A DNA stretch of 64,000 nt from Methanobacteriota archaeon. GTDB taxonomy: Archaea; Thermoplasmatota; Poseidoniia; Poseidoniales; Thalassarchaeaceae. A program made the position numbers and the translations under genes. The stretch's first letter is position 1. Each line of letters starts with the position of its first letter. Below the pieces are notes generated by a model that did no database searches, was not told the DNA's origin, and saw only the letters and a list, made by a program, of their open reading frames with translations. The stretch covers positions 1 through 64,000 of the forward strand of contig PSPW01000006.1 of the NCBI GenBank assembly GCA_004195615.1. Direction: 5' to 3'. Shown here in pieces: positions 1 through 64,000 of this stretch.

Positions 1-702
1 CTGTCAAACATGCTGCTATCTAAAGCATACAAGGAATTGGGGACATTGAAGAACGGGGAAGTGAGGGTTGGTGGGAATCCAACTGGACCTACTTCTGGAT
101 GGAACTACATGGCTCCATTCTCCCCTATTGACGTCGTTGCTGAGTACACAAGACCAGCAAGAGTTGTGAGGGATTTCGAACAAGTGATTTTGCCCGCTCT
201 TTCGGAAAGGCATGAGATCGACGTCCCCGAAAAGGGAAAAATGGAGGCTTTTCTTACAGACGGCCTTCGGAGCGTTCTCAACTCTATTCCTGCTGAAGAT
301 CTCTCAGAGTATACTGTGAGATGGCCCGGACATATTCAGAAGTTCATTGATGAGAGGGATTCCGGTGAATTGGACGTTGAGAGGCTCACATCTGAATGGC
401 AATATGACGAGAAAACACCCGAATTCACATGGATGGAAGTATTTGCTGAGGGTCATGACGGAACCAAGATGACGTGGCAAGTGCAAGATCATGGAGGTGA
501 TGATGGGCATTCCATGGCAAGGTCTACGGGACTAGTTACAGTATGCTGTGTAGAAGAATGGCTCAATGATCCTGACATGCTGCCACCCGGGGTGCATCCA
601 CCAGAAGCACTGTCATCAGAAGCCGTCAGTAGGATAATCTCGAGGATGGTCAAAGAGGGAATTGAGATTGAGGGGCCATTGATCAGCGGTCCGGATTCCT
701 AG
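1..702 (+). CDS. Saccharopine dehydrogenase-like protein, C-terminal part (cut by window edge)
   Basis: The reading frame is open to the first base, so this is the 3' part of a longer gene. The visible ~233 residues resemble the C-terminal domain of the saccharopine dehydrogenase / LYS9 family: a WNYMAPFSP start, a WPGH segment, then an ARSTGLVTVCCVEEWL helix followed by a PPGVHPPEAL segment. In this family that region forms the substrate-binding/dimer domain of an NAD(P)-dependent oxidoreductase. The Rossmann half lies outside the window, so the substrate (saccharopine or a carboxynorspermidine-like compound) cannot be decided. It converges with the next gene, the stops overlapping by 20 bp. 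Confidence 0.72.
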   Translation: MSNMLLSKAYKELGTLKNGEVRVGGNPTGPTSGWNYMAPFSPIDVVAEYTRPARVVRDFEQVILPALSERHEIDVPEKGKMEAFLTDGLRSVLNSIPAEDLSEYTVRWPGHIQKFIDERDSGELDVERLTSEWQYDEKTPEFTWMEVFAEGHDGTKMTWQVQDHGGDDGHSMARSTGLVTVCCVEEWLNDPDMLPPGVHPPEALSSEAVSRIISRMVKEGIEIEGPLISGPDS

Positions 703-1807
703 TGTCAAAGAATTGGTCGTTTCGAAGCAAGTAGACTATTGAAAGTGGGACTGCAATTAGCATTGATGCTGCAAAAAGTGGCAATTTCCATCCAACTACA
801 TCGTCTGATGGCCTCTCGATTAGCCATGTGAAGGTAAGATCGGAATCCAAGAAGTCCTGGGTCCATTGAAAAAGATTGATTGTATGGTGTCCGACGATGG
901 TAACCGAGTAGTTTAGGTCGTTGAAAGTGACCAATGGCGTAGTTTCTATCTGTTCGGGATTACCATCCAACTCCACTACCACCGTGGTATGTGGAGACTG
1001 GGTTACGATAATTCCACCCTCTACTGTACGCCAACCAACGGTGAGTTTTCTATCACCAGCTGATAGTAATGGAAGGGCGTGTCCTTCTGTGTCTGATACC
1101 GAGAGGACTGGTGAATCGAACTTGACCATAATCGTCCCAGGGACCGCCCATGAGGTCATCCCGCTAGATTGTGCGGATGACTGGATAGTAACGGTTGAAC
1201 CATCTAGAACCGCGGATGTAGATACTCCTGAGGATCTGTGGTGGTGCCATTCCCCCCAAGTTGTGAACCAGGCTTGTTGTTCCTCTAACCATGTGATGAC
1301 GTCCTTGTCCGTCCTGACTCGTAAATCGTCAATTCTCGCCCTCCAGTGAATACTGATAAGCGAGTCGTCCTCTGCTGATGCGATCAGTGATTTGTCGGCT
1401 ACTCCCTTCTCTAGGCTGGCCCCATTTCTTACAACGATTGACAGCCCCTCAGGTGCCTCGAGCACCATGTCGCCAACAATTTGGAATCCTGAATTTAACA
1501 GTGAGTTACCTGTTTGGGTATCGACGAACGCGGTATTAATTCCGAACGAAATCGGAGAAACCCCCCACCTTGAGGCATTTGTAAGTCCTTCCAGGTACTC
1601 CTTGCAAGAGAAAATAGCCCAATTCTCCTCAGTCGTCTCGACACCCTCATATCCATGACAGCCGAACTCATCACCACTCTCGAGGCGTTCTGTGGCAATC
1701 ACGCTAGAGAGCCATGTGTCTGACCCCCAATCGCCAGAGACAGTTGGGGCGAACAAAGGGAAGCAAAACAAGACTGAGACAATGAGTGCAGTCAATCTCC
1801 CTCCCAT
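683..1807 (-). CDS. Secreted, C-terminally membrane-anchored protein of unknown function
   Basis: 374 residues with an ATG start. The N-terminus is a clear Sec signal peptide (MGGRLTALIVSVLFCFPLFAPTVSG, cleavage likely after SG near residue 25). A hydrophobic helix near residues 340-360 is followed by a short basic tail ending RNPDR, so the ~310-residue middle should face the outside, held by a C-terminal anchor. The middle is rich in Ser/Thr/Trp and beta-type sequence, and I recognise no catalytic motif. The anchor lacks a PGF motif, so archaeosortase processing is not predicted. Convergent with the dehydrogenase-like gene and divergent from plsC across a 69 bp gap. Confidence 0.72.
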   Translation of the reverse strand: MGGRLTALIVSVLFCFPLFAPTVSGDWGSDTWLSSVIATERLESGDEFGCHGYEGVETTEENWAIFSCKEYLEGLTNASRWGVSPISFGINTAFVDTQTGNSLLNSGFQIVGDMVLEAPEGLSIVVRNGASLEKGVADKSLIASAEDDSLISIHWRARIDDLRVRTDKDVITWLEEQQAWFTTWGEWHHHRSSGVSTSAVLDGSTVTIQSSAQSSGMTSWAVPGTIMVKFDSPVLSVSDTEGHALPLLSAGDRKLTVGWRTVEGGIIVTQSPHTTVVVELDGNPEQIETTPLVTFNDLNYSVTIVGHHTINLFQWTQDFLDSDLTFTWLIERPSDDVVGWKLPLFAASMLIAVPLSIVYLLRNDQFFDTRNPDR

Positions 1808-1876
1808 GCACAGTTATGTTTGCTTTGATTATTCAACGTATTCAACTGTAAAGTATGAAACTGTGAACTACACGCG

Positions 1877-2659
1877 ATGCACATGGGACTATCCTATGAG
1901 TCGCTCCAGAAGATTTCCTCATCGGTTGGACTCGAAGGTACAGGTGAGCGATTCTCTACTCCGTTGATATACAGATTCCTAGAGAAGTACGTCCCCTCCC
2001 TACTCAGAAGTGTCACGAATGTGCATATCAGGGGAGCTCACAAAGTGCCCATGGAGGGGGCAGCGATATTCTGCGGAAATCACCTTGGTAATCTAGATCC
2101 ATTCATCAAGGTCCTTGCTTCTCAGAGACCTATACATTTCATGGCTAAAGAAGGGCATTTCGACAAGCAGCCAAATCGATTTGTCATGCTATCAACCGGG
2201 CAGATTGAGACCTTCAGAAAAGATGGTGGGCGGGATGCTTTAGCAAGAGCAGTCGATGTTATCGATAGCGGGCGATGTCTGGGGGTATTCCCCGAGGGAA
2301 CTAGGTCGAGGAGAGAATCACCTCCGTTGCTTCAGCCCGCAAAGACCGGTTTTGCTAGGCTAGCAGCAAAATTTCCACAAGTCCCCATAGTTCCTGTGAC
2401 AATGTCGATTGGAGCAAGAGATTTCATGCCACCAGGAAGCAAATTTCCCAAACCATGGAAGAGGATAGAATTGATTGTGGATGACCCCATTACTTTCGCA
2501 CAGTGGGCTGAGAGTGCTCAAGGAGGTGGTATCGACGACGAATGGGTAGACGAACTGATGGACCAGCCGATAGAAGAGCAGCAGGCATCTATGAGGGTGA
2601 TGTACAGGAAATTCGCAAACCAGTTTATCGAGACACTGAGAATTAGAGGTGCTCCTTGA
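1877..2659 (+). CDS. plsC: 1-acyl-sn-glycerol-3-phosphate acyltransferase family protein (PlsC-like)
   Basis: 260 residues. The acyltransferase HX4D motif is present as NHLGNLD (His69, Asp74), and the second glycerol-phosphate-binding motif as FPEGTRSR (residues 139-146). A third block, [12 protein letters not shown], follows. The family moves an acyl group onto lysophosphatidate or related acceptors at the membrane. In an archaeon with ether-linked isoprenoid lipids this is unexpected, although bacterial-type acyltransferases have been reported in Marine Group II genomes. No transmembrane helix is evident, so peripheral membrane association is likely. It is the first gene of a same-strand run with thyA and folA; its stop lies ~40 bp before thyA. 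Confidence 0.85.
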
Positions 2660-2699
2660 GCGCATTCTTGATGGACTACCTACTCAACCCATGAAAATA

Positions 2700-3494
2700 A
2701 TGGAGCAGTATCTGGATTTACTTAGGCGCATTCTCGATGAGGGGGCTGCCAAGGGAGACAGGACTGGAACAGGAACGATTTCTGTATTTGGCCATCAAAT
2801 GAGATTCGATCTATCAGAGGATTTTCCTGCGATTACTACGAAGAAGGTTCACTGGCCGAGTGTGATTCATGAGTTGCTTTGGTTCCTGTCTGGTGAAACA
2901 AACATCAGATATCTCAAGGAGAACAAAGTTAGAATCTGGAATGAGTGGGCGGACGAGAATGGGGATCTCGGACCAGTTTATGGTAAACAATGGAGATTCT
3001 GGGAATCTAATGATGGAAAAATTGTCGATCAAGTGGAAGGTGCGATTGATTTGATTAAGAATAATCCCAGTAGTCGTAGGATTATCGTCTCTGCATGGAA
3101 TGTGGGCGAATTGGAGGAGATGGCTCTGATGCCTTGTCATGCCTTTTTCCAGTTTTATGTAAACGAGGGAAAGCTGTCATGCAATCTCTACCAGAGAAGT
3201 GCGGATGCATTTCTTGGAGTGCCTTTCAACATCTCATCGTACAGCCTCCTAACTTGTATGATAGCTCAGGTCTGCGGACTGCAACCGGGCGAATTCGTAT
3301 GGACCGGAGGGGACTGTCACCTCTATCTCAACCACATAGAGCAAGCCAAGCTTCAGATTGCTAGAGAACCGCTAGGGCTTCCGAAGTTGCACCTTGATTC
3401 TACAATTTCGAGTATCGATGATTTCAGATTTGAACATATTTCTATCGAAAACTATGACCATCACCCTCACATATCAGCACCAATTTCCATATAG
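2700..3494 (+). CDS. thyA: Thymidylate synthase, ThyA type
   Basis: Converts dUMP to dTMP using methylene-tetrahydrofolate and leaves dihydrofolate. From this start the protein is 264 residues, the size of E. coli ThyA, and begins MEQYLDLL like the bacterial MKQYLELM. Visible hallmarks are DRTGTGT, the substrate-binding YGKQWR, the catalytic [10 protein letters not shown] (nucleophilic Cys), the [14 protein letters not shown] block, and the terminal SAPISI. An ATG 9 bp upstream (2691) and a TTG further upstream also exist. Many archaea use ThyX or a divergent ThyA; this copy is close to the bacterial canonical form. It lies immediately before dihydrofolate reductase, which recycles its product. 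Confidence 0.95.
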
Positions 3495-3501
3495 TGATAG
3501 A

Positions 3502-4011
3502 ATGAAGATGGTTATGATAGTCGCAATGGACGAAGATTGCAACATAGGGAGCTCAGGAGAGCTTCCCTGGCGTCTGAAGAGCGACATGATTCGATTCAAG
3601 AGTCTGACTGAAGGTGATGGATTCAACTCTGTAATCATGGGTAGGAAGACCTGGGATTCTCTACCTGCTGATTTCACCCCCCTCCCTGACAGAACCAACA
3701 TCGTGATGTCTAGGGATACAAATTGGTATGCCGACGGAGCAGTGACCGCCCTATATGTGGGACGAGCAATCGAAATCGCGCTTGCTGATGGTTGTGATGA
3801 ATGCTGGGTTATTGGAGGATCGCAAATTTACGAGATGTTCCTAGAAAGGGTCGAGGAGATCCACGTGACGAAAGTGCATGTTGGTGGTAGTGGAAACGTG
3901 TCATTTCCTGTCTGGAACAAAATAAATTGGTCCGAGGAAGTTATCGAGCATGTTCCCGAGGATGCCCATAATGAGCATGCAACTACATACTCAGTATGGA
4001 CCAAGAATTAA
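3502..4011 (+). CDS. folA: Dihydrofolate reductase
   Basis: Reduces dihydrofolate to tetrahydrofolate with NADPH, regenerating the cofactor that ThyA consumes. 169 residues. Visible landmarks are the N-terminal strand MKMVMIVAMDED, the substrate loop IGSSGELPW, the VIMGRKTWDSLP nucleotide-binding segment, LPDRTNIVMSRD, and the WVIGGSQIYEMFL motif. The ATG at 3502 is 7 bp after the thyA stop and gives a normal family N-terminus, so longer upstream starts inside thyA are rejected. The tight thyA-folA pair mirrors bacterial operons and fits acquisition as a unit. Confidence 0.94.
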   Translation: MKMVMIVAMDEDCNIGSSGELPWRLKSDMIRFKSLTEGDGFNSVIMGRKTWDSLPADFTPLPDRTNIVMSRDTNWYADGAVTALYVGRAIEIALADGCDECWVIGGSQIYEMFLERVEEIHVTKVHVGGSGNVSFPVWNKINWSEEVIEHVPEDAHNEHATTYSVWTKN

Positions 4012-4075
4012 TTTCGTCATTAGCGTCCATGGGGCTTGCATTAATGGTTTTCAGAAGGGATGAATACTTCTGAGT

Positions 4076-6268
4076 TCACTTAACTCTAGACCCGCTGGAA
4101 ATCTCGCCTTCCGTAGTGAGAACTCTGACGTTTCCATCCTCATCGTCAGCGGCAAGAAGCATCCCCTCCGACAAGACACCTCTAAGCTTCCTGGGCTCTA
4201 GATTTGCTACGAAAATGACATCGAGACCTTCTAATTCGGAGGGTTCGTAGAAATCCTTCAAACCGGCGCAAACTGTCCTTGTCGAATCGGGGGCATCCTG
4301 CAATGTGATTACGTAGAGTTTGTCGGCATTAGGGTGATCTTCTACAGAAATAATGCGCCCAGTCCTCATCTCCACTTTCATGAAATCATCGAATTCGATG
4401 TAACCGCCCCCGGCATCGGGGTTGGGTGCATCGTCATTGTCCTTACTGTCCGATAATGACTCCTCGCTCTGAAGAATCTCCTCTAAATCGAGTCGTGAGA
4501 AGAGTGGGGCAGGAGTTTCGGGGTTCCATGATAGTGGAACTATAGCATCCATCGACTCTTCCAAGAGGATCGAATCCATTTCTGACTTGTTTCCAAGCAT
4601 GGACCACAGCCTATCGGAAGAGAATGGGGTGAATGGACGCATGCATACAGCCAAGCAGCTGCAGATCCTCCATGAGAGTGCCAATGAAGACAGCGATTGC
4701 CTCCTTTCAGCGGAATCTTCCTCGTTAAGATACTTCCAAGGGGCGGCCTCCTGAATTATGGAATTCCCCATCTGAGCTATTCCCATTATGCTCCTCAGGG
4801 CCTCTTTGAATCGTTGCCTCTCCATTGAATCAATAGCGCTGGATATCTTTTCCCCAACCAAATCAATTGTATTCTTGTGTAACTCTGGATTGTCGAAACT
4901 TGCTAGTGGGTTTTCCCCATCACTTGGGAGTCGGTGTGTCAAAGTCATCACCCTGTGGACGAAATTCCCATAGGTTCCAATCAGTTCGTTGTTAACTCTG
5001 TCCACATACTCATCCCAACGGAAATCTGTGTCATGAGTCTCGGGCATATTGATGGAAAGGTAATATCGGAGTGCATCCGGATCGTACCTCTCCAAGTATG
5101 AAGGAAGCCAAACCCCGTGCCTCCGGCTCTTGCTGAATTGCCCTCCCTTCAGCATAAGATACTCGTTTGAAGAAACATTGTCCTCAAGCAACAAGTCACC
5201 AGCCGTGGGAGAGTGCGAAATTTCACTGGAATCACTAGCATTCAGACCCATAATAATGGCGGGCCAAATTATCGTGTGGAAAGGGATGTTGTCCTTACCC
5301 ATGAAGTAGATGTGTCTTGGGCTATCGCCATCCTCGGGTACCTTCCACCAATTCTCCCAAGCATCAATTCCATCTGAATGCCCAGATGGTGCGGCATACC
5401 TCTCGGCCCAAATGCGAGCGCATGTATAGTATCCCTGTACAGCTTCGAACCACACATATATCCTCTTAGATGCCCAATCATCACCATCTAGGGGAATCTC
5501 GATGCCCCACTCAATATCTCTGGTCACTGCTCTGGCTCGAAGTCCCATGTCAAGCCAGTTCTTAGACATGGAGCGGACATTTGGTTTCCAAACGTCCTGC
5601 CTCTCGCTGCAGTGGGCCTCCAAGGATTTCTGGAAGTCATTTAGACGGAGGAAAAAGTGCTCTGTGTCCCTAACTTCTATTTCCGAATCCTCGTCTAGTT
5701 TGGAACGTGGTTCTACTAGTTCGTGAGCCTCGTAGGTTGCCCCACAAGAGTCGCATTGATCGCCTCTGGCGTTATCTTCTGAGCAGGAGGGGCACTTCCC
5801 CTCGACGTACCTATCCGGAAGGAACCTGACATGTCCTTCCTTGTTTACCGAGCAGTACTGCTGCATCGACTTGCGCTCAAGGAAACCAGAATCCAACAAA
5901 TGAGTGAATACTTCTTGCACCATTTCCTTGTGCAGAGGGTCCGAAGTACGATTATACAGGGCGCCTCCAAACTCAATTCCCCTTGGATCGACGGGATTAA
6001 CCCATGAGCACCCTAGGTCGGCTAATGCCTTCGTATTGATCTCGTGGTACTTGTCGACCACATCCTGTGGGCTAATGCACATCTCCTCTGCAGTCAGTGT
6101 GATTGGAGTACCGTGTTCATCAGAACCGCTACACATCAGCACTCGTCTACCACGAGCACGCTCGTATCTGTACTGGACATCTGCGGGAAGGCAATTGCCC
6201 GCCACATGACCCAGATGAAGAGGTCCGTTGGCATATGGCCATGCCATGAAAATAGTGACGTATGCCAT
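4076..6268 (-). CDS. metG: Methionyl-tRNA synthetase
   Basis: Charges tRNA-Met with methionine. 730 residues from the ATG at 6268; a TTG eight codons upstream is possible but less likely. Class I signatures are visible: HLGH (residues 18-21, the HIGH motif), a zinc knuckle CPSC...CDSC near residues 159-175, and FSKSR (about 378-382), the archaeal form of KMSKS. The last ~110 residues form an EMAP/Csa3-type tRNA-binding OB domain (FMKVEMRTGRI...HPNADKLY), fused here rather than encoded as a separate protein. Convergent with folA and divergent from the CNNM-type gene. Confidence 0.96.
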   Translation of the reverse strand: MAYVTIFMAWPYANGPLHLGHVAGNCLPADVQYRYERARGRRVLMCSGSDEHGTPITLTAEEMCISPQDVVDKYHEINTKALADLGCSWVNPVDPRGIEFGGALYNRTSDPLHKEMVQEVFTHLLDSGFLERKSMQQYCSVNKEGHVRFLPDRYVEGKCPSCSEDNARGDQCDSCGATYEAHELVEPRSKLDEDSEIEVRDTEHFFLRLNDFQKSLEAHCSERQDVWKPNVRSMSKNWLDMGLRARAVTRDIEWGIEIPLDGDDWASKRIYVWFEAVQGYYTCARIWAERYAAPSGHSDGIDAWENWWKVPEDGDSPRHIYFMGKDNIPFHTIIWPAIIMGLNASDSSEISHSPTAGDLLLEDNVSSNEYLMLKGGQFSKSRRHGVWLPSYLERYDPDALRYYLSINMPETHDTDFRWDEYVDRVNNELIGTYGNFVHRVMTLTHRLPSDGENPLASFDNPELHKNTIDLVGEKISSAIDSMERQRFKEALRSIMGIAQMGNSIIQEAAPWKYLNEEDSAERRQSLSSLALSWRICSCLAVCMRPFTPFSSDRLWSMLGNKSEMDSILLEESMDAIVPLSWNPETPAPLFSRLDLEEILQSEESLSDSKDNDDAPNPDAGGGYIEFDDFMKVEMRTGRIISVEDHPNADKLYVITLQDAPDSTRTVCAGLKDFYEPSELEGLDVIFVANLEPRKLRGVLSEGMLLAADDEDGNVRVLTTEGEISSGSRVK

Positions 6269-6294
6269 GTCTGAACCCAAACGACCCGTCAAGT

Positions 6295-6304
6295 TAGATA
6301 TTTA
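6295..6304 (-). promoter_or_regulatory. Probable TATA box of metG
   Basis: On the minus strand this reads TAAATATCTA. It lies about 27-36 bp upstream of the metG ATG, the distance expected for an archaeal TATA box driving a leaderless transcript. The assignment rests on sequence and spacing only. Confidence 0.4.
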
Positions 6305-6399
6305 TGTCATGTTCGCCCGGAACAGGCCGGAGCCAAACGCTGTGGAAATCCAAATTGGACGTTTCTTAAGAGACTCTAAGGCTCCTAGAGGCATCAGAA

Positions 6400-7458
6400 T
6401 TGACTGATTACACTATGATGATCTCTTACGCCGTACTGGCGTTGGGTGCCTCATTTCTCTGCAGTATTCTCGAGGCAGTACTGCTTTCTACTTCACACGG
6501 GCATATTGTCGCCTTGAAGGACACTCACGCGAAAGTGAGTGCCACATGGTCCAATTGGAAGGATGATCCCGAGAGACCGCTTACCGCAATTCTAACCCTC
6601 AACACGATAGCTCACACTGTAGGAGCCCTTGGAGTTGGTTCCGAGGTTGAGAACAACTTCCAAGGAGAGTACGTAGTTGCCGGTTCTGCAGCGGTTCTGA
6701 CCATTGCAATACTCTTGCTAAGTGAGATTCTCCCGAAGACCATAGGGGCCCTATACTGGAGGAAGCTGACGGTTTCCTCCTACCATGTTCTGAGGAGCTT
6801 GATGTGGGTTCTATGGCCAATTGTAGTTATTATCGAGCTTATGCGTTCCCCTTTCCCGCACGTCGTGACAGAAACTGTGACTCGGAATGAGCTTTCGGTA
6901 CTAGCTGATATCGCCGAGGAGTCTGATGTTATCGAGGAGGACGAGGAAGCAGTAATACAGAATCTTCTGAAACTCAGGGAGATGAAGGTCACTGAAATAA
7001 TGACGCCAAGGGTGGTAATGACATCAGTCAAGGCAACTGAGACCGTAAAGGAAGTAATTGATAGGCTGCCAATAATGATTCACGGAAGGTTGCCTGTTTA
7101 CCTGGAAAACGTAGATGAAATGACTGGACTAGTGCTGAGAAGTGAGATTCTCAGAAAGGCTGCTGATGATCATTTCGATACCAAGATGTCCGAACTATCC
7201 AGAGAACTGGTAACATGCGATGTAGACACGTCTGTCGATAAGGCCCTCGACATCCTCCTTGAGAATAAGGCACAATTATTGGTTGCAAAGGACCAGTTCG
7301 GAGGCACCGCGGGACTGGTTACCATGGAGGATATTATAGAGACTCTTCTGGGTGTCGAGATTGTAGATGAGTCCGACCAAGCGGCCATTGATGATGGTGT
7401 TCTTCACGAGGACATGAGAGAGCTCGCTAAAATCAGATACGATTCTGAAATCGAATAG
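6400..7458 (+). CDS. CNNM/CorC (DUF21 + CBS) family membrane transporter
   Basis: 352 residues from a TTG; ATGs at 6415 and 6418 are equally plausible. The N-terminal ~150 residues form a DUF21/CNNM membrane domain with about four hydrophobic helices, including the helix pair around SEILPKTIGALYW. A linker (DVIEEDEEAVIQNLLKLREMKVTEIMTPR) leads into a CBS pair (about residues 200-320), with the IMTPR segment typical of the family. Members are linked to Mg2+/Co2+ efflux or divalent-cation homeostasis, and the CBS pair is thought to bind adenine nucleotides. The usual C-terminal CorC/HlyC domain is absent. Confidence 0.85.
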   Translation: MTDYTMMISYAVLALGASFLCSILEAVLLSTSHGHIVALKDTHAKVSATWSNWKDDPERPLTAILTLNTIAHTVGALGVGSEVENNFQGEYVVAGSAAVLTIAILLLSEILPKTIGALYWRKLTVSSYHVLRSLMWVLWPIVVIIELMRSPFPHVVTETVTRNELSVLADIAEESDVIEEDEEAVIQNLLKLREMKVTEIMTPRVVMTSVKATETVKEVIDRLPIMIHGRLPVYLENVDEMTGLVLRSEILRKAADDHFDTKMSELSRELVTCDVDTSVDKALDILLENKAQLLVAKDQFGGTAGLVTMEDIIETLLGVEIVDESDQAAIDDGVLHEDMRELAKIRYDSEIE

Positions 7459-7475
7459 AACCTAGCGTGACCATT

Positions 7476-8297
7476 TCAGGCATCTGGGGAACCAGAGTCA
7501 TCGTTAGACTCATTGTCGGTCCACCAGCCCTGAGATTCAGAGTAATCGCCAAGTTGCTCGAGCCTCTTCAACCAGCCCTTGGACTCAGTCGACTTAGATG
7601 TCTTGACCAACCAAACCCCACCGTACAGGGTATCCCATAGACCGAGATCGTCCCTCTTGAAGCGATAGAACAGGTAGTCCAATAATGGAGGCAAGAGGAA
7701 TATCAAAGAAGAAGCTAGGAGTATTTGGCCCGACTTGCTGCCAAATCCCTCAGAAGTTGAGGTAAGGAATAGTATCAAACCCAGCATCACCATAGGGAAA
7801 GTCAGCCCCTTCAGGATGAGGTAGGACTGATGAGGCGTACCAGACTTAGAGGTAACGAAAGTTGTCCTGCTAATCCAGTTACCCACCGTTCTATTCGTCG
7901 TGTTAGGCATGAATCCGAGATTGAAACCTATCAGAAGAATGCCCATTAGGAAAGCGTATGTTGGATCAAAGTATGACCCCCATGCTGTTAACACGGACAG
8001 TGGGACAGTCCAGCCGTAAGAAACAGCGAAATCGGAGCCTCTCCTAATTACCCTCTGGCTCCTGGATGCTTCCTCGTATCCCTCTGGTAGAACCTTGGCG
8101 ACCCTGACCTTCTTCTCTCTTGGCTCTCTCTTCTTTCTGGCTGCCCTCTTCCTACGTGATCTCTTCTTTTCTTGCACTGGTTCGGGCTCTGCAACCGTTT
8201 CAGTAGCAACAGGCTTGGGCTTGATTTCCGATTTGGCTGGGGAAACAGTGGAAGTTTCTCCCGCATTTATCTGGCCTGCCTTCTCTAAGAGACCCAT
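7476..8297 (-). CDS. RDD-like membrane protein with a basic N-terminal region
   Basis: 273 residues. The first ~40 are low-complexity, followed by a very basic block (about residues 44-63, mostly Lys/Arg). About four membrane segments follow, near 91-108, 112-130, 161-182 and 190-212. The segment NRTVGNWISRTTFV and the later LGLWDTLYGGVWLVK resemble the two conserved ends of RDD-family domains, but the match is loose. The tail is Ser/Asp/Gly-rich. Its ATG abuts the stop of the EF-hand gene, so the two are almost certainly cotranscribed and translationally coupled. Function unknown. Confidence 0.7.
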   Translation of the reverse strand: MGLLEKAGQINAGETSTVSPAKSEIKPKPVATETVAEPEPVQEKKRSRRKRAARKKREPREKKVRVAKVLPEGYEEASRSQRVIRRGSDFAVSYGWTVPLSVLTAWGSYFDPTYAFLMGILLIGFNLGFMPNTTNRTVGNWISRTTFVTSKSGTPHQSYLILKGLTFPMVMLGLILFLTSTSEGFGSKSGQILLASSLIFLLPPLLDYLFYRFKRDDLGLWDTLYGGVWLVKTSKSTESKGWLKRLEQLGDYSESQGWWTDNESNDDSGSPDA

Positions 8298-9308
8298 TCA
8301 ACCACCATACCTGCTTGCGATTAGCTTGTACAAATCAAATTCCTGCGATTCAGTGAATGACTTCATCACTGCATCCGGCAGGTCCACAAGCAGTTCATTA
8401 ACCATCGTGAAGAAATCTCCCCTTGAATCCGTATCGATCGAATTTGGATCACTGCCGACCGACTCGAATAATTTGAATCCGTCAGATTCGATGAAAGCAA
8501 CCGTCTTGTCATCTGGCAATTGTCCGAGTAGGCCGTTCACCACCGTGAAGAAGTGAGCGAAGTCCTCGTCGTAGCTTCTGAAGCTCTGGATGATACCATT
8601 CACGAACTCGTCAAAGTCAAGAGAGCCGGAGTTGTCGATGTCGGCGCTCTCGAAGAATGAATGTATTGAGTCCAAATCTAACTCGTCAATCTTGTCAACT
8701 GATACGCCCGTCTTCTCCGCTACTCGGCCTACGAAGTCAGAATCATCCATTGCCTCGATGAATTCAGATAGTGACATTTCGTTTTTACTGGCATCGGAGA
8801 TTAACTCGACTGTCGGTTTAATTAAGGATAAATCATCCTGATCCTTCTTCCTCAGGACGATAATCTCCCTATCCAGATCGGATCCGAAACGTTCGGCATA
8901 CCTGTCCATCAGAGAATCACCTCGGCCAGTTGAGATTCGGTTTATCCTGTTGTATATGCTATCTCTTGAGTCGCTTGATATTGAAGGGTTTGAGGACTTT
9001 CTCCTTTCCCAGACTGATTTGAAATCTGATGATTGCTTGATTTCCAAATGTGTTGAAGTAGGGCCAAGAGAATTTGCAGCGTCCAAGAGGTCCCCATCGG
9101 ATGCTGGTTCCGGAATAAAGCCAAACTGAGGTCTAGGGGGATCTGTTGGTAATGACGGGATTTTCGGCAATGGTAGTTCGGTATTGGGAGTTGGTATGGA
9201 GATACCTGGGGGAGGCGGAGGGGAGGGGGCAGGAGGCCCTTCGAAATCGGTATCTATATCGTCCAACGGGTCAACCACGGCTTGTTTCCGTAGTTCACCA
9301 CTATTCAA
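8298..9308 (-). CDS. EF-hand calcium-binding protein with proline-rich N-terminus
   Basis: 336 residues with no signal peptide, so probably cytoplasmic. Residues ~25-60 are proline-rich (a PPPPP run). A canonical EF-hand loop DIDNSGSLDFDE lies at 223-234, with acidic ligands at loop positions 1, 3, 9 and 12 and Gly at 6. After it comes a duplicated ~35-residue motif: FFTVVNGLLGQLPD (253-266) and FFTMVNELLVDLPD (299-312), each followed by F-x-E/T-S-x-x-F-L/D-L-F/Y. I do not recognise this repeat family. The gene is directly upstream of, and coupled to, the RDD-like membrane protein, which suggests a calcium-responsive partner. Start by ATG. Confidence 0.72.
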   Translation of the reverse strand: MNSGELRKQAVVDPLDDIDTDFEGPPAPSPPPPPGISIPTPNTELPLPKIPSLPTDPPRPQFGFIPEPASDGDLLDAANSLGPTSTHLEIKQSSDFKSVWERRKSSNPSISSDSRDSIYNRINRISTGRGDSLMDRYAERFGSDLDREIIVLRKKDQDDLSLIKPTVELISDASKNEMSLSEFIEAMDDSDFVGRVAEKTGVSVDKIDELDLDSIHSFFESADIDNSGSLDFDEFVNGIIQSFRSYDEDFAHFFTVVNGLLGQLPDDKTVAFIESDGFKLFESVGSDPNSIDTDSRGDFFTMVNELLVDLPDAVMKSFTESQEFDLYKLIASRYGG

Positions 9309-9368
9309 TATTCTGTGGCTTAGTAATCGAGATGCTTCAATTATTCAATGATTTGGTGGAAATCGGGA

Positions 9369-10571
9369 TTATTTGCAGAGTTCCGCCCAACCTTTCAAGC
9401 ACAGAAACATCGCCAATGACTCCTTCACTTCTAATTCGTCCCCAAGAGAGGGTTCCACCCTTTGCCCGGATATCTCTGCGGTAACGTCCTCCGCCAGAAT
9501 CCTCACTCTCGAAGAGCCCCCGTTAAACGCTACTGCCTCGGTGAGTGGATTGAAGCTATTGCTCGAATCCGGGTCTAATCTTTCGAGAGGCAATTCGGTA
9601 ACCCTGAGTCCGGATTTTCCATGAAGGCTTCCGACCCACCTGATTACTCTCTTAGTATCGACCGTGACAACTTCATCGGTCTCTCCGGCGGTTCCAATCA
9701 CGACCGACGAATCGCCTTTCACAAGCTCCCAGAAAATCGGAGTGCATTTTGGCCCAAAAACGGCAAGGCTTGGATCTTGCTTCATCCTGCTAACCCTATC
9801 CTCTGTGTCTGCTAGCATTGCGAGCTCCTCGATACTAGCCTTGGAAGTGGACTTGAGGTTGATTCTGGGTGATTTCGCCCTAGTCGTAAGAATTCCATGC
9901 AACTCATTGAGGATTGCACCCTTTCCACGGCCACCGGTGGAAATCTTGGACAACTTTCCCAGGGTTGAGTCGATGCCATTCATGGCCCTGTGCCCCCACC
10001 CTGAGTCATCGGAGATTGTTGAATGAATGTCAATACCCTCTCCTCTGATGTAGTTGACTATCTCTCTACGAGCATTTGAATCCAGGTGCATCAGACTGGG
10101 GTCCCTGACATGTATGTGGAAACCCCTGTGGCCGGAAAATGTGAATTGGGCGTGCTTTGCATTGAAGCCGAATTCTGGTTCTAGGAATTCGTTCCACAAC
10201 CGCCATGCCTGGCCTTGGATTAGTTCAATCATAGCGGGGAAGTCATTATCGGATACCCCTGGGAGGTGATCCCCGTCCAAATCGAAAATCAGATCGGCCC
10301 CCAACCAGCCCTTCTCGGACATCTTTCTATTTGATGGGTCTTGGTAGTAAGCAGTGCTATGAAAGCATGAGTGTGGAGCCCTACTTCTGAGGTATGAATG
10401 CAGTGCATTCTTGTCGGAAAATGCTCTGTGCCTATCTGGAGGAGCTCCCCCCCAAGGAATGAACATCCATTCCCTGTTCTTCAGCCTTGGAGGGGTCCAG
10501 TGAGATTGTGCTGAAATCGAGTCATAATACTCAGAGAACCGCAGTGCGAACCTGCTCCAGCCTCCTGCCAT
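9369..10571 (-). CDS. priS: DNA primase small (catalytic) subunit PriS
   Basis: Synthesises primers at the replication fork together with PriL, which is not in this window. 400 residues from the ATG at 10571. The archaeo-eukaryotic primase fold is shown by the catalytic DLD in GADLIFDLDGDHL (Asp97, Asp99) and the SGHRGFHIHV motif (about 146-155), followed by a GRGKGAILNELHG region. A TTG at 10607 would add 12 residues and abut the stop of the next upstream gene. The N-terminus MAGGWSRFALRFSEYY is the normal beginning for this family. Confidence 0.93.
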   Translation of the reverse strand: MAGGWSRFALRFSEYYDSISAQSHWTPPRLKNREWMFIPWGGAPPDRHRAFSDKNALHSYLRSRAPHSCFHSTAYYQDPSNRKMSEKGWLGADLIFDLDGDHLPGVSDNDFPAMIELIQGQAWRLWNEFLEPEFGFNAKHAQFTFSGHRGFHIHVRDPSLMHLDSNARREIVNYIRGEGIDIHSTISDDSGWGHRAMNGIDSTLGKLSKISTGGRGKGAILNELHGILTTRAKSPRINLKSTSKASIEELAMLADTEDRVSRMKQDPSLAVFGPKCTPIFWELVKGDSSVVIGTAGETDEVVTVDTKRVIRWVGSLHGKSGLRVTELPLERLDPDSSNSFNPLTEAVAFNGGSSRVRILAEDVTAEISGQRVEPSLGDELEVKESLAMFLCLKGWAELCK

Positions 10572-10607
10572 GAACCAAATACAGAGTCGAGGGCCATAAG
10601 TTTTCAA

Positions 10608-10802
10608 TCAGCCTAGCTTTAGTCCGCCGACATCCTTCCCCACGGTTGACGGAGTCGCCCCTGTTACTTCCACGTATGCTTCCCAACAAACATACTCGTC
10701 GTCAAGGACGATCGCCTCTGAGAACTTGAGGGCTTTGCCAGTGATGGCGCATATAGGGCCCAGTTGACCTGAAGCCGTTGATAGCTTCGATGCGTCGGGC
10801 AT
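10608..10802 (-). CDS. Small uncharacterised protein (64 aa)
   Basis: 64 residues from the ATG at 10802 (an in-frame ATG at 10826 would add 8). It contains two cysteines in a GPICAITGKAL ... DDEYVCWEAY arrangement, reminiscent of half of a treble-clef/zinc-ribbon, but a second cysteine pair is missing. No membrane segment. It lies 36 bp upstream of priS on the same strand, so cotranscription with the primase is likely. Longer versions would run into the promoter region and coding start of mqnD and are not favoured. I cannot assign a function. Confidence 0.55.
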   Translation of the reverse strand: MPDASKLSTASGQLGPICAITGKALKFSEAIVLDDEYVCWEAYVEVTGATPSTVGKDVGGLKLG

Positions 10803-10889
10803 GTTGCCCCCTTGAATACAAACCATTTCATTATTGCGCGGAGACACAGAGACGAAAACCCATTTCAACTGAACCACCGCGGATTGAAC

Positions 10890-11750
10890 ATGAGCGATGG
10901 AGAACTGAAAATTAGAATCGGACATTCCCCCGACCCCGATGATGCTTTCATGTTCTATGCCCTGACCCAAGGTATTATCGAAACTCCCGGGAGATTCTAT
11001 GAACACTTGTTGGTGGACATCGATACCCTAAACCATGAGGCCCAGGAGAGTAACTTCGAAGTATCCGCAATAAGCATCCACTCTTATCCCAAGATTTCTA
11101 GAGATTATGCACTAATGAATTGCGGGGCATCAATGGGAGAGGGATATGGGCCCATATTGATCTCGAATAGGAAAATGAGCGTTGAAGAGGCTAAGGGCCA
11201 TGTTATTGCTGTACCCGGCAAAAGCACAAGTTCCTTCTTGGCTCTTGTACTTGCATTGGGGGACGTGGAAGTCAAGGAGGTAGCCTTCGATAGTATCCAA
11301 CCAGGCGTACTCAGCGGAGAGTTCGATGTAGGGGTGATTATTCACGAAGGACAATTGACATGGGCCAATGAAGGGGCGCACATGGTAATTGATCTTGGAA
11401 TCTGGTGGAATCAACTCACAGGGCTTCCACTTCCGCTTGGCGGAAACGTTGTCCGGAGAGACCTTGGCGAAGAAATGTGCAAGACAATATCTAATGACGT
11501 TAGGGAGAGCATTGAATACTCACTGAGGAACCCGGATTTGGCTCTGCAAGATGCAATTAAGTGGGGGCGGGGCATCGATGAGAACACAAATGAGGAGTTC
11601 GTCAGGATGTATGTGAATGACCGAACGATAGACTATGGCAAAGACGGCCGTGAGGCTGTTAGGTTATTCCTCGAGAGGGGGAAGGAAGTTGGCCTTGTCA
11701 GTGGAGATTTCGATACTAGAGGCATGGAGTTCATTGGAGCTGATGAGTAA
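10890..11750 (+). CDS. mqnD: 1,4-dihydroxy-6-naphthoate synthase (futalosine pathway, MqnD)
   Basis: Converts cyclic dehypoxanthine futalosine to 1,4-dihydroxy-6-naphthoate, the naphthoquinone precursor of menaquinone. 286 residues from the ATG at 10890. Family features are the start IRIGHSPDPDDAFMFYAL, NFEVSAISIHSYP, the GxGYGPI loop (GEGYGPILIS), IHEGQLTW containing the catalytic-type His, and LPLPLGGN. It is a periplasmic-binding-protein-like fold used as an enzyme, without a signal peptide. mqnA and mqnE lie 0.5 kb downstream on the opposite strand. Its TAA overlaps the next ATG by one base. Confidence 0.93.
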   Translation: MSDGELKIRIGHSPDPDDAFMFYALTQGIIETPGRFYEHLLVDIDTLNHEAQESNFEVSAISIHSYPKISRDYALMNCGASMGEGYGPILISNRKMSVEEAKGHVIAVPGKSTSSFLALVLALGDVEVKEVAFDSIQPGVLSGEFDVGVIIHEGQLTWANEGAHMVIDLGIWWNQLTGLPLPLGGNVVRRDLGEEMCKTISNDVRESIEYSLRNPDLALQDAIKWGRGIDENTNEEFVRMYVNDRTIDYGKDGREAVRLFLERGKEVGLVSGDFDTRGMEFIGADE

Positions 11751-12226
11751 TGGTCGAAAAACCCGATATCAGCGAGTTTGGTTCAGTCGATCCAGCACCT
11801 CCCAGCGAAGGTTTGTCAGTAGAGAATCATAGGTCGACGCTATGCGATGAGAACGAGAGGATGTTTCAGAGAATGAGGGCTCTTTTCGCTTTGAGGAATA
11901 TTGGCGGGAAAACAGCGGTTGACTCGTTGGCAGAGGCATTTAGCTCGACTTCTGCTTTACTGAAGCACGAAGTTGCCTACGTCCTAGGGCAGATGCAAGA
12001 TGATTTTGCTGTCCCTCATCTGATTAATCGATTGGAGGACTTGCAAGAGGATGTTATGGTCAGGCACGAAGCTGCTGAGGCACTGGGCGCAATAGGAAAT
12101 AGAATGGCGATGTCGACATTGGAAAAGTTTGCCGAAGATGGTGAAGTTGTAGTAGCAGAGTCATGCGAAGTGGCAATTGATCTATTGAATTGGGTTTCGA
12201 GTGATAGGCTAGATTACTCGGATTGA
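11750..12226 (+). CDS. Half-length deoxyhypusine hydroxylase-like HEAT-repeat protein
   Basis: 158 residues. From memory of the human enzyme, it aligns with the C-terminal half of eukaryotic deoxyhypusine hydroxylase (DOHH). It shares the linker SVDPAPP (residues 12-18), RALFALRNIGG, the iron-ligand dyad in LKHEVAYVLGQ (His73-Glu74), a second dyad in VRHEAAEALGAIG (His106-Glu107), and VAESCEVAIDLL. The 33-residue dyad spacing equals that within each human half. Full DOHH (~300 aa) has two such halves sharing a diiron centre; this protein has one, so a homodimer would be needed. Its ATG overlaps the mqnD stop, so it is cotranscribed. A non-hydroxylase HEAT scaffold cannot be excluded. Confidence 0.8.
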   Translation: MVEKPDISEFGSVDPAPPSEGLSVENHRSTLCDENERMFQRMRALFALRNIGGKTAVDSLAEAFSSTSALLKHEVAYVLGQMQDDFAVPHLINRLEDLQEDVMVRHEAAEALGAIGNRMAMSTLEKFAEDGEVVVAESCEVAIDLLNWVSSDRLDYSD

Positions 12227-13020
12227 GGATCTTCGAACCAGCCCGGTTCCGAATCAACCCCGCACACTTCCACGAGGAAGGTGCTCAGACCTTCTATAGA
12301 CGAGCGATCTAGAAGATTTGAGACTTCAGAATCGAAGTATTTTGCCACTCTCTCTATCGGCAGGTTGACCTTCTGAGATGCAGAAAATATTACTGATGAC
12401 CGTGTTTCTTCGTCTACTAGAAAGGTGTTGTAGTTCTTCAGCATTGATTTTCTAGCTTCATGGACAAATGATGGTTGTGAGTCGTTTCTGGCAGCGAAGA
12501 CTCCGAAGACCATCGGGAGTCCTGTGACATTTGTCCACTCCCCACCCAAATCCATTCTAACTAAATCGGGATAATTGAGCGCAGCTGAGATTGCCCTATC
12601 GCCGATAATTAGCGCCCCGTCACATTGCTCCAACATTGCCTCAATATCTGGACCCATGGGGATCAGTTTTGGGTCTAGTCCCCTCTGGCCCAGAATCCAT
12701 TTCATGAGCATGTTGGAGGTAGATGAATCGGATGGCAGAGCAATGTCACGCATCGACTCAAGACTCCTGTTGCCGAATAGCAATACTGAACCTACAGACT
12801 CCCTGCCCACAATACCAATATCCCGTATGAGGCTTAGTTGGTCTCTGTTTGTGGCATAGTCGGCAGTGGGAATTGGAGCAGTAATGCAATCCTTCCTCAA
12901 GAGATGCCCCGTTAGCCATGATGGGGGTGCGGTCAAAATCTTCCAATTTGCATCAAACGCGTGGAAAACGGGATCGCAATTGATGAAAGACACTCTGCCG
13001 AGGACCCTGTTCCAGGACAT
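12214..13020 (-). CDS. mqnA: Chorismate dehydratase (futalosine pathway, MqnA)
   Basis: Dehydrates chorismate to 3-enolpyruvyl-benzoate, the entry step of the futalosine route to menaquinone. 268 residues, ATG start. It begins GRVSFINCDPVFHAF, matching the family pattern G-x-V-x-(F/Y)-x-N-x-x-P. It contains LGGEWTNVTGLPMVFGVFAAR near residues 170-190, typical of MqnA (E/Q-W-x-x-x-T-G-L-P-F/M-V-F-x-x-W/F). It lies 4 bp downstream of mqnE, so the pair is one operon. Its stop overlaps the stop of the half-DOHH gene by 13 bp. Confidence 0.92.
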   Translation of the reverse strand: MSWNRVLGRVSFINCDPVFHAFDANWKILTAPPSWLTGHLLRKDCITAPIPTADYATNRDQLSLIRDIGIVGRESVGSVLLFGNRSLESMRDIALPSDSSTSNMLMKWILGQRGLDPKLIPMGPDIEAMLEQCDGALIIGDRAISAALNYPDLVRMDLGGEWTNVTGLPMVFGVFAARNDSQPSFVHEARKSMLKNYNTFLVDEETRSSVIFSASQKVNLPIERVAKYFDSEVSNLLDRSSIEGLSTFLVEVCGVDSEPGWFEDPQSE

Positions 13021-13024
13021 GTTT

Positions 13025-14224
13025 TCACTGCCCTATGATTGGAAGAATTTGCCAATCACTGATCGGCTCAGAAATTATCGGCTCGAATTTGGTATAAGTA
13101 GAGTCTCTCTTAACAGGCTCTTGGCCGGCAGAATTGATTAATCGCGCGAGTTTCGCACTGTCGTAATCGACACTGGCAGTACTGCCAGCGATGTGCATAA
13201 TCTCCTCATGGCCAACAGTCCCATCGATATCATCGGCTCCTGAATTGATGGCTATTGAGGCGAGGTGATCGCCAATATTCATTCTGTATGCCTTGATGTG
13301 GGGAATGTTGTCAAGCATTATCCTTGACAATGCGATTACTCGAATTACCTCTTCTCCGGATGCGAGTGAAGCTTCGGGAAGTCGAGTATTGTCTTCTAGG
13401 AATGGGTATGGGACGAAGCACTGGAAACCCCCGGAAGAGTCCTGTTGAGACCTGAGCTTGTCTAAGTGAGTCATTCGATCCTCTATCGATTCAATTGTTC
13501 CGAAAAGCATCGTGCAATTAGTTGGAATTCCGAGTTCGTGAGCAATCTCGTGAATCTCCAGATATTCGGATGACTTCTCCTTGCCCATGCAAATCCGATT
13601 TCTTATCGAATCGACCAATATCTCAGCACCACCACCGGGAAGGGAGTCGAGTCCCGATTCCTTCAGGATTTGGAGAGTTTGCCTAATTGATAATTTTGAT
13701 CGGGAGGCGATATGCTTCACCTCTACAGCTGTGAGTGATTTGATACTAATATCTGGAAAGTTCCTCTTAGTCAATTCATACATTTCAGAATAATTATCTA
13801 TAGTCCAGTCAGGATGGAGTCCGCCAACAGCATGAACCTCGTCAATTACGCCATGATATGGCTCGATCCGAGTGATGAAATCCTCGGCGTTTAGAGAGTA
13901 TGCTTCCGTATGCCTAGAGCCCTTTCTGAAAGCACAAAAGCGACAAGCAAGAGTACAGACGTTGGTGGTATTTACATGGAGATTTTCGTTAAAGAAGATG
14001 CGTTCCCCAAATCTTGAATGTTTTATCATTCTCGCTAGCGCAGTAAGACCGGGTAGTTTGGCATTCCTATGCAGATCAGCCCCAATTTCCATTGATATTC
14101 TTCCTCCATCAATTAATGTTCCTAGTGAGTCTAAGAGCAATGGATCGTTTCTAACTGATATTGGAATGGAAATTTTAGACAGTTCTACCCGCCAATTATT
14201 TTCTGATAAGGGTTGAATTGGCAT
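13025..14224 (-). CDS. mqnE: Aminofutalosine synthase, radical SAM (MqnE)
   Basis: Joins 3-enolpyruvyl-benzoate to an adenosyl radical to give 6-amino-6-deoxyfutalosine. 399 residues, ATG start. The radical-SAM cluster motif CTLACRFC has Cys at 90, 94 and 97. The LDSLPGGGAEIL segment, PTNCTMLFGTIES, GGFQCFVPYPF, and a C-terminal NIPHIKAY...GADDIDGTVGHEEI block are shared by MqnE and the related MqnC/CofH enzymes. LDSLPGGGAEI and HIKAY are more typical of MqnE, and the adjacent mqnA supports this. CofH or MqnC activity is the alternative. Confidence 0.88.
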   Translation of the reverse strand: MPIQPLSENNWRVELSKISIPISVRNDPLLLDSLGTLIDGGRISMEIGADLHRNAKLPGLTALARMIKHSRFGERIFFNENLHVNTTNVCTLACRFCAFRKGSRHTEAYSLNAEDFITRIEPYHGVIDEVHAVGGLHPDWTIDNYSEMYELTKRNFPDISIKSLTAVEVKHIASRSKLSIRQTLQILKESGLDSLPGGGAEILVDSIRNRICMGKEKSSEYLEIHEIAHELGIPTNCTMLFGTIESIEDRMTHLDKLRSQQDSSGGFQCFVPYPFLEDNTRLPEASLASGEEVIRVIALSRIMLDNIPHIKAYRMNIGDHLASIAINSGADDIDGTVGHEEIMHIAGSTASVDYDSAKLARLINSAGQEPVKRDSTYTKFEPIISEPISDWQILPIIGQ

Positions 14225-14289
14225 CTCTGATCATCCCGGACAATTGGTATGATTTGAACCACTCTGCTAGGTAGTTTGAGAAATCATCA

Positions 14290-15156
14290 TTGAAAACCAT
14301 CAATAGCCCTGACACCGGACTTTTGTTCGTGGGTGATGGCGTGGAGGACAGAGTTGATGAGCTCGAAGAAATGGCAAGATTATGCAGAATTGATATTGTC
14401 AAGATGACTAATGCCGCTGGTGCCGGCCATCCTGGCGGTTCCTTGTCGGCTATTGACTGCATGGTGGCTCTTTACGGAACTAGCCTAAGGTTCGACACGA
14501 ACAATCCTAACTGGGAAGATCGTGACAGGTTCATTATGAGCAAGGGCCATGCTAGTCCTGCAATGTATGCAATCCTTCACCAGATGGGAGTTCTGGAGGA
14601 GCAGGATCTATTGGGATTCAGAACACTGGGTTCTGTTTGCCAAGGCCACGTCGATATGAATTGGACAAAGGGTGTTGATTTTTCTGCTGGGAGCCTTGGT
14701 ATGGGATTGTCATTTGGACTAGGGTGCGCACTATCGGCTAGAATGGATTCTAGCGAAAGGAGCATCTGGGTCATGCTTGGTGATGGGGAGACACAGGAAG
14801 GTCAAGTCTGGGAAGCCGCGATGGCAGCAAATTTTCACAATGCAACGAATCTTCGAGTAATTGTCGATAGGAACAGGATACAGAATGATGATTTCATGGA
14901 ATTTCAGATGGAGATAGGCGATATTGGAGAGAAGTTCGCATCTTTTGGTTGGGATGTCAGGGAAGTTGATGGGCATGACATGCCGGCTCTAGTGGAAGTT
15001 TTCCGTTGGGCAGATTCTTCCGATGAGGGGCCGATTGCAATTATTGCCAACACCACAAAGGGGAAGGGCGTCTCGTTCATGGAGGATAACCCTTCTTTCC
15101 ATGGAAAGGCACCCGATAATGAGGAATTGTCTATTGCATTGGAGGAGCTGTCATGA
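14290..15156 (+). CDS. Transketolase, N-terminal (ThDP-binding) subunit
   Basis: The thiamine-diphosphate half of a split transketolase, moving two-carbon ketol units in pentose metabolism. 288 residues from a TTG; a GTG at 14341 would also give a reasonable protein. Conserved parts are NAAGAGHPGGSLSAID, SKGHASPAMYAIL, a GHVDMN/GSLGMGLSFGLG stretch, and the ThDP/metal motif GDGETQEGQVWEAAMAA followed by VDRNRIQND. Its stop overlaps the ATG of the C-terminal subunit (ATGA), so the two proteins are coupled and should form one enzyme. Divergent from mqnE. Confidence 0.93.
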   Translation: MKTINSPDTGLLFVGDGVEDRVDELEEMARLCRIDIVKMTNAAGAGHPGGSLSAIDCMVALYGTSLRFDTNNPNWEDRDRFIMSKGHASPAMYAILHQMGVLEEQDLLGFRTLGSVCQGHVDMNWTKGVDFSAGSLGMGLSFGLGCALSARMDSSERSIWVMLGDGETQEGQVWEAAMAANFHNATNLRVIVDRNRIQNDDFMEFQMEIGDIGEKFASFGWDVREVDGHDMPALVEVFRWADSSDEGPIAIIANTTKGKGVSFMEDNPSFHGKAPDNEELSIALEELS

Positions 15157-16109
15157 GCGAGCCATCAGATGAGGGTGCTTCCCGAGATGGGTATGGAAAG
15201 GCCCTCCTTAGACTGGCAGATGACCCACGTGTCGTTGTCCTTGAAGCGGATCTAGGTAAGTCCACGAAGTCTTGTCACTTTCGTGAGCAGTTTCCCGAAA
15301 GAACCGTCTCCATGGGTATAGCTGAACAAAATATGATGCTCGTGGCAGCTGGTATGGCTTCATCTGGGAAGATTCCCTTTGCCGGCACTTTCGCAATCTT
15401 CACGGAAAGGGCCTTTGAGCAGGTTCGTAATGGAATAGCACGGCCTGGCCTACAAGTGCACATATGTGGAAGCCATGGAGGCATCCACACTGGTTCAGAT
15501 GGGAGCAGTGCGCAAACAGTAGAAGATTTAGCGATATACAGGTCAATTCCCAAGATGACTGTGATTCACCCATGTGACGATTTATCAGCTGAAGAGTTGA
15601 CTTTTCAGTTATTGGATCTAGAAGGCCCGTCATACATGAGGACTGCAAGAAATAAAGTTTCCAGAATGTATGATGAAGAAAGTAAACTGGACTTGAGAAT
15701 TGGAACCGGATCAGTCCTCAAAGAAGGAAATGATGTAGCGATTATCTCTTGTGGGGTTATGGTTGAGCTTGCTCGCGAAGCCGCCTCTTCGCTCTCTGAA
15801 GAAGGAATTGAGTGCACTGTGGTAGACATGCATACAATCAAACCGTTGGACAAAGATTTGCTTGCAAGACTATCGGAGCAGTGTGGATGCTTCGTTTCTG
15901 CCGAGGATCACTCAGTAATTGGGGGGCTGGGTGGGGCGGTTGCAGAGTGGCTATCATCAAACAACCCCATTCCACTGGAGATGGTGGGGGTCAAAGACAG
16001 ATTCGGGGAGAGCGGAGGGACATCCGAACTGATGGTTGAAATTGGCTTGACAAGTGAGGCTATTTGCGAAGCGGTCCGTAAGTGCGTCGACCGGAAAAAT
16101 GCAGCTTAA
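15153..16109 (+). CDS. Transketolase, C-terminal subunit
   Basis: The pyrimidine-binding plus C-terminal domain half of a split transketolase. 318 residues. It shows a D-L-GKS-type start (LEADLGKSTKS), the catalytic-Glu region MGIAEQNMMLVAAGMASSG, FAIFTERAFEQVRN, the HGGIHTGSDGSSAQTVEDLAIYRSIP segment, and a C-terminal transketolase-C domain (VVDMHTIKPLDKDLL, SAEDHSVIGGLG). Split transketolases are normal in archaea and some bacteria. It follows the N-subunit with a 4 bp overlap. Confidence 0.94.
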   Translation: MSEPSDEGASRDGYGKALLRLADDPRVVVLEADLGKSTKSCHFREQFPERTVSMGIAEQNMMLVAAGMASSGKIPFAGTFAIFTERAFEQVRNGIARPGLQVHICGSHGGIHTGSDGSSAQTVEDLAIYRSIPKMTVIHPCDDLSAEELTFQLLDLEGPSYMRTARNKVSRMYDEESKLDLRIGTGSVLKEGNDVAIISCGVMVELAREAASSLSEEGIECTVVDMHTIKPLDKDLLARLSEQCGCFVSAEDHSVIGGLGGAVAEWLSSNNPIPLEMVGVKDRFGESGGTSELMVEIGLTSEAICEAVRKCVDRKNAA

Positions 16110-16164
16110 GTAAGCCCGCACTAGGGTTCATTTGATAGGTTCCTTGATTCCGAGAAATTCCCAT

Positions 16165-16752
16165 ATGCCCTACACAGAAGCAGTTAGGCGACTCCTCGAA
16201 GGAGAGATTGATCCTGCCGAAATAGAGGCTGATCCAACACTTTACTCGATGGCGGAGAGGATATATGGAAGCGAGGCACTGGAGGAGATGGGGGTTCTCG
16301 CTCCGCAAATTGGCATTGCAGAAGAGAAGATGAATCCCGGACCAATAACTGATGACATCAGCCTTCCTGATTTCGTACCACAACTTCCTAGCCTAAAGTT
16401 TGCAAAAGGGAGTGGAAAGGGTAGGAGGAGATGGTTTACATTTCTAATAGGCTTGCTCGGGACAATTGGTACACTCATAAACAATCTAATTGGTGGGGGG
16501 TACATACTATGTTCAGTCGGAATCGCAGATTTTCCATACGTTTGCAAACCTGATGATGGAAATTACAAGCTTGTAATTGAGCAGGGTTACACATGGGAGA
16601 GACTGCATACACAAGTAGCATGGACGCAGCCGATGGATTATGGAATTGTGGATGCAGCGATGTTAGTTTTTTTCCTAGTTCTAGTGATTATTGGATTATT
16701 CATACGCAAGAAATCAGTACATTCGAGCGATATAGCTCCTCTTGAGAGTTAA
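16165..16752 (+). CDS. Two-helix membrane protein of unknown function
   Basis: 195 residues from the ATG at 16165; a TTG upstream at 16132 is less likely. The N-terminal ~85 residues are soluble and acidic, starting MPYTEAVRRLLEGEIDPAEIEADP, a short helical motif of unknown role. A basic patch (GKGRRRW) precedes the first membrane helix (about residues 90-115). A ~45-residue loop with two cysteines follows, then a second helix (about 160-180) with a basic end. The loop would be outside, and its Cys pair could form a disulfide. Its 3' end overlaps the convergent proS by 39 bp. No family recognised. Confidence 0.6.
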   Translation: MPYTEAVRRLLEGEIDPAEIEADPTLYSMAERIYGSEALEEMGVLAPQIGIAEEKMNPGPITDDISLPDFVPQLPSLKFAKGSGKGRRRWFTFLIGLLGTIGTLINNLIGGGYILCSVGIADFPYVCKPDDGNYKLVIEQGYTWERLHTQVAWTQPMDYGIVDAAMLVFFLVLVIIGLFIRKKSVHSSDIAPLES

Positions 16753-18231
16753 GTTCCCAGAAACTAGACAAGGCCGCTCTTCTGAAAATTTATCTTCGCT
16801 AACCCCGAGTAGGATGAGGCCTGTCTTCTTCTCAAGTAACTCCGCATCAGAGTCAGTTCCATCGAAGGCAATCTCGTAAACAATCCCATCCTCTATCAAG
16901 GAGTCAAGTGAGTCATCAGCTGACAAATTCTCAATGGGGAATTTCTGAACGAGTCCTGAAACAACCAAAGCAGAACGATTACGGAGTTCTTCGGAAATCT
17001 CAGATAACATTTCCTTTACATTGGTAGGGGCCCCATCCAAATCAATCTCTACCTTACCCCCAGTTCTCAGAGTGGCTACGCATTTGCCTGCAGATAGGTC
17101 TCGTGGGCCCAGCTCAATCCTAATCGGGACCCCTTTTATCTCCCAGTCATAGTGCTTCACACCTGGCCTAACATCTCGAGAGTCGACCTTAGTCCTAAGG
17201 CCGTTGGAGTATAGGTCTTGAGCAAGTGCCTCAACTGCTGGCAAGACATTTGCATCTGAATGAGCAGCTACGGGCATGATTACGACTTGGAATGGTGCAA
17301 TTGAAGGTGGCATGATTAGGCCTTTGTCATCCCCATGCACTCCAACTACGGCCCCTAGGAGCCTCTCAGACATTCCAAACGTCGTTTGATGGCACATTTT
17401 TGTCTCCCCCATGGGGTCTTCATAAGACAGATCGAACGCATCGGCCCACTGATCCCGATAGTGATGGTATGTAGCGACCTGTAAGGTTCTTCCATTGGGC
17501 ATGACAACATCAGCTGCCTTGGTGTACCATGCCCCTGGGAAAGTGTCCCAGACAGGCCTCTTAGAGACTAATGATGGCAGACATAGCTCATGCAAGATGG
17601 TCTGGACCATTTCTGCATCCTCCTGAATCTGTAAGTCGGCACCCTCTTGATCGGCATGGACAGTATGGGCCTCAAAGAAATGGATCTCTCTGACCCTGAT
17701 GAACGAACGAGTTTGCTTTGTCTCGTACCTGAAGGTGTTTACAATTTGAAAAGTCTTCAACGGCAGATCAGCGTGACTTCTGACCCAAAGGGAGAACATC
17801 GTGTACATTGGAGTCTCAGAAGTAGGTCTCAGGAACATGGGAATTTCCAGTTTATTTTCACCGCCGTGAGTCACCCAATAGACTTCTTTCTTGAATCCCG
17901 ACTCCTCTTCGTCGAATCGTAACTCCGATGGATCAACCCCCGCTTCTCGAGCGGCCTTCAATCTGGAGACGAGGCGGTTCTCCTTGTCGAGGAGGTCTTC
18001 AGGAACAAGTAATGGGAAGCGATACTCTTGGTGACCTGTTCGAGACATCTCTGTTCTGGCCAGGTTGTCAATCAGACCCATTGCAGAAAGCCCGTATGGC
18101 TTCCAGACGTCCATTCCCTTGATAGGATACCTCTTGTCGATTAGGTCAGCTATCTCTACAATTGCTGGGTACCATGAGTTGAAATCCTCTTTAGGAGGAA
18201 TCCCCCTCTTGGCCTTAGAATGATTCGCCAC
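16714..18231 (-). CDS. proS: Prolyl-tRNA synthetase, archaeal/eukaryotic type
   Basis: Charges tRNA-Pro. 505 residues, GTG start. Class II motifs are visible: the motif 2 area RPTSETPMYTMFSLWVRS plus FRYETKQTRSFIRVREIHFFEAHTVHA, and the motif 3 region QTTFGMSERLLGAVVGVHGDDKGLIMPPSIAP. An anticodon-binding domain and a C-terminal extension ending in the conserved Tyr (IARMY) mark the ProRS3 class, which lacks the bacterial editing insertion. Cysteines of the usual C-terminal zinc site are scarce, so zinc binding may be lost. A 51 bp gap separates its start from the stop of the CoaBC gene. Confidence 0.96.
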   Translation of the reverse strand: MANHSKAKRGIPPKEDFNSWYPAIVEIADLIDKRYPIKGMDVWKPYGLSAMGLIDNLARTEMSRTGHQEYRFPLLVPEDLLDKENRLVSRLKAAREAGVDPSELRFDEEESGFKKEVYWVTHGGENKLEIPMFLRPTSETPMYTMFSLWVRSHADLPLKTFQIVNTFRYETKQTRSFIRVREIHFFEAHTVHADQEGADLQIQEDAEMVQTILHELCLPSLVSKRPVWDTFPGAWYTKAADVVMPNGRTLQVATYHHYRDQWADAFDLSYEDPMGETKMCHQTTFGMSERLLGAVVGVHGDDKGLIMPPSIAPFQVVIMPVAAHSDANVLPAVEALAQDLYSNGLRTKVDSRDVRPGVKHYDWEIKGVPIRIELGPRDLSAGKCVATLRTGGKVEIDLDGAPTNVKEMLSEISEELRNRSALVVSGLVQKFPIENLSADDSLDSLIEDGIVYEIAFDGTDSDAELLEKKTGLILLGVSEDKFSEERPCLVSGNLTLKRSYIARMY

Positions 18232-18282
18232 GTGAGTTTCCTCTCTGGAGTAGTGCTTGAATGATTCGTTTTGTTCGGAGAT

Positions 18283-19476
18283 TCAGCCCGAGACGATTAG
18301 GTCCTCAATTGCCTCGCACAGCCCCCTCAAATCTGCGATTCTTTTCACAACACCATTGGAAAATATCATCCTACACCTTGTTGGAGAGTTTCCTCGGACC
18401 TCATCCAATAAATTGGCAACTACTGCTTCAAGATTATTGGAAGAAATTAGATCCATTGATTTCTTAAAAATAGCGTCTTCATCGGCATCGACCTCCAATT
18501 TGAAACCGATTCTCTTCGAGTCTGCAACATGCTCCTTTAGCTCCTGCAGATGTTTCTTTGTGGATGTGAGTTCGATGTTCCAATTTTCCAATTTACTTGG
18601 CCTTTTCCCATTGATGTAATCTGGTACATAATCCAGTATGGCCGCGGCGTGGATCCAGTATTCTGGTTCCGTAGTTGAATTAGCTAGTTTAATTGACTCG
18701 AGCAGCATTCCTTCGGGAGTTTCATCGAAACGTACGTCTGGCAAGGAAAACGATGGTTCTCGAGTCGTGCGACCGACTATGCACACAACATCATGCCCCA
18801 TTCGATGCAAATGTTCAGCGATTGCCCAACCAGTATTTCCGGTAGAAGCATTCACAATACTCCTGACCGAGTCTATTGGAGCTGAGTTCCCGCCTAGAGT
18901 AACTGCTACCCTCTTGCGGCCTTCCAACCTACTATTCGACAGATTGCAGAATTCAGCAACAATAGCGGTTACACTGGGTTGCTTTCTCCGCCCCTCTGAA
19001 GGTTTGTCAACTAAAACTGCCACACCGAGTTCGTCCAAAGAAGAAAGAAGTTCGGTTGTAACAGCGTCATCGAACAGGTCATTGTGCATCGATGGGACAA
19101 ACAATGTGGGAATGCCGCTTCCTACAGCTGCGGAAAGGGCCATCATCATTGGAGAGTCAAGTAAACCATGAGTGAATTTTGCAATTGTATTTCTTGTTGC
19201 AGGAGCGAGAATGAGGCCGTCAAAACCTCTCAATTGCGACATTTTTGGATCCCAATCGGTGACTACGTCTACACCAGAGCCCCATGATAAGGCAAGAGGT
19301 GTGATGACCTTCATCGCCGATTTACTCATCATCGGAAATACGTTTGCTCCGTGCCTTCTGAGTTCTCTTGCAAGCTTAATTGACTCTGTAGCCGCAATAC
19401 CTCCTGAGACGGCCAGAATGATATTCTTACCTACCAAACTTACCCCGTGGGATGTGACGCCGGTATCCTCGCTCAC
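18283..19476 (-). CDS. coaBC: Bifunctional phosphopantothenoylcysteine decarboxylase / phosphopantothenate-cysteine ligase
   Basis: Makes 4'-phosphopantetheine for coenzyme A. 397 residues, GTG start. The N-terminal flavoprotein (CoaC) domain starts ILAVSGGIAATESIKLARELRRHG and has the APATRNTIAKFTHGLLDS segment and the PSMHNDLF motif in place of the usual PAMN. The C-terminal CoaB domain starts after RKRVAVTLGGNSAPID and includes STGNTGWAIAEHL and AAILDYVPD (in place of the usual A-A-V-x-D). The PSMH substitution for PAMN deserves note, since Asn contacts substrate in the decarboxylase. Upstream of proS on the same strand. Confidence 0.9.
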   Translation of the reverse strand: MSEDTGVTSHGVSLVGKNIILAVSGGIAATESIKLARELRRHGANVFPMMSKSAMKVITPLALSWGSGVDVVTDWDPKMSQLRGFDGLILAPATRNTIAKFTHGLLDSPMMMALSAAVGSGIPTLFVPSMHNDLFDDAVTTELLSSLDELGVAVLVDKPSEGRRKQPSVTAIVAEFCNLSNSRLEGRKRVAVTLGGNSAPIDSVRSIVNASTGNTGWAIAEHLHRMGHDVVCIVGRTTREPSFSLPDVRFDETPEGMLLESIKLANSTTEPEYWIHAAAILDYVPDYINGKRPSKLENWNIELTSTKKHLQELKEHVADSKRIGFKLEVDADEDAIFKKSMDLISSNNLEAVVANLLDEVRGNSPTRCRMIFSNGVVKRIADLRGLCEAIEDLIVSG

Positions 19477-19520
19477 GGCCTTGCTATTGATGGGTCATTG
19501 ATGAGGGCGTCGATAGAACA

Positions 19521-20654
19521 TCACACAGCCTCGAGAGCGATAGAAATACCCATTCCACCACCAATACACATTGAAGCCATGGCCCTTTGTTTGTTATTTC
19601 GTGACATTATGCTCGCGGCTTTGCATGCGATTCTTGCTCCAGATGCACCGAGTGGGTGGCCGATTGCAAGGGCACCGCCATCTATATTCACAGTCTCTGG
19701 ATCCAAACCCAGCTCTCTGATACAGGCTAAACTCTGTGAAGAAAAGGCCTCATTCAATTCGAATACATCTATGTCCGCAATATTCCAGCCTGCTCTTTCG
19801 AGGGCTAAATTGGAAGATGAAATTGGACCAAGTCCCATTAGCTCGGGAGAGCAGCCAGTCACTGCACCGGCGACAATGGCAGCAATTGGAGTCAGAGAAT
19901 TAGATGTGGCAAACTCCTCACTACAAATCAGTGAAAATACAGCGCCGTCAGTGAGAGGTGACGAGGTGGCGGCAGTCACTGAACCGCCTTCGACAAAAGC
20001 CGGTTTCAGTCGAGACATTGAATCCAGTGAGGAGTCGGGCCTAATGCAGTCGTCATGAGAAATTTCATGACCATTGGAAGTGATTGTGACCAACTCTCTA
20101 GAGAAATTTCCCTCCGAATCTGCCTTTACGACCTTGGCATGAGAATCAAGTGCGAATTCTTCCTGTTCTGTTCGGGAGATTTCAAACAAATCTGCCACAT
20201 TCTCTGCGGTTATCCCCATGTTGATGTACGCCTGAGGGAATTCCTTTTCCAAAGTTGGATGTGTACTCCAATTGAATCCTCTTCTTTTCACCCTAGACAT
20301 CGATTCCACGCCCCCGCACAAGAAGCAATCACCCCATCCAGCGGATATCTGTGCTGATGCTGTTAGTATTGCCTGCATTGAAGAGCCACAAAGTCTGTTG
20401 ATAGTGGAACCGGGTACTTCGGGAGGCATTCCTCCCAAGAAAGTCATCAAACGGCCGATGTTGTAGCCTTGTTCGCCCTCGGGATAAGCGCAGCCAACAA
20501 TAATATCGTCGATTTCACTAGATTCAATAGGGATGTTGGCCAAAAGATCTCGGATTACCTGACCGGCGAATTCGTCTGGCCTTGTACTCGATAGTGCGCC
20601 CTTGTGTGCCTTGGTGAATGGGGATCTTCTCCAATCGACAATTACAGACCTCAC
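19521..20654 (-). CDS. Thiolase / acetyl-CoA acyltransferase, FadA-like
   Basis: Cleaves 3-ketoacyl-CoA with CoA, or condenses two acyl-CoAs. 377 residues, GTG start. All three catalytic positions are visible: nucleophilic Cys89 in NRLCGSSMQAI, His in GGALAIGHPLGASGAR, and Cys in MCIGGGMG. The NEAFSSQSLA segment and length match bacterial degradative thiolases better than the archaeal acetoacetyl-CoA thiolase that works with HMG-CoA synthase. Fatty-acid beta-oxidation is therefore the favoured role. It is divergent from kptA, and no other beta-oxidation gene is nearby. Confidence 0.9.
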   Translation of the reverse strand: MRSVIVDWRRSPFTKAHKGALSSTRPDEFAGQVIRDLLANIPIESSEIDDIIVGCAYPEGEQGYNIGRLMTFLGGMPPEVPGSTINRLCGSSMQAILTASAQISAGWGDCFLCGGVESMSRVKRRGFNWSTHPTLEKEFPQAYINMGITAENVADLFEISRTEQEEFALDSHAKVVKADSEGNFSRELVTITSNGHEISHDDCIRPDSSLDSMSRLKPAFVEGGSVTAATSSPLTDGAVFSLICSEEFATSNSLTPIAAIVAGAVTGCSPELMGLGPISSSNLALERAGWNIADIDVFELNEAFSSQSLACIRELGLDPETVNIDGGALAIGHPLGASGARIACKAASIMSRNNKQRAMASMCIGGGMGISIALEAV

Positions 20655-20750
20655 ATGCTCTCGTCAAGAGTCGGGCCCATAACGGTTCCCGGGAAGTGAA
20701 TTCATCTATCGACCGAGGGGTTCTTGAATAATCCACATCGAGGTAGATAT

Positions 20751-21440
20751 ATGATTAGGGAATGCTCTATGCACGGATACTTTTCAGACGACGATCTATG
20801 TCCTGCTTGCAACACCGAGGGTAAGTTCATCTTGAGCACCAGAGAGAGGGACGGAATGGCAAGGAAACTTGCACTTGTGCTAAGGCATGCCCCGGAGAAG
20901 TTCGACTTAGAAATGGACATAAATGGTTGGATTGACGTAAGGGACATCGTGAAGAAATTCAAAGATGGAGGAAGGAGACCCCAGGATTGGTTAAGACCGC
21001 ACCACTTGAGGGCGATATCTGAAACTGATACTAAAGGAAGGTATGAAGTTCGAGCGAACATGATGCGGGCAACTTACGGCCATACTGTAGAAATCGAGTT
21101 AGACCTGCCTACGAGTGATATCCCCGATTCGCTATATTATCCGTCAGACCCTGCAGAGGCAGAGAATCTGATTGAAGTGGGTATAAGCCCGGGTGATCGC
21201 TCACACGTACACCTTTCAGCCTCAATTAAGTATGCAGCAGAGGCTGGCAGATTTCATCACAATGACCCGGCAATTATCGAAGTAGATACCGCTAGAATGG
21301 TGGCTTCGGGGGAGACAATCTGGCATGCTGGAGTGACAGTATTCCTGACTGAGAGCGTTGCTGGAGAGTACTTGTCAATTGTCGGTTCTGACGACCCTGA
21401 ACTATCGCTACTGAGGGAATCCTGGGCAGAAGAAGAATGA
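20751..21440 (+). CDS. kptA: RNA 2'-phosphotransferase KptA/Tpt1
   Basis: Transfers a 2'-phosphate from RNA to NAD+, giving ADP-ribose 1'',2''-cyclic phosphate. 229 residues from the ATG at 20751. An N-terminal knuckle (ECSMHGYF...CPAC) of the kind seen in archaeal members precedes the KptA core. The core has LALVLRHAPEKFDLEMDINGWIDV, LRPHHLRAI, the HLSAS segment where the family has HLS, and a C-terminal IWHAGVTVFLTE. In archaea without a 2'-phosphate-generating tRNA ligase the natural substrate is unclear. Convergent with the zinc-ribbon gene, whose stop follows directly. Confidence 0.9.
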   Translation: MIRECSMHGYFSDDDLCPACNTEGKFILSTRERDGMARKLALVLRHAPEKFDLEMDINGWIDVRDIVKKFKDGGRRPQDWLRPHHLRAISETDTKGRYEVRANMMRATYGHTVEIELDLPTSDIPDSLYYPSDPAEAENLIEVGISPGDRSHVHLSASIKYAAEAGRFHHNDPAIIEVDTARMVASGETIWHAGVTVFLTESVAGEYLSIVGSDDPELSLLRESWAEEE

Positions 21441-21761
21441 TCAGAACTCGCCGCAAACGGGACAGAACTGCAAGTCGCTGATTTTTTCTGCGCCGCATGA
21501 GTGGCACTCTCCTGATTTCGTTACTGGTTTTACGTCGGAATTGCTCTGTACTCTAACGGCATCATCTCTTTCCACGAATGGTGAAGAAGAAGAATCCTCC
21601 AGACTACTCAGAATCTCCCTATAACGTACGACCTCTGAAATCGCAATCTCGATTTGTAGTAGCCTGCGATCCCTATCGGATTTGTCCTCGAGAGAAGAAG
21701 CAGTGGCTAGTTCGGACTGGAGCCAACGCTGGAATCTTTCAAGCTCTGCTGTGTCTACCAC
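21441..21761 (-). CDS. Small coiled-coil protein with C-terminal zinc ribbon
   Basis: 106 residues, GTG start. The first ~55 residues look helical and charged (LERFQRWLQSELATASSLED...). A Ser/Asp linker follows, then a zinc-ribbon CHSCGAEKISDLQFCPVCG at the C-terminus with two CxxC knuckles. Such short archaeal proteins are common and usually unassigned. Its stop is directly adjacent to the kptA stop on the other strand. Function unknown; protein or nucleic acid binding through the ribbon is a guess. Confidence 0.65.
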   Translation of the reverse strand: MVDTAELERFQRWLQSELATASSLEDKSDRDRRLLQIEIAISEVVRYREILSSLEDSSSSPFVERDDAVRVQSNSDVKPVTKSGECHSCGAEKISDLQFCPVCGEF

Positions 21762-21810
21762 AATATTTCGACTGAGTACTACGCGTTAAACTGTATGATG
21801 TGATTTGAAA

Positions 21811-22641
21811 ATGTTAGAATACGAGAATCTTGACCTCGAACAGCAAATGGCAGTTAGAGTGGCAATAAAATTAGGCGGAGGCTTGATTTCGGACAAGAGT
21901 TCGATGAAAAAATTCAACCCTGATGCAGTAGAAAGGGTGGTTGATGCCATATTTCCTATATCGGAACTGGAAGTTTCAATAATTCTAGTCCATGGTGCTG
22001 GCTCATTCGGACACCTTCTAGCCAAGAAATGGAAAATTGCAGAAGGGATGAAAACTGAGATTTCGAAAGATCAGAGAGAAGCAGTAGAAGAAATTCGTTC
22101 CGATATGAGAGAGTTGAATGAGTTGATTATTGATAAATTTACAGAAAGAGGTTTGGCATGTATTGGTCACCCGCCTTCGGAATGGGCAATTGGCACTGGT
22201 GCGCGATTCATGGGCGATATCTCAGTTTTCGAAAGAGCTCCTGGAGAGCCAATACCAGTTACCTTCGGTGATGTTGTAGAAACGGATGATGAGAGAGGGT
22301 TTGGAATACTATCTGGAGATGATTTGATGTTTCGATTATCTACTGAGTTAGATGTGACGCATAGCATTTTCCTGATTGGCGATGCTGATGGGGTTATGAG
22401 CAGCCCCCCAAGTGAAGAGGGTTCGGAATTAATTACACATTTGCGATCTGAGTTAGAAATGGAGGGAGTCCACGATACTGACATCGATGTCACTGGGGGA
22501 ATTAGGCTGAAAATCGATAGGGCTCTTGAGATTTCAAAAGAAGTTGATGAGGTATGGATTATTGATGGGAGAAAGCCAAATAGGATTCTAGAATTATTGA
22601 CCTCTGGGCAAACTAAGGGAACGAAGATATTGCGCGGTTGA
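21811..22641 (+). CDS. ipk: Isopentenyl phosphate kinase
   Basis: Phosphorylates isopentenyl phosphate to IPP, the last IPP-forming step of archaeal mevalonate routes. 276 residues from the ATG at 21811. Amino-acid-kinase-fold motifs are visible: KLGGGLISDK near the start, LVHGAGSFGHLLAKKW with the family His, GDVVETDDERGFGILSGDDL, and DVTGGIRLKI. A GTTAAAC box ~25 bp upstream could serve as the TATA element of a leaderless transcript. It precedes the IDI-prenyl synthase fusion by 35 bp, so the pair is a short isoprenoid operon. Confidence 0.92.
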   Translation: MLEYENLDLEQQMAVRVAIKLGGGLISDKSSMKKFNPDAVERVVDAIFPISELEVSIILVHGAGSFGHLLAKKWKIAEGMKTEISKDQREAVEEIRSDMRELNELIIDKFTERGLACIGHPPSEWAIGTGARFMGDISVFERAPGEPIPVTFGDVVETDDERGFGILSGDDLMFRLSTELDVTHSIFLIGDADGVMSSPPSEEGSELITHLRSELEMEGVHDTDIDVTGGIRLKIDRALEISKEVDEVWIIDGRKPNRILELLTSGQTKGTKILRG

Positions 22642-22676
22642 GGCTTCATATACACGTCTCGGCCCCACAAGGTTGA

Positions 22677-24365
22677 ATGGCCCCTGAAATCGAAGAGGTT
22701 GGGAATCACGATTCCATTCAGTCAGAGATGATGGAGGAGATGTGTCTAGTTGTGGATATCGAAGATAATGTGACGGGAGTTGAGTCAAAACTAATTTGTC
22801 ACAACAATGATGGAATTAGACATCGTGCTTTCAGTGTACTGATATTTGACTCCAAAGGACGCCTTCTGCTACAGAAAAGATCACTTGAAAAGATTACGTT
22901 TTCCGGAGTATGGGCAAATAGTTGCTGCAGCCATCCTCTAGATATGAAATCTGAAAATGATGGTTCTGAGGGAGTGAAAAAAGCTGCAAGGAGGAAACTT
23001 GACCATGAGCTTGGTATTCCAAAAGAAATCACCGAGCAATGGTCCTTCCACAATATAGGGAGAATAGAATATTCATGCAGGTGGGATCAAGATTGGATAG
23101 AGAAAGAAATTGATTACATCATGGTAGTTTGTGCTGATGCGATTGTCGATCATAATGAGAATGAGATCTCCGACGTTCTTTGGGCCGATTCATCAGAAAT
23201 CAAGAGAATGATGGAGGGAGAGGGGAAATGGGAAAATGAAGTCATTGCTCCTTGGTTTAGATTAATCTGGGAGAAATTTGTAATTCCGAACGATTGTGAT
23301 CCCAGTTCCTTGGCAAAATCGAAAAATGACGACATAATCTATTGTGGTGAAGTAGACATAGATGGCGAGTCAGTGAAGCCTGGACAGAACTTGCTAGATG
23401 CTCTCTCCAACCATCGAGATAGGGTAGAGAGAGAGATTATGATTAGTCTGGGGAAGATGGAGCAGAATAATCTCCATGGAGCGATGACTCATCTATTCAA
23501 AGGTGGCGGGAAGAGGCTTAGGGCCATTCTGCCGAGGCTTGTGGGGGAGGCAGTCGGTGACGCCAATAATGGCCATTATACGCTGGGAGCATCAATAGAA
23601 ATTATTCACAACTTTACCCTGATACATGATGACATAATTGATCAGGACCCAATTAGAAGGGGTCTTGATGCTGTTCACGTAAAGTATGATGATGCGACGG
23701 CCATTAATGCCGGAGATGCGATGCTAGCAGTAGGATTTGAGATCCTAGCAGAGTCGGAAGACATCCCAGACGAACGGCTAGGACACTTGATTAGATCAAT
23801 CGGTGAGATGGTTAGGAAGGTCGCAGAAGGGCAACAGGAGGATATTGAATTTGAGACTCGTGGTATGGTGTCTGAGGAGGATTACATAGCCATGATTGCT
23901 GGGAAGACGAGTGCGATGTTCGAAACCTGTGCCAGGACAGGGGCGATTCTAGCTGATGCAGATATTGATTCAGTCAACAACATGGCAGAATGGGGACTAA
24001 ATTTGGGATTATGCTTCCAATTGATGGATGACCTAATTGACATCACCGGAGACACGAAGACTCTTGGAAAGCCAGCAGGTTCAGACATAGTTCAGGGAAA
24101 AATGACTCTTATTGCAATCCATGCAAAACGGAGTCAGGAAGATTTGCCACATTTCACAAAGGTGTTTGGATCGGGCGAATGCAGTGATGAAAGCCTATCC
24201 AAGGCAGTAGTCGAATTAGATAGTTCGGGGTCAATAGACTACGCAAGAAAGAAGGCCATGCACCATCACTCGTTGGCACATGAATGCCTTAACAAACTAC
24301 CAAGTTCGCAGGCCGTCAATATACTTAGGGAATTGACTGACTTCCAATTGATTAGGATTAGTTAA
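22677..24365 (+). CDS. Fused type-1 isopentenyl-diphosphate isomerase / polyprenyl (GGPP-type) diphosphate synthase
   Basis: 562 residues in one uninterrupted frame. Residues ~20-210 form a Nudix-fold type-1 IPP isomerase: FSVLIFDSKGRLLLQKRS, the catalytic Cys in ANSCCSHP (Cys84), RRKLDHELGIP, and the acidic NENE (160-163). After a ~30-residue linker, residues ~235-560 form an all-alpha trans-prenyltransferase: GGGKRLRAILPRL, first Asp-rich DDIIDQD (318-324), GKTSAMFETCA, second Asp-rich DDLIDITGD (451-459). The first makes DMAPP from IPP; the second extends DMAPP with IPP to a C15-C20 chain. Archaea mostly use the flavin type-2 isomerase, so both the type and the fusion are unusual. Follows ipk. 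Confidence 0.93.
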   Translation: MAPEIEEVGNHDSIQSEMMEEMCLVVDIEDNVTGVESKLICHNNDGIRHRAFSVLIFDSKGRLLLQKRSLEKITFSGVWANSCCSHPLDMKSENDGSEGVKKAARRKLDHELGIPKEITEQWSFHNIGRIEYSCRWDQDWIEKEIDYIMVVCADAIVDHNENEISDVLWADSSEIKRMMEGEGKWENEVIAPWFRLIWEKFVIPNDCDPSSLAKSKNDDIIYCGEVDIDGESVKPGQNLLDALSNHRDRVEREIMISLGKMEQNNLHGAMTHLFKGGGKRLRAILPRLVGEAVGDANNGHYTLGASIEIIHNFTLIHDDIIDQDPIRRGLDAVHVKYDDATAINAGDAMLAVGFEILAESEDIPDERLGHLIRSIGEMVRKVAEGQQEDIEFETRGMVSEEDYIAMIAGKTSAMFETCARTGAILADADIDSVNNMAEWGLNLGLCFQLMDDLIDITGDTKTLGKPAGSDIVQGKMTLIAIHAKRSQEDLPHFTKVFGSGECSDESLSKAVVELDSSGSIDYARKKAMHHHSLAHECLNKLPSSQAVNILRELTDFQLIRIS

Positions 24366-26573
24366 TCAGTCGGTGTACTGGGTTTCTCCGGGAATTTCTT
24401 CTTTGAGTCCCTTTCTCTGCCTTATTTCACCAACTACCTTGTGGAATAGTTCTGGTGGGACCTGATCATAACCCGCATTCTCGGTGTTCCAAATCGCCCT
24501 TCCTTGTGTTGCGGCTCTAATGTCATTGGAGAATCCGAAGGATTCTGCTACTGGCATCTTGCCAATTACACAAGTTACATCGTTTTCTACAGGCATATCT
24601 TCGATAACTCCTCTCCGGGTAATTAATTGCCGAGTTATCCCCCCAGCCCATTCTGTGGGTGCATCGATTCTGATCTTCTGAATTGGTTCGAAAAGTACGG
24701 AATTAGCCCTGAGTAATGCACCCTTGATGGCATTCCTAACTGCTGGGATAGTTTGAGCTGGACCTCTGTGTATAGCATCCTCGTGTAGTTTTGCGTCCAC
24801 TAAGCGAATAAAGACCCCTGTTAGTGGTTCCTCGGCAATGGGGCCCTTCTTACAAACATCGTTGAAAGCCTCAATAATTAATTCCCTTGTTTCGTGGAGA
24901 TTCTGAATACCCTTGGTGTCATTCACAAGGACAGTAGTGGCGTTAATAGCGTATATTTTCCTCATCAGATTCTTGTCCATCCCGAGCTCTCCGAACTTAT
25001 TTCCAATCTCTTTGGCATCCTTGCTTCTTACTGGTCCGTCTCCGAAGTGCCCTTCCCTCAAGGCATTGATGACTTCCTCGGGAAGCTGTTCCACCTCAAC
25101 GTAGAATCTGTTGTGCCGATTGGGTGACTTACCCTCGAAAGCCCTACCCTTGTTATCGCTCCCGATTGACTCTCTGTAGACAACTATTGGATTGCTCTGG
25201 TTTACCTTGATTCCCTGCTCCTCCTCCAGACGATAAATGGTTATCTCAAGGTGGAGTTCCCCCATCCCCGAGAGGAGGGCCTCGCCAGTCTCATGGGCGA
25301 TATCAATGGATAGAGAAGCGTCCGCTTTGGCCAGACCTCTTAATGCACCAATGAATTTTGGAAGATCCTTCATTGATTTTGGCTCAATCGCGACTGTTAC
25401 TACTGGTTCGGAGTAGTGTCGGATTGCCTCGAAGGGAGTCTCGTCCTTCTCCCTTGTTACAGTCACTCCTGCAGCTGCACTTCTCACGCCAGTCAATGCT
25501 GCAATGTTGCCTGCTGATACTCCGGGAACCTGAATCCTGTCCCCGCCTACCATCATGCTGACTTGTTGGACCCGTTCGGCCTTGCCAGCTCCGCTTGCCC
25601 ATACAGTCTCTCCCTGCTTTATCGACCCAGAGTATACTCTGCCAACTGCTACCTCTCCTGCATGAGGGTCCATCCATATCTTCGTAATCATCAAAGAGAG
25701 GGGGCCATCGGCATCACAATTCATCATGGACTTGCCAAACTCAGAATCTAGATCCCCCTGCCAAATGTTCGGAATCCTGTATTTTTGAGCAATTAATGGC
25801 GAGGGGAGCTTTTGCACTGCCATATCCAGCAAAACTTCGTGGACAGGAGCCTTCTTAGCGAGTTCTTTTTGTTGATCGTTATTACAGTACTCGAAAATCT
25901 GAGTGAAATTTACTCCAGTCTTCTGCATAAATGGTACGGTGATGCCCCAATTATGGTAAGCCGAACCGAAGGCTACGGTCCCCTTGGCAACATCGACCTG
26001 CCAGTCCGTCTTGTGCTCTTCGGGTGCAAAAGTCCTGATTAAATTGTTAACTTTCTTTATTTGCTCTTGGAACCTTGCCAACATGTCCTCTGGAGTTACT
26101 TGAAGCTCGTTGATGAGGCGGTCTACCTTGTTGATGAAAAGAACTGGACGGACCTTTTCCTTCAGTGCCTGCCTAACGACGGTTTCGGTTTGAGGCATTG
26201 CTCCCTCCACCGCGCATGTGAGAATGATACACCCATCGACGGCTCTCATCGCACGGGTTACGTCACCGCCGAAATCGACGTGTCCAGGGGTGTCAATCAG
26301 GTTAATCAGGTAGTCCTGCCCATTGACGTCGTGCACCATTGATGCGCTGGCTGCATTGATTGTTATTCCTCGGGCGGCTTCCTGGTCGTCAAAATCCAAT
26401 ACCCTAGACTTCCCTGCAAGCTCTTCGGACATCATCCCTGCGCCAGCAATCAAGTTGTCTGATAGAGTGGTCTTTCCGTGATCAATGTGGGCTGCGATGG
26501 CTAGATTCCTAATTCGCTCGCGAAAGTGCATTACCTCTGTAGCGCGCTTTATATTGTCTTCCTTACGACCCAT
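24366..26573 (-). CDS. fusA: Translation elongation factor 2
   Basis: The ribosomal translocase GTPase. 735 residues, ATG start. G motifs are visible: AHIDHGKTTLSD, RGITI, DTPGHVDFGGDV, NKVDRL. Domain IV contains LHEDAIHRGPAQTIPA, where the His in IHRGP is the residue converted to diphthamide. The dph6 homologue in this window (36021-36767) supplies the last step of that modification. Downstream of uS12 and uS7 in the classical str order, with a 92 bp gap after uS7 containing AT-rich elements that may be its own promoter. Stop abuts the prenyl synthase stop (convergent, no gap). Confidence 0.97.
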   Translation of the reverse strand: MGRKEDNIKRATEVMHFRERIRNLAIAAHIDHGKTTLSDNLIAGAGMMSEELAGKSRVLDFDDQEAARGITINAASASMVHDVNGQDYLINLIDTPGHVDFGGDVTRAMRAVDGCIILTCAVEGAMPQTETVVRQALKEKVRPVLFINKVDRLINELQVTPEDMLARFQEQIKKVNNLIRTFAPEEHKTDWQVDVAKGTVAFGSAYHNWGITVPFMQKTGVNFTQIFEYCNNDQQKELAKKAPVHEVLLDMAVQKLPSPLIAQKYRIPNIWQGDLDSEFGKSMMNCDADGPLSLMITKIWMDPHAGEVAVGRVYSGSIKQGETVWASGAGKAERVQQVSMMVGGDRIQVPGVSAGNIAALTGVRSAAAGVTVTREKDETPFEAIRHYSEPVVTVAIEPKSMKDLPKFIGALRGLAKADASLSIDIAHETGEALLSGMGELHLEITIYRLEEEQGIKVNQSNPIVVYRESIGSDNKGRAFEGKSPNRHNRFYVEVEQLPEEVINALREGHFGDGPVRSKDAKEIGNKFGELGMDKNLMRKIYAINATTVLVNDTKGIQNLHETRELIIEAFNDVCKKGPIAEEPLTGVFIRLVDAKLHEDAIHRGPAQTIPAVRNAIKGALLRANSVLFEPIQKIRIDAPTEWAGGITRQLITRRGVIEDMPVENDVTCVIGKMPVAESFGFSNDIRAATQGRAIWNTENAGYDQVPPELFHKVVGEIRQRKGLKEEIPGETQYTD

Positions 26574-26665
26574 ATTCTCATCCAGTAATTTTTCCGAGCT
26601 GAAAACGGTTCATAAAGACAATTGAGCGGTTTCGAAGAATGGGATAAATGTGGGACAAAATGGAC

Positions 26666-27316
26666 TTATCGGGCCGAGGCTGCAATCCTCTCTACTTCGT
26701 GCCTCTTCCCTACTGCGAATGAATTGACATCGCCCTCTGATGCCTTGGAAATCTCAGAAATTATTCCCTCAGTCAGGGACTTCTTGCTCTTCATTGTTGC
26801 AGACGCGGCGCCAATAGCCAGATTGCGCAGTGCGACATCGAGCCTTCTACTTGGAGAAGAGTCGACTGCCTTGGGCTGGCTGACTGCCCCTATTCGTACC
26901 CTCGTTGTCTCTTCGCAAGGAGCTGCTTCTGTAATTGCGTCAATGAATTTCTGCAGTGGGTTTTCACCACGCTTGGCATTGATACGATCAAATGCCTCAT
27001 CCAGAGACTTGGCACAGTATTGCTTCTTCCCACTGTACTTGCCGGTTCTCATGAGATTATTGATGAATCGCTCGGTCACGGACAGGTCCTGTTTCCCGAA
27101 CCATGCATTTGCATGGCGACCTCCGGTGTGAGGTGCCCCAATCATCTTCAAGTTGACATATCTGGAAATTCCGGGGTCGCTACACACGACTTCACTGGCG
27201 TCCCACTTGCCGAATACCATCGTCCCAATTCCTGCAATTGGGACCTCTACAATTGGGGCCTCTGCAATTGGGTCCTCTGAATTATCGACCTGCGCACTAG
27301 CTTCTGAATCATCCAT
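26666..27316 (-). CDS. rps7: Small-subunit ribosomal protein uS7
   Basis: 216 residues from the ATG at 27316. The C-terminal ~185 residues are an archaeal uS7 core: YVNLKMIGAPHTGGRHANAWFGKQDLSVTERFINNLM, GENPLQKFIDAITEAAP, and a C-terminal KSKKSLTEGIISEI...FAVGKRHEVERIAASAR. uS7 initiates assembly of the small-subunit head. The first ~35 residues are an acidic, Pro/Ile/Val-rich extension built from a pentapeptide repeated three times (EDPIA-EAPIV-EVPIA), absent from the usual family N-terminus. A start at 27331 would overlap the uS12 stop. Confidence 0.96.
   Translation of the reverse strand: MDDSEASAQVDNSEDPIAEAPIVEVPIAGIGTMVFGKWDASEVVCSDPGISRYVNLKMIGAPHTGGRHANAWFGKQDLSVTERFINNLMRTGKYSGKKQYCAKSLDEAFDRINAKRGENPLQKFIDAITEAAPCEETTRVRIGAVSQPKAVDSSPSRRLDVALRNLAIGAASATMKSKKSLTEGIISEISKASEGDVNSFAVGKRHEVERIAASAR
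27235..27279 (-). repeat. Three 15-bp tandem repeats in the uS7 N-terminal extension
   Basis: On the plus strand the units read CAATTGGGACCTCTA, CAATTGGGGCCTCTG and CAATTGGGTCCTCTG, back to back, differing at one or two positions. They encode the EDPIA/EAPIV/EVPIA stretch of uS7. The in-frame 15-bp length means unit gain or loss would change the protein by five residues without a frameshift. Confidence 0.85.
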
Positions 27317-27327
27317 TAGAAAGCACC

Positions 27328-27768
27328 TCAACGTATTGGTTTCTCCTTGCGACCTCGAACCATTTCGTCTAGTGAAACGCCGTTGACCTTGATCACCTTA
27401 TACCGGACACCGGGCAAATCACCATATGAACGCCCTTTACTTCCACCAATACCTTCGACCATAACCTCATCATGTTCGTCGATGAATGAAATCGCACCAT
27501 CTCCCGGAGCGAATGCAGTGAGTCTGTTACCGGTTCTAATTAGGCTTATCTTTACCGCCTTCCTGATGGCTGAGTTAGGCTGCTTGGCTTCGAAGCCCAC
27601 CTTCTCAATTACGATTCCCTTGGCTTGAGGGCTACCGCGGAGGGGGTCGTGCTTCAAAACACCGCCATGCTTTCGCTTGGCTTGTCTGTTGCGGAATTTC
27701 CTCTCCTTCCACCTGTACTTCTTACGATCTGACTTCATCTTCGAACCGGAGAAAAGGCCTCGTCCCAA
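27328..27768 (-). CDS. rps12: Small-subunit ribosomal protein uS12
   Basis: 146 residues from a TTG. Decoding-centre protein; the conserved loop [13 protein letters not shown] and the C-terminal [36 protein letters not shown] are visible. The TTG is preferred because the first residues ([17 protein letters not shown]) match the archaeal uS12 N-terminus (GxYxxRKLKxDRxKxRW). The only downstream alternative is the ATG at 27738. However, the only AT-rich TATA-like box lies 2-9 bp before the TTG, at normal distance from the ATG, so the true start is not settled. First gene of the str operon; its stop overlaps the upstream non-ATG option of uS7. Confidence 0.95.
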
Positions 27769-27902
27769 ACATATACCTCAAAATGACGACTCGGCGACCT
27801 GCCTTCCATTTATGAGACTGACGGGTGGGCAATGTGATAGATTGGCCCAAAAGACAAGAATAGGAGCCAACATTCAAGCGGCTTAGTTTTCCGGAGTGCA
27901 GC

Positions 27903-29174
27903 ATGGGATTCAGGGATCTTGTCGAGGGTAGTCGAGTTGTTGGGAACCCGGTTAGTGTCAATTTTGAAATGCGAGAGGAATCTGTGTCCTCAGGAAACGA
28001 ACCCCTTCTCTTCACCAATATTATCGAAGCACGTGGTCACACTGTTGCAATGAACATACTTACTCGCCATAAGCTCTGTGAGGCATTTGAAGTAGATCCA
28101 GGCGAACTGATAGATATTCTCTCTTGGGCGATGGAGAATCCTGCTGAGCCGATTCTTGTAGAACGGAGTGCTTCGCCAGTTTTCGAGAATACTATGGAGG
28201 AGACAGACCTATTGAGCCTCCCAATTCCTTGGCACTATCAGGAAGATGGGGGTAGGTATCAGTCTGCTTCGATAATTATAGCCCAATATGACGGACAGCG
28301 GAATACATCATACCACAGGCAGTTAGTCAAGAGCCAGAATAGCACTTGTGTTAGACTAGTCCCCAGACACCTCAGGACAATGGTCAACGAGGCTCAAGAG
28401 AATAAAGATGAGGTCCCCATTGCAGTAGTAAATGGGCCTGACCCGGTGGTTCTTCTGGCGGCTGCTATGTCATTTGACGAACCCCTAGACGAGTTGCGAG
28501 TTGCAGCAGCACTGCATGAAAGATTGTATGGAACTCAATTGGAAATGGTAGAGTTAGCAAATGGAGTGGTTGTGCCAGCGAATGCAGAATATGCTATGGA
28601 GGCAAGGATAACAACTTCTTCTGGAGAAGAGGGGCCGTATGTGGACATTACAGGGACTGTAGATGACATCAGACTTGAGCCAGTAATCGAATACGATGCG
28701 ATCCATCATAGGGATGAGCCGATTTTTCATGCATTGATTCCAGCAGGAGTAGAGCACATGACGCTGATGGGGATGCCAAGAGCCCCGACAATCAAAACGG
28801 CCGTCGCAGAAGTTGTGACCTGCACGGATGTATTTCTGACAGATGGCGGCAGTGGATGGCTGTCATCTGTTGTTCAGATCATTCCGGAGGAAATTGGCGA
28901 CGGCATGAAGGCAATTCGGGCAGCATTGGACGGTCATAAATCTATGAAACAAGTTATTGTAGTCGACAAGGACATTGATGTAACAAATTCTTCTAGAGTA
29001 GAATGGGCCCTGATGACACGTTGGCAACCCGATAGAGATACACTAATACTATCAAATCAGAAGGGCTCTAGTTTAGACCCTAGTCGATCCCCAGATGGGA
29101 CCACAAGCAAGATTGGCATGGATGCAACCATCGAACCTGGTATTGATAGATCACCCTTCGAATCTGTTCTGTGA
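27903..29174 (+). CDS. UbiD-family decarboxylase (candidate anhydromevalonate phosphate decarboxylase)
   Basis: 423 residues, ATG start. UbiD enzymes use prenylated FMN to decarboxylate unsaturated acids. Family features are NILTRHKLCEAF, the HYQEDGGRYQSASIIIAQ region (typically GGxYxTxG), VRLVPRHLR, the VNGPDPVVLLAAAMSF segment, and EGPYVDITGTVDD followed by EYDAIHHRDEPIFHALIP, the stretch that carries the catalytic acids. In archaea a UbiD homologue decarboxylates trans-anhydromevalonate 5-phosphate to isopentenyl phosphate, the substrate of IPK, whose gene is 5 kb away. The alternative is MqnL, the late futalosine-pathway decarboxylase, as mqnD/A/E are also in the window. Size favours the archaeal mevalonate enzyme. 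Confidence 0.8.
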   Translation: MGFRDLVEGSRVVGNPVSVNFEMREESVSSGNEPLLFTNIIEARGHTVAMNILTRHKLCEAFEVDPGELIDILSWAMENPAEPILVERSASPVFENTMEETDLLSLPIPWHYQEDGGRYQSASIIIAQYDGQRNTSYHRQLVKSQNSTCVRLVPRHLRTMVNEAQENKDEVPIAVVNGPDPVVLLAAAMSFDEPLDELRVAAALHERLYGTQLEMVELANGVVVPANAEYAMEARITTSSGEEGPYVDITGTVDDIRLEPVIEYDAIHHRDEPIFHALIPAGVEHMTLMGMPRAPTIKTAVAEVVTCTDVFLTDGGSGWLSSVVQIIPEEIGDGMKAIRAALDGHKSMKQVIVVDKDIDVTNSSRVEWALMTRWQPDRDTLILSNQKGSSLDPSRSPDGTTSKIGMDATIEPGIDRSPFESVL

Positions 29175-29183
29175 GACGAGTAA

Positions 29184-30161
29184 ATGCGAGATGATGGAGT
29201 TCTTTCGAAAACCCTCCAACACCCTAGGAGAAGCCTTGGTAACAGGTATCGAAGTCAAGCTGAAAAGTTCCTAAGGATAAAGGACGATAATGGAAACAAC
29301 CTTTCATGGGCCGAACAGAGCGCTAAGCAGAGTGTTCTCTACGACTTCACAAATGAAGAAAATTGGAAGATATTGATAAAAATCAAAGTATTGAGAGTGG
29401 ATTCAGAGGGTGCTAGAGCAGTTCTAGCAGATCTCTTTTCCGTTCTAGGTCGGGATCCTGAATTAATGATGCAATTGGCGAATCAAGACATTATTGGAAC
29501 ATGTGAGGGATTATTGACTGCAGCATTTTCTACTGATCCCCTAGATCCAGACATGTGGTGGAAGAAGATTGGGGAAGAACCAGAAGAGATGGAGGCTTTT
29601 TCTGAGAGGCTGAAAGGCCTGGATGTTTCGGACCAAAGAGCAAATGTCCTATTCTCAAGAAGATTGGAGAGAGTTAGGAGTGGCGGTTTCGAAGATATCT
29701 TTCTAGAATTGACAAGGGTGCTTCTCTCTCAGAGACCAATTAACCACGAAGCATGGGAGGGACTGGGGGTGGTGTACGAGAGGAGGGAACAGTACGACGA
29801 GGCTTGGCTTTGCTATGACCAAGCAGAGAGTGTTTTTCCGGACTCTACTGCAAGAGAACGATTCAAGCAAAGAATGGAAGCGATGGTCAGGGGAAGCGAT
29901 GGAGTCCCATGGAGAGTTCCCTCTATCTCGGACAGAGCAACATTCCTCGATAGACTCGGGAGTCTATCGAAGCCTAAGCAAGAGATAGAGATTGAAATAA
30001 TTGATGAGATGCAGGAGCTTGGTACTTTCTCAAAGATTGATAGACTCAGAAGGGAAGGTAAGATTACAGAGGCATTCTTTCTCGCTAGGAGAATGGCTGC
30101 TGAAGGCACAGAAGGTGCGACAGAGAAGGTAGCAGAATTACTTCAAGAGATGGAGAAATGA
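29184..30161 (+). CDS. TPR-like helical protein of unknown function
   Basis: 325 residues, ATG start, no membrane segment. Mostly helical; a TPR-type pair is seen near residues 190-215 (HEAWEGLGVVYERREQYDEAWLCYDQAESVFPDS). The N-terminal third contains SWAEQSAKQSVLYDFTNEENWKILIKIKV, another TPR-like pattern. Probably a protein-interaction scaffold. It starts 9 bp after the UbiD gene and ends 1 bp before the Nudix gene, so the three form an operon. I recognise no enzyme domain. Confidence 0.65.
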   Translation: MRDDGVLSKTLQHPRRSLGNRYRSQAEKFLRIKDDNGNNLSWAEQSAKQSVLYDFTNEENWKILIKIKVLRVDSEGARAVLADLFSVLGRDPELMMQLANQDIIGTCEGLLTAAFSTDPLDPDMWWKKIGEEPEEMEAFSERLKGLDVSDQRANVLFSRRLERVRSGGFEDIFLELTRVLLSQRPINHEAWEGLGVVYERREQYDEAWLCYDQAESVFPDSTARERFKQRMEAMVRGSDGVPWRVPSISDRATFLDRLGSLSKPKQEIEIEIIDEMQELGTFSKIDRLRREGKITEAFFLARRMAAEGTEGATEKVAELLQEMEK

Positions 30162-30162
30162 G

Positions 30163-30549
30163 ATGGATTTTGTAGTTGTCTGGGCGGTATCTGATGAAGA
30201 GAGTGACTGCTGGGTTATGGTAAAGAACAAAGTCAGAGGTTGGGAGTTACCCGGGGGTAGTTTGAATCAAGATGAGACACCCGAAGAGGCTGCACTTAGG
30301 GAGTTATACGAGGAAACTGGGATTCTAGGTACTGCAAAATCAATTGAGTCAAAATTGATTCCCGGAGGTCATGTTGTGCTAGTCCATGTCGATGTGCCAG
30401 TGAGCCCCAATCCATGGCTTTCATCTGATGATGCGATCGAAGAAGTAGGTTGGTGTCTACAACTGCCGGAAAATTCTGCTTGGGGTGACGATGAGATTGA
30501 GAGAATAAGGAATCATGACTGGAGCACTTCAATCAGTCTTGAGTCTTGA
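30163..30549 (+). CDS. Nudix hydrolase
   Basis: 128 residues with a complete Nudix box, G-x5-E-x7-REL-x-EE-x-GI, visible as GGSLNQDETPEEAALRELYEETGI (split: GGSLNQDETPEE then AALRELYEETGI). The family hydrolyses nucleoside diphosphates linked to another group; substrate cannot be told. The preceding WELPGG is typical. Short, single-domain form without substrate-specific extensions. It is last in the run UbiD-TPR-Nudix; its last 37 bp overlap the 3' end of the convergent TPR gene. Confidence 0.85.
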   Translation: MDFVVVWAVSDEESDCWVMVKNKVRGWELPGGSLNQDETPEEAALRELYEETGILGTAKSIESKLIPGGHVVLVHVDVPVSPNPWLSSDDAIEEVGWCLQLPENSAWGDDEIERIRNHDWSTSISLES

Positions 30550-31343
30550 ATTTCTTTTTTCCTATCTTCTATTGCCCCCCTCCATACTGGCTCTCCTAGG
30601 GCATCACTAGCGTCCAAGACCAATCCTAGATCATCCCGCCTCGCACCGGAAACATCGAGGAGCCCGTTAGAGAGAATTATTTCCACTGACTCCTTTATGT
30701 CGGCGGGGTTTGATGGAGATGTCGTCAGTCCAGGACTTTCCCTGGGCTTTGCATTGACGATCCGGTCGTCCATAGTTGGCGATTCCGGGTCAACATCATC
30801 TAGTGCTATGTCTAACCATTCCATTGCACATACTACTGCCTCTGCTGGCATTTCCACTGAAGAAAGTCTCCGCATTGCCATCCAGAGATGCCTCATAGCC
30901 GGCTCAAGGTCACCAATAGAAACAAGGATTCTCCCGGATTCTAAACGAGACAGTCCAACCACTTCTACTGGATGACCCGCATCTGCAGATATATCAGAAA
31001 GAGTCACTAGAGCCATCATTTGCTCGTTCAAATTACGGTGCCAAGAAGCCAGATTTAGCAGAGCCAGCCCATGCATTGGTGAGCCGGTGTTGACCGAAGC
31101 CAGACGATCGACGCACCAGCGCAATTCGTTACCAACCTCCTTCGGATTTATTGCCCCCAAAAGGGCCCTTTCCATCCTAATCCAAGCCTCTGTCTCGAAA
31201 TCCCGATTATTCAGTCTTCTCGATTTTGCTAGAATTTCCTCGCTTAGTTCCAAAGCTTGCTCGGTTTTACCTCTCGATAGAAATGTCTGAAAGAGGTTCG
31301 AATCTACTACCAGAGTTTCTGAGGGTTCGGCTTCTTGTCCCAT
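30513..31343 (-). CDS. TPR-like helical protein, last gene of the proteasome-exosome operon
   Basis: 276 residues from the ATG at 31343; a longer start at 31385 would run back into the prefoldin gene. Helical repeats of TPR character: FLSRGKTEQALELSEEILAKSRRL, ALLNLASWHRNLNEQMMALVTLSDISADAG, SRLESGRILVSIGDLEPAMRHLWMAMRRL. No enzyme motif or membrane segment. It starts 7 bp after prefoldin beta, so it is cotranscribed with exosome and chaperone genes and could be an adaptor, which is inference. It converges with the Nudix gene and another TPR-like gene. Confidence 0.65.
   Translation of the reverse strand: MGQEAEPSETLVVDSNLFQTFLSRGKTEQALELSEEILAKSRRLNNRDFETEAWIRMERALLGAINPKEVGNELRWCVDRLASVNTGSPMHGLALLNLASWHRNLNEQMMALVTLSDISADAGHPVEVVGLSRLESGRILVSIGDLEPAMRHLWMAMRRLSSVEMPAEAVVCAMEWLDIALDDVDPESPTMDDRIVNAKPRESPGLTTSPSNPADIKESVEIILSNGLLDVSGARRDDLGLVLDASDALGEPVWRGAIEDRKKEIQDSRLIEVLQS
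30551..30560 (+). terminator. T-rich tract after the Nudix gene
   Basis: The plus strand reads TTTCTTTTTT starting 2 bp after the Nudix stop codon. Archaeal RNA polymerase commonly terminates at oligo-T without a hairpin. The tract lies inside the 3' end of the convergent gene on the other strand, so its role is inferred from position only. Confidence 0.35.
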
Positions 31344-31350
31344 TCGAGGT

Positions 31351-31659
31351 TCACGCCCGCTCAAAGCTCTCGGCCAATTCTTCATACTTCTTACGGATGC
31401 TTTCCTCCCTCTCTATGAGCCTACTGAGATGCTCATTCAGCGCCTCTTGAGCTTCTTTCAACTCAGATTCAAGTGAATCGCGATCCCCAACCTCTAGGAG
31501 AATGTTTCCTAGGGAGCGATAAACCGGCCTCTCTGGGTCTTGCTTGGAAAGTTCGTCCACAGTTATCCCATACTCCGAATACTGTGATGAAATCGTCTGT
31601 ATTTGATTCCTCAACATCTGTAATTCTCTTGCTAGAGACTGGATTTCCTCTGCTGTCAC
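31351..31659 (-). CDS. pfdB: Prefoldin beta subunit
   Basis: Cytosolic chaperone subunit that, with alpha subunits, delivers unfolded proteins to the thermosome. 102 residues from a GTG 13 nt after the pcc1 stop; a TTG at 31716 would add 19 residues and overlap pcc1 by 44 bp. Two coiled-coil helices flank the hairpin (SLARELQMLRNQIQTISSQY and ESELKEAQEALNEHLSRLIEREESI), around the family core PVYRSLGNILLEV. Position after pcc1 matches the standard archaeal order. Confidence 0.85.
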   Translation of the reverse strand: MTAEEIQSLARELQMLRNQIQTISSQYSEYGITVDELSKQDPERPVYRSLGNILLEVGDRDSLESELKEAQEALNEHLSRLIEREESIRKKYEELAESFERA

Positions 31660-31672
31660 TTGCTCGCTGATG

Positions 31673-31909
31673 TTATTCCCCCCTGCTTGCTGCTTCAAGG
31701 GATTGCTCAGAGGCAATTAATGCTCTCATTATTGAATTCCATCGAGCTCGGAGATCACTGAATGAATGAGATGACAAAGATACAGAAATCTCCCCGTCAA
31801 TGTGTGAGAAATCAGCCTCAGTTACGAGAGAAGAGGAAAGAGGTCCGGAATCGCAATGCTCCAATAGCAATTCGAGTGATATCGAATTATTCCTCTTCTG
31901 TTGCTGCAT
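31673..31909 (-). CDS. pcc1: KEOPS complex subunit Pcc1-like protein
   Basis: 78 residues from the ATG at 31909, overlapping the end of eL43 by 23 bp (a TTG at 31945 would lengthen it). The C-terminal SLSSHSFSDLRARWNSIMRALIASEQSLE matches the Pcc1 dimerisation pattern (D-x-x-x-L-R-A-x-x-N-S-x-x-R). KEOPS makes the t6A modification on tRNA. Identification rests on this motif, the small size, and the conserved archaeal gene order between eL43 and prefoldin beta. An RpoP gene, often present here, is not seen. Confidence 0.72.
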   Translation of the reverse strand: MQQQKRNNSISLELLLEHCDSGPLSSSLVTEADFSHIDGEISVSLSSHSFSDLRARWNSIMRALIASEQSLEAASRGE

Positions 31910-32255
31910 CTGAATCTCTCTCGGAAATCTTTCTCTCGTAGTCAAGTGCAGCCTGTTGAGCTATTACTGTCATATCAGTAGCAGTAGCTCCTTCAAGGGA
32001 CCTTCTAATTATCCTCTTATTGGCGTCACTAGCCCTGGTGTAGGGCTCCCAGACGCCTCCGGAGAATGTGTGGTCGCACTTCCTGCATTCCCAAATCCCA
32101 GCAGCCTTTCTTTGAACCTTGGGATAATGGCAACTAGGGCATGTGTACTTCCGTGATTTCTTGGCAAGAGCAGATCCAGCTCTTCGTCTAACGCTGACAC
32201 CGTACCTAGCACCAAATCGAGCTGTTGCGCCAGTCTTCTGGGTCCTCTTTGCCAT
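31887..32255 (-). CDS. rpl37ae: Large-subunit ribosomal protein eL43 (L37Ae)
   Basis: 122 residues, ATG start. Zinc-ribbon ribosomal protein: CPSCHYPKVQRKAAGIWECRKC gives the C-x2-C ... C-x2-C site, preceded by the basic GATARFGARYGVSVRRRAG start typical of eL43. The C-terminal ~35 residues (acidic tail ending DAATEEE) extend past the usual ~90-residue length. Located 8 bp after rrp42, as in other archaea. Confidence 0.95.
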   Translation of the reverse strand: MAKRTQKTGATARFGARYGVSVRRRAGSALAKKSRKYTCPSCHYPKVQRKAAGIWECRKCDHTFSGGVWEPYTRASDANKRIIRRSLEGATATDMTVIAQQAALDYERKISERDSDAATEEE

Positions 32256-32263
32256 AATTATAC

Positions 32264-33043
32264 CTACAATGAATCCACTATTTTCCTGAGTTCTTTAGTC
32301 CTTCCTTGGGCATTAGTCATGATTTCAGTGAATTCCTCGGTCGAGAAAATTCCCTTTAGACCCTTCTGTAAGGAATGGACGTTACCATCGTCTCCCAAGG
32401 TGATATGGATTCGCTCATCACCACCAAGCTCTTCCCTTGCACATGCGTCGTACACGAATCTCCCCCCTACCTTGTGGTAAGAGCACATGATTGGAGTCTT
32501 TGAGACGGGTAGTGGGTAGTCTTTGCCCACCTCGAATCGCTCTGCGGGAAGAGTGGCATTCCTGAGTGCAACTATTCCTGCTAGGGCGAAGGCGTCGAAG
32601 AGATTTCCGTCATCTGATACTGCGAAGAGATCGAGGATAACTTGCCATGCCTTCTCTCCCGGGATTATGCAAAGAGAATCTACATCTATACAACCTGATT
32701 CACGAATTCCCCTATCCACTACCCTGCCAAGTTCGATTGCCTCGGGACTCGGTGGTCCTGCTTCCCAATGCCGCCCAGCAATGGGGCGAACATCGGCAGA
32801 ACACATGAGACCACCTTGATTTGGTCTGTCGGGGTAGGGTTGCATTAACTGAAATTTGACCCCTGCGAGAACGATCGTGTCCCCCATCCTTACTCTGGCT
32901 GATCCCTCGGCCCTAGGTAGTACTGAATGCTCAACTTCTAATTTTCTGCCTTCCCATTGTGACCTGCCATCTATCCTAGCGTTCTTTCCGGAAAGTTCCG
33001 AGAGATGGGCACGGAGAAGTTTTGGAACGATTGGTATGGTCAT
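32264..33043 (-). CDS. rrp42: Exosome subunit Rrp42
   Basis: Non-catalytic RNase PH-fold subunit of the archaeal exosome hexamer; pairs with Rrp41 to degrade or tail RNA. 259 residues, ATG start overlapping the rrp41 stop by 4 bp. Visible: NARIDGRSQWEGRKLEV, ARVRMGDTIVLAGVKFQL, RVVDRGIRESGCIDVDSLCIIPGEKAW, LFDAFALAGIVAL. Lacks the catalytic Asp pattern found in Rrp41, as usual. Confidence 0.96.
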   Translation of the reverse strand: MTIPIVPKLLRAHLSELSGKNARIDGRSQWEGRKLEVEHSVLPRAEGSARVRMGDTIVLAGVKFQLMQPYPDRPNQGGLMCSADVRPIAGRHWEAGPPSPEAIELGRVVDRGIRESGCIDVDSLCIIPGEKAWQVILDLFAVSDDGNLFDAFALAGIVALRNATLPAERFEVGKDYPLPVSKTPIMCSYHKVGGRFVYDACAREELGGDERIHITLGDDGNVHSLQKGLKGIFSTEEFTEIMTNAQGRTKELRKIVDSL

Positions 33044-33759
33044 TGAGAATCACCTCTCTTCAAGGCCTCGACCATCATTTCATGGACGACCTGAGCAGCA
33101 TCCATGTTGTACTGCCATGCTTCCATGAACTCTTCTTGAGAGAGGTTACCATCCATCTGCAAGAAAACGAGCTCTCCAGAATTAGGGAGAATGCCCATTG
33201 GCAAGTCTGCTTCGCCGTAGTTGTCCTCTTCTTTGTTTAGATCGCAAACGACTACGTCATTGATCTTCCCGCTGGCGACACTGACTACCAAGTCTGTCAT
33301 TGGAATGCCTGCATCGGCCAAAGCTACTGATGCTGCAGTGAGTCCGACACATCTCGTTCCAGCCTCCGCTGACACGATCTCGATAGTTACTCGTATCTTT
33401 GAACGGGGGTAGAGTTCCAACAGTACCACGCTTTCAAGGGCGTCCTTGGTAACCTTGCTAATCTCTCTGCTCCGACGATTGAACCCGGGTCGCATTCTGT
33501 CAGTAGTAGAGAATGGAGCCATGTTGTATGCGACATCCAGTACGGCCCTGTCTTGCCTCTGGATCTTTCGAGGATGAGCCTCCATTGGACCGTATACTGC
33601 CACAATCGCCTCATTAGTACCCCAAGTCATTCTACAAGAGCCGTCAGCGACGGGAATGACGCCAGTCTCTATTGTTATCTCCCTAATGTCTCCAGGTGAG
33701 CGCCCATCCACTCTGAGTCCGTTTTCATCAATCATTTGCATGTCTCCGTAGCCACCCAT
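33040..33759 (-). CDS. rrp41: Exosome catalytic subunit Rrp41
   Basis: Phosphorolytic 3'-5' exoribonuclease subunit. 239 residues, ATG overlapping the rrp4 stop by 1 bp. RNase PH motifs: GLRVDGRSPGDIREITIETGV, GSCRMTWGTNEAIVAVYGP, FNRRSREISKVTKDALESVV (the Arg pair binds RNA/phosphate), AGTRCVGLTAASVALADAGIP, and the acidic CDLNKEEDNYGEADLPMG containing the catalytic Asp region. In the same operon as Rrp42 and Rrp4. Confidence 0.96.
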   Translation of the reverse strand: MGGYGDMQMIDENGLRVDGRSPGDIREITIETGVIPVADGSCRMTWGTNEAIVAVYGPMEAHPRKIQRQDRAVLDVAYNMAPFSTTDRMRPGFNRRSREISKVTKDALESVVLLELYPRSKIRVTIEIVSAEAGTRCVGLTAASVALADAGIPMTDLVVSVASGKINDVVVCDLNKEEDNYGEADLPMGILPNSGELVFLQMDGNLSQEEFMEAWQYNMDAAQVVHEMMVEALKRGDSQ

Positions 33760-34424
33760 CAGTTTGCACCCCCATTGGAGTCTCCAGATATTGCTGAGAG
33801 TCTGTTGCGGACGTCTAGAATTCCATCAAGGTCGCCGTCAACCCACATTCGACCGTTGTCTGCCACAACAATCCGGCAATCTGTTTCTGCTTTCAGCCTT
33901 CTTAATGTCTCGCCGCCCTTTCCAATGAGCCGGCCGAGCAGATGTGGATCGATCTCTTCGATCACACCCGACCTAATCTTTCGCAGTCCCATTCCCTTCA
34001 TTGTAACTACGCTTGAGTGTGTCTCCTCAACTTCTTGAATTCGGCAGAGAACGGCTTCTCCGATGTCCATTACTGACCTTGTTCCGCCGAAGTCGATCTT
34101 CCCTGGACCAAGGCTCATTGGGAGGATTGCGTTAAACGGTGCACCCAATTCGATGAACCAAATGTTGTTGGTACAACCCTCAATATACCCAATTACTAGA
34201 TCACCCGGTCTGGGGATATACCTAGTGTGAGTAGGCTCAACCGAGATTGAACGACCCTTTTCCCTTAGTCTTCCTTGCTTTACTGCCTTGAGTCTGCCAG
34301 AGATAGCCATTACGCCATGCCCAGCCTCAAAGCCTTCTGAATCGCCTAGATCTTCCCCAGGCACCACGAGGGTTTGCCCTCGATTATTTTTCCGCGGCCC
34401 GGCCGCGCCATTCTTTTTTGACAT
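33759..34424 (-). CDS. rrp4: Exosome RNA-binding cap subunit Rrp4
   Basis: 221 residues from the ATG at 34424. Forms the RNA-entry cap on the Rrp41/42 ring. An N-terminal domain (TLVVPGEDLGDSEGFEAGHGV) leads to an S1 domain (YIPRPGDLVIGYIEGCTNNIWFIELGAPFNAILP) and a C-terminal KH domain with IGKGGETLRRLKAETDCRIVV. A non-ATG start at 34490 that overlaps SBDS by 4 bp is possible. Confidence 0.94.
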   Translation of the reverse strand: MSKKNGAAGPRKNNRGQTLVVPGEDLGDSEGFEAGHGVMAISGRLKAVKQGRLREKGRSISVEPTHTRYIPRPGDLVIGYIEGCTNNIWFIELGAPFNAILPMSLGPGKIDFGGTRSVMDIGEAVLCRIQEVEETHSSVVTMKGMGLRKIRSGVIEEIDPHLLGRLIGKGGETLRRLKAETDCRIVVADNGRMWVDGDLDGILDVRNRLSAISGDSNGGAN

Positions 34425-34486
34425 GTTATCGAGCCGCGCGACCGGCCCACTGTTCATAACCGTTGATGCTGGAGATGTTGGCCTAA

Positions 34487-35176
34487 TCAATCCAATTCTC
34501 TTACTTCTACGTCAGACGACCTAGAAGCTACTTTGTCGATTATATCGTTTTTCATCCCTCCGGGAACTGAAACAACACAGGCCCAATTCCCATTACTCAT
34601 CCACTCTTCTTTTTGTATCGAATCTCGTAGCATTTGACTGACGCCGCCATAGTCCTTGCCTTGTACCATGAATGCAAGACGAACTGTGATGAATTGGAGC
34701 GGAATCACTGGTCGGAGAGCAGCAACTGCATCCTCAACCTGACTCTCTATTGATTTGAACGGATCGACCGAAAATCGTATCTCCTCGAGAGCGTTTTCTA
34801 TCCTTGTCCGCGGATGTGGGAGTTTTGTCTTCGGATCGGTTGCCGTGCTGGCAATTTCATTGATTATCTGAAGCTTCTTCTCGTCGATCATCTGCTTTCT
34901 TTGTGAGGTCGTTAGCTGTATACCCCCCTTATCCAGAATTATTCTAGCACATGCCAATATCTCAGAGGTTCCGAAAGTTTTCTCCAGGGCTTCCCCGGTT
35001 GGTCTTTCGCCAGCCCTAGCATCCGACCATACTTCTTCAATGGCGAGAAGTTCACTAAATTCAACTGATTCGTTATCTTTTTTCCACAATTCGACCAAAT
35101 CGGGATCAACTAGTATCTCGTACCTGCTCCCTCCTTTCTCAAGGCGAGCTAGAACCGCGTCATCGAGGCTTACCAT
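34487..35176 (-). CDS. sbds: SBDS-family ribosome maturation protein
   Basis: 229 residues from the ATG at 35176. N-terminal SBDS domain with LARLEKGGSRYEILVDPDLVELW, followed by IQLTTSQRKQMIDEKKLQIINEIASTATDPKTKLPHPRTRIENALEE and the C-terminal ferredoxin-like domain. In eukaryotes SBDS with EFL1 releases the anti-association factor eIF6 from 60S subunits; archaea have SBDS and aIF6. Located between proteasome alpha and rrp4 as in other archaea. Confidence 0.95.
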   Translation of the reverse strand: MVSLDDAVLARLEKGGSRYEILVDPDLVELWKKDNESVEFSELLAIEEVWSDARAGERPTGEALEKTFGTSEILACARIILDKGGIQLTTSQRKQMIDEKKLQIINEIASTATDPKTKLPHPRTRIENALEEIRFSVDPFKSIESQVEDAVAALRPVIPLQFITVRLAFMVQGKDYGGVSQMLRDSIQKEEWMSNGNWACVVSVPGGMKNDIIDKVASRSSDVEVRELD

Positions 35177-35214
35177 GGACGCCGATGAGGGATTTGGCTT
35201 ATGATGATGGGGTC

Positions 35215-35940
35215 TCAAGACAATTTACCAAGATGCTTCAGTGTTGATTCCCTGTCTAGTTTGACGTAACCTTCCTTGTCTACACAACCGATCTCCACGG
35301 TTTCTGGGTTCAGATCTTCTTCAAGTGACTCTCGAAGGGACTCTAGTCCCATCTTGATTGCTGCATTCTGAGTGAGCCCTCTCTTCCACTTAGCCTCGAA
35401 GTAGTCGTTTGCAGTGGCCTTTCCGCGTCCGATTGCACCGGCATTGTAAGATTGGTATGCTCCCGACGGGTCAGTTTCAAACAAGTGGGCACCGTCATCG
35501 TCGAAACCGGCTATTAGGAGTGCTGTTCCAAATGGTCTTGCACCACCATATTGGGTGAATGACTGCTTATAGTCACACATTTTCTTCACTAATGTAGAGA
35601 CTGGAATATTGTCCCCATATGTCATTCGATTGACTTGGCACTGGACCCGGGCCCTGTCGACCAATTGGCGTGCATCGGCTACTAGTCCTGATGTCGTGAT
35701 GCCAACATGATTGTCTATCTGATACATCTTCTCTATTGAATCGGTAATTACTAGCTTACTCTGAACTCTCTTATCAACGATAAGTACTACGCCGCCTTTG
35801 TAAACCAGGCCTACTGTAGTTGTTCCTCTTTTGACGGATTCTCGTGCATACTCGACCTGATAGAGCCTCCCATCCGGGGAGAAAGTAGAGACTCCGTGGT
35901 CATATCCTCGTCCGCTTGGCTGCATCGCTATCGACCCCAT
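35215..35940 (-). CDS. psmA: Proteasome alpha subunit
   Basis: 241 residues from the ATG at 35940. Outer-ring subunit of the 20S proteasome that gates entry. Proteasome-A signature GYDHGVSTFSPDGRLYQVEYARESVKRG near the start, then GVVLIVDKRVQSKLV, HVGITTSGLVADARQLVDRARV, and GGARPFGTALLIAGFD. First gene of the superoperon. A TGATAAG element sits ~16-22 bp upstream of the ATG, consistent with a leaderless transcript. Beta subunit not in this window. Confidence 0.96.
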   Translation of the reverse strand: MGSIAMQPSGRGYDHGVSTFSPDGRLYQVEYARESVKRGTTTVGLVYKGGVVLIVDKRVQSKLVITDSIEKMYQIDNHVGITTSGLVADARQLVDRARVQCQVNRMTYGDNIPVSTLVKKMCDYKQSFTQYGGARPFGTALLIAGFDDDGAHLFETDPSGAYQSYNAGAIGRGKATANDYFEAKWKRGLTQNAAIKMGLESLRESLEEDLNPETVEIGCVDKEGYVKLDRESTLKHLGKLS

Positions 35941-36020
35941 GCCAGAACGGACTCTTATCAATCTTGGTCGGGGGAAGACTCAATCGAGTGTCCATTATGT
36001 GAAAAATAGTTGGAGTGAGT

Positions 36021-36767
36021 ATGAAGGTCGCAGTATTGGCTTCGGGCGGCAAGGACTCAACATATGCCACTTGGTGGGCGGGACTTCAGGGATGGGAAGT
36101 TGTTTCCCTAGTCACCGTTCTAGTTCGTGGAGAAGACTCTATGATGTTCCAATTGCAGAATTCATGGATTGCTGGACTTCAAGCGTCCTCCATGGGCACT
36201 CCTTGGAAACCTGTTTTCTCAAACGGTGAGGAGGAGAGAGAGGTAGATGACTTGGAGATGGCAATCCGCGGTGAAAAACTCCCTTCTGTCACTCTCGGGG
36301 GTTATTGGCCAGAGGGAGTGGATGTTCCAGAGAATCTTGAGATTCACACCGGACCTCTAGAGATTGATGGCATTGTAGTTGGTGCACTTCGTTCCGACTA
36401 CCAGAAAACAAGAATTGAGATGATGTGCGAAAGACTTGGAGTTAGATCTTTCTGCCCCCTGTGGCACAAGGATCCATTCGATCACATGGAGTCCCTAGTA
36501 GTGCATGGATTCGAAGTTATCTTCACCTCAGTTTCAACGGATGGCATGGATGAACGATGGGTTGGAAGAAAGCTAGATAGTGATTCTTTGGAAATGTTAG
36601 CAGGTATTTCTAAAGAATATAGATTCAATCTTGATGGAGAGGGGGGCGAGTTTGAGACCATTGTCGTCGGAGCGCCCCACATGAGAAGGAAGATATTGCT
36701 AGAGGGTGAAACGATATGGGATGGTCCGAGGGGTGTGTTGGAGGTCAAATCTTGCAGGCTTTCTTGA
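36021..36767 (+). CDS. dph6: Diphthine-ammonia ligase (Dph6-type ATP pyrophosphatase)
   Basis: Final step of diphthamide synthesis on EF-2: amidates diphthine with ammonia and ATP. 248 residues from the ATG at 36021 (a GTG two codons upstream is possible). The PP-loop is MKVAVLASGGKDSTYATWWA; family segments are GALRSDYQKTRIEMMCERLGVRSFCPLWHKDP and LDGEGGEFETIVVGAP, both diagnostic of the Dph6/MJ0570 group. EF-2 in this window has the target His. Divergent from psmA. Confidence 0.92.
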   Translation: MKVAVLASGGKDSTYATWWAGLQGWEVVSLVTVLVRGEDSMMFQLQNSWIAGLQASSMGTPWKPVFSNGEEEREVDDLEMAIRGEKLPSVTLGGYWPEGVDVPENLEIHTGPLEIDGIVVGALRSDYQKTRIEMMCERLGVRSFCPLWHKDPFDHMESLVVHGFEVIFTSVSTDGMDERWVGRKLDSDSLEMLAGISKEYRFNLDGEGGEFETIVVGAPHMRRKILLEGETIWDGPRGVLEVKSCRLS

Positions 36768-36813
36768 AATCGCTAGACTCAAACAGGAGGTCCCGGTCGG
36801 ATGACTCGTAGTT

Positions 36814-38163
36814 ATGCCGGTTTCCCCTTTGGATTACAGGTATGGAAGAGATGTTGCCAAGGAAATCTGGTCTCGTGAAGGAAGGCATGCTCGTTCGCTG
36901 GAAGTGGAGAGAGCCCTGATTTGGGCCCATAGCAAGATGGGGAGAGTTAGCCCAGAGCACTATGACATGATAGCTGACATTTCCGACCCAGGAATAGTCA
37001 CCGCAGATAGAGTCGATGAGATTGAGTCGGAGACGCGCCACGACATCATGGCACTTACCAAAGCAATGGCAGAGGTTGCAGGCGAGGCTGGATGGTGTAT
37101 CCACCTAGGGGCTACTAGCAACGATATTGTCGATTCAGCTGTCGCACTACAAATCAAGCATAGCATAGATTTGCAGAAGAAGATGGTTGGTTCGCTAATT
37201 ACGACAATGTGTGATATGGCCGAAAGGGAGCGTGACACGATCATGCTTGGAAGAACTCACGGACAAGCGGCTGTCCCCATTACATTCGGACTCAAGGTTG
37301 CGGTATGGGTAGACGAATTCAGGAGGCACATGGAGAGACTTGAGGAGCTTGAGCTTAGGGCCACCACTGGTAAGTTCCTGGGTGCTGTAGGAACTGGGGC
37401 CGCTCAAGGAGAGGGAGCTATCGAGTTACAGAGCCTGATCCTCACTGAATTGGGTCTTGGAATTCCCGTGGCAACAACACAAGTTGTTGGAAGGGATCGA
37501 TATATCGAGTGGGTTGGCTGGATGTCAAATGTTGCCACTAGTATCGAGAAGATTCTCCAGGAAGTTAGGAATCTGCAAAGAAGCGAGATTGGGGAAGTCG
37601 CAGAGTCGTTTGACGTTAAGAAGCAAGTCGGTTCTTCCACTATGGCACACAAGAAGAATCCGATAATCGCGGAAAATGCCTGTGGTTTGGCTAGAATTGT
37701 GAGGTCGATGATCATTCCATCTTACGAAAACGCACTATTGTGGCATGAAAGGGACTTGGCTAACTCTTCCTCGGAAAGATTCACCCTTTCACACTCGATG
37801 ATTCTTCTAGATGACATCCTTGACAAGTGCAACGGAGTACTTTCTAGATTAGCAGTTAACCGTGAGAGGATGATGGAGAATATCGAAAGACAGAATGGGC
37901 TAGTTATGGCAGAGAGGTTGATGCTGGCCCTAGTCGACTCCGGGATGCCTAGAGACGAGGCGCACGAAGTTCTGCGGGAGGCTTCTATGGAAGCAATGGA
38001 CCATGGTATGCATCTGAAAGACGTCTGTTCCAAGTCTGATTCTATATCTTCTATCTTTGACGATGAACAACTGGATGATTTATTCGATCCCAGAGGACAT
38101 CTTGGTGTATCAGGAGAACTCGTGGACAATGCGGTTTCAATTGCGCGTAAAATGACTCAGTAA
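36814..38163 (+). CDS. purB: Adenylosuccinate lyase
   Basis: Two steps of purine synthesis: SAICAR to AICAR, and adenylosuccinate to AMP. 449 residues, ATG start. Fumarase/aspartase-superfamily features: SPLDYRYG start, HLGATSNDIVDSAVALQ, GRTHGQAAVPITFGLKVA with catalytic His, and the signature SSTMAHKKNP. C-terminal ADSL-C domain present. 46 bp after dph6. No other purine gene is nearby. Confidence 0.96.
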   Translation: MPVSPLDYRYGRDVAKEIWSREGRHARSLEVERALIWAHSKMGRVSPEHYDMIADISDPGIVTADRVDEIESETRHDIMALTKAMAEVAGEAGWCIHLGATSNDIVDSAVALQIKHSIDLQKKMVGSLITTMCDMAERERDTIMLGRTHGQAAVPITFGLKVAVWVDEFRRHMERLEELELRATTGKFLGAVGTGAAQGEGAIELQSLILTELGLGIPVATTQVVGRDRYIEWVGWMSNVATSIEKILQEVRNLQRSEIGEVAESFDVKKQVGSSTMAHKKNPIIAENACGLARIVRSMIIPSYENALLWHERDLANSSSERFTLSHSMILLDDILDKCNGVLSRLAVNRERMMENIERQNGLVMAERLMLALVDSGMPRDEAHEVLREASMEAMDHGMHLKDVCSKSDSISSIFDDEQLDDLFDPRGHLGVSGELVDNAVSIARKMTQ

Positions 38164-38236
38164 GAGTTAATCAAGGTCGTTAGTTGACGTTTATAGTACA
38201 ACGACTAATACGGCTCAAAATGCCTTTGATTAATTC

Positions 38237-38542
38237 TCATACTTTCCGAACCTTTCTCTTCCGGCGCATGAAGCCGATGAAAGAGATTCCAATAATACCG
38301 GCCGTGACTACAGCGGCAATAATAGGATTAATCATAGCGAGACCTAATACCAAACCGGTCAAGATTGAAACTAGTCCAAGGAGCATGATCATCGCATGGG
38401 GTCCGTACTGGTTTGCATCGTCCAAAGCGACGTTGAGGAAGCCATCCTCAATTACCCCTTCAATCATTGAAGCTTCTGATTGGTGGAACTCGGGAGGCTC
38501 CCGCCGTGGGATTCTCTCGATCGACCTCTGCCCCTTAGCCAC
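38237..38542 (-). CDS. Small membrane protein with two transmembrane helices
   Basis: 101 residues, GTG start. The N-terminal ~45 residues are soluble and polar (RREPPEFHQSEASMIEGVIEDGFLNVA). Two hydrophobic helices follow (about 49-68 and 72-91), and a basic C-terminus RRKRKVRKV that should stay in the cytoplasm. No family recognised. Downstream of, and same strand as, the 78-residue membrane protein, 38 bp apart. Convergent with purB. Confidence 0.6.
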   Translation of the reverse strand: MAKGQRSIERIPRREPPEFHQSEASMIEGVIEDGFLNVALDDANQYGPHAMIMLLGLVSILTGLVLGLAMINPIIAAVVTAGIIGISFIGFMRRKRKVRKV

Positions 38543-38580
38543 ATGACTCGCATGCCCACGAGAGGGATTATCCTTACTGA

Positions 38581-38817
38581 CTATTCTTCTTCCGGGAAGG
38601 AGAATCCTGCCTGTTCCAGTAACTGATCCATATCTTCCAAGGCATCTTCATCGGGATTGATCAGAGCATCGGGCTCCTTCGCTTCGCCACTGTAGTCATC
38701 ACCACCATCGACTGCAAATTTCATCCTTCGTTGTCTAATTCCTAGAACAGTCCACACTAAGAATCCTGTAATCGCAATCATAACAAATGCTGCCAGTAAC
38801 TCGCTAAGTCCGACCAT
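38581..38817 (-). CDS. Small single-span membrane protein
   Basis: 78 residues, ATG start. An N-terminal hydrophobic helix (residues ~3-27, LSELLAAFVMIAITGFLVWTV) is followed by a basic stop-transfer RQRRMK and an acidic cytoplasmic tail rich in Asp/Glu ending FPEEE. No enzyme motif. 24 bp downstream of tiaS and 38 bp upstream of another small membrane gene, so it probably belongs to the gmhA-gmhB-tiaS transcript. Confidence 0.6.
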   Translation of the reverse strand: MVGLSELLAAFVMIAITGFLVWTVLGIRQRRMKFAVDGGDDYSGEAKEPDALINPDEDALEDMDQLLEQAGFSFPEEE

Positions 38818-38841
38818 GACATGGGATTCGGGGGGTCCGTT

Positions 38842-40095
38842 TCAGTTTGTCCCCGGGAATCCATGAGAAAGAGGCCTAGATAGGTGTCTACGATTAGACG
38901 GCGACGGTTCCTGCCACACTCCCACGGGAGTTTCAATTGTACTCTCATAATCAGTGCAATACCATGATTTTCTCTCTATCCGGCCACATGAGATGCAACG
39001 TATCCCTTGATCTCGACCAGAGCTCCTCATTGTCCTAGAGCAGCAAATAGGCCTTCCTACGATCCTAGCTGTTGCGAAATCCAATTTTATTCGCTCCAAA
39101 TGGGTGGATCCATCAGGAGAAACCAAACCGGCCCAGGTAATTCTATCTCCTGGAATAAGCGACCTTAGGAGTCTATTCACTGGACCGCCCGCCGAGAATG
39201 CAACTAGCTTGACCGCCTGTCCTGCAGAAAATACGGAAATGTTTGCATGACCGCCCTTAGTCTCATTCGGCAATGAGACTACAGCTCCAGAAAGTGAGGA
39301 TGCGATATGGTCATCACTAAGCTGGTTTGTGCGATGAATGGCGAAAGAGTGACATTCCTCGACGTCGGTCCTTGATTGGAGCCAATGGTGCGCTTTTTCG
39401 ACACCAGAGTGCGAGGAGCCACGAATTCCGTATAGAACTGGGCATGGAGTTCGAGGAGCAATCATGCTCTTTCCCTTGGTGGGGTCCCGATTGAGGAACG
39501 TCTCTGGAAATTGAGTTTCCAACTCGGAAACAGATTCTGATGAGACCTTCCTCGGTGTGCCTACCATTGATTTATCCCTCCAAGAAATAAGCTCCCATGA
39601 GGAGTTGGGGTTGTTGGCCCAAGAAATGGCAGCGCACGCCCCAACAACACCGAATGTGGAATCCGAACGAATCACGATTACTTCATTTTGAATAGCTTCA
39701 TCGAGCAAAGTATCAGAATCGACATTTTTCCTAACTGCATCCCAGTACCAATCCTTTGGAACTGGCGTGAAGGAAATCACTAAACAGGGCGAGGTTGAGA
39801 TTTCTGAAAATGGATAATTGCTAATTTCAACCAACAAATTGGAGAACCACTCGTTGCAAATTTGTTCCAGTTTCTCTGCTCTGTCCTCGGGAATTTCGAG
39901 AATAGCCCCCAATGCCCCGTTGCCTCGGGTACGTCTCTGAGCGAATGGCCAAAGCCTAACGAGTCTTCTTTCGACGATTTGGCATTCCATACGCTCGCAG
40001 ATTTCGGTTAGGAGGTGGTCGAAACTTGATGTTGTACAACCCACCTCAATGTGATCAGTGTCATCAAGACCAATTCGGCACTTCAATGGGTTCAC
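38842..40095 (-). CDS. tiaS: tRNA(Ile2) 2-agmatinylcytidine synthetase TiaS
   Basis: Attaches agmatine to C34 of the CAU-anticodon tRNA-Ile so that it reads AUA; archaea-specific and normally essential. 417 residues, GTG start overlapping the gmhB stop. N-terminal IGLDDTDHIEVGCTTSSFDHLL (the DDTD motif), RTRGNGALGAILEI, FGVVGACAAISW, a central APRTPCPVLYGIRG region, an OB-like segment, and a C-terminal zinc ribbon (C-x2-C in ICC plus CISCGRIERKSWYC). Confidence 0.93.
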   Translation of the reverse strand: MNPLKCRIGLDDTDHIEVGCTTSSFDHLLTEICERMECQIVERRLVRLWPFAQRRTRGNGALGAILEIPEDRAEKLEQICNEWFSNLLVEISNYPFSEISTSPCLVISFTPVPKDWYWDAVRKNVDSDTLLDEAIQNEVIVIRSDSTFGVVGACAAISWANNPNSSWELISWRDKSMVGTPRKVSSESVSELETQFPETFLNRDPTKGKSMIAPRTPCPVLYGIRGSSHSGVEKAHHWLQSRTDVEECHSFAIHRTNQLSDDHIASSLSGAVVSLPNETKGGHANISVFSAGQAVKLVAFSAGGPVNRLLRSLIPGDRITWAGLVSPDGSTHLERIKLDFATARIVGRPICCSRTMRSSGRDQGIRCISCGRIERKSWYCTDYESTIETPVGVWQEPSPSNRRHLSRPLSHGFPGTN

Positions 40096-40748
40096 CTCTC
40101 TTTGCGGGAGGCAATCTCTCCGATTACTGCTGCTAGGCCTGATTCTGAGTCACAGAGGATTCCTCGGACCCCAAATCTCTCTGCGGCGATAATGTCGGAT
40201 TCCCTGTCACCAATCAGTATGGATTCAGACTCACTTGGCCTATCTATCCAATCATCACCGAATGAGAGTTTGTTCGACTTACCAGGGAATCTGTGTGCAT
40301 TGTCGACAAGTTGTCGACCTGCTTCTAGCATACCGGGATTCGGCTTTCGGGACCAAGACTCGTCAGAGGGGGAATAGGGGCTGTAAAGAATCAGATCAAT
40401 TATGGCATCGGGATCCTCTTCGAATAGTAGCTCCTGCAACTTCTCATTAATTTGTGCTAGGACATCATGCCCCCATCGACCCCTCCCTATGGGAGATTGA
40501 TTGGTAACTACGCAAATCCTGAAACCCATTCTCCTTAGAATGGCAATAGCTTTTCCCGAACCAATGAGTAGTTCCAGATCCCGGGGAGAATTCACGTAAC
40601 CATCCTTCCATCGATTCAGTACCCCATCACGATCAAGATACGCAATTTTCCCGGACCATCCAGACTGTTCCGGAAAGTCAGTGAGAATTAATGGGTCCTC
40701 GAGTGAAGAACCGTGCCTATGGGGTGGCAGCATTTTCTCACAATCCAT
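40092..40748 (-). CDS. gmhB: HAD phosphatase, GmhB/histidinol-phosphatase type, without the usual zinc ligands
   Basis: 218 residues; ATG at 40748 overlaps the gmhA stop (an ATG at 40733 is an alternative). HAD motif I YLDRDGVLN, motif II VVTNQSPIGRG, motif III RKPNPGML, and motif IV GDRESDIIAAERFG. These are the GmhB (heptose-1,7-bisphosphate 7-phosphatase) arrangement. In classic GmhB the loop before RKPxPGM binds zinc through C-x-H and C-x-C; here it reads YSPYSPSDESWS, with no Cys or His. Pairing with gmhA supports a sugar-phosphate role. Confidence 0.85.
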   Translation of the reverse strand: MDCEKMLPPHRHGSSLEDPLILTDFPEQSGWSGKIAYLDRDGVLNRWKDGYVNSPRDLELLIGSGKAIAILRRMGFRICVVTNQSPIGRGRWGHDVLAQINEKLQELLFEEDPDAIIDLILYSPYSPSDESWSRKPNPGMLEAGRQLVDNAHRFPGKSNKLSFGDDWIDRPSESESILIGDRESDIIAAERFGVRGILCDSESGLAAVIGEIASRKER

Positions 40749-41307
40749 TATTCGACTTGACGGCCTCTTTGATGATGTGATTGATAATCAATTGCATATC
40801 CTCTATTCTCTCCATTGACTGCGAGGGAACTAAGATGCATAATTCGGCTATTTCAGCCAATTTACCACCCCCCAAATCCCTGTAGTTTCCCGTAATCGCC
40901 ACAGTATTGCAGCCATTCTCTTTGGAAAACTCGATTCCGTTAATGACATTTTCAGAGTTACCAGATCCACTGAACCCTACTACCAAATCTCCAGGTTTGA
41001 TGAAAGTAGAAAGTTGTCCAACGAACACGTTTCCGTAATCTGTATCGTTTGCCCAAGCGGTCAGCGAGGATGAATTGTCTGAATGAGAAATGGTCCGGAG
41101 GGTCAATTCCTTGGACCAATCTCCTGCACTATGTGAAGGGGTTCCTGCACTCCCTCCATTGCCAATGAAGTGGACCGTTGCACCTGAGTCGCGTGCATTC
41201 TCGACAAGTTTCCAGAACTCTTCTAGCCTAGGAACGGGTAATTTCTCTATTGCCTCCACAAGTGAAGAAGCGTAAGACTCGGCGAATTCAGTAAAGTCGA
41301 AACCCAT
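40738..41307 (-). CDS. gmhA: Sedoheptulose-7-phosphate isomerase GmhA (SIS domain)
   Basis: Converts sedoheptulose 7-phosphate to glycero-manno-heptose 7-phosphate, the first step of nucleotide-heptose synthesis. 189 residues, ATG start. SIS-domain landmarks: HFIGNGGSAGTPSHSAGDWSKEL, the SSLTAWANDTDYGNVFVGQL segment distinctive of GmhA, VGFSGSGNSENVINGIEFSKENG, and a C-terminal MERIEDMQLIINHIIKE helix with the catalytic-type residues. Divergent from the archaeosortase gene across 57 bp. Confidence 0.9.
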   Translation of the reverse strand: MGFDFTEFAESYASSLVEAIEKLPVPRLEEFWKLVENARDSGATVHFIGNGGSAGTPSHSAGDWSKELTLRTISHSDNSSSLTAWANDTDYGNVFVGQLSTFIKPGDLVVGFSGSGNSENVINGIEFSKENGCNTVAITGNYRDLGGGKLAEIAELCILVPSQSMERIEDMQLIINHIIKEAVKSNNGL

Positions 41308-41364
41308 ATCTCCAGTAGTTCGGGAGGGGGCATCCTATTTACGGGTTGATGAAAGCAAGTGATT

Positions 41365-42384
41365 ATGGAAGACCCGATATCATCGATTGTGGGCTCATTC
41401 GCCAGTAGTCTCGGAATCTCCGATGTCACCATGCAGCTATTGATCGGATCATTTGGGTTGATTCTGATGGCAGTTGCATTTCATCACCATTCTGAGAGTT
41501 ATGCGAAAGGCTCTGCCATGATTTCGTGGCCATTAATCGGCCTCTTCTTCTATCTATACTCGGGACATTTCGTAGAGATATCCGATCCTGTACTGATATT
41601 CATGACTGCCGGAGCCCTTCCAGCAGGTCTTGCAATTTCCTATTGGGAGTGGACTGTCGAGGGAGAAACTGATGAGACGATAGTGTGGCTGAGGGGGTTC
41701 GTGGTTTGGTCCATGATTCCATACTACATTGTTTTCGGAGTACCATACCTCAACATGGCATTCGTGCAATTTACCGCAATCAGTGCCGAATTCATGCTAG
41801 AATTTGCAGGATTTGGTGGTTACGAGATTGGCACGATGATGATTGAGAGGCACGGAGAGGTCGCCATCCCAGTTTCTGATTGGGAAGGGAATCGGTTTGT
41901 GCTTAGTGAACCGCTGGGTGAGGGGGGCTTCTACGCACCCATGGTTAACGATGAAGGGGAGTCGATTGTTGCATTCATTTTGGCTTGCTCGGCTCTGCAG
42001 TCGATGACAGTGTTCATTGGGGCTATTGTGGCATTAAATTCGGTACATTGGAAGAGGCGTGCGAGGGCACTGCTAATCGTCATCCCAACTATACACGTTC
42101 TGAATGTTTTCAGGAATGCTGGAATTGTCTGGCTCACTGACACCTATAGAGGATGGAGCCTATCGGGAATGGGGATTTTTGATTTCGCCCATAGTTATGC
42201 TGCAAAGGTGGCTAGTCTTTTTGCAATGTTCCTGATGGCAATAGCACTGTTCGACCTTCTGCCAGAGCTTCATAGGCACGTAATGAAGGTACTGAACCCA
42301 GTAATTCATGTGACTAGGGTTATTGCTGGAGTTCTTGTTAGTGGCCTTGGTCTGGCTCGAAGACTCAGACAATTCTGGACCTGA
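41365..42384 (+). CDS. artA: Archaeosortase (exosortase-family membrane transpeptidase)
   Basis: 339 residues from the ATG at 41365 (GTG two codons upstream possible). Eight or so transmembrane segments. The exosortase/archaeosortase catalytic residues are visible: Cys208 in LACSALQSM, Arg250 in NVFRNAGIVWL, His276 in FDFAHSYAAK. The family removes PGF-CTERM-type sorting signals and transfers surface proteins to a lipid anchor. A PGF-CTERM protein is encoded at the right end of this window. The last 20 bp overlap the convergent Lhr gene. Confidence 0.88.
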   Translation: MEDPISSIVGSFASSLGISDVTMQLLIGSFGLILMAVAFHHHSESYAKGSAMISWPLIGLFFYLYSGHFVEISDPVLIFMTAGALPAGLAISYWEWTVEGETDETIVWLRGFVVWSMIPYYIVFGVPYLNMAFVQFTAISAEFMLEFAGFGGYEIGTMMIERHGEVAIPVSDWEGNRFVLSEPLGEGGFYAPMVNDEGESIVAFILACSALQSMTVFIGAIVALNSVHWKRRARALLIVIPTIHVLNVFRNAGIVWLTDTYRGWSLSGMGIFDFAHSYAAKVASLFAMFLMAIALFDLLPELHRHVMKVLNPVIHVTRVIAGVLVSGLGLARRLRQFWT

Positions 42385-45300
42385 TTCTGTCGAATAGCTT
42401 CCCAGATAGTGGCATATCGTGCTCCCATGCGAACTCCTTCATGACCCTAATCGCCTCTTTCTCCAATTCCGAGTCGCCGACGAAGTCAGTTAGCTCGATC
42501 TTGTTATTCCTCGTATTGGCCTTGAATGCAGCGATTGGGTCTTCCTTGTGGAAGACCAGATATGCAGAGCCAAAACCGAATCTCTCCCTGAGTATGCTTC
42601 CGAAATAGTGTATAAGAGGGTCAGAGGGGGGGATGACCAAGTCACGAGTTCGGCTAATTCTATCCATCCCCTCAAGCATATCCAGTCTGCCCCAGCAGAT
42701 ATCCTGAAGATCATCGACAAGGAACCCCTTAATCAGGGTCCCATCGTCCTCAAAGTCATGCATTACATCACTAATCTCTTCAGGGGCGAAAGAAGATCCA
42801 GCCAGTCTCTCTACTTGCTTGAGTGTGATTACTGGATAATCTTCTACCAGCGTCCGCAAATAGGATCTTTTGGCATCCCACAAGTCTACTTTTTGTGGTG
42901 GTTCGACCGTCCGGAAGCCTCCACGGTAGTCTTGGATTAGATGACCGCTCCTCACGAGAGGGGATACTAATTTTCGGAACTCTGACCTTGACATTGCATT
43001 CCTTTCCATGAATAAATCAGGATCGTTTGTGTCTCTGAAGAACTGGAGAATCTCCTCGTCCTCAGGATCGGTAGGTACGTTTCTAATTGAAAGCAGATTC
43101 TGAAAGTGAGAGTATCGAGCCCAAACAAGGTGACCTCGAAGATTTGAGCCTTGATGCAACTGGTGAGCGGCGACCATCGAATCGAGATTGACCCTGAACA
43201 TCTCGCAGCGTCCTCTGAGAGAGAAGTCATCCCGGAGCTCTGTGGCATTCTCAAGAGCAAGGGTTTCGTTTTCCCACCTGCTATTCTGATGAATTGAGTG
43301 ATGGTAGAACAGCATCCTATTGATCTCCTGTCTTGAACGTGGTTCGACTACACCTCCTCTGATGTACCTCACTTCATCGCCCATGGAGGTGAATCCCAAC
43401 TCAGATAGGATTTGCTGGATGTTATCATCGCAGTCATGGACTGGAACACCATTGAAGGCATGAAGTACAGAAACGTCAACGAGTCGGTCCCTGTAGTTCT
43501 CGAGTAGTTCGCCAAAAGTTTCCTTGAAGTCGTCTAGGTATGAGTGTGGGATGTTGATGTCTTTGATCTCGAGATAGTCGTTTACCACGAACATAAGGAC
43601 GCGCCCAATTGGATCCACTCCCTTGAATACTGGATAGTACCACCCCTGCTTGAGAAGGAGACGAACCTCCTGTATGAAACGGCTGCTGAATGGATCTGAC
43701 TGGGCCAGAATGCGCATTTTCCTATCCTCCGGAAGTGGAGAGAGTAGTCTTTCTGCATCCTCATGCGACGAGTAGTAATCAGTTGGTTCGGGTTGTAATG
43801 CTACCACCCTGGCAATTGAACCACTTCTCTCGAGTTCACGGAGTGTGTCAGCCAACTCCTCAACTGGCCTGGAGACGAACAAGCGTAGAGTATGTAGGCG
43901 AACTGGCCCAATTCTGGCAATTAGTTCAGATAAGGCCTTGTCGAATGGCAGGGGTTTGATACGCCCATGCAACCTCTTGAATATGGCCATGGATCTCTTC
44001 CTATTTGGAACATCGATGAATTGCTTTGCCACTACTAGTTGCCTTTCCATGTTCGATAGGGCCGACTTCAGACTCCTCTGAATATGTGCATTCGCCTTCC
44101 CCTTCGGATAATCGGCGAATAGATCATTTCTGGAAATTCCTTCTTCGGGTATCTTCTCTATCAGCTCCTCTTCCAGTGGCCCGAACCAAGGCTCCCCCCG
44201 GAGACCCATCAGCATTGGCAGTTTTTCACTAAGTGTGTATCCGACTCGATTGTGAAGGAGCCTTCCATTGTATACGTCGGAGTCATGCTTAATGTCCTTC
44301 CAATCACGGAATCTGTAGTTCTCGACCCTATGCAGTAGCTCTTCTCGTCTCTGCACGAAGGTCAGATTACGAATTACATCAGCTGGCTCTTCGAACGTCG
44401 AGAATGATTTGTTTAGAATCAATGTCTGGAGAGTTCGATAGTCGATGACATTGAATTCCCCACCAGTAATCCTGTATTCATCGATTCTGAGAATGAACTC
44501 TCCCTCACCTGTTTGTGTGAAGAAGCCAATTGAGACTAGATTGCGCATCTCGAGCTCCTGGAGAACCGACTCTACTTGAGCAGAAGGGAACGGTAGACGG
44601 CCGCTGAGTGATTCTATGGTCTGCGGTCCCTCTGATCCTAACATATCGAGGAGTTTTAGCCTCAGGCAGTCCATTGGGTCAGAGAGGGTTTTTTTCTTCC
44701 AATTGGATGGTTCTCCACCCACAAAGCCTTCACCAATCTCGTAAGTCAGACCGCCGGTGTACAGTTCTCTGAGATCGTCCATCTCAGCCGCTCCAGCTAC
44801 TGCTAGACATCCAAGGGTACCGTGAACTTCAGTCATCCTCATCGAAAACCACTTTCCGTCAATCTTTTCGAGGCCGGTTCCACGGACCTTGGTAATCAGG
44901 TCCCTCTCTGCTAGTTCGTGAACCCATGAACGCAGTGTTTCGAATTCTATATCCTTGAGCTTGTCACTGTACAATGGGTGCGTGAGTTGCCTCTCTAGAC
45001 CACCCCCCATGTCCATCAGCCTAAGTAGTTCAGTGGCATTGGTTGGCACAGATACCTTCGATTGATAGTAATCACCCAGTTTTTCTTTGTCGAGCTCGGT
45101 TGCGAGTGATCTTGCTCCGAGTAGGCGTCGCAGGATCTCTGGATCAATATCCTTGATCAGATAGGCCCTGGTTCGGAGGGAAAGCAAGTCTTCGAATGAG
45201 GACATGAAGAGAGTCAGACCCAAAGGAGAAGGGATCTTGACTCGACGGTGGACAATTCGAACGTCCTCGCTATCCATTCTTTCCATGAACTGTCTGAGTT

Positions 45301-47662
45301 GGTCCATCCCCAAGTCAGTAGTGAGAATCTCATTCATCGCCTCCCTCACAATTACTGAATCGTCCATCTTCCTATGACGATTCATTATCTGCTCTGCATT
45401 GGTTTGGTATTGCTTCGGACTAACTTCTTCGGCTCCAATTCTACGAGGATTGAGCATACTCCTAGATGAGACCTCTCGAAAACGTTTTGCAAATAGCTGC
45501 GAGTCAATCAGGTACTTGTTCAAGATTTCCTCACTGGCCCTCCCACGAAAAACCTCCGGAATTAACGAAACCTCTACTTCGTGGCTCAATTTTGCCATGA
45601 AGCCATTCTCATCGAAGGACAGTTCGTGCACGATGATATCATCCCTGGTTGCCATTCCTGCAAACAGATACCCTAGTGCAAGGTTGAATGCCCGTCCCCT
45701 GCAAGTAGTTACGACATAGGTTGGAAGTGGTGCTTCTACTTGCTCAACGAGAATTCGGTCTTGAGATGGGACCTGGAAGGTTGTAGCTGAATGCTCATCG
45801 AGGAACTGAGTTAATGCGTTGGCTACGGGTCTATTAAGGCCCAAGACGTCCATTAGGAAAGGAGTAATCGAATTGCCTGTGCGATATTGAACAGAGAGGA
45901 TACTCAATAATCCGAGAACCTCATTGCTTAGTTCGGTAGTTCGGCTCATCGCTTCGCCCGTCCAAGATGGAATAGTGGGCCTGAATCCAGTTGCAGGGGT
46001 GACATTCACCCTTGTCCCTATTACGTTGGCAACCCTATATGTCGAACCCCCCAGAAGGAAGACGTCTCCGTTCCTCATACTGGAAACGAATGAGGAAGAA
46101 AGCTGTCCAACGAGGGTACCGTCAGAAGTGAAAACTAGGTAGTTATTGTCAGGAGCTATGGTCCCTATATTGGTATAGTAAATCATCTGGGCGTAGCCCC
46201 TCTTTCCGAAACGATTCTCCTCCCAGTCGACCCAGATTCGCCTCTCTTCGTCCAGCATATCGAGGACTTCGATGAAGTCATCATTGGGAAGATTACGATA
46301 TGGCCAAGAGGCTTGCACGAGCTCGTATGCTTCGTCTATGTCCCATTCCCTGATAATAGTCAATCCAATCAGGAACTGAGCTAGGACGTCGAGGGAGTTC
46401 TGAGGGAACTTGAGCAGATCCATATTCCCCGAAAGTATTCCGTTCTGAAGTGCCACGATCTCGAGTAGATCATGAGGTGAAGTGGGCAGGAACCTAGCTC
46501 TGGGCAGACCCCCTACTTGGTGACCGGCCCTGCCAATTCTCTGAAGTGCGGTGGCTATGGAACCTGGAGATCCAACTTGGATTACCAAGTCCACTGAACC
46601 GATATCAATCCCCAATTCCAAGCTTGAAGAAGATACCACACATCTCAGTTTTCCATCTTTTAGCCTCTGCTCGACATCTAGTCGGATAGATTTGTCCATA
46701 GAACCATGATGACCCTCAACGCCGGCCACACCTGCAACTTTGAGCCGTTGGACGAATGTTTCTGTCATGTTCCTTGTATTTACGAAAACCAGAGTTGTAG
46801 TATGGGCCTCCACTAGTTCCTTGATCCTGTCGATATTGTGATCTAGAACCTCCTTCACTGGGATGGATGTGAATCTCGGCGTGGGCAGGATGATGTCGAG
46901 GTCTAATTTCCTGGACCCTGATATCTTAGCTATCGAGACTCTCTGGTGATTCCCTCCATCTTCTCGAGAATCGCTGGCAACTAGAAACTCAGCAACTTCG
47001 TTAAGGGGCTCCATTGTTGCGCTAATTCCAATCCTCTGCACATCAGAATCGACGACTGAGTCCATTAGTGCGAGGCTTAGAGAAAGGTGAGTGCCTCTTT
47101 TTGAGGGAACTAAAGAGTGCATCTCGTCGACAATCAACCACTTCAAATCATTCAGAAGCGGACGGAACCTCTTCGAGGCAAGAGCAAGGCCCAATGATTC
47201 AGGTGTCGTGATAAGGATATGAGGGGGTTTCCTGAGCATCCTCTCGCGTTCATTCCGTGGAGTGTCCCCCGTTCTAAGACCAACTTTGATCTCTTGGGCC
47301 CTATCCGGTAGAAATTTTTCCTTTATCTCAGTAAGAGGGCCAATAAGATTCTTTTGAATGTCGTTTGCTAGGGCTTTAATTGGGGAGATATAGATACATT
47401 GTACAGTGTCTGGAAGCGTACCGTTCAGAGATTTACGAACCAAGTCGTCAATTATTGAAAGAAACGCCGTTAATGTCTTCCCAGAACCAGTGGGAGAGCA
47501 TAGAAGTAGGTGCTCGCCTGCTAATATCTGGGGAATGGCAACTTTCTGGGGCTCTGTGAAATCAGGGAAAGTGTCTTGGAACCAATTTCTCACTGGAGGT
47601 GAGAGTTTGCTCAGAATGTCTTCGGTCTCGGAAAGTTCTGAGACGTAGGTTATTTCTGGCAT
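42365..47662 (-). CDS. lhr: Very large Lhr-type superfamily 2 helicase
   Basis: 1765 residues from the ATG at 47662. Helicase core in the first ~650 residues: Q-motif region FTEPQKVAIPQILAGE, Walker A SPTGSGKT (56-63), DEMH box in LIVDEMHSL, GISATM, and the Lhr-type second RecA domain with VVSSSSLELGIDIGSVDLVIQVGSPGS and QRIGRAGH. Followed by a winged-helix/Lhr core region and a further ~1000 residues of mostly helical sequence with several winged-helix-like units near the end (TLKQVERLAGSSFAPEEISDVM). Archaeal Lhr is usually ~850-950 aa, and E. coli Lhr ~1540. Lhr acts in DNA repair/recombination. Confidence 0.92.
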   Translation of the reverse strand: MPEITYVSELSETEDILSKLSPPVRNWFQDTFPDFTEPQKVAIPQILAGEHLLLCSPTGSGKTLTAFLSIIDDLVRKSLNGTLPDTVQCIYISPIKALANDIQKNLIGPLTEIKEKFLPDRAQEIKVGLRTGDTPRNERERMLRKPPHILITTPESLGLALASKRFRPLLNDLKWLIVDEMHSLVPSKRGTHLSLSLALMDSVVDSDVQRIGISATMEPLNEVAEFLVASDSREDGGNHQRVSIAKISGSRKLDLDIILPTPRFTSIPVKEVLDHNIDRIKELVEAHTTTLVFVNTRNMTETFVQRLKVAGVAGVEGHHGSMDKSIRLDVEQRLKDGKLRCVVSSSSLELGIDIGSVDLVIQVGSPGSIATALQRIGRAGHQVGGLPRARFLPTSPHDLLEIVALQNGILSGNMDLLKFPQNSLDVLAQFLIGLTIIREWDIDEAYELVQASWPYRNLPNDDFIEVLDMLDEERRIWVDWEENRFGKRGYAQMIYYTNIGTIAPDNNYLVFTSDGTLVGQLSSSFVSSMRNGDVFLLGGSTYRVANVIGTRVNVTPATGFRPTIPSWTGEAMSRTTELSNEVLGLLSILSVQYRTGNSITPFLMDVLGLNRPVANALTQFLDEHSATTFQVPSQDRILVEQVEAPLPTYVVTTCRGRAFNLALGYLFAGMATRDDIIVHELSFDENGFMAKLSHEVEVSLIPEVFRGRASEEILNKYLIDSQLFAKRFREVSSRSMLNPRRIGAEEVSPKQYQTNAEQIMNRHRKMDDSVIVREAMNEILTTDLGMDQLRQFMERMDSEDVRIVHRRVKIPSPLGLTLFMSSFEDLLSLRTRAYLIKDIDPEILRRLLGARSLATELDKEKLGDYYQSKVSVPTNATELLRLMDMGGGLERQLTHPLYSDKLKDIEFETLRSWVHELAERDLITKVRGTGLEKIDGKWFSMRMTEVHGTLGCLAVAGAAEMDDLRELYTGGLTYEIGEGFVGGEPSNWKKKTLSDPMDCLRLKLLDMLGSEGPQTIESLSGRLPFPSAQVESVLQELEMRNLVSIGFFTQTGEGEFILRIDEYRITGGEFNVIDYRTLQTLILNKSFSTFEEPADVIRNLTFVQRREELLHRVENYRFRDWKDIKHDSDVYNGRLLHNRVGYTLSEKLPMLMGLRGEPWFGPLEEELIEKIPEEGISRNDLFADYPKGKANAHIQRSLKSALSNMERQLVVAKQFIDVPNRKRSMAIFKRLHGRIKPLPFDKALSELIARIGPVRLHTLRLFVSRPVEELADTLRELERSGSIARVVALQPEPTDYYSSHEDAERLLSPLPEDRKMRILAQSDPFSSRFIQEVRLLLKQGWYYPVFKGVDPIGRVLMFVVNDYLEIKDINIPHSYLDDFKETFGELLENYRDRLVDVSVLHAFNGVPVHDCDDNIQQILSELGFTSMGDEVRYIRGGVVEPRSRQEINRMLFYHHSIHQNSRWENETLALENATELRDDFSLRGRCEMFRVNLDSMVAAHQLHQGSNLRGHLVWARYSHFQNLLSIRNVPTDPEDEEILQFFRDTNDPDLFMERNAMSRSEFRKLVSPLVRSGHLIQDYRGGFRTVEPPQKVDLWDAKRSYLRTLVEDYPVITLKQVERLAGSSFAPEEISDVMHDFEDDGTLIKGFLVDDLQDICWGRLDMLEGMDRISRTRDLVIPPSDPLIHYFGSILRERFGFGSAYLVFHKEDPIAAFKANTRNNKIELTDFVGDSELEKEAIRVMKEFAWEHDMPLSGKLFDRIRSRIV

Positions 47663-47836
47663 TTTTTCCAATCCACCTTGCGTTTCAGGGTATCGATTGC
47701 ATAAATGAATGCTTCTCAATAAACAGTACAAATTCGTAAAAAAATGCCCGAATATCTTACCATGGCCTCTCAATCGAGGCAAAGACCCTTTGCACTAGGA
47801 TGGCTTGAAAACCACGGTTGATTGTCGTTAGTCCAT

Positions 47837-49555
47837 ATGGACGAGAATGGAAGGATGTCCAGATTGTCCTCCCTACTTCGCAGAAGAGGAGTCGTGCTCC
47901 CATCATTCGAGATATATGGTGGCGTGTCGGGACTTGTTGACTACGGACCAGTGGGTGCTAGGATTAAGCGTCGGGTGGTTAATTCATGGATTGAACACTG
48001 GAGCAAAGTGCCCAACGTAGTAGAGATTGATTCTCCGACAATCACTCCAGAGTCGGTTCTGGTAGCGAGTGGTCATGTTGGAGAGTTCAACGACAAGATG
48101 TCGGAATGCAAGTCCTGCAGCGGTGCATTTCGAAGTGATCACCTACTAGGCAATCATCACGAGAATCTCGACTCTCTAGATTCAGTTGAGCTTGATGCGT
48201 TGTTTGTAAAGGAGGGGATCAAGTGTCCCAGTTGTGATGCTCAGGATTGGGAGAAGACGAGTCCGATGAATCTGATGTTTCAAACCAGTATTGGCGCGAT
48301 GGGCAGTTCTAGAACCGCTTTCATGAGGCCTGAGACTGCTCAGGGGATGTTCATGCTTTATCCAGCGCTCTACAGGCATTTTAGGCAGAGACTGCCCTTC
48401 GGAGCAATGCAAACCGGCAAGGGGTATAGGAACGAAATTAGTCCGCGTCAGGGAATGATAAGACTTAGGGAATTCAATATGGCAGAATTGGAGTATTTCA
48501 TTGATCCGGAAGATCCGCCTTCTAGTGACTTGAGCAGTTGGCCTGGTATTGTTCGTATTTTGCCCGACCCAGATGGCCCCCACTCTGGTGAGAAAGAGGC
48601 CACATTCGAAGAAGTATTCGAAGCAGGAATAGTCAAGCATCCCACCGTGGCTTGGTTCCTAGCCATGACGATGCAGTTCCTAGAGGATGTGGGCATTGAT
48701 CCTTCAAAAGTTAGATTCAGGCAACACGCTAGTTCCGAGATGGCTCATTACGCATCTGACTGCTGGGACTGTGAGATAAATGGGGAACATGGTTGGATTG
48801 AAGTTGTAGGGATAGCGAATAGAACATGTCATGATTTGGAGTCACACGAGAAGTTTTCTAAATCTGGGCTGATGCGGGCATGGAGAAACTATGATTCCCC
48901 AGTGAAGGAGAGCAGAGAGGTTCTCAAACCGATAGGATCGGTGGTTGGCCCTGTTTTCAGGGAAAGGGCTTCCGAGGTTTCTCTTGCCCTCTCGGAATTA
49001 ACCGATTTACCAAAAAAATTGCCCTTCGCACTCTTACTTGCAGATGGAACTAGTGTAGAAATCAGTGAAGATATGGTGACTAGAAGTTACCAGGACTCTG
49101 TAGTTTCTGGAGAGTACTTCACACCCCATGTAATCGAGCCTGCATTCGGAATCGATAGGATTATTTGGCATATCTTAGATCACAACTATCTGGAATTGGA
49201 AAAAGAAGATGAGAAGTACACGATTTTATCCCTAGAACCTTCTGTTGCCCCTTATGACCTCGTTGTATTGCCACTTTTCGACAAGGATGGGATGGATTTA
49301 ATGGCAAGAGAGTTGTTAGTCCGAATTGGTTCAATCTCTGGGGTTATCGCAGAAATAGATACTAGCAGGTCAATAGGTAGAAGATACGCCAGATCAGACG
49401 AGATTGGAGTCCCGTGGGCTGTGACAGTCGATCATCAGTCTCTCGATGACAGTACAGTGACAATTAGAAGAAGGGATGATCAGAAGCAGGTTCGCATAGA
49501 TACCGATTCCCTCATTGGGTGTCTAATTTCTGGCTCCCTGTCATCTCTATTCTAG
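47837..49555 (+). CDS. glyS: Glycyl-tRNA synthetase, archaeal/eukaryotic type
   Basis: Charges tRNA-Gly. 572 residues from the ATG at 47837 (TTG five codons upstream). Class II alpha2-type: RRRGVVLPSFEIYGGVSGLVDYGPVGARIKRRVVNSW at the start, LMFQTSIGAMG...FMRPETAQGMF (motif 2 zone), YRNEISPRQGMIRLREFNMAELEYFID, HASSEMAHYASDCWDCE, and PAFGIDRIIWHILDHNY (motif 3). C-terminal anticodon-binding domain. A zinc-type CKSC ... CPSC insertion lies near residues 95-140. Confidence 0.96.
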   Translation: MDENGRMSRLSSLLRRRGVVLPSFEIYGGVSGLVDYGPVGARIKRRVVNSWIEHWSKVPNVVEIDSPTITPESVLVASGHVGEFNDKMSECKSCSGAFRSDHLLGNHHENLDSLDSVELDALFVKEGIKCPSCDAQDWEKTSPMNLMFQTSIGAMGSSRTAFMRPETAQGMFMLYPALYRHFRQRLPFGAMQTGKGYRNEISPRQGMIRLREFNMAELEYFIDPEDPPSSDLSSWPGIVRILPDPDGPHSGEKEATFEEVFEAGIVKHPTVAWFLAMTMQFLEDVGIDPSKVRFRQHASSEMAHYASDCWDCEINGEHGWIEVVGIANRTCHDLESHEKFSKSGLMRAWRNYDSPVKESREVLKPIGSVVGPVFRERASEVSLALSELTDLPKKLPFALLLADGTSVEISEDMVTRSYQDSVVSGEYFTPHVIEPAFGIDRIIWHILDHNYLELEKEDEKYTILSLEPSVAPYDLVVLPLFDKDGMDLMARELLVRIGSISGVIAEIDTSRSIGRRYARSDEIGVPWAVTVDHQSLDDSTVTIRRRDDQKQVRIDTDSLIGCLISGSLSSLF

Positions 49556-49576
49556 GCTAATCTTCAAGTGTCGCCG

Positions 49577-51097
49577 ATGACATTTAGGCTCATGGAAGTA
49601 GATAGGAGCCCTGATGACTGGACGGAGCGTTATCGTCCTACGACCCTATCTGAAATGGAAGGGAATGAGGACAAGGTAAGAAGGGTCAGATTGTGGCTAG
49701 AGAGTTGGTCTGCAGAAAATCTACCAAAAAAGAGGGGTTTGCTTCTTTCGGGACCGCCTGGGGTCGGGAAGACTACTCTTGCGCATGCATTGGCCAGAGA
49801 AAGGGGATGGACGATTGTCGAACTGAATGCTTCGGAGCAGAGGAATGCGGCAGCCATCAGAGGTTCGGCGACTAGGGGATCTCAACATATCTCACTGGAC
49901 CAATTCGCGACAAACTCAGCCCCCTCGGGGGGGACGGTGATTCTGCTTGATGAGGTTGATCACCTTAGCGGAGGATTCGCAAAGATTTCGGAGGATCGGA
50001 TTCAGAAAACAATGAGTTCTGATGAAGATGGCCCGGTTCTTAGAGGTGACTCGGGAGGGAAGGCGGAGCTACTCAACCTTCTGAGCAATACTAATCATCC
50101 CGTGATAATGACGTGCAATGACCCGATGAGACTATGGGGCAAAGGAGGTAACTGGAGATCCAACAGAGATAGGGTACTGAGGGTTTCAGAGAATGTAAGA
50201 TTCGAGAGAGTAGACAGGTCAGACCTCAGGAGTATTGCTCTCAGAGTACTGGACTCAGAGGGAATCGGGATTGATCCTGAGTCTCTTGATGCTCTGATTG
50301 ATGGGAACCCAGGTGATCTTAGAGCTCTGGTTAGGGATCTTCAATCCCTTTCAAGCGTAGTTGATGGACACATTGACATGAGTGCTGTTGATGACCTCTC
50401 AGATACTGTCCTAAGAGACTCCCAGGTGAACGTGTTCAAGTCTCTAAAGAGAGCATACCTCGCCCCATCGGGTGCAAGCGTATCTGAGATTGTTCGCAAC
50501 TCCGACAAGGACCCAGATGAGATGCTAGCTTGGTTCGCTTGGAACAACCAGTCGATTATGACGGGTTCGGATTTGGAGGCAATCTCCGGAGCCATGTGCA
50601 GATCGGATTCTTTTCTTGCTACAAAATACTCCAATCGCGCTTTCAGATCCTGGTACTGGGGTTCAGCATTGCCTGCTCAGGCTATAGCTTCTATCCCGAC
50701 GACAAAAACTGGTAATGAGGTGTACGTTAACTTTCCTGATTTTCTGAGGAGGGGGGGCGAGTCGTGGAGGACTGGAGGGATTATTTCCAGACTATCGGAG
50801 TCATTTGGAACGAGCAAGTCTTCGATTAGAGATGATTTATGGCCGACCTTACTGGCAATTCACAATCCCAGCCTAGGAGGAGCAGAGGGGGACTTCAGCG
50901 TGGCAAAGAAGATTGGATTGGAGGTGGAGGATCACCTTGCCATGCACGGAATACCCAAATCCAGTAAGAGTGGGAAGGCAATAGTGAAGGCGTTCGAAGG
51001 AGAAGAGTTGAGACGAAATGATGAGATTATGATAGTGGATGATGCCGAGCAGGAAAGCGGAGATGACACCCAGCCGACTCTGGATAGGTTTGGCTAG
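49577..51097 (+). CDS. rfcL: Replication factor C large subunit, with C-terminal PIP box
   Basis: Clamp loader large subunit that opens PCNA. 506 residues from the ATG at 49577 (a GTG at 49568 and ATG at 49592 are options). AAA+ motifs: WTERYRPTTLSEMEGN, Walker A SGPPGVGKTTLA, Walker B ILLDEVDHLSG, sensor VIMTCND. An acidic insertion (EDRIQKTMSSDEDGP) is unusual. The C-terminal eight residues QPTLDRFG form a canonical PCNA-interacting peptide. Its stop overlaps the trkH stop by 4 bp. Confidence 0.95.
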   Translation: MTFRLMEVDRSPDDWTERYRPTTLSEMEGNEDKVRRVRLWLESWSAENLPKKRGLLLSGPPGVGKTTLAHALARERGWTIVELNASEQRNAAAIRGSATRGSQHISLDQFATNSAPSGGTVILLDEVDHLSGGFAKISEDRIQKTMSSDEDGPVLRGDSGGKAELLNLLSNTNHPVIMTCNDPMRLWGKGGNWRSNRDRVLRVSENVRFERVDRSDLRSIALRVLDSEGIGIDPESLDALIDGNPGDLRALVRDLQSLSSVVDGHIDMSAVDDLSDTVLRDSQVNVFKSLKRAYLAPSGASVSEIVRNSDKDPDEMLAWFAWNNQSIMTGSDLEAISGAMCRSDSFLATKYSNRAFRSWYWGSALPAQAIASIPTTKTGNEVYVNFPDFLRRGGESWRTGGIISRLSESFGTSKSSIRDDLWPTLLAIHNPSLGGAEGDFSVAKKIGLEVEDHLAMHGIPKSSKSGKAIVKAFEGEELRRNDEIMIVDDAEQESGDDTQPTLDRFG

Positions 51098-52695
51098 TCT
51101 GATTCCCAAGTCCTCGGATGAAGTAGCACCAGTACTGTGAGTAGTTCGAGACGACCAAGCCACATCAGCATCGTAGATGCCAGCAGGGATGGCGTGCTGA
51201 GGCCGGCCCATGAGGCAGCTGCGCCAGAAGGACCGAAATCACCCAACGCCGGACCCGTGTTCCCTAGAAGGGAGATTGAGACAGATAGCACATCAACCAT
51301 GTCTAGATCTGGTTCTAGGAAAGAAATAGTCAGCATAGATGCGGTGACGAGGACCATCCAAGAGCTGATCATACCCAAGATAATCCATACCCTTTCCTGG
51401 TCGACAATAGATTGGTTGAAGCGAATTGCCACAACCTTCCGAGGTTGGATGATTTTTATCACCTCCCTCTTCGCTAGTTCGAATGCAATTCTGATTCGCA
51501 GAACCTTTAGTCCGCCTCCTGTAGATCCGGAACTTGCGCCGATTATCATAAGAATGAGTAAAACGAACTGGCTGAAAACTGGCCAATCAGAGAAGTTTGC
51601 ACTAGAATATCCAGTGCTTGTAATCGAAATAGCCTGGAAAATCGAATGCCTGATGGATTCCAATATGCCATAGTCCAATTCTTCTGAACGAGAGATATTG
51701 ACTGCCATAGCAATCCATGCAATGAGTACAATTAGCAGGTAAGTTCGAAGCTCCTCGTCCTTCCAGATCTCATTTGATCTGCCGGAGAATGCAAAATATA
51801 GCAGGCTGAAGTTGATACATGTAAGAAGCATGAAGACCATTACAATCGACTCAATTATGGTGTCATCAAAGTCCATTATCCCTCCGTCAGTAGTTCCGAA
51901 TCCTCCCGATGGCATGGTTGTAAGGGCATAGTTCACAGAATCGAATGCATCCATCCTAGTGAACTGGAAAAGGAGGATTGCCTCGAGCAAGGTCAGACCA
52001 ATGTAAATCGCCCATAATTTCCGAGCAGTGCTCTCGAGGGTTGTTCCTAGGTTGGAGATAGAGGGGCCGGTTAGTTCGGCTCTGGCTAGGGCCATCCCTC
52101 CACCGAGTGCTCTTGAGAAAATTAGGAGACCCAGCATAATGACGCCCATTCCACCGATCCACTGGGATATTGATCTCCAGAGAATGAGGCTTTTCCTCTG
52201 ACTACCTAAGCAGTCTCCTTCGAATTCATTGATTCCTACTAGTCCGGAGCCGCAAAGAGGACTAGTGGCAGGGTCCACGAGCGAGGCTCCAGTGGTTGTA
52301 AAACCCGACATAGACTCGAACCAAGAGTGAAGGAGCCCATACACTATCTGGCTAACGGAATTATCTTGTCCGGGATTCCAATACCCCTCAAAGGGGCCAT
52401 GGAACATCCCTCCCAGCCATAGAGGTAATGCCCCGATGATTACTACGGGAATCCAGCCCAAGGCAACGGAGGCAAAGGCCTCCCTATCCCTGACTCTTGC
52501 AGATGGATCAGAAACCCGAGCGGGGAAGACGAGCGCGTACCCAAATGAAATGGAAATCAGAGTAGGTATTGCAAATGTACGAATTGCTGGTTCAAGTCCC
52601 TCAGTAAAAAGGCTGTACAATCCGACGACCATCAGAGGCAATGAAACCAAACCAATAGTCCATCCAAGAACTAGGCTTACAACCTCCCAGCGCAT
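51094..52695 (-). CDS. trkH: TrkH-type potassium transporter, membrane subunit
   Basis: 533 residues, ATG start, ~11 membrane helices. Ion-pore P-loops are visible: SMSGFTTTGASL, TTMPSGGFGTTDGG, SITSTGYSSANF, and SLLGNTGPALGDFGP, each with the Gly of the selectivity filter, and the regulatory GASSGSTGGGLKVLR segment. Takes up K+ with Na+/H+ coupling. Starts 1 bp after the trkA stop, so the two subunits are cotranscribed. Confidence 0.95.
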   Translation of the reverse strand: MRWEVVSLVLGWTIGLVSLPLMVVGLYSLFTEGLEPAIRTFAIPTLISISFGYALVFPARVSDPSARVRDREAFASVALGWIPVVIIGALPLWLGGMFHGPFEGYWNPGQDNSVSQIVYGLLHSWFESMSGFTTTGASLVDPATSPLCGSGLVGINEFEGDCLGSQRKSLILWRSISQWIGGMGVIMLGLLIFSRALGGGMALARAELTGPSISNLGTTLESTARKLWAIYIGLTLLEAILLFQFTRMDAFDSVNYALTTMPSGGFGTTDGGIMDFDDTIIESIVMVFMLLTCINFSLLYFAFSGRSNEIWKDEELRTYLLIVLIAWIAMAVNISRSEELDYGILESIRHSIFQAISITSTGYSSANFSDWPVFSQFVLLILMIIGASSGSTGGGLKVLRIRIAFELAKREVIKIIQPRKVVAIRFNQSIVDQERVWIILGMISSWMVLVTASMLTISFLEPDLDMVDVLSVSISLLGNTGPALGDFGPSGAAASWAGLSTPSLLASTMLMWLGRLELLTVLVLLHPRTWESD

Positions 52696-52696
52696 A

Positions 52697-54121
52697 CTAA
52701 CTCCTTAGTGACTCCTCGGCCTTTCCTACATCGTCAATTTCCAGAATAAGATAAATCCGATCACCTTCCTCCAAGGGGCCGATTTTTCCTTCTACTATGT
52801 GGCTGAAGCTGCCATCCTCCCCCATCCTCTCGAGCATTACTAGGTTTGCTCCGATAATATCCTCAACTTCGTCCAATTCTTTACCCAGTAATGAGTTTCC
52901 AGCGTTAATCTCTGCGGACATTGAGACTAGAGATGGGATCCTAGGAATGGGCTCATAGAGTCCTGGGACATGCATGTGAATTGCTTTGAGTATTGACTTG
53001 ACGGCTACCCTTCGCTTACTCACAGGCCTGAGTCCGATTCTCTGAATGGCCTCGACTAGGGCTCTGTCCTTCAAGATCAAACCTGTTCTGGAGACGCCTT
53101 TGTCAAAGGTCCTCATTGCTATTGAGATATTCATATTATCATCACTCAATGTAGATATTGCGATATCATGATCCTCGACGGCTAGTTCTCTGAGTAGGTC
53201 TTCGTCCTGAGGATCGCCGTGAATCACATCGAGGCGCTTGTTGACGCCTATCCTTGACCCGACGATTGCATTGGCTGCATCCAAATCTGGCTCGATGATG
53301 ACTACATTCGAGCCTTTATTCAGGTAGTGCTCCGCCAACTTACTCCCAAAGCTTGTTGCCCCGAACACGGCAACTGTCGGCTTTTCAGGCATCTCAGAAT
53401 CTAAATTTCCTACCATTCTAGCCACCTCTCCGAAGAAGTTTGTAGAACCACTCACAAAGACGAGCATGTCACCTTCTTGGATTATTTCATTTCCAGAAAC
53501 GATTCGTCCCTTGCTTCCCTGAGCCTTCATCGCGATAATTCTTGGATAATCAGGATCAGTCCTGGCCCTGGAGTTGGCATCACCGGTAGTTGATCCGATA
53601 ATTGGAGAGTCAAGAGAAACGGAAGATTCGACTATCCAGGCATTATCCCCTAGAGGGATTACGTCTGAAAGAGATGGTGCGATCAAGCCAGAAACCAACT
53701 GTTCGACGACATCCATAGATGGAGAGACGACGAAGTCTGTTCGTGCCCAGTTCTCAAGTGGACCCGCGCCTCTTGAATGATGAGTGATTTCTGAATCGCG
53801 GACATTGGCTATTGTAATTAATCCAGAAGCGGTTCTGTCCACGACCTGCTCGCTGAATACTCGTTTGGCGAATGCGCAGCCCAAGACGTTGACATTGTCG
53901 TCATTTGTGGCGAAGACGATTATCTCGGCATCGCTGATACCGGCGCGAACTAGGGAATCTCTAGAAAGGGCGTTTCCAGTAACCAGAAGGCAATCCAAAG
54001 ACTGTGAATCGCTAATCGCATTGGGGTCAGGATCGATCATCGCAACGCCCCTCTTCTCACCTCGAAGCGCTGCGGCGACACCACGGCCGACCTCGCCGGC
54101 GCCTGCGATAATGACCCGCAT
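52697..54121 (-). CDS. trkA: Trk potassium uptake regulatory subunit TrkA
   Basis: 474 residues, ATG start. Two tandem RCK modules: the first opens with MRVIIAGAGEVGRGVAAALRGE (Rossmann GxGxxG), the second with PTVAVFGATSFGSKLAEHYLNKG near residue 240, each with TrkA_N and TrkA_C parts. NAD/ATP binding here gates TrkH. The second glycine-rich loop (GATSFG) is degenerate. Cytoplasmic, bound to TrkH. Confidence 0.94.
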   Translation of the reverse strand: MRVIIAGAGEVGRGVAAALRGEKRGVAMIDPDPNAISDSQSLDCLLVTGNALSRDSLVRAGISDAEIIVFATNDDNVNVLGCAFAKRVFSEQVVDRTASGLITIANVRDSEITHHSRGAGPLENWARTDFVVSPSMDVVEQLVSGLIAPSLSDVIPLGDNAWIVESSVSLDSPIIGSTTGDANSRARTDPDYPRIIAMKAQGSKGRIVSGNEIIQEGDMLVFVSGSTNFFGEVARMVGNLDSEMPEKPTVAVFGATSFGSKLAEHYLNKGSNVVIIEPDLDAANAIVGSRIGVNKRLDVIHGDPQDEDLLRELAVEDHDIAISTLSDDNMNISIAMRTFDKGVSRTGLILKDRALVEAIQRIGLRPVSKRRVAVKSILKAIHMHVPGLYEPIPRIPSLVSMSAEINAGNSLLGKELDEVEDIIGANLVMLERMGEDGSFSHIVEGKIGPLEEGDRIYLILEIDDVGKAEESLRS

Positions 54122-54198
54122 TCAACCAAATGAATATGAGAATTAGATATAATCCTGCGCCATGACAGGAAATTTCCGGTAATGGCCGATTTCTAACA

Positions 54199-54990
54199 CT
54201 ATTCGTCGGATTCGACTGACTTTCCCCTGATTCGACTGTCTGCTCTAGATGTGTTAATTTCTGCTTGCCGCAAAGTGCGCCTATACGCCTGTCTTGCTGC
54301 AGGGGTGAGGCCGGATGGCAACCACGACTCCTGGGCAGGGAACCAAGACCATGCCACGATAGGGGCGACTAAAGCTAGTGTGGGTGGGAAGAAGACCGCT
54401 AGAACTGTGGACAAGATTAGGGCGGAACGAGCGATGGACCCGTAAATTATTGGCCGGAAGCGACTGTTTTCTATAATTCTAGAACCCTGCCACGTAGTTA
54501 TGGATGCATGCCCAAGGCAGGTAATCACAGTTAAAACGCATGCCAAAACAATATTCGGAATCCCAAATCCAGTCCCATCCCAGACTACTGGATCGAACAG
54601 TCGGACGTTTAGGTGAGCGGATCGCATTGCCCCGAAACCCAATCCAAGTGTCCATCCGTATGGGGCACATGCTCTCAATCCAACGATTCTAGAGCGACCG
54701 AGGACGAATAGTGAGAATGACGATTCAGCCAGTGCAATCATTAGGGCAATTGCACTAAGAGAGATGATGTTCTGAGTCCCAGTCCGGACTTCGGTTAGAA
54801 TTAGAACGTCTATTGCCGAAGCGGCTAGGACTCCTGCGATTATTCCGTAAAGTAATGTTTTTACAGCCCCAGATAGATCGTAAAATCCAGTCATTTTGGC
54901 TATGGTTCCCCTCCAACCGACGTAGATTCCCAGCAGGCCGATTGCGAAGGCAACTTGCATCTCCCACATCTCAATAGGAGCTTCAGCCAT
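54199..54990 (-). CDS. Polytopic membrane protein of unknown function
   Basis: 263 residues from the ATG at 54990; longer starts at 55044 or 55077 would overlap the promoter region of srp54. Seven or so hydrophobic segments, with a Glu in the fourth (LAESSFSLFVLGRSR), a conserved-looking YGWTLGLGFGAMRSAH and CLGHASITTWQG. A polar basic tail of ~45 residues (LTPAARQAYRRTLRQAEINTSRAD) is likely cytoplasmic. The Glu/His-in-membrane pattern faintly resembles PrsW-type intramembrane proteases, but I would not assign it. Divergent from srp54. Confidence 0.55.
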   Translation of the reverse strand: MAEAPIEMWEMQVAFAIGLLGIYVGWRGTIAKMTGFYDLSGAVKTLLYGIIAGVLAASAIDVLILTEVRTGTQNIISLSAIALMIALAESSFSLFVLGRSRIVGLRACAPYGWTLGLGFGAMRSAHLNVRLFDPVVWDGTGFGIPNIVLACVLTVITCLGHASITTWQGSRIIENSRFRPIIYGSIARSALILSTVLAVFFPPTLALVAPIVAWSWFPAQESWLPSGLTPAARQAYRRTLRQAEINTSRADSRIRGKSVESDE

Positions 54991-55094
54991 ATCCTTCCCC
55001 GTGCAGGGTTCCCTTTCAGTACAGCGGATATGGAAGTATTCCATTACTGTATTACTCAGACAATGTTCAAACCACACGATTGGTGCCGAAACTC

Positions 55095-56450
55095 ATGGCG
55101 CTAGAGGGCTTCAAGCGTAGAGTTCTCGGTTCAATCGGACTTCTGAAGGGGAAACGGAAGATAGACGACGAGACCGTAAAGGAACTCAGTAAATCACTCA
55201 GGAGAGCGCTCCTCGAGGCTGATTTCAACGTTAGGCAGGCAAAGGAGCTTACGGAACGAGTCGAAAGAGGGATGGTTGAGGAGGAGCCGAGACCAGGAGT
55301 TAGGCTAGAAACCCATGCAATGAATCTAATATATTCTGAAATGGTTAGGATTCTCGGGCCTCCTCGAGTAATCAAACCCCACAATCAGACTGTCCTTATG
55401 GTGGGGCTCTATGGACAAGGAAAGACCACTACTACTGCGAAGCTAGCTGATTGGTGGAGAAAGAGTCACAATGCAAAGGTAGCAGTAATTGAAGCCGATG
55501 TGCATAGGCCAGGTGCCTTCGAGCAGCTAAGCCAACTGCTCGAAGGCACTGAGGTAGAAGTCTACGGAGAACCTGATACCAAGATAGCATCAGAAATAGT
55601 AAGGAACGGCCTGAAGAAAGTCGGTACTGCTGATGTGGTAATCATTGATACGGCTGGGAGAGACAGTCTTAATGGAGAACTGAAGGATGAACTCCTCGAG
55701 ATTGCGAGTATTGCCAACGCTTCAGAGCGTTTCTTAGTTATTGATGCACAGGTTGGTCAAGCAGCCGGACCTATGGCAGAAACATTCCACGAACTTGTGG
55801 GCGTTACTGGGACGATAGTGACCAAGCTAGATGGAACGGCAAGGGGAGGTGGGGCGCTAAGCGCAGTTTCAACTACAGGAGCCCCAATAGTCTTCGTTGG
55901 AGAAGGAGAAAGGATTGGTGATATCGAGAAGTTCGAGTCTGATCGTTTCATTTCTAGATTACTTGGCATGGGCGACATCGAGGGACTAATCGACCTAGCT
56001 CCTGAGGATCTTGACGAACAAGAGGCAATGCGCTTGACGAAGAGGCTGATGTCGGGCAGGTTCACTCTAACTGACATGTATGCCCAGATGGAGATGATGA
56101 GCAAGATTGGCACGTTGGACAAGGTGCTTTCGCATTTGCCTGACACGATGTTCGGAGGGATGGGGAACATGGGTGTGGCTCAGAAGAGGCAGATGCAGGC
56201 GAATCTTGACAAGTTTCGGATTGTGATGGACTCGATGACGCAGGAGGAGAAGGATGACCCTCTGCTACTGAAGTCGAGCAGAATCAGGAGGATTGCGCGA
56301 GGTTCGGGTTGTGAGGAGAGAAAGGTCAAAGAATTGCTAACTCAGTGGAATAGAAGCAAGAAGATGATGCGTGGATTCAGAGGGGACCGAAAAATGAGGC
56401 GCCAGATGCAATCCATGATGGGACTTGATGATGAGTTCGATTTGGGGTGA
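55095..56450 (+). CDS. srp54: Signal recognition particle protein SRP54
   Basis: Binds signal peptides and 7S RNA, targeting ribosomes to the Sec translocon. 451 residues from the ATG at 55095 (TTG 15 bp upstream). N domain (LGSIGLLKGKRKIDDETVKELSKSLRRALLEADFNV), GTPase P-loop GLYGQGKTTTTAKLA, DTAGRDSLNGELKDEL, TKLDGTARGGGALS, and a C-terminal Met-rich M domain (MYAQMEMMSKIG...RRQMQSMMGLDDEF). trmY starts within its 3' end. Confidence 0.96.
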   Translation: MALEGFKRRVLGSIGLLKGKRKIDDETVKELSKSLRRALLEADFNVRQAKELTERVERGMVEEEPRPGVRLETHAMNLIYSEMVRILGPPRVIKPHNQTVLMVGLYGQGKTTTTAKLADWWRKSHNAKVAVIEADVHRPGAFEQLSQLLEGTEVEVYGEPDTKIASEIVRNGLKKVGTADVVIIDTAGRDSLNGELKDELLEIASIANASERFLVIDAQVGQAAGPMAETFHELVGVTGTIVTKLDGTARGGGALSAVSTTGAPIVFVGEGERIGDIEKFESDRFISRLLGMGDIEGLIDLAPEDLDEQEAMRLTKRLMSGRFTLTDMYAQMEMMSKIGTLDKVLSHLPDTMFGGMGNMGVAQKRQMQANLDKFRIVMDSMTQEEKDDPLLLKSSRIRRIARGSGCEERKVKELLTQWNRSKKMMRGFRGDRKMRRQMQSMMGLDDEFDLG

Positions 56451-57045
56451 TCAGTTGGAAAAGTGGTTCGCAATCATTGGCCACAGAGCCCCTAGTTCCG
56501 GATCCCTGAATCTGAATGACCTTCCTGGGTCGGGAGGGAGAATGGATGTCCTTGCAAGAGCCGTAAATGCTGCGCTTTTCGTCTCACACGGAATCAGGGA
56601 AGACAGCCATGTGATGCTGCACCTAATGGGTGGCGATGGACCCCCTAGGAGAATCTGGCTCAATGGTTCTATTCTGAGAGGAGTTAGGCCTGACGAGCGA
56701 TCAATCGCAGGGCAGATCAAGGGCATTTTGAAAGAGGCAGTCCCTCCGAGGGGGCGTTTCGATGAGTTCACCACAGGAATTCTCCACTCTGGGGGGGGCT
56801 TGGGGCAGACAATCGAAGAATGGGCTTCTCAAGGCGTTTCCCCGGTGGTTCTCGATGCTGATGGAGGGGATTATTCGGAGATTCCCTCGACGACGGATTT
56901 GGGATTCGTCATCTCCGATGACAAACCCTTGACCGAAGATGACAGATTAGCAGTACGAGGGGCCGTTTCCCTTTCACTGGGAAAGCGTTGGTTGCAGGGT
57001 CACTCGTGCATCGCGATTCTGCATCATCTTCTTGACGGGAACTAG
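56428..57045 (+). CDS. trmY: tRNA (pseudouridine54-N1)-methyltransferase TrmY
   Basis: Methylates pseudouridine 54 in the T-loop to m1-pseudouridine, the archaeal replacement for ribothymidine. 205 residues from the ATG at 56428, overlapping srp54 by 23 bp; a TTG at 56452 is an alternative. SPOUT features: FAIIGHRAPSSGSLNLNDLPGSGGRMDVLARAVNAALFVSHGIRED and RRIWLNGSILRGVRPDERSIAGQI, then the C-terminal knot LGFVISDDKPLTEDD. Stop overlaps the surE stop by 4 bp. Confidence 0.93.
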   Translation: MMSSIWGDQLEKWFAIIGHRAPSSGSLNLNDLPGSGGRMDVLARAVNAALFVSHGIREDSHVMLHLMGGDGPPRRIWLNGSILRGVRPDERSIAGQIKGILKEAVPPRGRFDEFTTGILHSGGGLGQTIEEWASQGVSPVVLDADGGDYSEIPSTTDLGFVISDDKPLTEDDRLAVRGAVSLSLGKRWLQGHSCIAILHHLLDGN

Positions 57046-57968
57046 AACCAGTGAGGCATCCCCTCTATTCCCATCTTGGTGGATTCTTCCATCACCGACT
57101 GGGGTACTCCCAAGGGGTGGTTCTGAGGCCAGCTTGCTAGAGGGGTTATGGATGCAAAGCCTGATTCTACTGCGTTGCAATCAGTCATTTCTATGTCCTC
57201 ATCGACGATTCGGGCTGCCCCGACCTTGAAAGTCACACCAATTGACTCCTTGTCCATCATATCGGTTGCGTTGTGATACCACCTAGCGCCAAGGGGAACT
57301 GTCTGAAATGTTCCCTTCCAAGTATCGGGGATATTCATGTTCAGGAACAGGTTTCCCTGGAGAAACCAAGACCTAAGCGAGTCCAAGTCCAAACTATCAG
57401 TTGGCCTTTTCTTAGATCCATCGGGTCTCAAGAGGTTGTCTGGTTTCTTCCTAACAACTGCGGAAAGTCGGTCCAATACATCCAGAGTTGCTTCAATGGA
57501 ATGGGAGTAATCCTGATGAGAGTAGGTCGCGAGGCTGACTGACAGAGATGGCAATCCGTAGAGAGCGGCTTCACGGGCAGCGGATACCGTCCCAGAGTGG
57601 AGGACGTCGACTGAGAGGTTTGGTCCTCTGTTAATTCCAGAGATACACATCCAGGGCTCAATCTCCGGCACCCAGGACTTCAATCCCCCGTCTATGGCGA
57701 CGATGATGCAATCGCATGGAGAGCCATCAAGTGAGAAGACCCGAAGGGGGACTTCCTCATCGATCCTGATCTTATCCGCGATATCCGTGTGCTCCTGGAA
57801 TAACATGTCATCGCGAAGGGTGAGTTTCATCCCGGCCGCGGATTGCTCGGTTAGTGGTGCGAGAACTACTACTGGATGGCCTCTGCCGTTTAGGGAGGTT
57901 GCCAAGTCCTGTAAGCCCGGCGAGTTGATGCCATCGTCATTTGTCAGGAGTATTGGAAATGCCATCAT
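57042..57968 (-). CDS. surE: 5'/3'-nucleotidase SurE
   Basis: Metal-dependent nucleoside-monophosphate phosphatase. 308 residues, ATG start (two adjacent ATGs). Metal ligands in ILLTNDDGINSPG, SAAGMKLTL, DGSPCDCIIVAIDGG, and SGINRGPNLSVDVLHSGTVSAAREAALYGLPSLSVS. C-terminal part ~40-50 residues longer than the bacterial norm (~250), with a KKRPTDSLDLDSLRSWF insert. Downstream of the EamA transporter on the same strand, 21 bp apart. Confidence 0.93.
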   Translation of the reverse strand: MMAFPILLTNDDGINSPGLQDLATSLNGRGHPVVVLAPLTEQSAAGMKLTLRDDMLFQEHTDIADKIRIDEEVPLRVFSLDGSPCDCIIVAIDGGLKSWVPEIEPWMCISGINRGPNLSVDVLHSGTVSAAREAALYGLPSLSVSLATYSHQDYSHSIEATLDVLDRLSAVVRKKPDNLLRPDGSKKRPTDSLDLDSLRSWFLQGNLFLNMNIPDTWKGTFQTVPLGARWYHNATDMMDKESIGVTFKVGAARIVDEDIEMTDCNAVESGFASITPLASWPQNHPLGVPQSVMEESTKMGIEGMPHWF

Positions 57969-57989
57969 ATTTCTCGCACGATGGTCCCG

Positions 57990-58940
57990 TTATGAAACCG
58001 ATTCATGAGTATTCTGGCTCGACTCCTGGAGGGTGACGAGTATTGCACCGGACATCATCATGAGTCCCCCAGCTACTGTTGATGGTCCAATCACAGTCTC
58101 CCCGGTCCACAACCAGCCGATGATTGCCCCGAGGACTGGTTCTAGCAGCAATGTGATTGACACGATGATGGGGGGGATCCATCTAAGCACGGTGTTCATC
58201 CCAGTGTGACCACAAAGGCCAGGTCCTAGGGACAGATATGCAACCCATGCTAACCAAAGGGGGTCTGACCACCCCAGCAGAGATTCTTCCGGTGTGATTG
58301 ATGCCATCGAGGAACCTTCGAAGAAGACTGTTCCGACTGAGAGCCAAACCCCAGCGGCCAAGGTTACTGGGAAGGCATACACGAATATCGGCATGCCACG
58401 TTCCGATCTGAGGTGCCTACCAACCAGAATGTATCCTACGACTGTGGCTGCACCGATGAAAGCCGCAATATCTCCAGCTAGAGTTACTTGCCCGCCGTCA
58501 CCGACGTCCATCAGGGCTACTGTGGCACCTGCGAATCCCAATGCAACGCCTGCTACGTGTCCCCTGCGAACGGCTTCACCCATGAATGGCATCATGGCGA
58601 CTACGACTAGTGGGTGTGTATTGACGAAAAGAAGGCTGTGTATGAGACTGGTATTGTCCAGTGACCAGACCCAACTGCCGAAGTGGATGGCCAGGAAAAC
58701 ACTCGAAACTAGGATTAGCTGGGCGTCTTTTCGACTGGTCTCGAAATCTAGTGAGCGGGATGACTGGTAAAGGAATCCAGGCAGGAGGACCAGGGCTGTG
58801 CCTTGCATTCTCCACGATGCTCGAAGCAAAGGTGGGACCTCTGACATCTCCTGCAGGACTATCCCGGCGCTCGAGACGGCTAGGACTGCTATGGAGAGGG
58901 TCAGCCATGCGCCTGCTGGGACGCTCCTAGACTCACCCAT
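57990..58940 (-). CDS. EamA/DMT-family transporter
   Basis: 316 residues, ATG start, ten predicted membrane helices in two EamA repeats. Features: SSAGIVLQEMSEVPPLLRASWRM in the first repeat, NTSLIHSLLFVNTHPLVVVAMMPF, and in the second repeat the NTVLRWIPPIIVSITLLLEPVLGAIIGWLWTGE block typical of the family. Members export or import amino acids, sugars and metabolites; substrate cannot be told. Three bp after the OPT transporter gene, so cotranscribed with it. Confidence 0.9.
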   Translation of the reverse strand: MGESRSVPAGAWLTLSIAVLAVSSAGIVLQEMSEVPPLLRASWRMQGTALVLLPGFLYQSSRSLDFETSRKDAQLILVSSVFLAIHFGSWVWSLDNTSLIHSLLFVNTHPLVVVAMMPFMGEAVRRGHVAGVALGFAGATVALMDVGDGGQVTLAGDIAAFIGAATVVGYILVGRHLRSERGMPIFVYAFPVTLAAGVWLSVGTVFFEGSSMASITPEESLLGWSDPLWLAWVAYLSLGPGLCGHTGMNTVLRWIPPIIVSITLLLEPVLGAIIGWLWTGETVIGPSTVAGGLMMMSGAILVTLQESSQNTHESVS

Positions 58941-58943
58941 AGA

Positions 58944-61343
58944 TCAGTCCGCCAGTTCAGCGTCCATGACGCCAGTGGGACTCTTGGCCCCCTGCACTGG
59001 ACCACGGACCTTGGCCGACTTGGGAGGTTCTCCCCCCGCTCCGCCAGCACCAATGATTCCAGCCTTGCTGAATAGCACGTACACCATTGCCCCTAGGAAC
59101 ACGTTGATTATCAGGAAGCCGAAGAGTCTCGCATACGGCCACCATGAGTAGAGGGAGAGCACCTGCCCGCCGATAGAAATCTCATCTAACACTGCGAGAA
59201 CAGCGGCTTCGACCCCGTAGAATGCCTCTCCAGTAAGGGCTCCGGCGGCGATCATGAAAGTCAGGAGTAGCATCTGTGCGCCCCTCTTCTCGGCAGCGGC
59301 ACCGCCTTCCTCCTGCCTTACTGACTCTACTACTGGCTTGAGCCTGCGCTCCTCCCACCACGATCGGTATGCACCGCCTATCAGCATGGGGAAGGTAGCG
59401 GGAGTGGGGAGGTACATGCCCAGGCCGAATGAGGTTCCCATACCTGTGGCCCACTCTGCGAACGCGCCTAGTGCCATGCCGATTAGGAGGGCGCTCCAAT
59501 TGCCCTGCCCCTCGGCTAGGATAATTGTGAAGTATGCGAAGGCGTTTGCTTGGGGAGCTAGCAGTTCGATTGTCCCGTCGGCAAGTAGCTTGGAGAGGAA
59601 GATTGCCACGCCGGCACCTAGAATCGCCCCAGGGACGACCCCCATGATGTTCCCCTTCGAGATGTGATAGGGCCTGTTGCCTATGTAGAGACTGTTCTTG
59701 TAATCGCCGACTACGGTCCCGCTCATGCTGATTGCCGAGCCGAAGACGGTGGTGCCAACAAGCGACATAAGTATTGACTCCTCCTTGGTTAGCCCGACAT
59801 CGAGGTTTAGGAAAACCATGAGGAGGATTAGAAGGACGATGAATGAAGTGCCTGATACGGGCTCTATCCCGGTCTCACCCATTACGCGAACTGCGATTGC
59901 GCCCAGGAGGAATGTGGTCGAGAGGAGGACCACCGAGAATATCAGCGATGGGACTACCGGATATCCGCCCAGTACGAAGATTACTGTGATAGCGAAAAAG
60001 GATATGCCCATGAATATTGGAATGTGGTACAGGGGCCATTCGTACCAGCCCTTGCCCTCTACGAATTCGTCCCCCTGCTCCCCGGAGAAGGCCTGGGTAA
60101 TATCTCCGAAGATTCCAATGAAGGTCGGGGCCATCTTGAACAGGCCGAGGAAACCCCCTCCAAGAATCGCCCCTATTGCGACCGTGCGAACGATGGAGCC
60201 GAATGCCTGCCACTGCACGGTGGGGCCGAGCTCGGTTATGTTGACGTACACCCCCTGCTCCGGGTCGTATACGGGGACGTCCTGCATAACGGCCAGTGGG
60301 ATCAGCCAGAACCATGCCAGAATAGCTCCCAAATTGACGAGGAGTGCAGCTCTGAACTTCATGAACCATCCTATTGCGAAGAGAGTGGGGCTGATCTCGA
60401 TGCCGAGGAACGTGTATGACATCGGATTTCCCTGCTCGTAGGTCGTGATCCCGTTGTAGGGGGCGTGCCCCTCTACAAGCTCGCTAGGCTGGTGGATCCA
60501 TCTCTCTGTGTATACCGAGGCCAGGCCCCACTTCTCTCCGGACAGGGTCATTGCGAACCAGTCTGCGATGCTGCTTGGGACCCCCGCAATCTTCTTCGAC
60601 CACCTGATTGGGTAGTCGATGACGAACATCATACCCATCGTGAGGACGGTCCAGATTCCGACGGTCCGCAGTGAGTCGCGAGCGGCTTCGGCGGAGCCTG
60701 AGCTGACGTCGGATGAAATGTCAAGCATCTTCAGAGTGGCCTCGAAACCCGGCATCGGGAGAGGGTCCTCGACCAGCCAAACGCGTCGGAAGATAATGAA
60801 GTACATCACCCCCAAGAAACCGGCGAACATGGATGCGGTTATTCCTATGAAGGCCAGGTTTAGGGTGTCCACGGAGCTGAGCAGGTGTCCGTCACCGACC
60901 TTGTAGTCGTCCGAGTACGCGAGCAAGAAAATCGCGGGGAACGTGAAGATGAAGCCAATGGAGGCGTTGGTCGCTCCGGTGGTGGCACTGGTTGCTATGT
61001 TGACCTCCGAGGGTGACCACTGTAGGGCCATGCCAAGCAGGTATGCAACGTACCACGCCGCTGACACCGCGAGGCCTATTTTGAGGCCTATATACGCAGT
61101 GACCCCGCTGAAGACGGCGCCGACGAGAATACCGATCAGTACCTTGCGCGTGTCCCAGTGGCTGATCTCGAAGGACTCGTTGAGGTTCTTCTCCTCGAGG
61201 TACTGCTCCAGAAGACCGGTGTTGAGATTGTTGTACATGTCCTCGTCGAGCCATGTCAGGGTGCCTGATTCGATAGCCTCGAGGCCGGAGGCGGTGACGG
61301 GTTGTCTGTAGGCCGAACGCTCCACTTCAGACATGTCTCTCAT
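58944..61343 (-). CDS. OPT-family oligopeptide/metal-complex transporter
   Basis: 799 residues from the ATG at 61343 (ATG at 61334 is an alternative), about 15 membrane helices. Opens with a soluble ~55-residue N-terminus, then KVLIGILVGAVFSGVTAYIGLKIGLAVSAAWYVAYLLG, SEVNIATSATTGATNASIGFIFTFPAIFLL, and GIEPVSGTSFIVLLILLM, matching the archaeal/bacterial OPT (PTR2-independent) group that moves peptides or metal-chelates with protons. The gene is visibly more G+C-rich than the 22-24 kb region. EamA gene follows after 3 bp. Confidence 0.92.
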   Translation of the reverse strand: MRDMSEVERSAYRQPVTASGLEAIESGTLTWLDEDMYNNLNTGLLEQYLEEKNLNESFEISHWDTRKVLIGILVGAVFSGVTAYIGLKIGLAVSAAWYVAYLLGMALQWSPSEVNIATSATTGATNASIGFIFTFPAIFLLAYSDDYKVGDGHLLSSVDTLNLAFIGITASMFAGFLGVMYFIIFRRVWLVEDPLPMPGFEATLKMLDISSDVSSGSAEAARDSLRTVGIWTVLTMGMMFVIDYPIRWSKKIAGVPSSIADWFAMTLSGEKWGLASVYTERWIHQPSELVEGHAPYNGITTYEQGNPMSYTFLGIEISPTLFAIGWFMKFRAALLVNLGAILAWFWLIPLAVMQDVPVYDPEQGVYVNITELGPTVQWQAFGSIVRTVAIGAILGGGFLGLFKMAPTFIGIFGDITQAFSGEQGDEFVEGKGWYEWPLYHIPIFMGISFFAITVIFVLGGYPVVPSLIFSVVLLSTTFLLGAIAVRVMGETGIEPVSGTSFIVLLILLMVFLNLDVGLTKEESILMSLVGTTVFGSAISMSGTVVGDYKNSLYIGNRPYHISKGNIMGVVPGAILGAGVAIFLSKLLADGTIELLAPQANAFAYFTIILAEGQGNWSALLIGMALGAFAEWATGMGTSFGLGMYLPTPATFPMLIGGAYRSWWEERRLKPVVESVRQEEGGAAAEKRGAQMLLLTFMIAAGALTGEAFYGVEAAVLAVLDEISIGGQVLSLYSWWPYARLFGFLIINVFLGAMVYVLFSKAGIIGAGGAGGEPPKSAKVRGPVQGAKSPTGVMDAELAD

Positions 61344-61410
61344 TCTGAGCGTATGAGAACGACGCTTATACTTCACGCGGACATTATGGCGGGAGATGGC
61401 GAAAAATGGG

Positions 61411-61797
61411 CTAGTGGTCCCGGCTGATCTTGTATCTTCCCATGGCTTCCATCCACTGAATTTCCCCTCCGGATTGAAGGTTCATACTCGCCTCGACGGG
61501 CAATATCAAGTTCTGGTAGGTCTTGCTGTCCATCGCATGGACCTCGTTGCCCTGTATGTGTGTGATGATGGCCGAGCCTTTCTCGATGAGGGGGATCTTG
61601 ATCGCGTCGGTCACCGTCCCCACGTGTGAGCGCTTCTGTCCGGTGAAGATGTCCTCTAGCTCTATCCTGGCCTTCGCCGAGCCATGCTTCCCCGGTTTAG
61701 ACTTGGACATGCTGAGAATCTTGTAGGCGTTTTCCTCGATGGAAACGTATCGTCCGACCTTCAACGTCCTTATCTCAGCCCGAGTCGTGCCTGGCAT
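61411..61797 (-). CDS. eif5a: Translation initiation/elongation factor aIF5A
   Basis: Promotes peptide-bond formation at difficult sequences such as polyproline. 128 residues from the ATG at 61797. KOW-like SH3 domain with the modification loop SKSKPGKHGSAKARI, where Lys37 is the residue converted to (deoxy)hypusine, followed by an OB domain. A half-length DOHH-like gene at 11750-12226 could act on it. Deoxyhypusine synthase is not in the window. Upstream lies an AT-rich box and a palindrome. Confidence 0.95.
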   Translation of the reverse strand: MPGTTRAEIRTLKVGRYVSIEENAYKILSMSKSKPGKHGSAKARIELEDIFTGQKRSHVGTVTDAIKIPLIEKGSAIITHIQGNEVHAMDSKTYQNLILPVEASMNLQSGGEIQWMEAMGRYKISRDH

Positions 61798-61799
61798 GT

Positions 61800-61818
61800 C
61801 TCCCTTGTCGAAAGGGAG
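61800..61818. promoter_or_regulatory. Palindrome between TATA-like box and start of aIF5A
   Basis: On the minus strand the sequence is CTCCCTTTCGACAAGGGAG: a perfect 7-bp inverted repeat with a 5-nt centre, ending 2 bp before the ATG at 61797. A TGATAAGT box at about 61820-61828 lies ~25 bp before the ATG, so the palindrome spans the box-to-start interval. It could be an operator, or, if the transcript has a leader, a hairpin next to the start codon. Confidence 0.45.
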
Positions 61819-61840
61819 ACTTATCAGCATTGGGTTGTGG

Positions 61841-61876
61841 CCCCGAGCCGAGTGCCGAGTGGCCCCCGGCTCGGGG
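61841..61876. terminator. GC-rich hairpin between aIF5A and the surface-protein gene
   Basis: CCCCGAGCCG at 61841-61850 is the exact reverse complement of CGGCTCGGGG at 61867-61876, giving a 10-bp stem with a 16-nt loop. It starts 22 bp past the stop of the surface-protein gene on the minus strand. No T-run follows, so it is a possible 3' processing or stability element rather than a classical terminator. Confidence 0.45.
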
Positions 61877-61898
61877 TTATGTTGTACCGATCCTTGGA

Positions 61899-64000
61899 TC
61901 AGTCGTCCTTGCGTCGTCCGAGCATGGCAGCGCCAAGCAGAGACATGCCCGCGAGCACAGATGCGAAGCCGGGCGTGAAGCCGGGCGTCTTCTGTGCATC
62001 GTTCTCTATTGGAGTCATGCCTGCCTCGCCCCTGTTATCCTCATCGTCCAGGGCGTCGCAGATTCCGTCACCGTCGTAGTCCGAAGGCACGGAGCTCGGA
62101 TTCTTCGAGTCAGTGCCGCAGGAGTACTCGTCTGCATCCAGTATTCCGTCACCGTCGTCGTCGTCATCGGCGTTGTCGCCAATGCCGTCGTTGTCGGTGT
62201 CGTCCCACTCTGCTGCATCCGTCGGTGCCCAGTCGTCTGCGTTCAGCACGGCGTCACCGTCGATGTCTGAATCGCTGTTGTCTCCGACGTTGTCTCCGTC
62301 AGTATCCAACCACTCGTTCTCGTTCATCGGGAAAGCGTCGTCCGAGTTGAGGATTCCGTCCTCGTCCCTGTCAGCGTCGGCCACGTCGCCGATTCCGTCA
62401 CCATCGTAGTCCCTCTGCTCATTCGCATTGTTCGGGAAGGCGTCTAGGCCATCTGGGGTTCCATCGTTGTCATCGTCGGGATCGGCGTTGTCGCCCACTC
62501 CGTCCATGTCAGCGTCTGCGCTCTCGCTGGCGTCCAGCGGGAATGCGTCGGACCCATCGTCCACGCCGTCGCCGTCGTCGTCGGTGTCGGCGTTGTCGCC
62601 GATTCCATCGCCGTCGGTGTCGTACTGCTCGCAGCCATCAGGGTTAGCGATGCAGTCGGTGTCCAATGGTGACCAGTCGGCCACGTCAGGAACGCCGTCG
62701 TTGTCGTCATCGGAGTCCGATAAGTCGTCGATGCCGTCCTGGTCGTTGTCGGATGCTGCATCCGGATCGCTGTCGAAGTCGTCTTCGTCGTTGTCGATGC
62801 CATCTCCGTCGATGTCGGTGTCGGAGTTGTCTCCGATTCCGTCGCCATCAAGGTCACTGTCCTCGCTTGGGTCGTACGGGAACGCGTCGAGGCTATCTGG
62901 GACGCCGTCGTTGTCGTCGTCTCCATCAGCGTTGTCGCCCGTTCCGTCCATGTCGGTGTCAATCTGCTCGGATGGGTCGAATGGGAACTGGTCCCACTCG
63001 GTTGTGTCCTCGGACCATCCGGGGTTCTCGAAGTCGAAGCCGTCCTCGGAGTCTGTGATGATCTGCCAGTACTCTGAGAAGTTCAGGGAGGAGCTGTTGT
63101 CAGCATCCCATGCCGATATCCAGTCCCAGAACTCTGCGTTGAACGCGTCGATGTCATCCTGAGTTGGCCATACCTCTGGCTCTCCGGTGTCGTTTCCGTC
63201 ACCCTCGCCATCGCCATCACCGTCACCATCGCCATCTCCGTCGCCGTCTCCGTCGTCATCGCCGAACTCGTCTGCGAGGCAGTCGGGGATCCCGTCCAAG
63301 TCGTTGTCGATATCGAAGGCAGGTCCTGCCATTATCGCCCCATAAAAGCCCATCTGGGAGGTCCAGTTGGCTGGGTCGTCGGTACCTGATGACATGTCAA
63401 AGCCCATGATGAAGGCATCGGCAATGACCAAGCATGTGTCGTTGGAGATATCGAGGTCAAACTGTATGGTCTCGGTAACGCCGGTGCTGTTGAATGAGCC
63501 CTCATTCCAGGTATCTCCTTCCCAGTGCTCGTCCTCGCCATCGGGGCAGTCATCGTATCCGTCGTTGACCTGGTAGATCCAGATTTCGGAACCGTCCATG
63601 CAGTCGAACCAGTTGATTGGGTCTCCGGCGGCGTCGTACTGTTGCTCGTCCGCACCGTCGTCGCAGTCATCTTCTCCGTCGTTGACGTAGTCGAAAGGTA
63701 TCTCATCGCCGTTTCCGCAGACGAAGGTGGGACCACCATCCGGTCCGGGGATTTCTTCTACTCCCCATTCGTACGAGTACGATACGTTCTCGATCAGTCC
63801 GCCGAAGAACCATTCCATCGGCTGCACTGCCTCTGAATCGAAGTAGTACTCGATGTTCTCGAGGAGGAACGCCAGTTCTTCCTCTTCGGTGGAGTTGTCG
63901 TCAAGACCTGTTTCCCACATATCGAAGCCGTAGAGGGTATGCTCCACATCTCCGAACTCGTCCACTAAGGACAGTTCGATGTCGATGTGGGAAGAGTTGT
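61899..64000 (-). CDS. Asp-rich, calcium-binding surface protein with PGF-CTERM anchor (N-terminus outside window)
   Basis: At least 699 residues, open at the right edge; the GTG at 63965 is not a secure start because the frame continues upstream. Numbering from 63965, in order: a mixed region to ~80; two LDLa-like modules (81-107 and 120-146); a domain with one Cys pair (~165-230); a (Asp-Gly)n linker (~238-258); an EF-hand-like DADNSSSLNFSE (287-298); eight or so thrombospondin-3-type repeats (~336-640); and a C-terminal TPGFTPGFASVLAGMSLLGAAMLGRRKDD tail (residues 660-688: PGF motif, hydrophobic helix, basic end), i.e. a PGF-CTERM signal for archaeosortase. Very acidic; likely a Ca2+-stiffened cell-surface fibre or adhesin. 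Confidence 0.9.
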   Translation of the reverse strand, partial: NSSHIDIELSLVDEFGDVEHTLYGFDMWETGLDDNSTEEEELAFLLENIEYYFDSEAVQPMEWFFGGLIENVSYSYEWGVEEIPGPDGGPTFVCGNGDEIPFDYVNDGEDDCDDGADEQQYDAAGDPINWFDCMDGSEIWIYQVNDGYDDCPDGEDEHWEGDTWNEGSFNSTGVTETIQFDLDISNDTCLVIADAFIMGFDMSSGTDDPANWTSQMGFYGAIMAGPAFDIDNDLDGIPDCLADEFGDDDGDGDGDGDGDGDGDGEGDGNDTGEPEVWPTQDDIDAFNAEFWDWISAWDADNSSSLNFSEYWQIITDSEDGFDFENPGWSEDTTEWDQFPFDPSEQIDTDMDGTGDNADGDDDNDGVPDSLDAFPYDPSEDSDLDGDGIGDNSDTDIDGDGIDNDEDDFDSDPDAASDNDQDGIDDLSDSDDDNDGVPDVADWSPLDTDCIANPDGCEQYDTDGDGIGDNADTDDDGDGVDDGSDAFPLDASESADADMDGVGDNADPDDDNDGTPDGLDAFPNNANEQRDYDGDGIGDVADADRDEDGILNSDDAFPMNENEWLDTDGDNVGDNSDSDIDGDAVLNADDWAPTDAAEWDDTDNDGIGDNADDDDDGDGILDADEYSCGTDSKNPSSVPSDYDGDGICDALDDEDNRGEAGMTPIENDAQKTPGFTPGFASVLAGMSLLGAAMLGRRKDD
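61902..61982 (-). other. PGF-CTERM sorting signal
   Basis: Encodes the last residues of the surface protein: a PGF motif (twice, PGFTPGF), a ~16-residue hydrophobic helix SVLAGMSLLGAAML, then GRRKDD. This tripartite plan is what archaeosortase A recognises. Confidence 0.85.
62046..62960 (-). repeat. Thrombospondin-3-type Asp-rich repeat array
   Basis: About eight units of ~33-40 residues, built on DxDxDGxGDNADxDDDxDGxxD and separated by a DAFPxxxxE or DWxP spacer. Each Asp-rich stretch is a calcium-binding loop type. The DNA repeats are imperfect and encoded in phase. An interrupting Cys pair occurs near residues 438-445. Confidence 0.85.
63192..63254 (-). repeat. (Asp-Gly)n microsatellite linker
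   Basis: A hexanucleotide-type GAC/GAT-GGN run encoding roughly ten consecutive Asp-Gly pairs (residues ~238-258). Codons vary at third positions, so the run is old or under selection for protein sequence, not a fresh slippage product. Confidence 0.8.
63528..63608 (-). other. LDLa-like module 2
   Basis: Encodes residues 120-146 of the surface protein: FDCMDGSEIW then VNDGYDDCPDGEDE. It has the calcium-binding DG-x-x-DC-x-DG-x-DE ending of LDL-receptor class A modules, with two cysteines missing from the usual set. Confidence 0.6.
63645..63725 (-). other. LDLa-like module 1
   Basis: Encodes residues 81-107: FVCGNGDEIP then VNDGEDDCDDGADE. It follows the same pattern as module 2, including replacement of the Cys after Gly by Glu and of the Cys before DG by Asn. 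Confidence 0.6.

Follow-up and report, generated by a model that had tools for sequence, protein, structure and literature searches.

An archaeon of the Poseidoniales encodes a genuine single half of deoxyhypusine hydroxylase (DOHH, EC 1.14.99.29). The 158-residue protein, here called half-DOHH, comes from the window, that is, the whole 64,000-nucleotide stretch of DNA analysed, and is not merely a PBS-lyase HEAT protein. The best explanation, which we consider likely to be right, is a half-size and probably homodimeric archaeal DOHH, whose dimer, iron, substrate and reaction we infer. The observations behind it are homology to both halves of DOHH, the fold, invariance of the active site, conservation of the family, the presence of deoxyhypusine synthase (DHS) and aIF5A, the lack of a partner half and an association with O2 respiration.

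As evidenced by a phmmer search of all PDB sequences, the top match of half-DOHH is human DOHH (4D4Z, E 3.5e-71). Residues 28-150 align to the N-half of the deposited chain (16-138, 111 bits) and residues 5-146, with the SVDPAPP motif, to its C-half (144-285, 128 bits). Among the alignments listed, designed alphaRep HEAT proteins come next with at most 48 bits per stretch, and the best natural HEAT protein of solved structure, MTH187, reaches 34 bits and CpcE 22 bits, so that the homology is specific to DOHH. A profile of 52 archaeal members likewise leads to DOHH (1.4e-100). The reading frame starts with an ATG that shares its first base with the preceding gene's stop codon (TAATG). The sequence-only reading had described human C-half signatures, and these are present: SVDPAPP at residues 12-18, RALFALRN, LKHEVAYVLGQ and VRHEAAEALGAIG. 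The protein is not purely C-half in character, however, since at the columns where the two human halves differ it agrees with the N-half at 15 and with the C-half at 21. In the two closest pairs of half-DOHH genes dN/dS is 0.26 and 0.09 (synonymous sites are saturated in more distant pairs), showing that purifying selection acts on the gene. A chance match is excluded by the E-value to DOHH, by this selection and by the recurrence of stand-alone halves of this kind across many genomes. A pseudogene or a truncated full-length DOHH gene was rejected on account of the selection and of the single half found per locus.

Table 1. Half-DOHH, its neighbours and its presumed substrate in the window.
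Feature	Coordinates	Strand	Basis and remarks
Half-size DOHH homologue, 158 aa, four HEAT hairpins	11750..12226	+	phmmer, profile search, AlphaFold, Foldseek, alignment
PF02621 (VitK2_biosynth, MqnD/MqnA-type) protein, directly upstream, 1-base overlap with half-DOHH start	10812..11750	+	Pfam, gene-order comparison
Second PF02621 protein (menaquinone biosynthesis), convergent neighbour	12214..13020	-	Position not conserved in Poseidoniaceae
CofH/MqnE-type radical SAM protein, futalosine menaquinone pathway, neighbour	13025..14224	-	Pfam, NCBIfam
aIF5A, presumed substrate, 128 aa from ATG at 61797	61411..61797	-	TIGR00037; ORF open from 61830

The AlphaFold model (mean pLDDT 90) is composed of eight helices forming four hairpins, the HEAT hairpin fold of a DOHH half. 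Foldseek ranks 4D4Z first (E 3.8e-11, TM 0.86 on the query, 49% identity), with the next protein at 0.68. In the model the two His-Glu dyads, H73-E74 (helix 69-81) and H106-E107 (helix 102-115), lie close to where the second helix of hairpins 2 and 3 begins. Their spacing of 33 residues, correctly read from the sequence beforehand, is identical in human DOHH (56/89 and 207/240), and Gly80 corresponds to human Gly63/Gly214. All 52 archaeal sequences compared carry H73, E74, G80, H106 and E107 without exception. In DOHH the iron pair is anchored by H56, H89, E90, H207, H240 and E241, and the deoxyhypusine side chain is bound by E57, E90, E208 and E241 together with two glycines (PMC9117371). Among the substrate-binding residues of human DOHH that review lists G65, apparently a misprint, given that position 65 is a methionine and the conserved glycine, symmetric with G214, is at 63. 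Half-DOHH thus carries the dyads and the substrate glycine of DOHH, with two dyads per chain. As each chain holds one of the two symmetric residue sets, a homodimer would hold the full set.

To describe the distribution we surveyed 293 Thermoplasmatota genomes, comprising 82 Poseidoniales (Marine Group II) and 211 others. Half-DOHH is found in 65 of the 82 Poseidoniales genomes, in both families, and at 41-58% identity in 9 of the 211 others; weaker matches were ordinary HEAT proteins or fragments. A pattern scan of 84,980 GTDB species with two search motifs, which counts halves keeping both motifs, gave 277 matches, 238 of them relatives. The best 80 of these 238 were taken to come from Thermoplasmatota, nearly all of them from Poseidoniales, and include the complete Marine Group II chromosome CM001443.1. 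Each of the 80 loci encodes just one half, which from the SVDP motif onwards measures about 148 residues; in one of them the second dyad motif takes a variant form. Contamination or a lone oddity was rejected, given the conservation across two families, the conserved gene order and the complete chromosome. No viral copy was confirmed in IMG/VR. Overall, half-DOHH is a conserved archaeal family that always consists of one half, as the claim of a stand-alone DOHH half in an archaeon had held. The four dyads and eight repeats that the fused halves of DOHH hold in a single chain are not found in half-DOHH, and since only one half occurs at every locus we class it as a DOHH variant rather than a standard member.

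Outside Poseidoniales, all nine carriers encode a haem-copper oxidase (COX1), compared with 55 of the 211 genomes in the background (P 3e-6, a value that ignores kinship among the nine carriers and is weakened by it). This is what an O2-dependent enzyme predicts. Counting against the DOHH reading, many oxidase-bearing relatives are without half-DOHH, for example the aerobic families f27, f6 and f3, which have COX1.

How could half an enzyme complete its active site? The archaeon's own genome contains a single DOHH-like match and no second half, which makes a hetero-partner unlikely; a separate N-half partner was therefore rejected. A homodimer is then the simplest way to rebuild the four dyads, and half-DOHH probably acts as a pair of identical halves. 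The two subunits would face each other in the manner of the two human DOHH halves, and each would supply the putative iron ligands H73, H106 and E107 and the substrate contacts E74, E107 and G80. Such a dimer would hold one O2-activating peroxo-diiron centre. DHS would place deoxyhypusine on Lys37 of aIF5A, and the half-DOHH dimer would then hydroxylate that side chain.

The substrate and the upstream enzyme are both encoded in the same organism. The sequence-only reading had placed aIF5A with a modifiable Lys37 in the window, and the protein is indeed aIF5A (TIGR00037, 113.5 bits against a cut-off of 75.45) with the target lysine K37 in KPGKHGSAK. Its gene lies 49 kb from that of half-DOHH, so sharing a window signifies no linkage; the gene that is linked belongs to the menaquinone pathway. 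At 61899-63965 (-) the window also encodes a surface-protein-like protein of 688 residues with many acidic thrombospondin type 3-like calcium repeats and a weak LDL-receptor class A match. The genome also encodes a true DHS (NCBIfam, 370.5 against the equivalog cut-off of 350), and DHS was found in 285 of the 293 Thermoplasmatota genomes.

An arginase/agmatinase-family gene is present in the archaeon's own genome and a PF01564 spermidine synthase was not found there, so the route to deoxyhypusine would need another donor, as proposed for Haloferax (PMC5178350). Haloferax makes deoxyhypusine via a route thought to use agmatine (PMC5178350), and by analogy the deoxyhypusine substrate can be expected in this archaeon. 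For Thermoplasma the occurrence of hypusine is disputed, with one paper reporting it (PMC9599864) and another little or none in Thermoplasmales (PMC5178350). We further observed a second DHS-family protein in the same genome (C8:2806-3750, -), whose best NCBIfam match is homospermidine biosynthesis, below the cut-off. It directly adjoins an AdoMet-decarboxylase-family gene (3751-4134, -; locus L055), and in a genome without PF01564 the pair is possibly an alternative polyamine route.

Against a DOHH function stands the loss of half-DOHH from some Poseidoniales genomes in which the locus is otherwise retained, which indicates that the protein is dispensable. Yeast DOHH is likewise dispensable (PMC8153317).

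The origin of half-DOHH allows two readings. The N- and C-halves of human DOHH are 38% identical to each other, and half-DOHH is 44% and 47% identical to them and keeps 43 of the 51 residues that both human halves have in common. Judged by sequence, a relative that never underwent the duplication would be expected to show such a residue pattern. We tentatively propose that Poseidoniales and some other aerobic Thermoplasmatota may make true hypusine by means of half-DOHH homodimers in which the condition preceding duplication and fusion survives, as the sequence-only reading had also considered. Alternatively, an ancestor within Thermoplasmatota could have captured a eukaryotic DOHH and kept only the C-half with the SVDPAPP linker, a scenario that we find possible but doubtful and that concerns the ancestry of half-DOHH and not its function, as the protein would still form a homodimer. 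Nearly all archaeal members begin with the motif that joins the halves in human DOHH, which favors capture. So does a tree of 36 rows, unrooted and including two yeast Lia1 rows, in which the N-halves split off (99/97) and the eukaryotic C-half is placed nearer to the archaeal set than the N-half. Nevertheless, an AU test does not reject a topology that unites the eukaryotic halves (p 0.22, or 0.27 without the two yeast rows), so that a single eukaryotic duplication outside the archaeal set is compatible with the tree but not required by it. Capture of a C-half also sits poorly with the N-specific residues of half-DOHH, with its greater identity to each human half than the halves have to each other, and with a family that is deep and diverse in Thermoplasmatota.

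A different function is suggested by the gene neighborhood. Half-DOHH could be a DOHH-type diiron oxygenase with a different substrate, quinone metabolism being the likeliest area. In 113 Poseidoniales loci a same-strand PF02621 gene immediately precedes it, at a distance of no more than 30 bp in 105 of them, and the two stay paired even where the primase and the other PF02621 gene have relocated. This PF02621 gene is the sole conserved neighbor, and we do not expect the CofH/MqnE-type neighbor to contribute to the function of half-DOHH. A proline-rich protein of 336 residues with a weak EF-hand match (DIDNSGSLDFDEF) is encoded at 8298-9308 (-) of the window. The pairing breaks down in both directions, however. 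Two genomes of family f31 (G158, 92% complete, and G237) encode half-DOHH at 55-58% identity and have no PF02621 gene, and seven Poseidoniales genomes keep both PF02621 genes while an intact half-DOHH is absent. In two of these seven (G184 and G009) decayed half-DOHH remnants lie just behind PF02621. In the nine lineages outside Poseidoniales, moreover, none of the window's half-DOHH neighbors is nearby, and the conserved residues of half-DOHH are those reported for deoxyhypusine binding. Half-DOHH hence does not occur with and only with the futalosine pathway to menaquinone, and as it and PF02621 each occur without the other, a quinone-specific role is unlikely; shared transcription is the better explanation of the pairing. 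The remnants themselves, at 5156-5296 of locus L140 and 2042-2146 of locus L146, directly behind the PF02621 gene, are a secondary loss of half-DOHH in progress.

Finally, a non-catalytic PBS-type HEAT scaffold of the CpcE or NblB kind is highly improbable: half-DOHH does share HEAT_PBS repeats with PBS-lyase HEAT-repeat proteins (CpcE, NblB, YibA, MTH187) and designed alphaRep proteins, receives no Pfam label more specific than HEAT_2/HEAT_PBS and has NblB as its best NCBIfam match, but its scores with the NblB model (39.8 bits, cut-off 300) and the CpcE model (27.9 bits, cut-off 330) are about one tenth of the curated family cut-offs, DOHH is far ahead in both sequence and fold, and the residues of the metal site, for which a scaffold has no need, do not vary. 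We know of no paired HE/HE metal site in PBS-lyase HEAT-repeat or alphaRep proteins. A plain HEAT/PBS protein was rejected on the family scores, the DOHH match and the Foldseek result; placement with CpcE-type HEAT proteins was the outcome that the sequence-only reading had named as fatal to its claim, and the searches gave the opposite.

Taken together, half-DOHH resembles eukaryotic DOHH (human 4D4Z/4D50; yeast Lia1) in its identity to each human half, its four-hairpin fold, dyad spacing, substrate glycine and SVDPAPP motif, and in having aIF5A and DHS as substrate and first enzyme. Unlike the fused eukaryotic pair of 302 residues, the archaeal protein is a single half whose predicted site needs an oligomer.

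Hypusine occurs in some archaea. That archaea were thought to have no DOHH, as presumed at the outset, is borne out by papers of 2012, 2016, 2018 and 2021 (PMC3306375, PMC5178350, PMC6105217, PMC8153317), and according to these reviews and primary papers the second hypusine step is without an assigned gene. We found no report of an archaeal DOHH in the open-licence literature on Asgard, Marine Group II, Poseidoniales or Thermoplasmatota, although a subscription paper or database note could exist. On aIF5A, half-DOHH would perform the same step as the hypusine-making hydroxylase of Sulfolobus, where no DOHH homologue was found (PMC6105217); in the genomes surveyed and the 80 best loci of the scan half-DOHH is seen only in Thermoplasmatota, so it does not account for hypusine in Sulfolobus. 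Half-DOHH offers a concrete candidate for the second hypusine step in the archaea most numerous in surface ocean waters. It would be a peroxo-diiron enzyme in minimal, symmetric form and would help to trace the origin of the two-fold eukaryotic DOHH. If the state before duplication is indeed preserved, an enzyme that modifies a eukaryotic translation factor would be traceable to an archaeal single-half ancestor.
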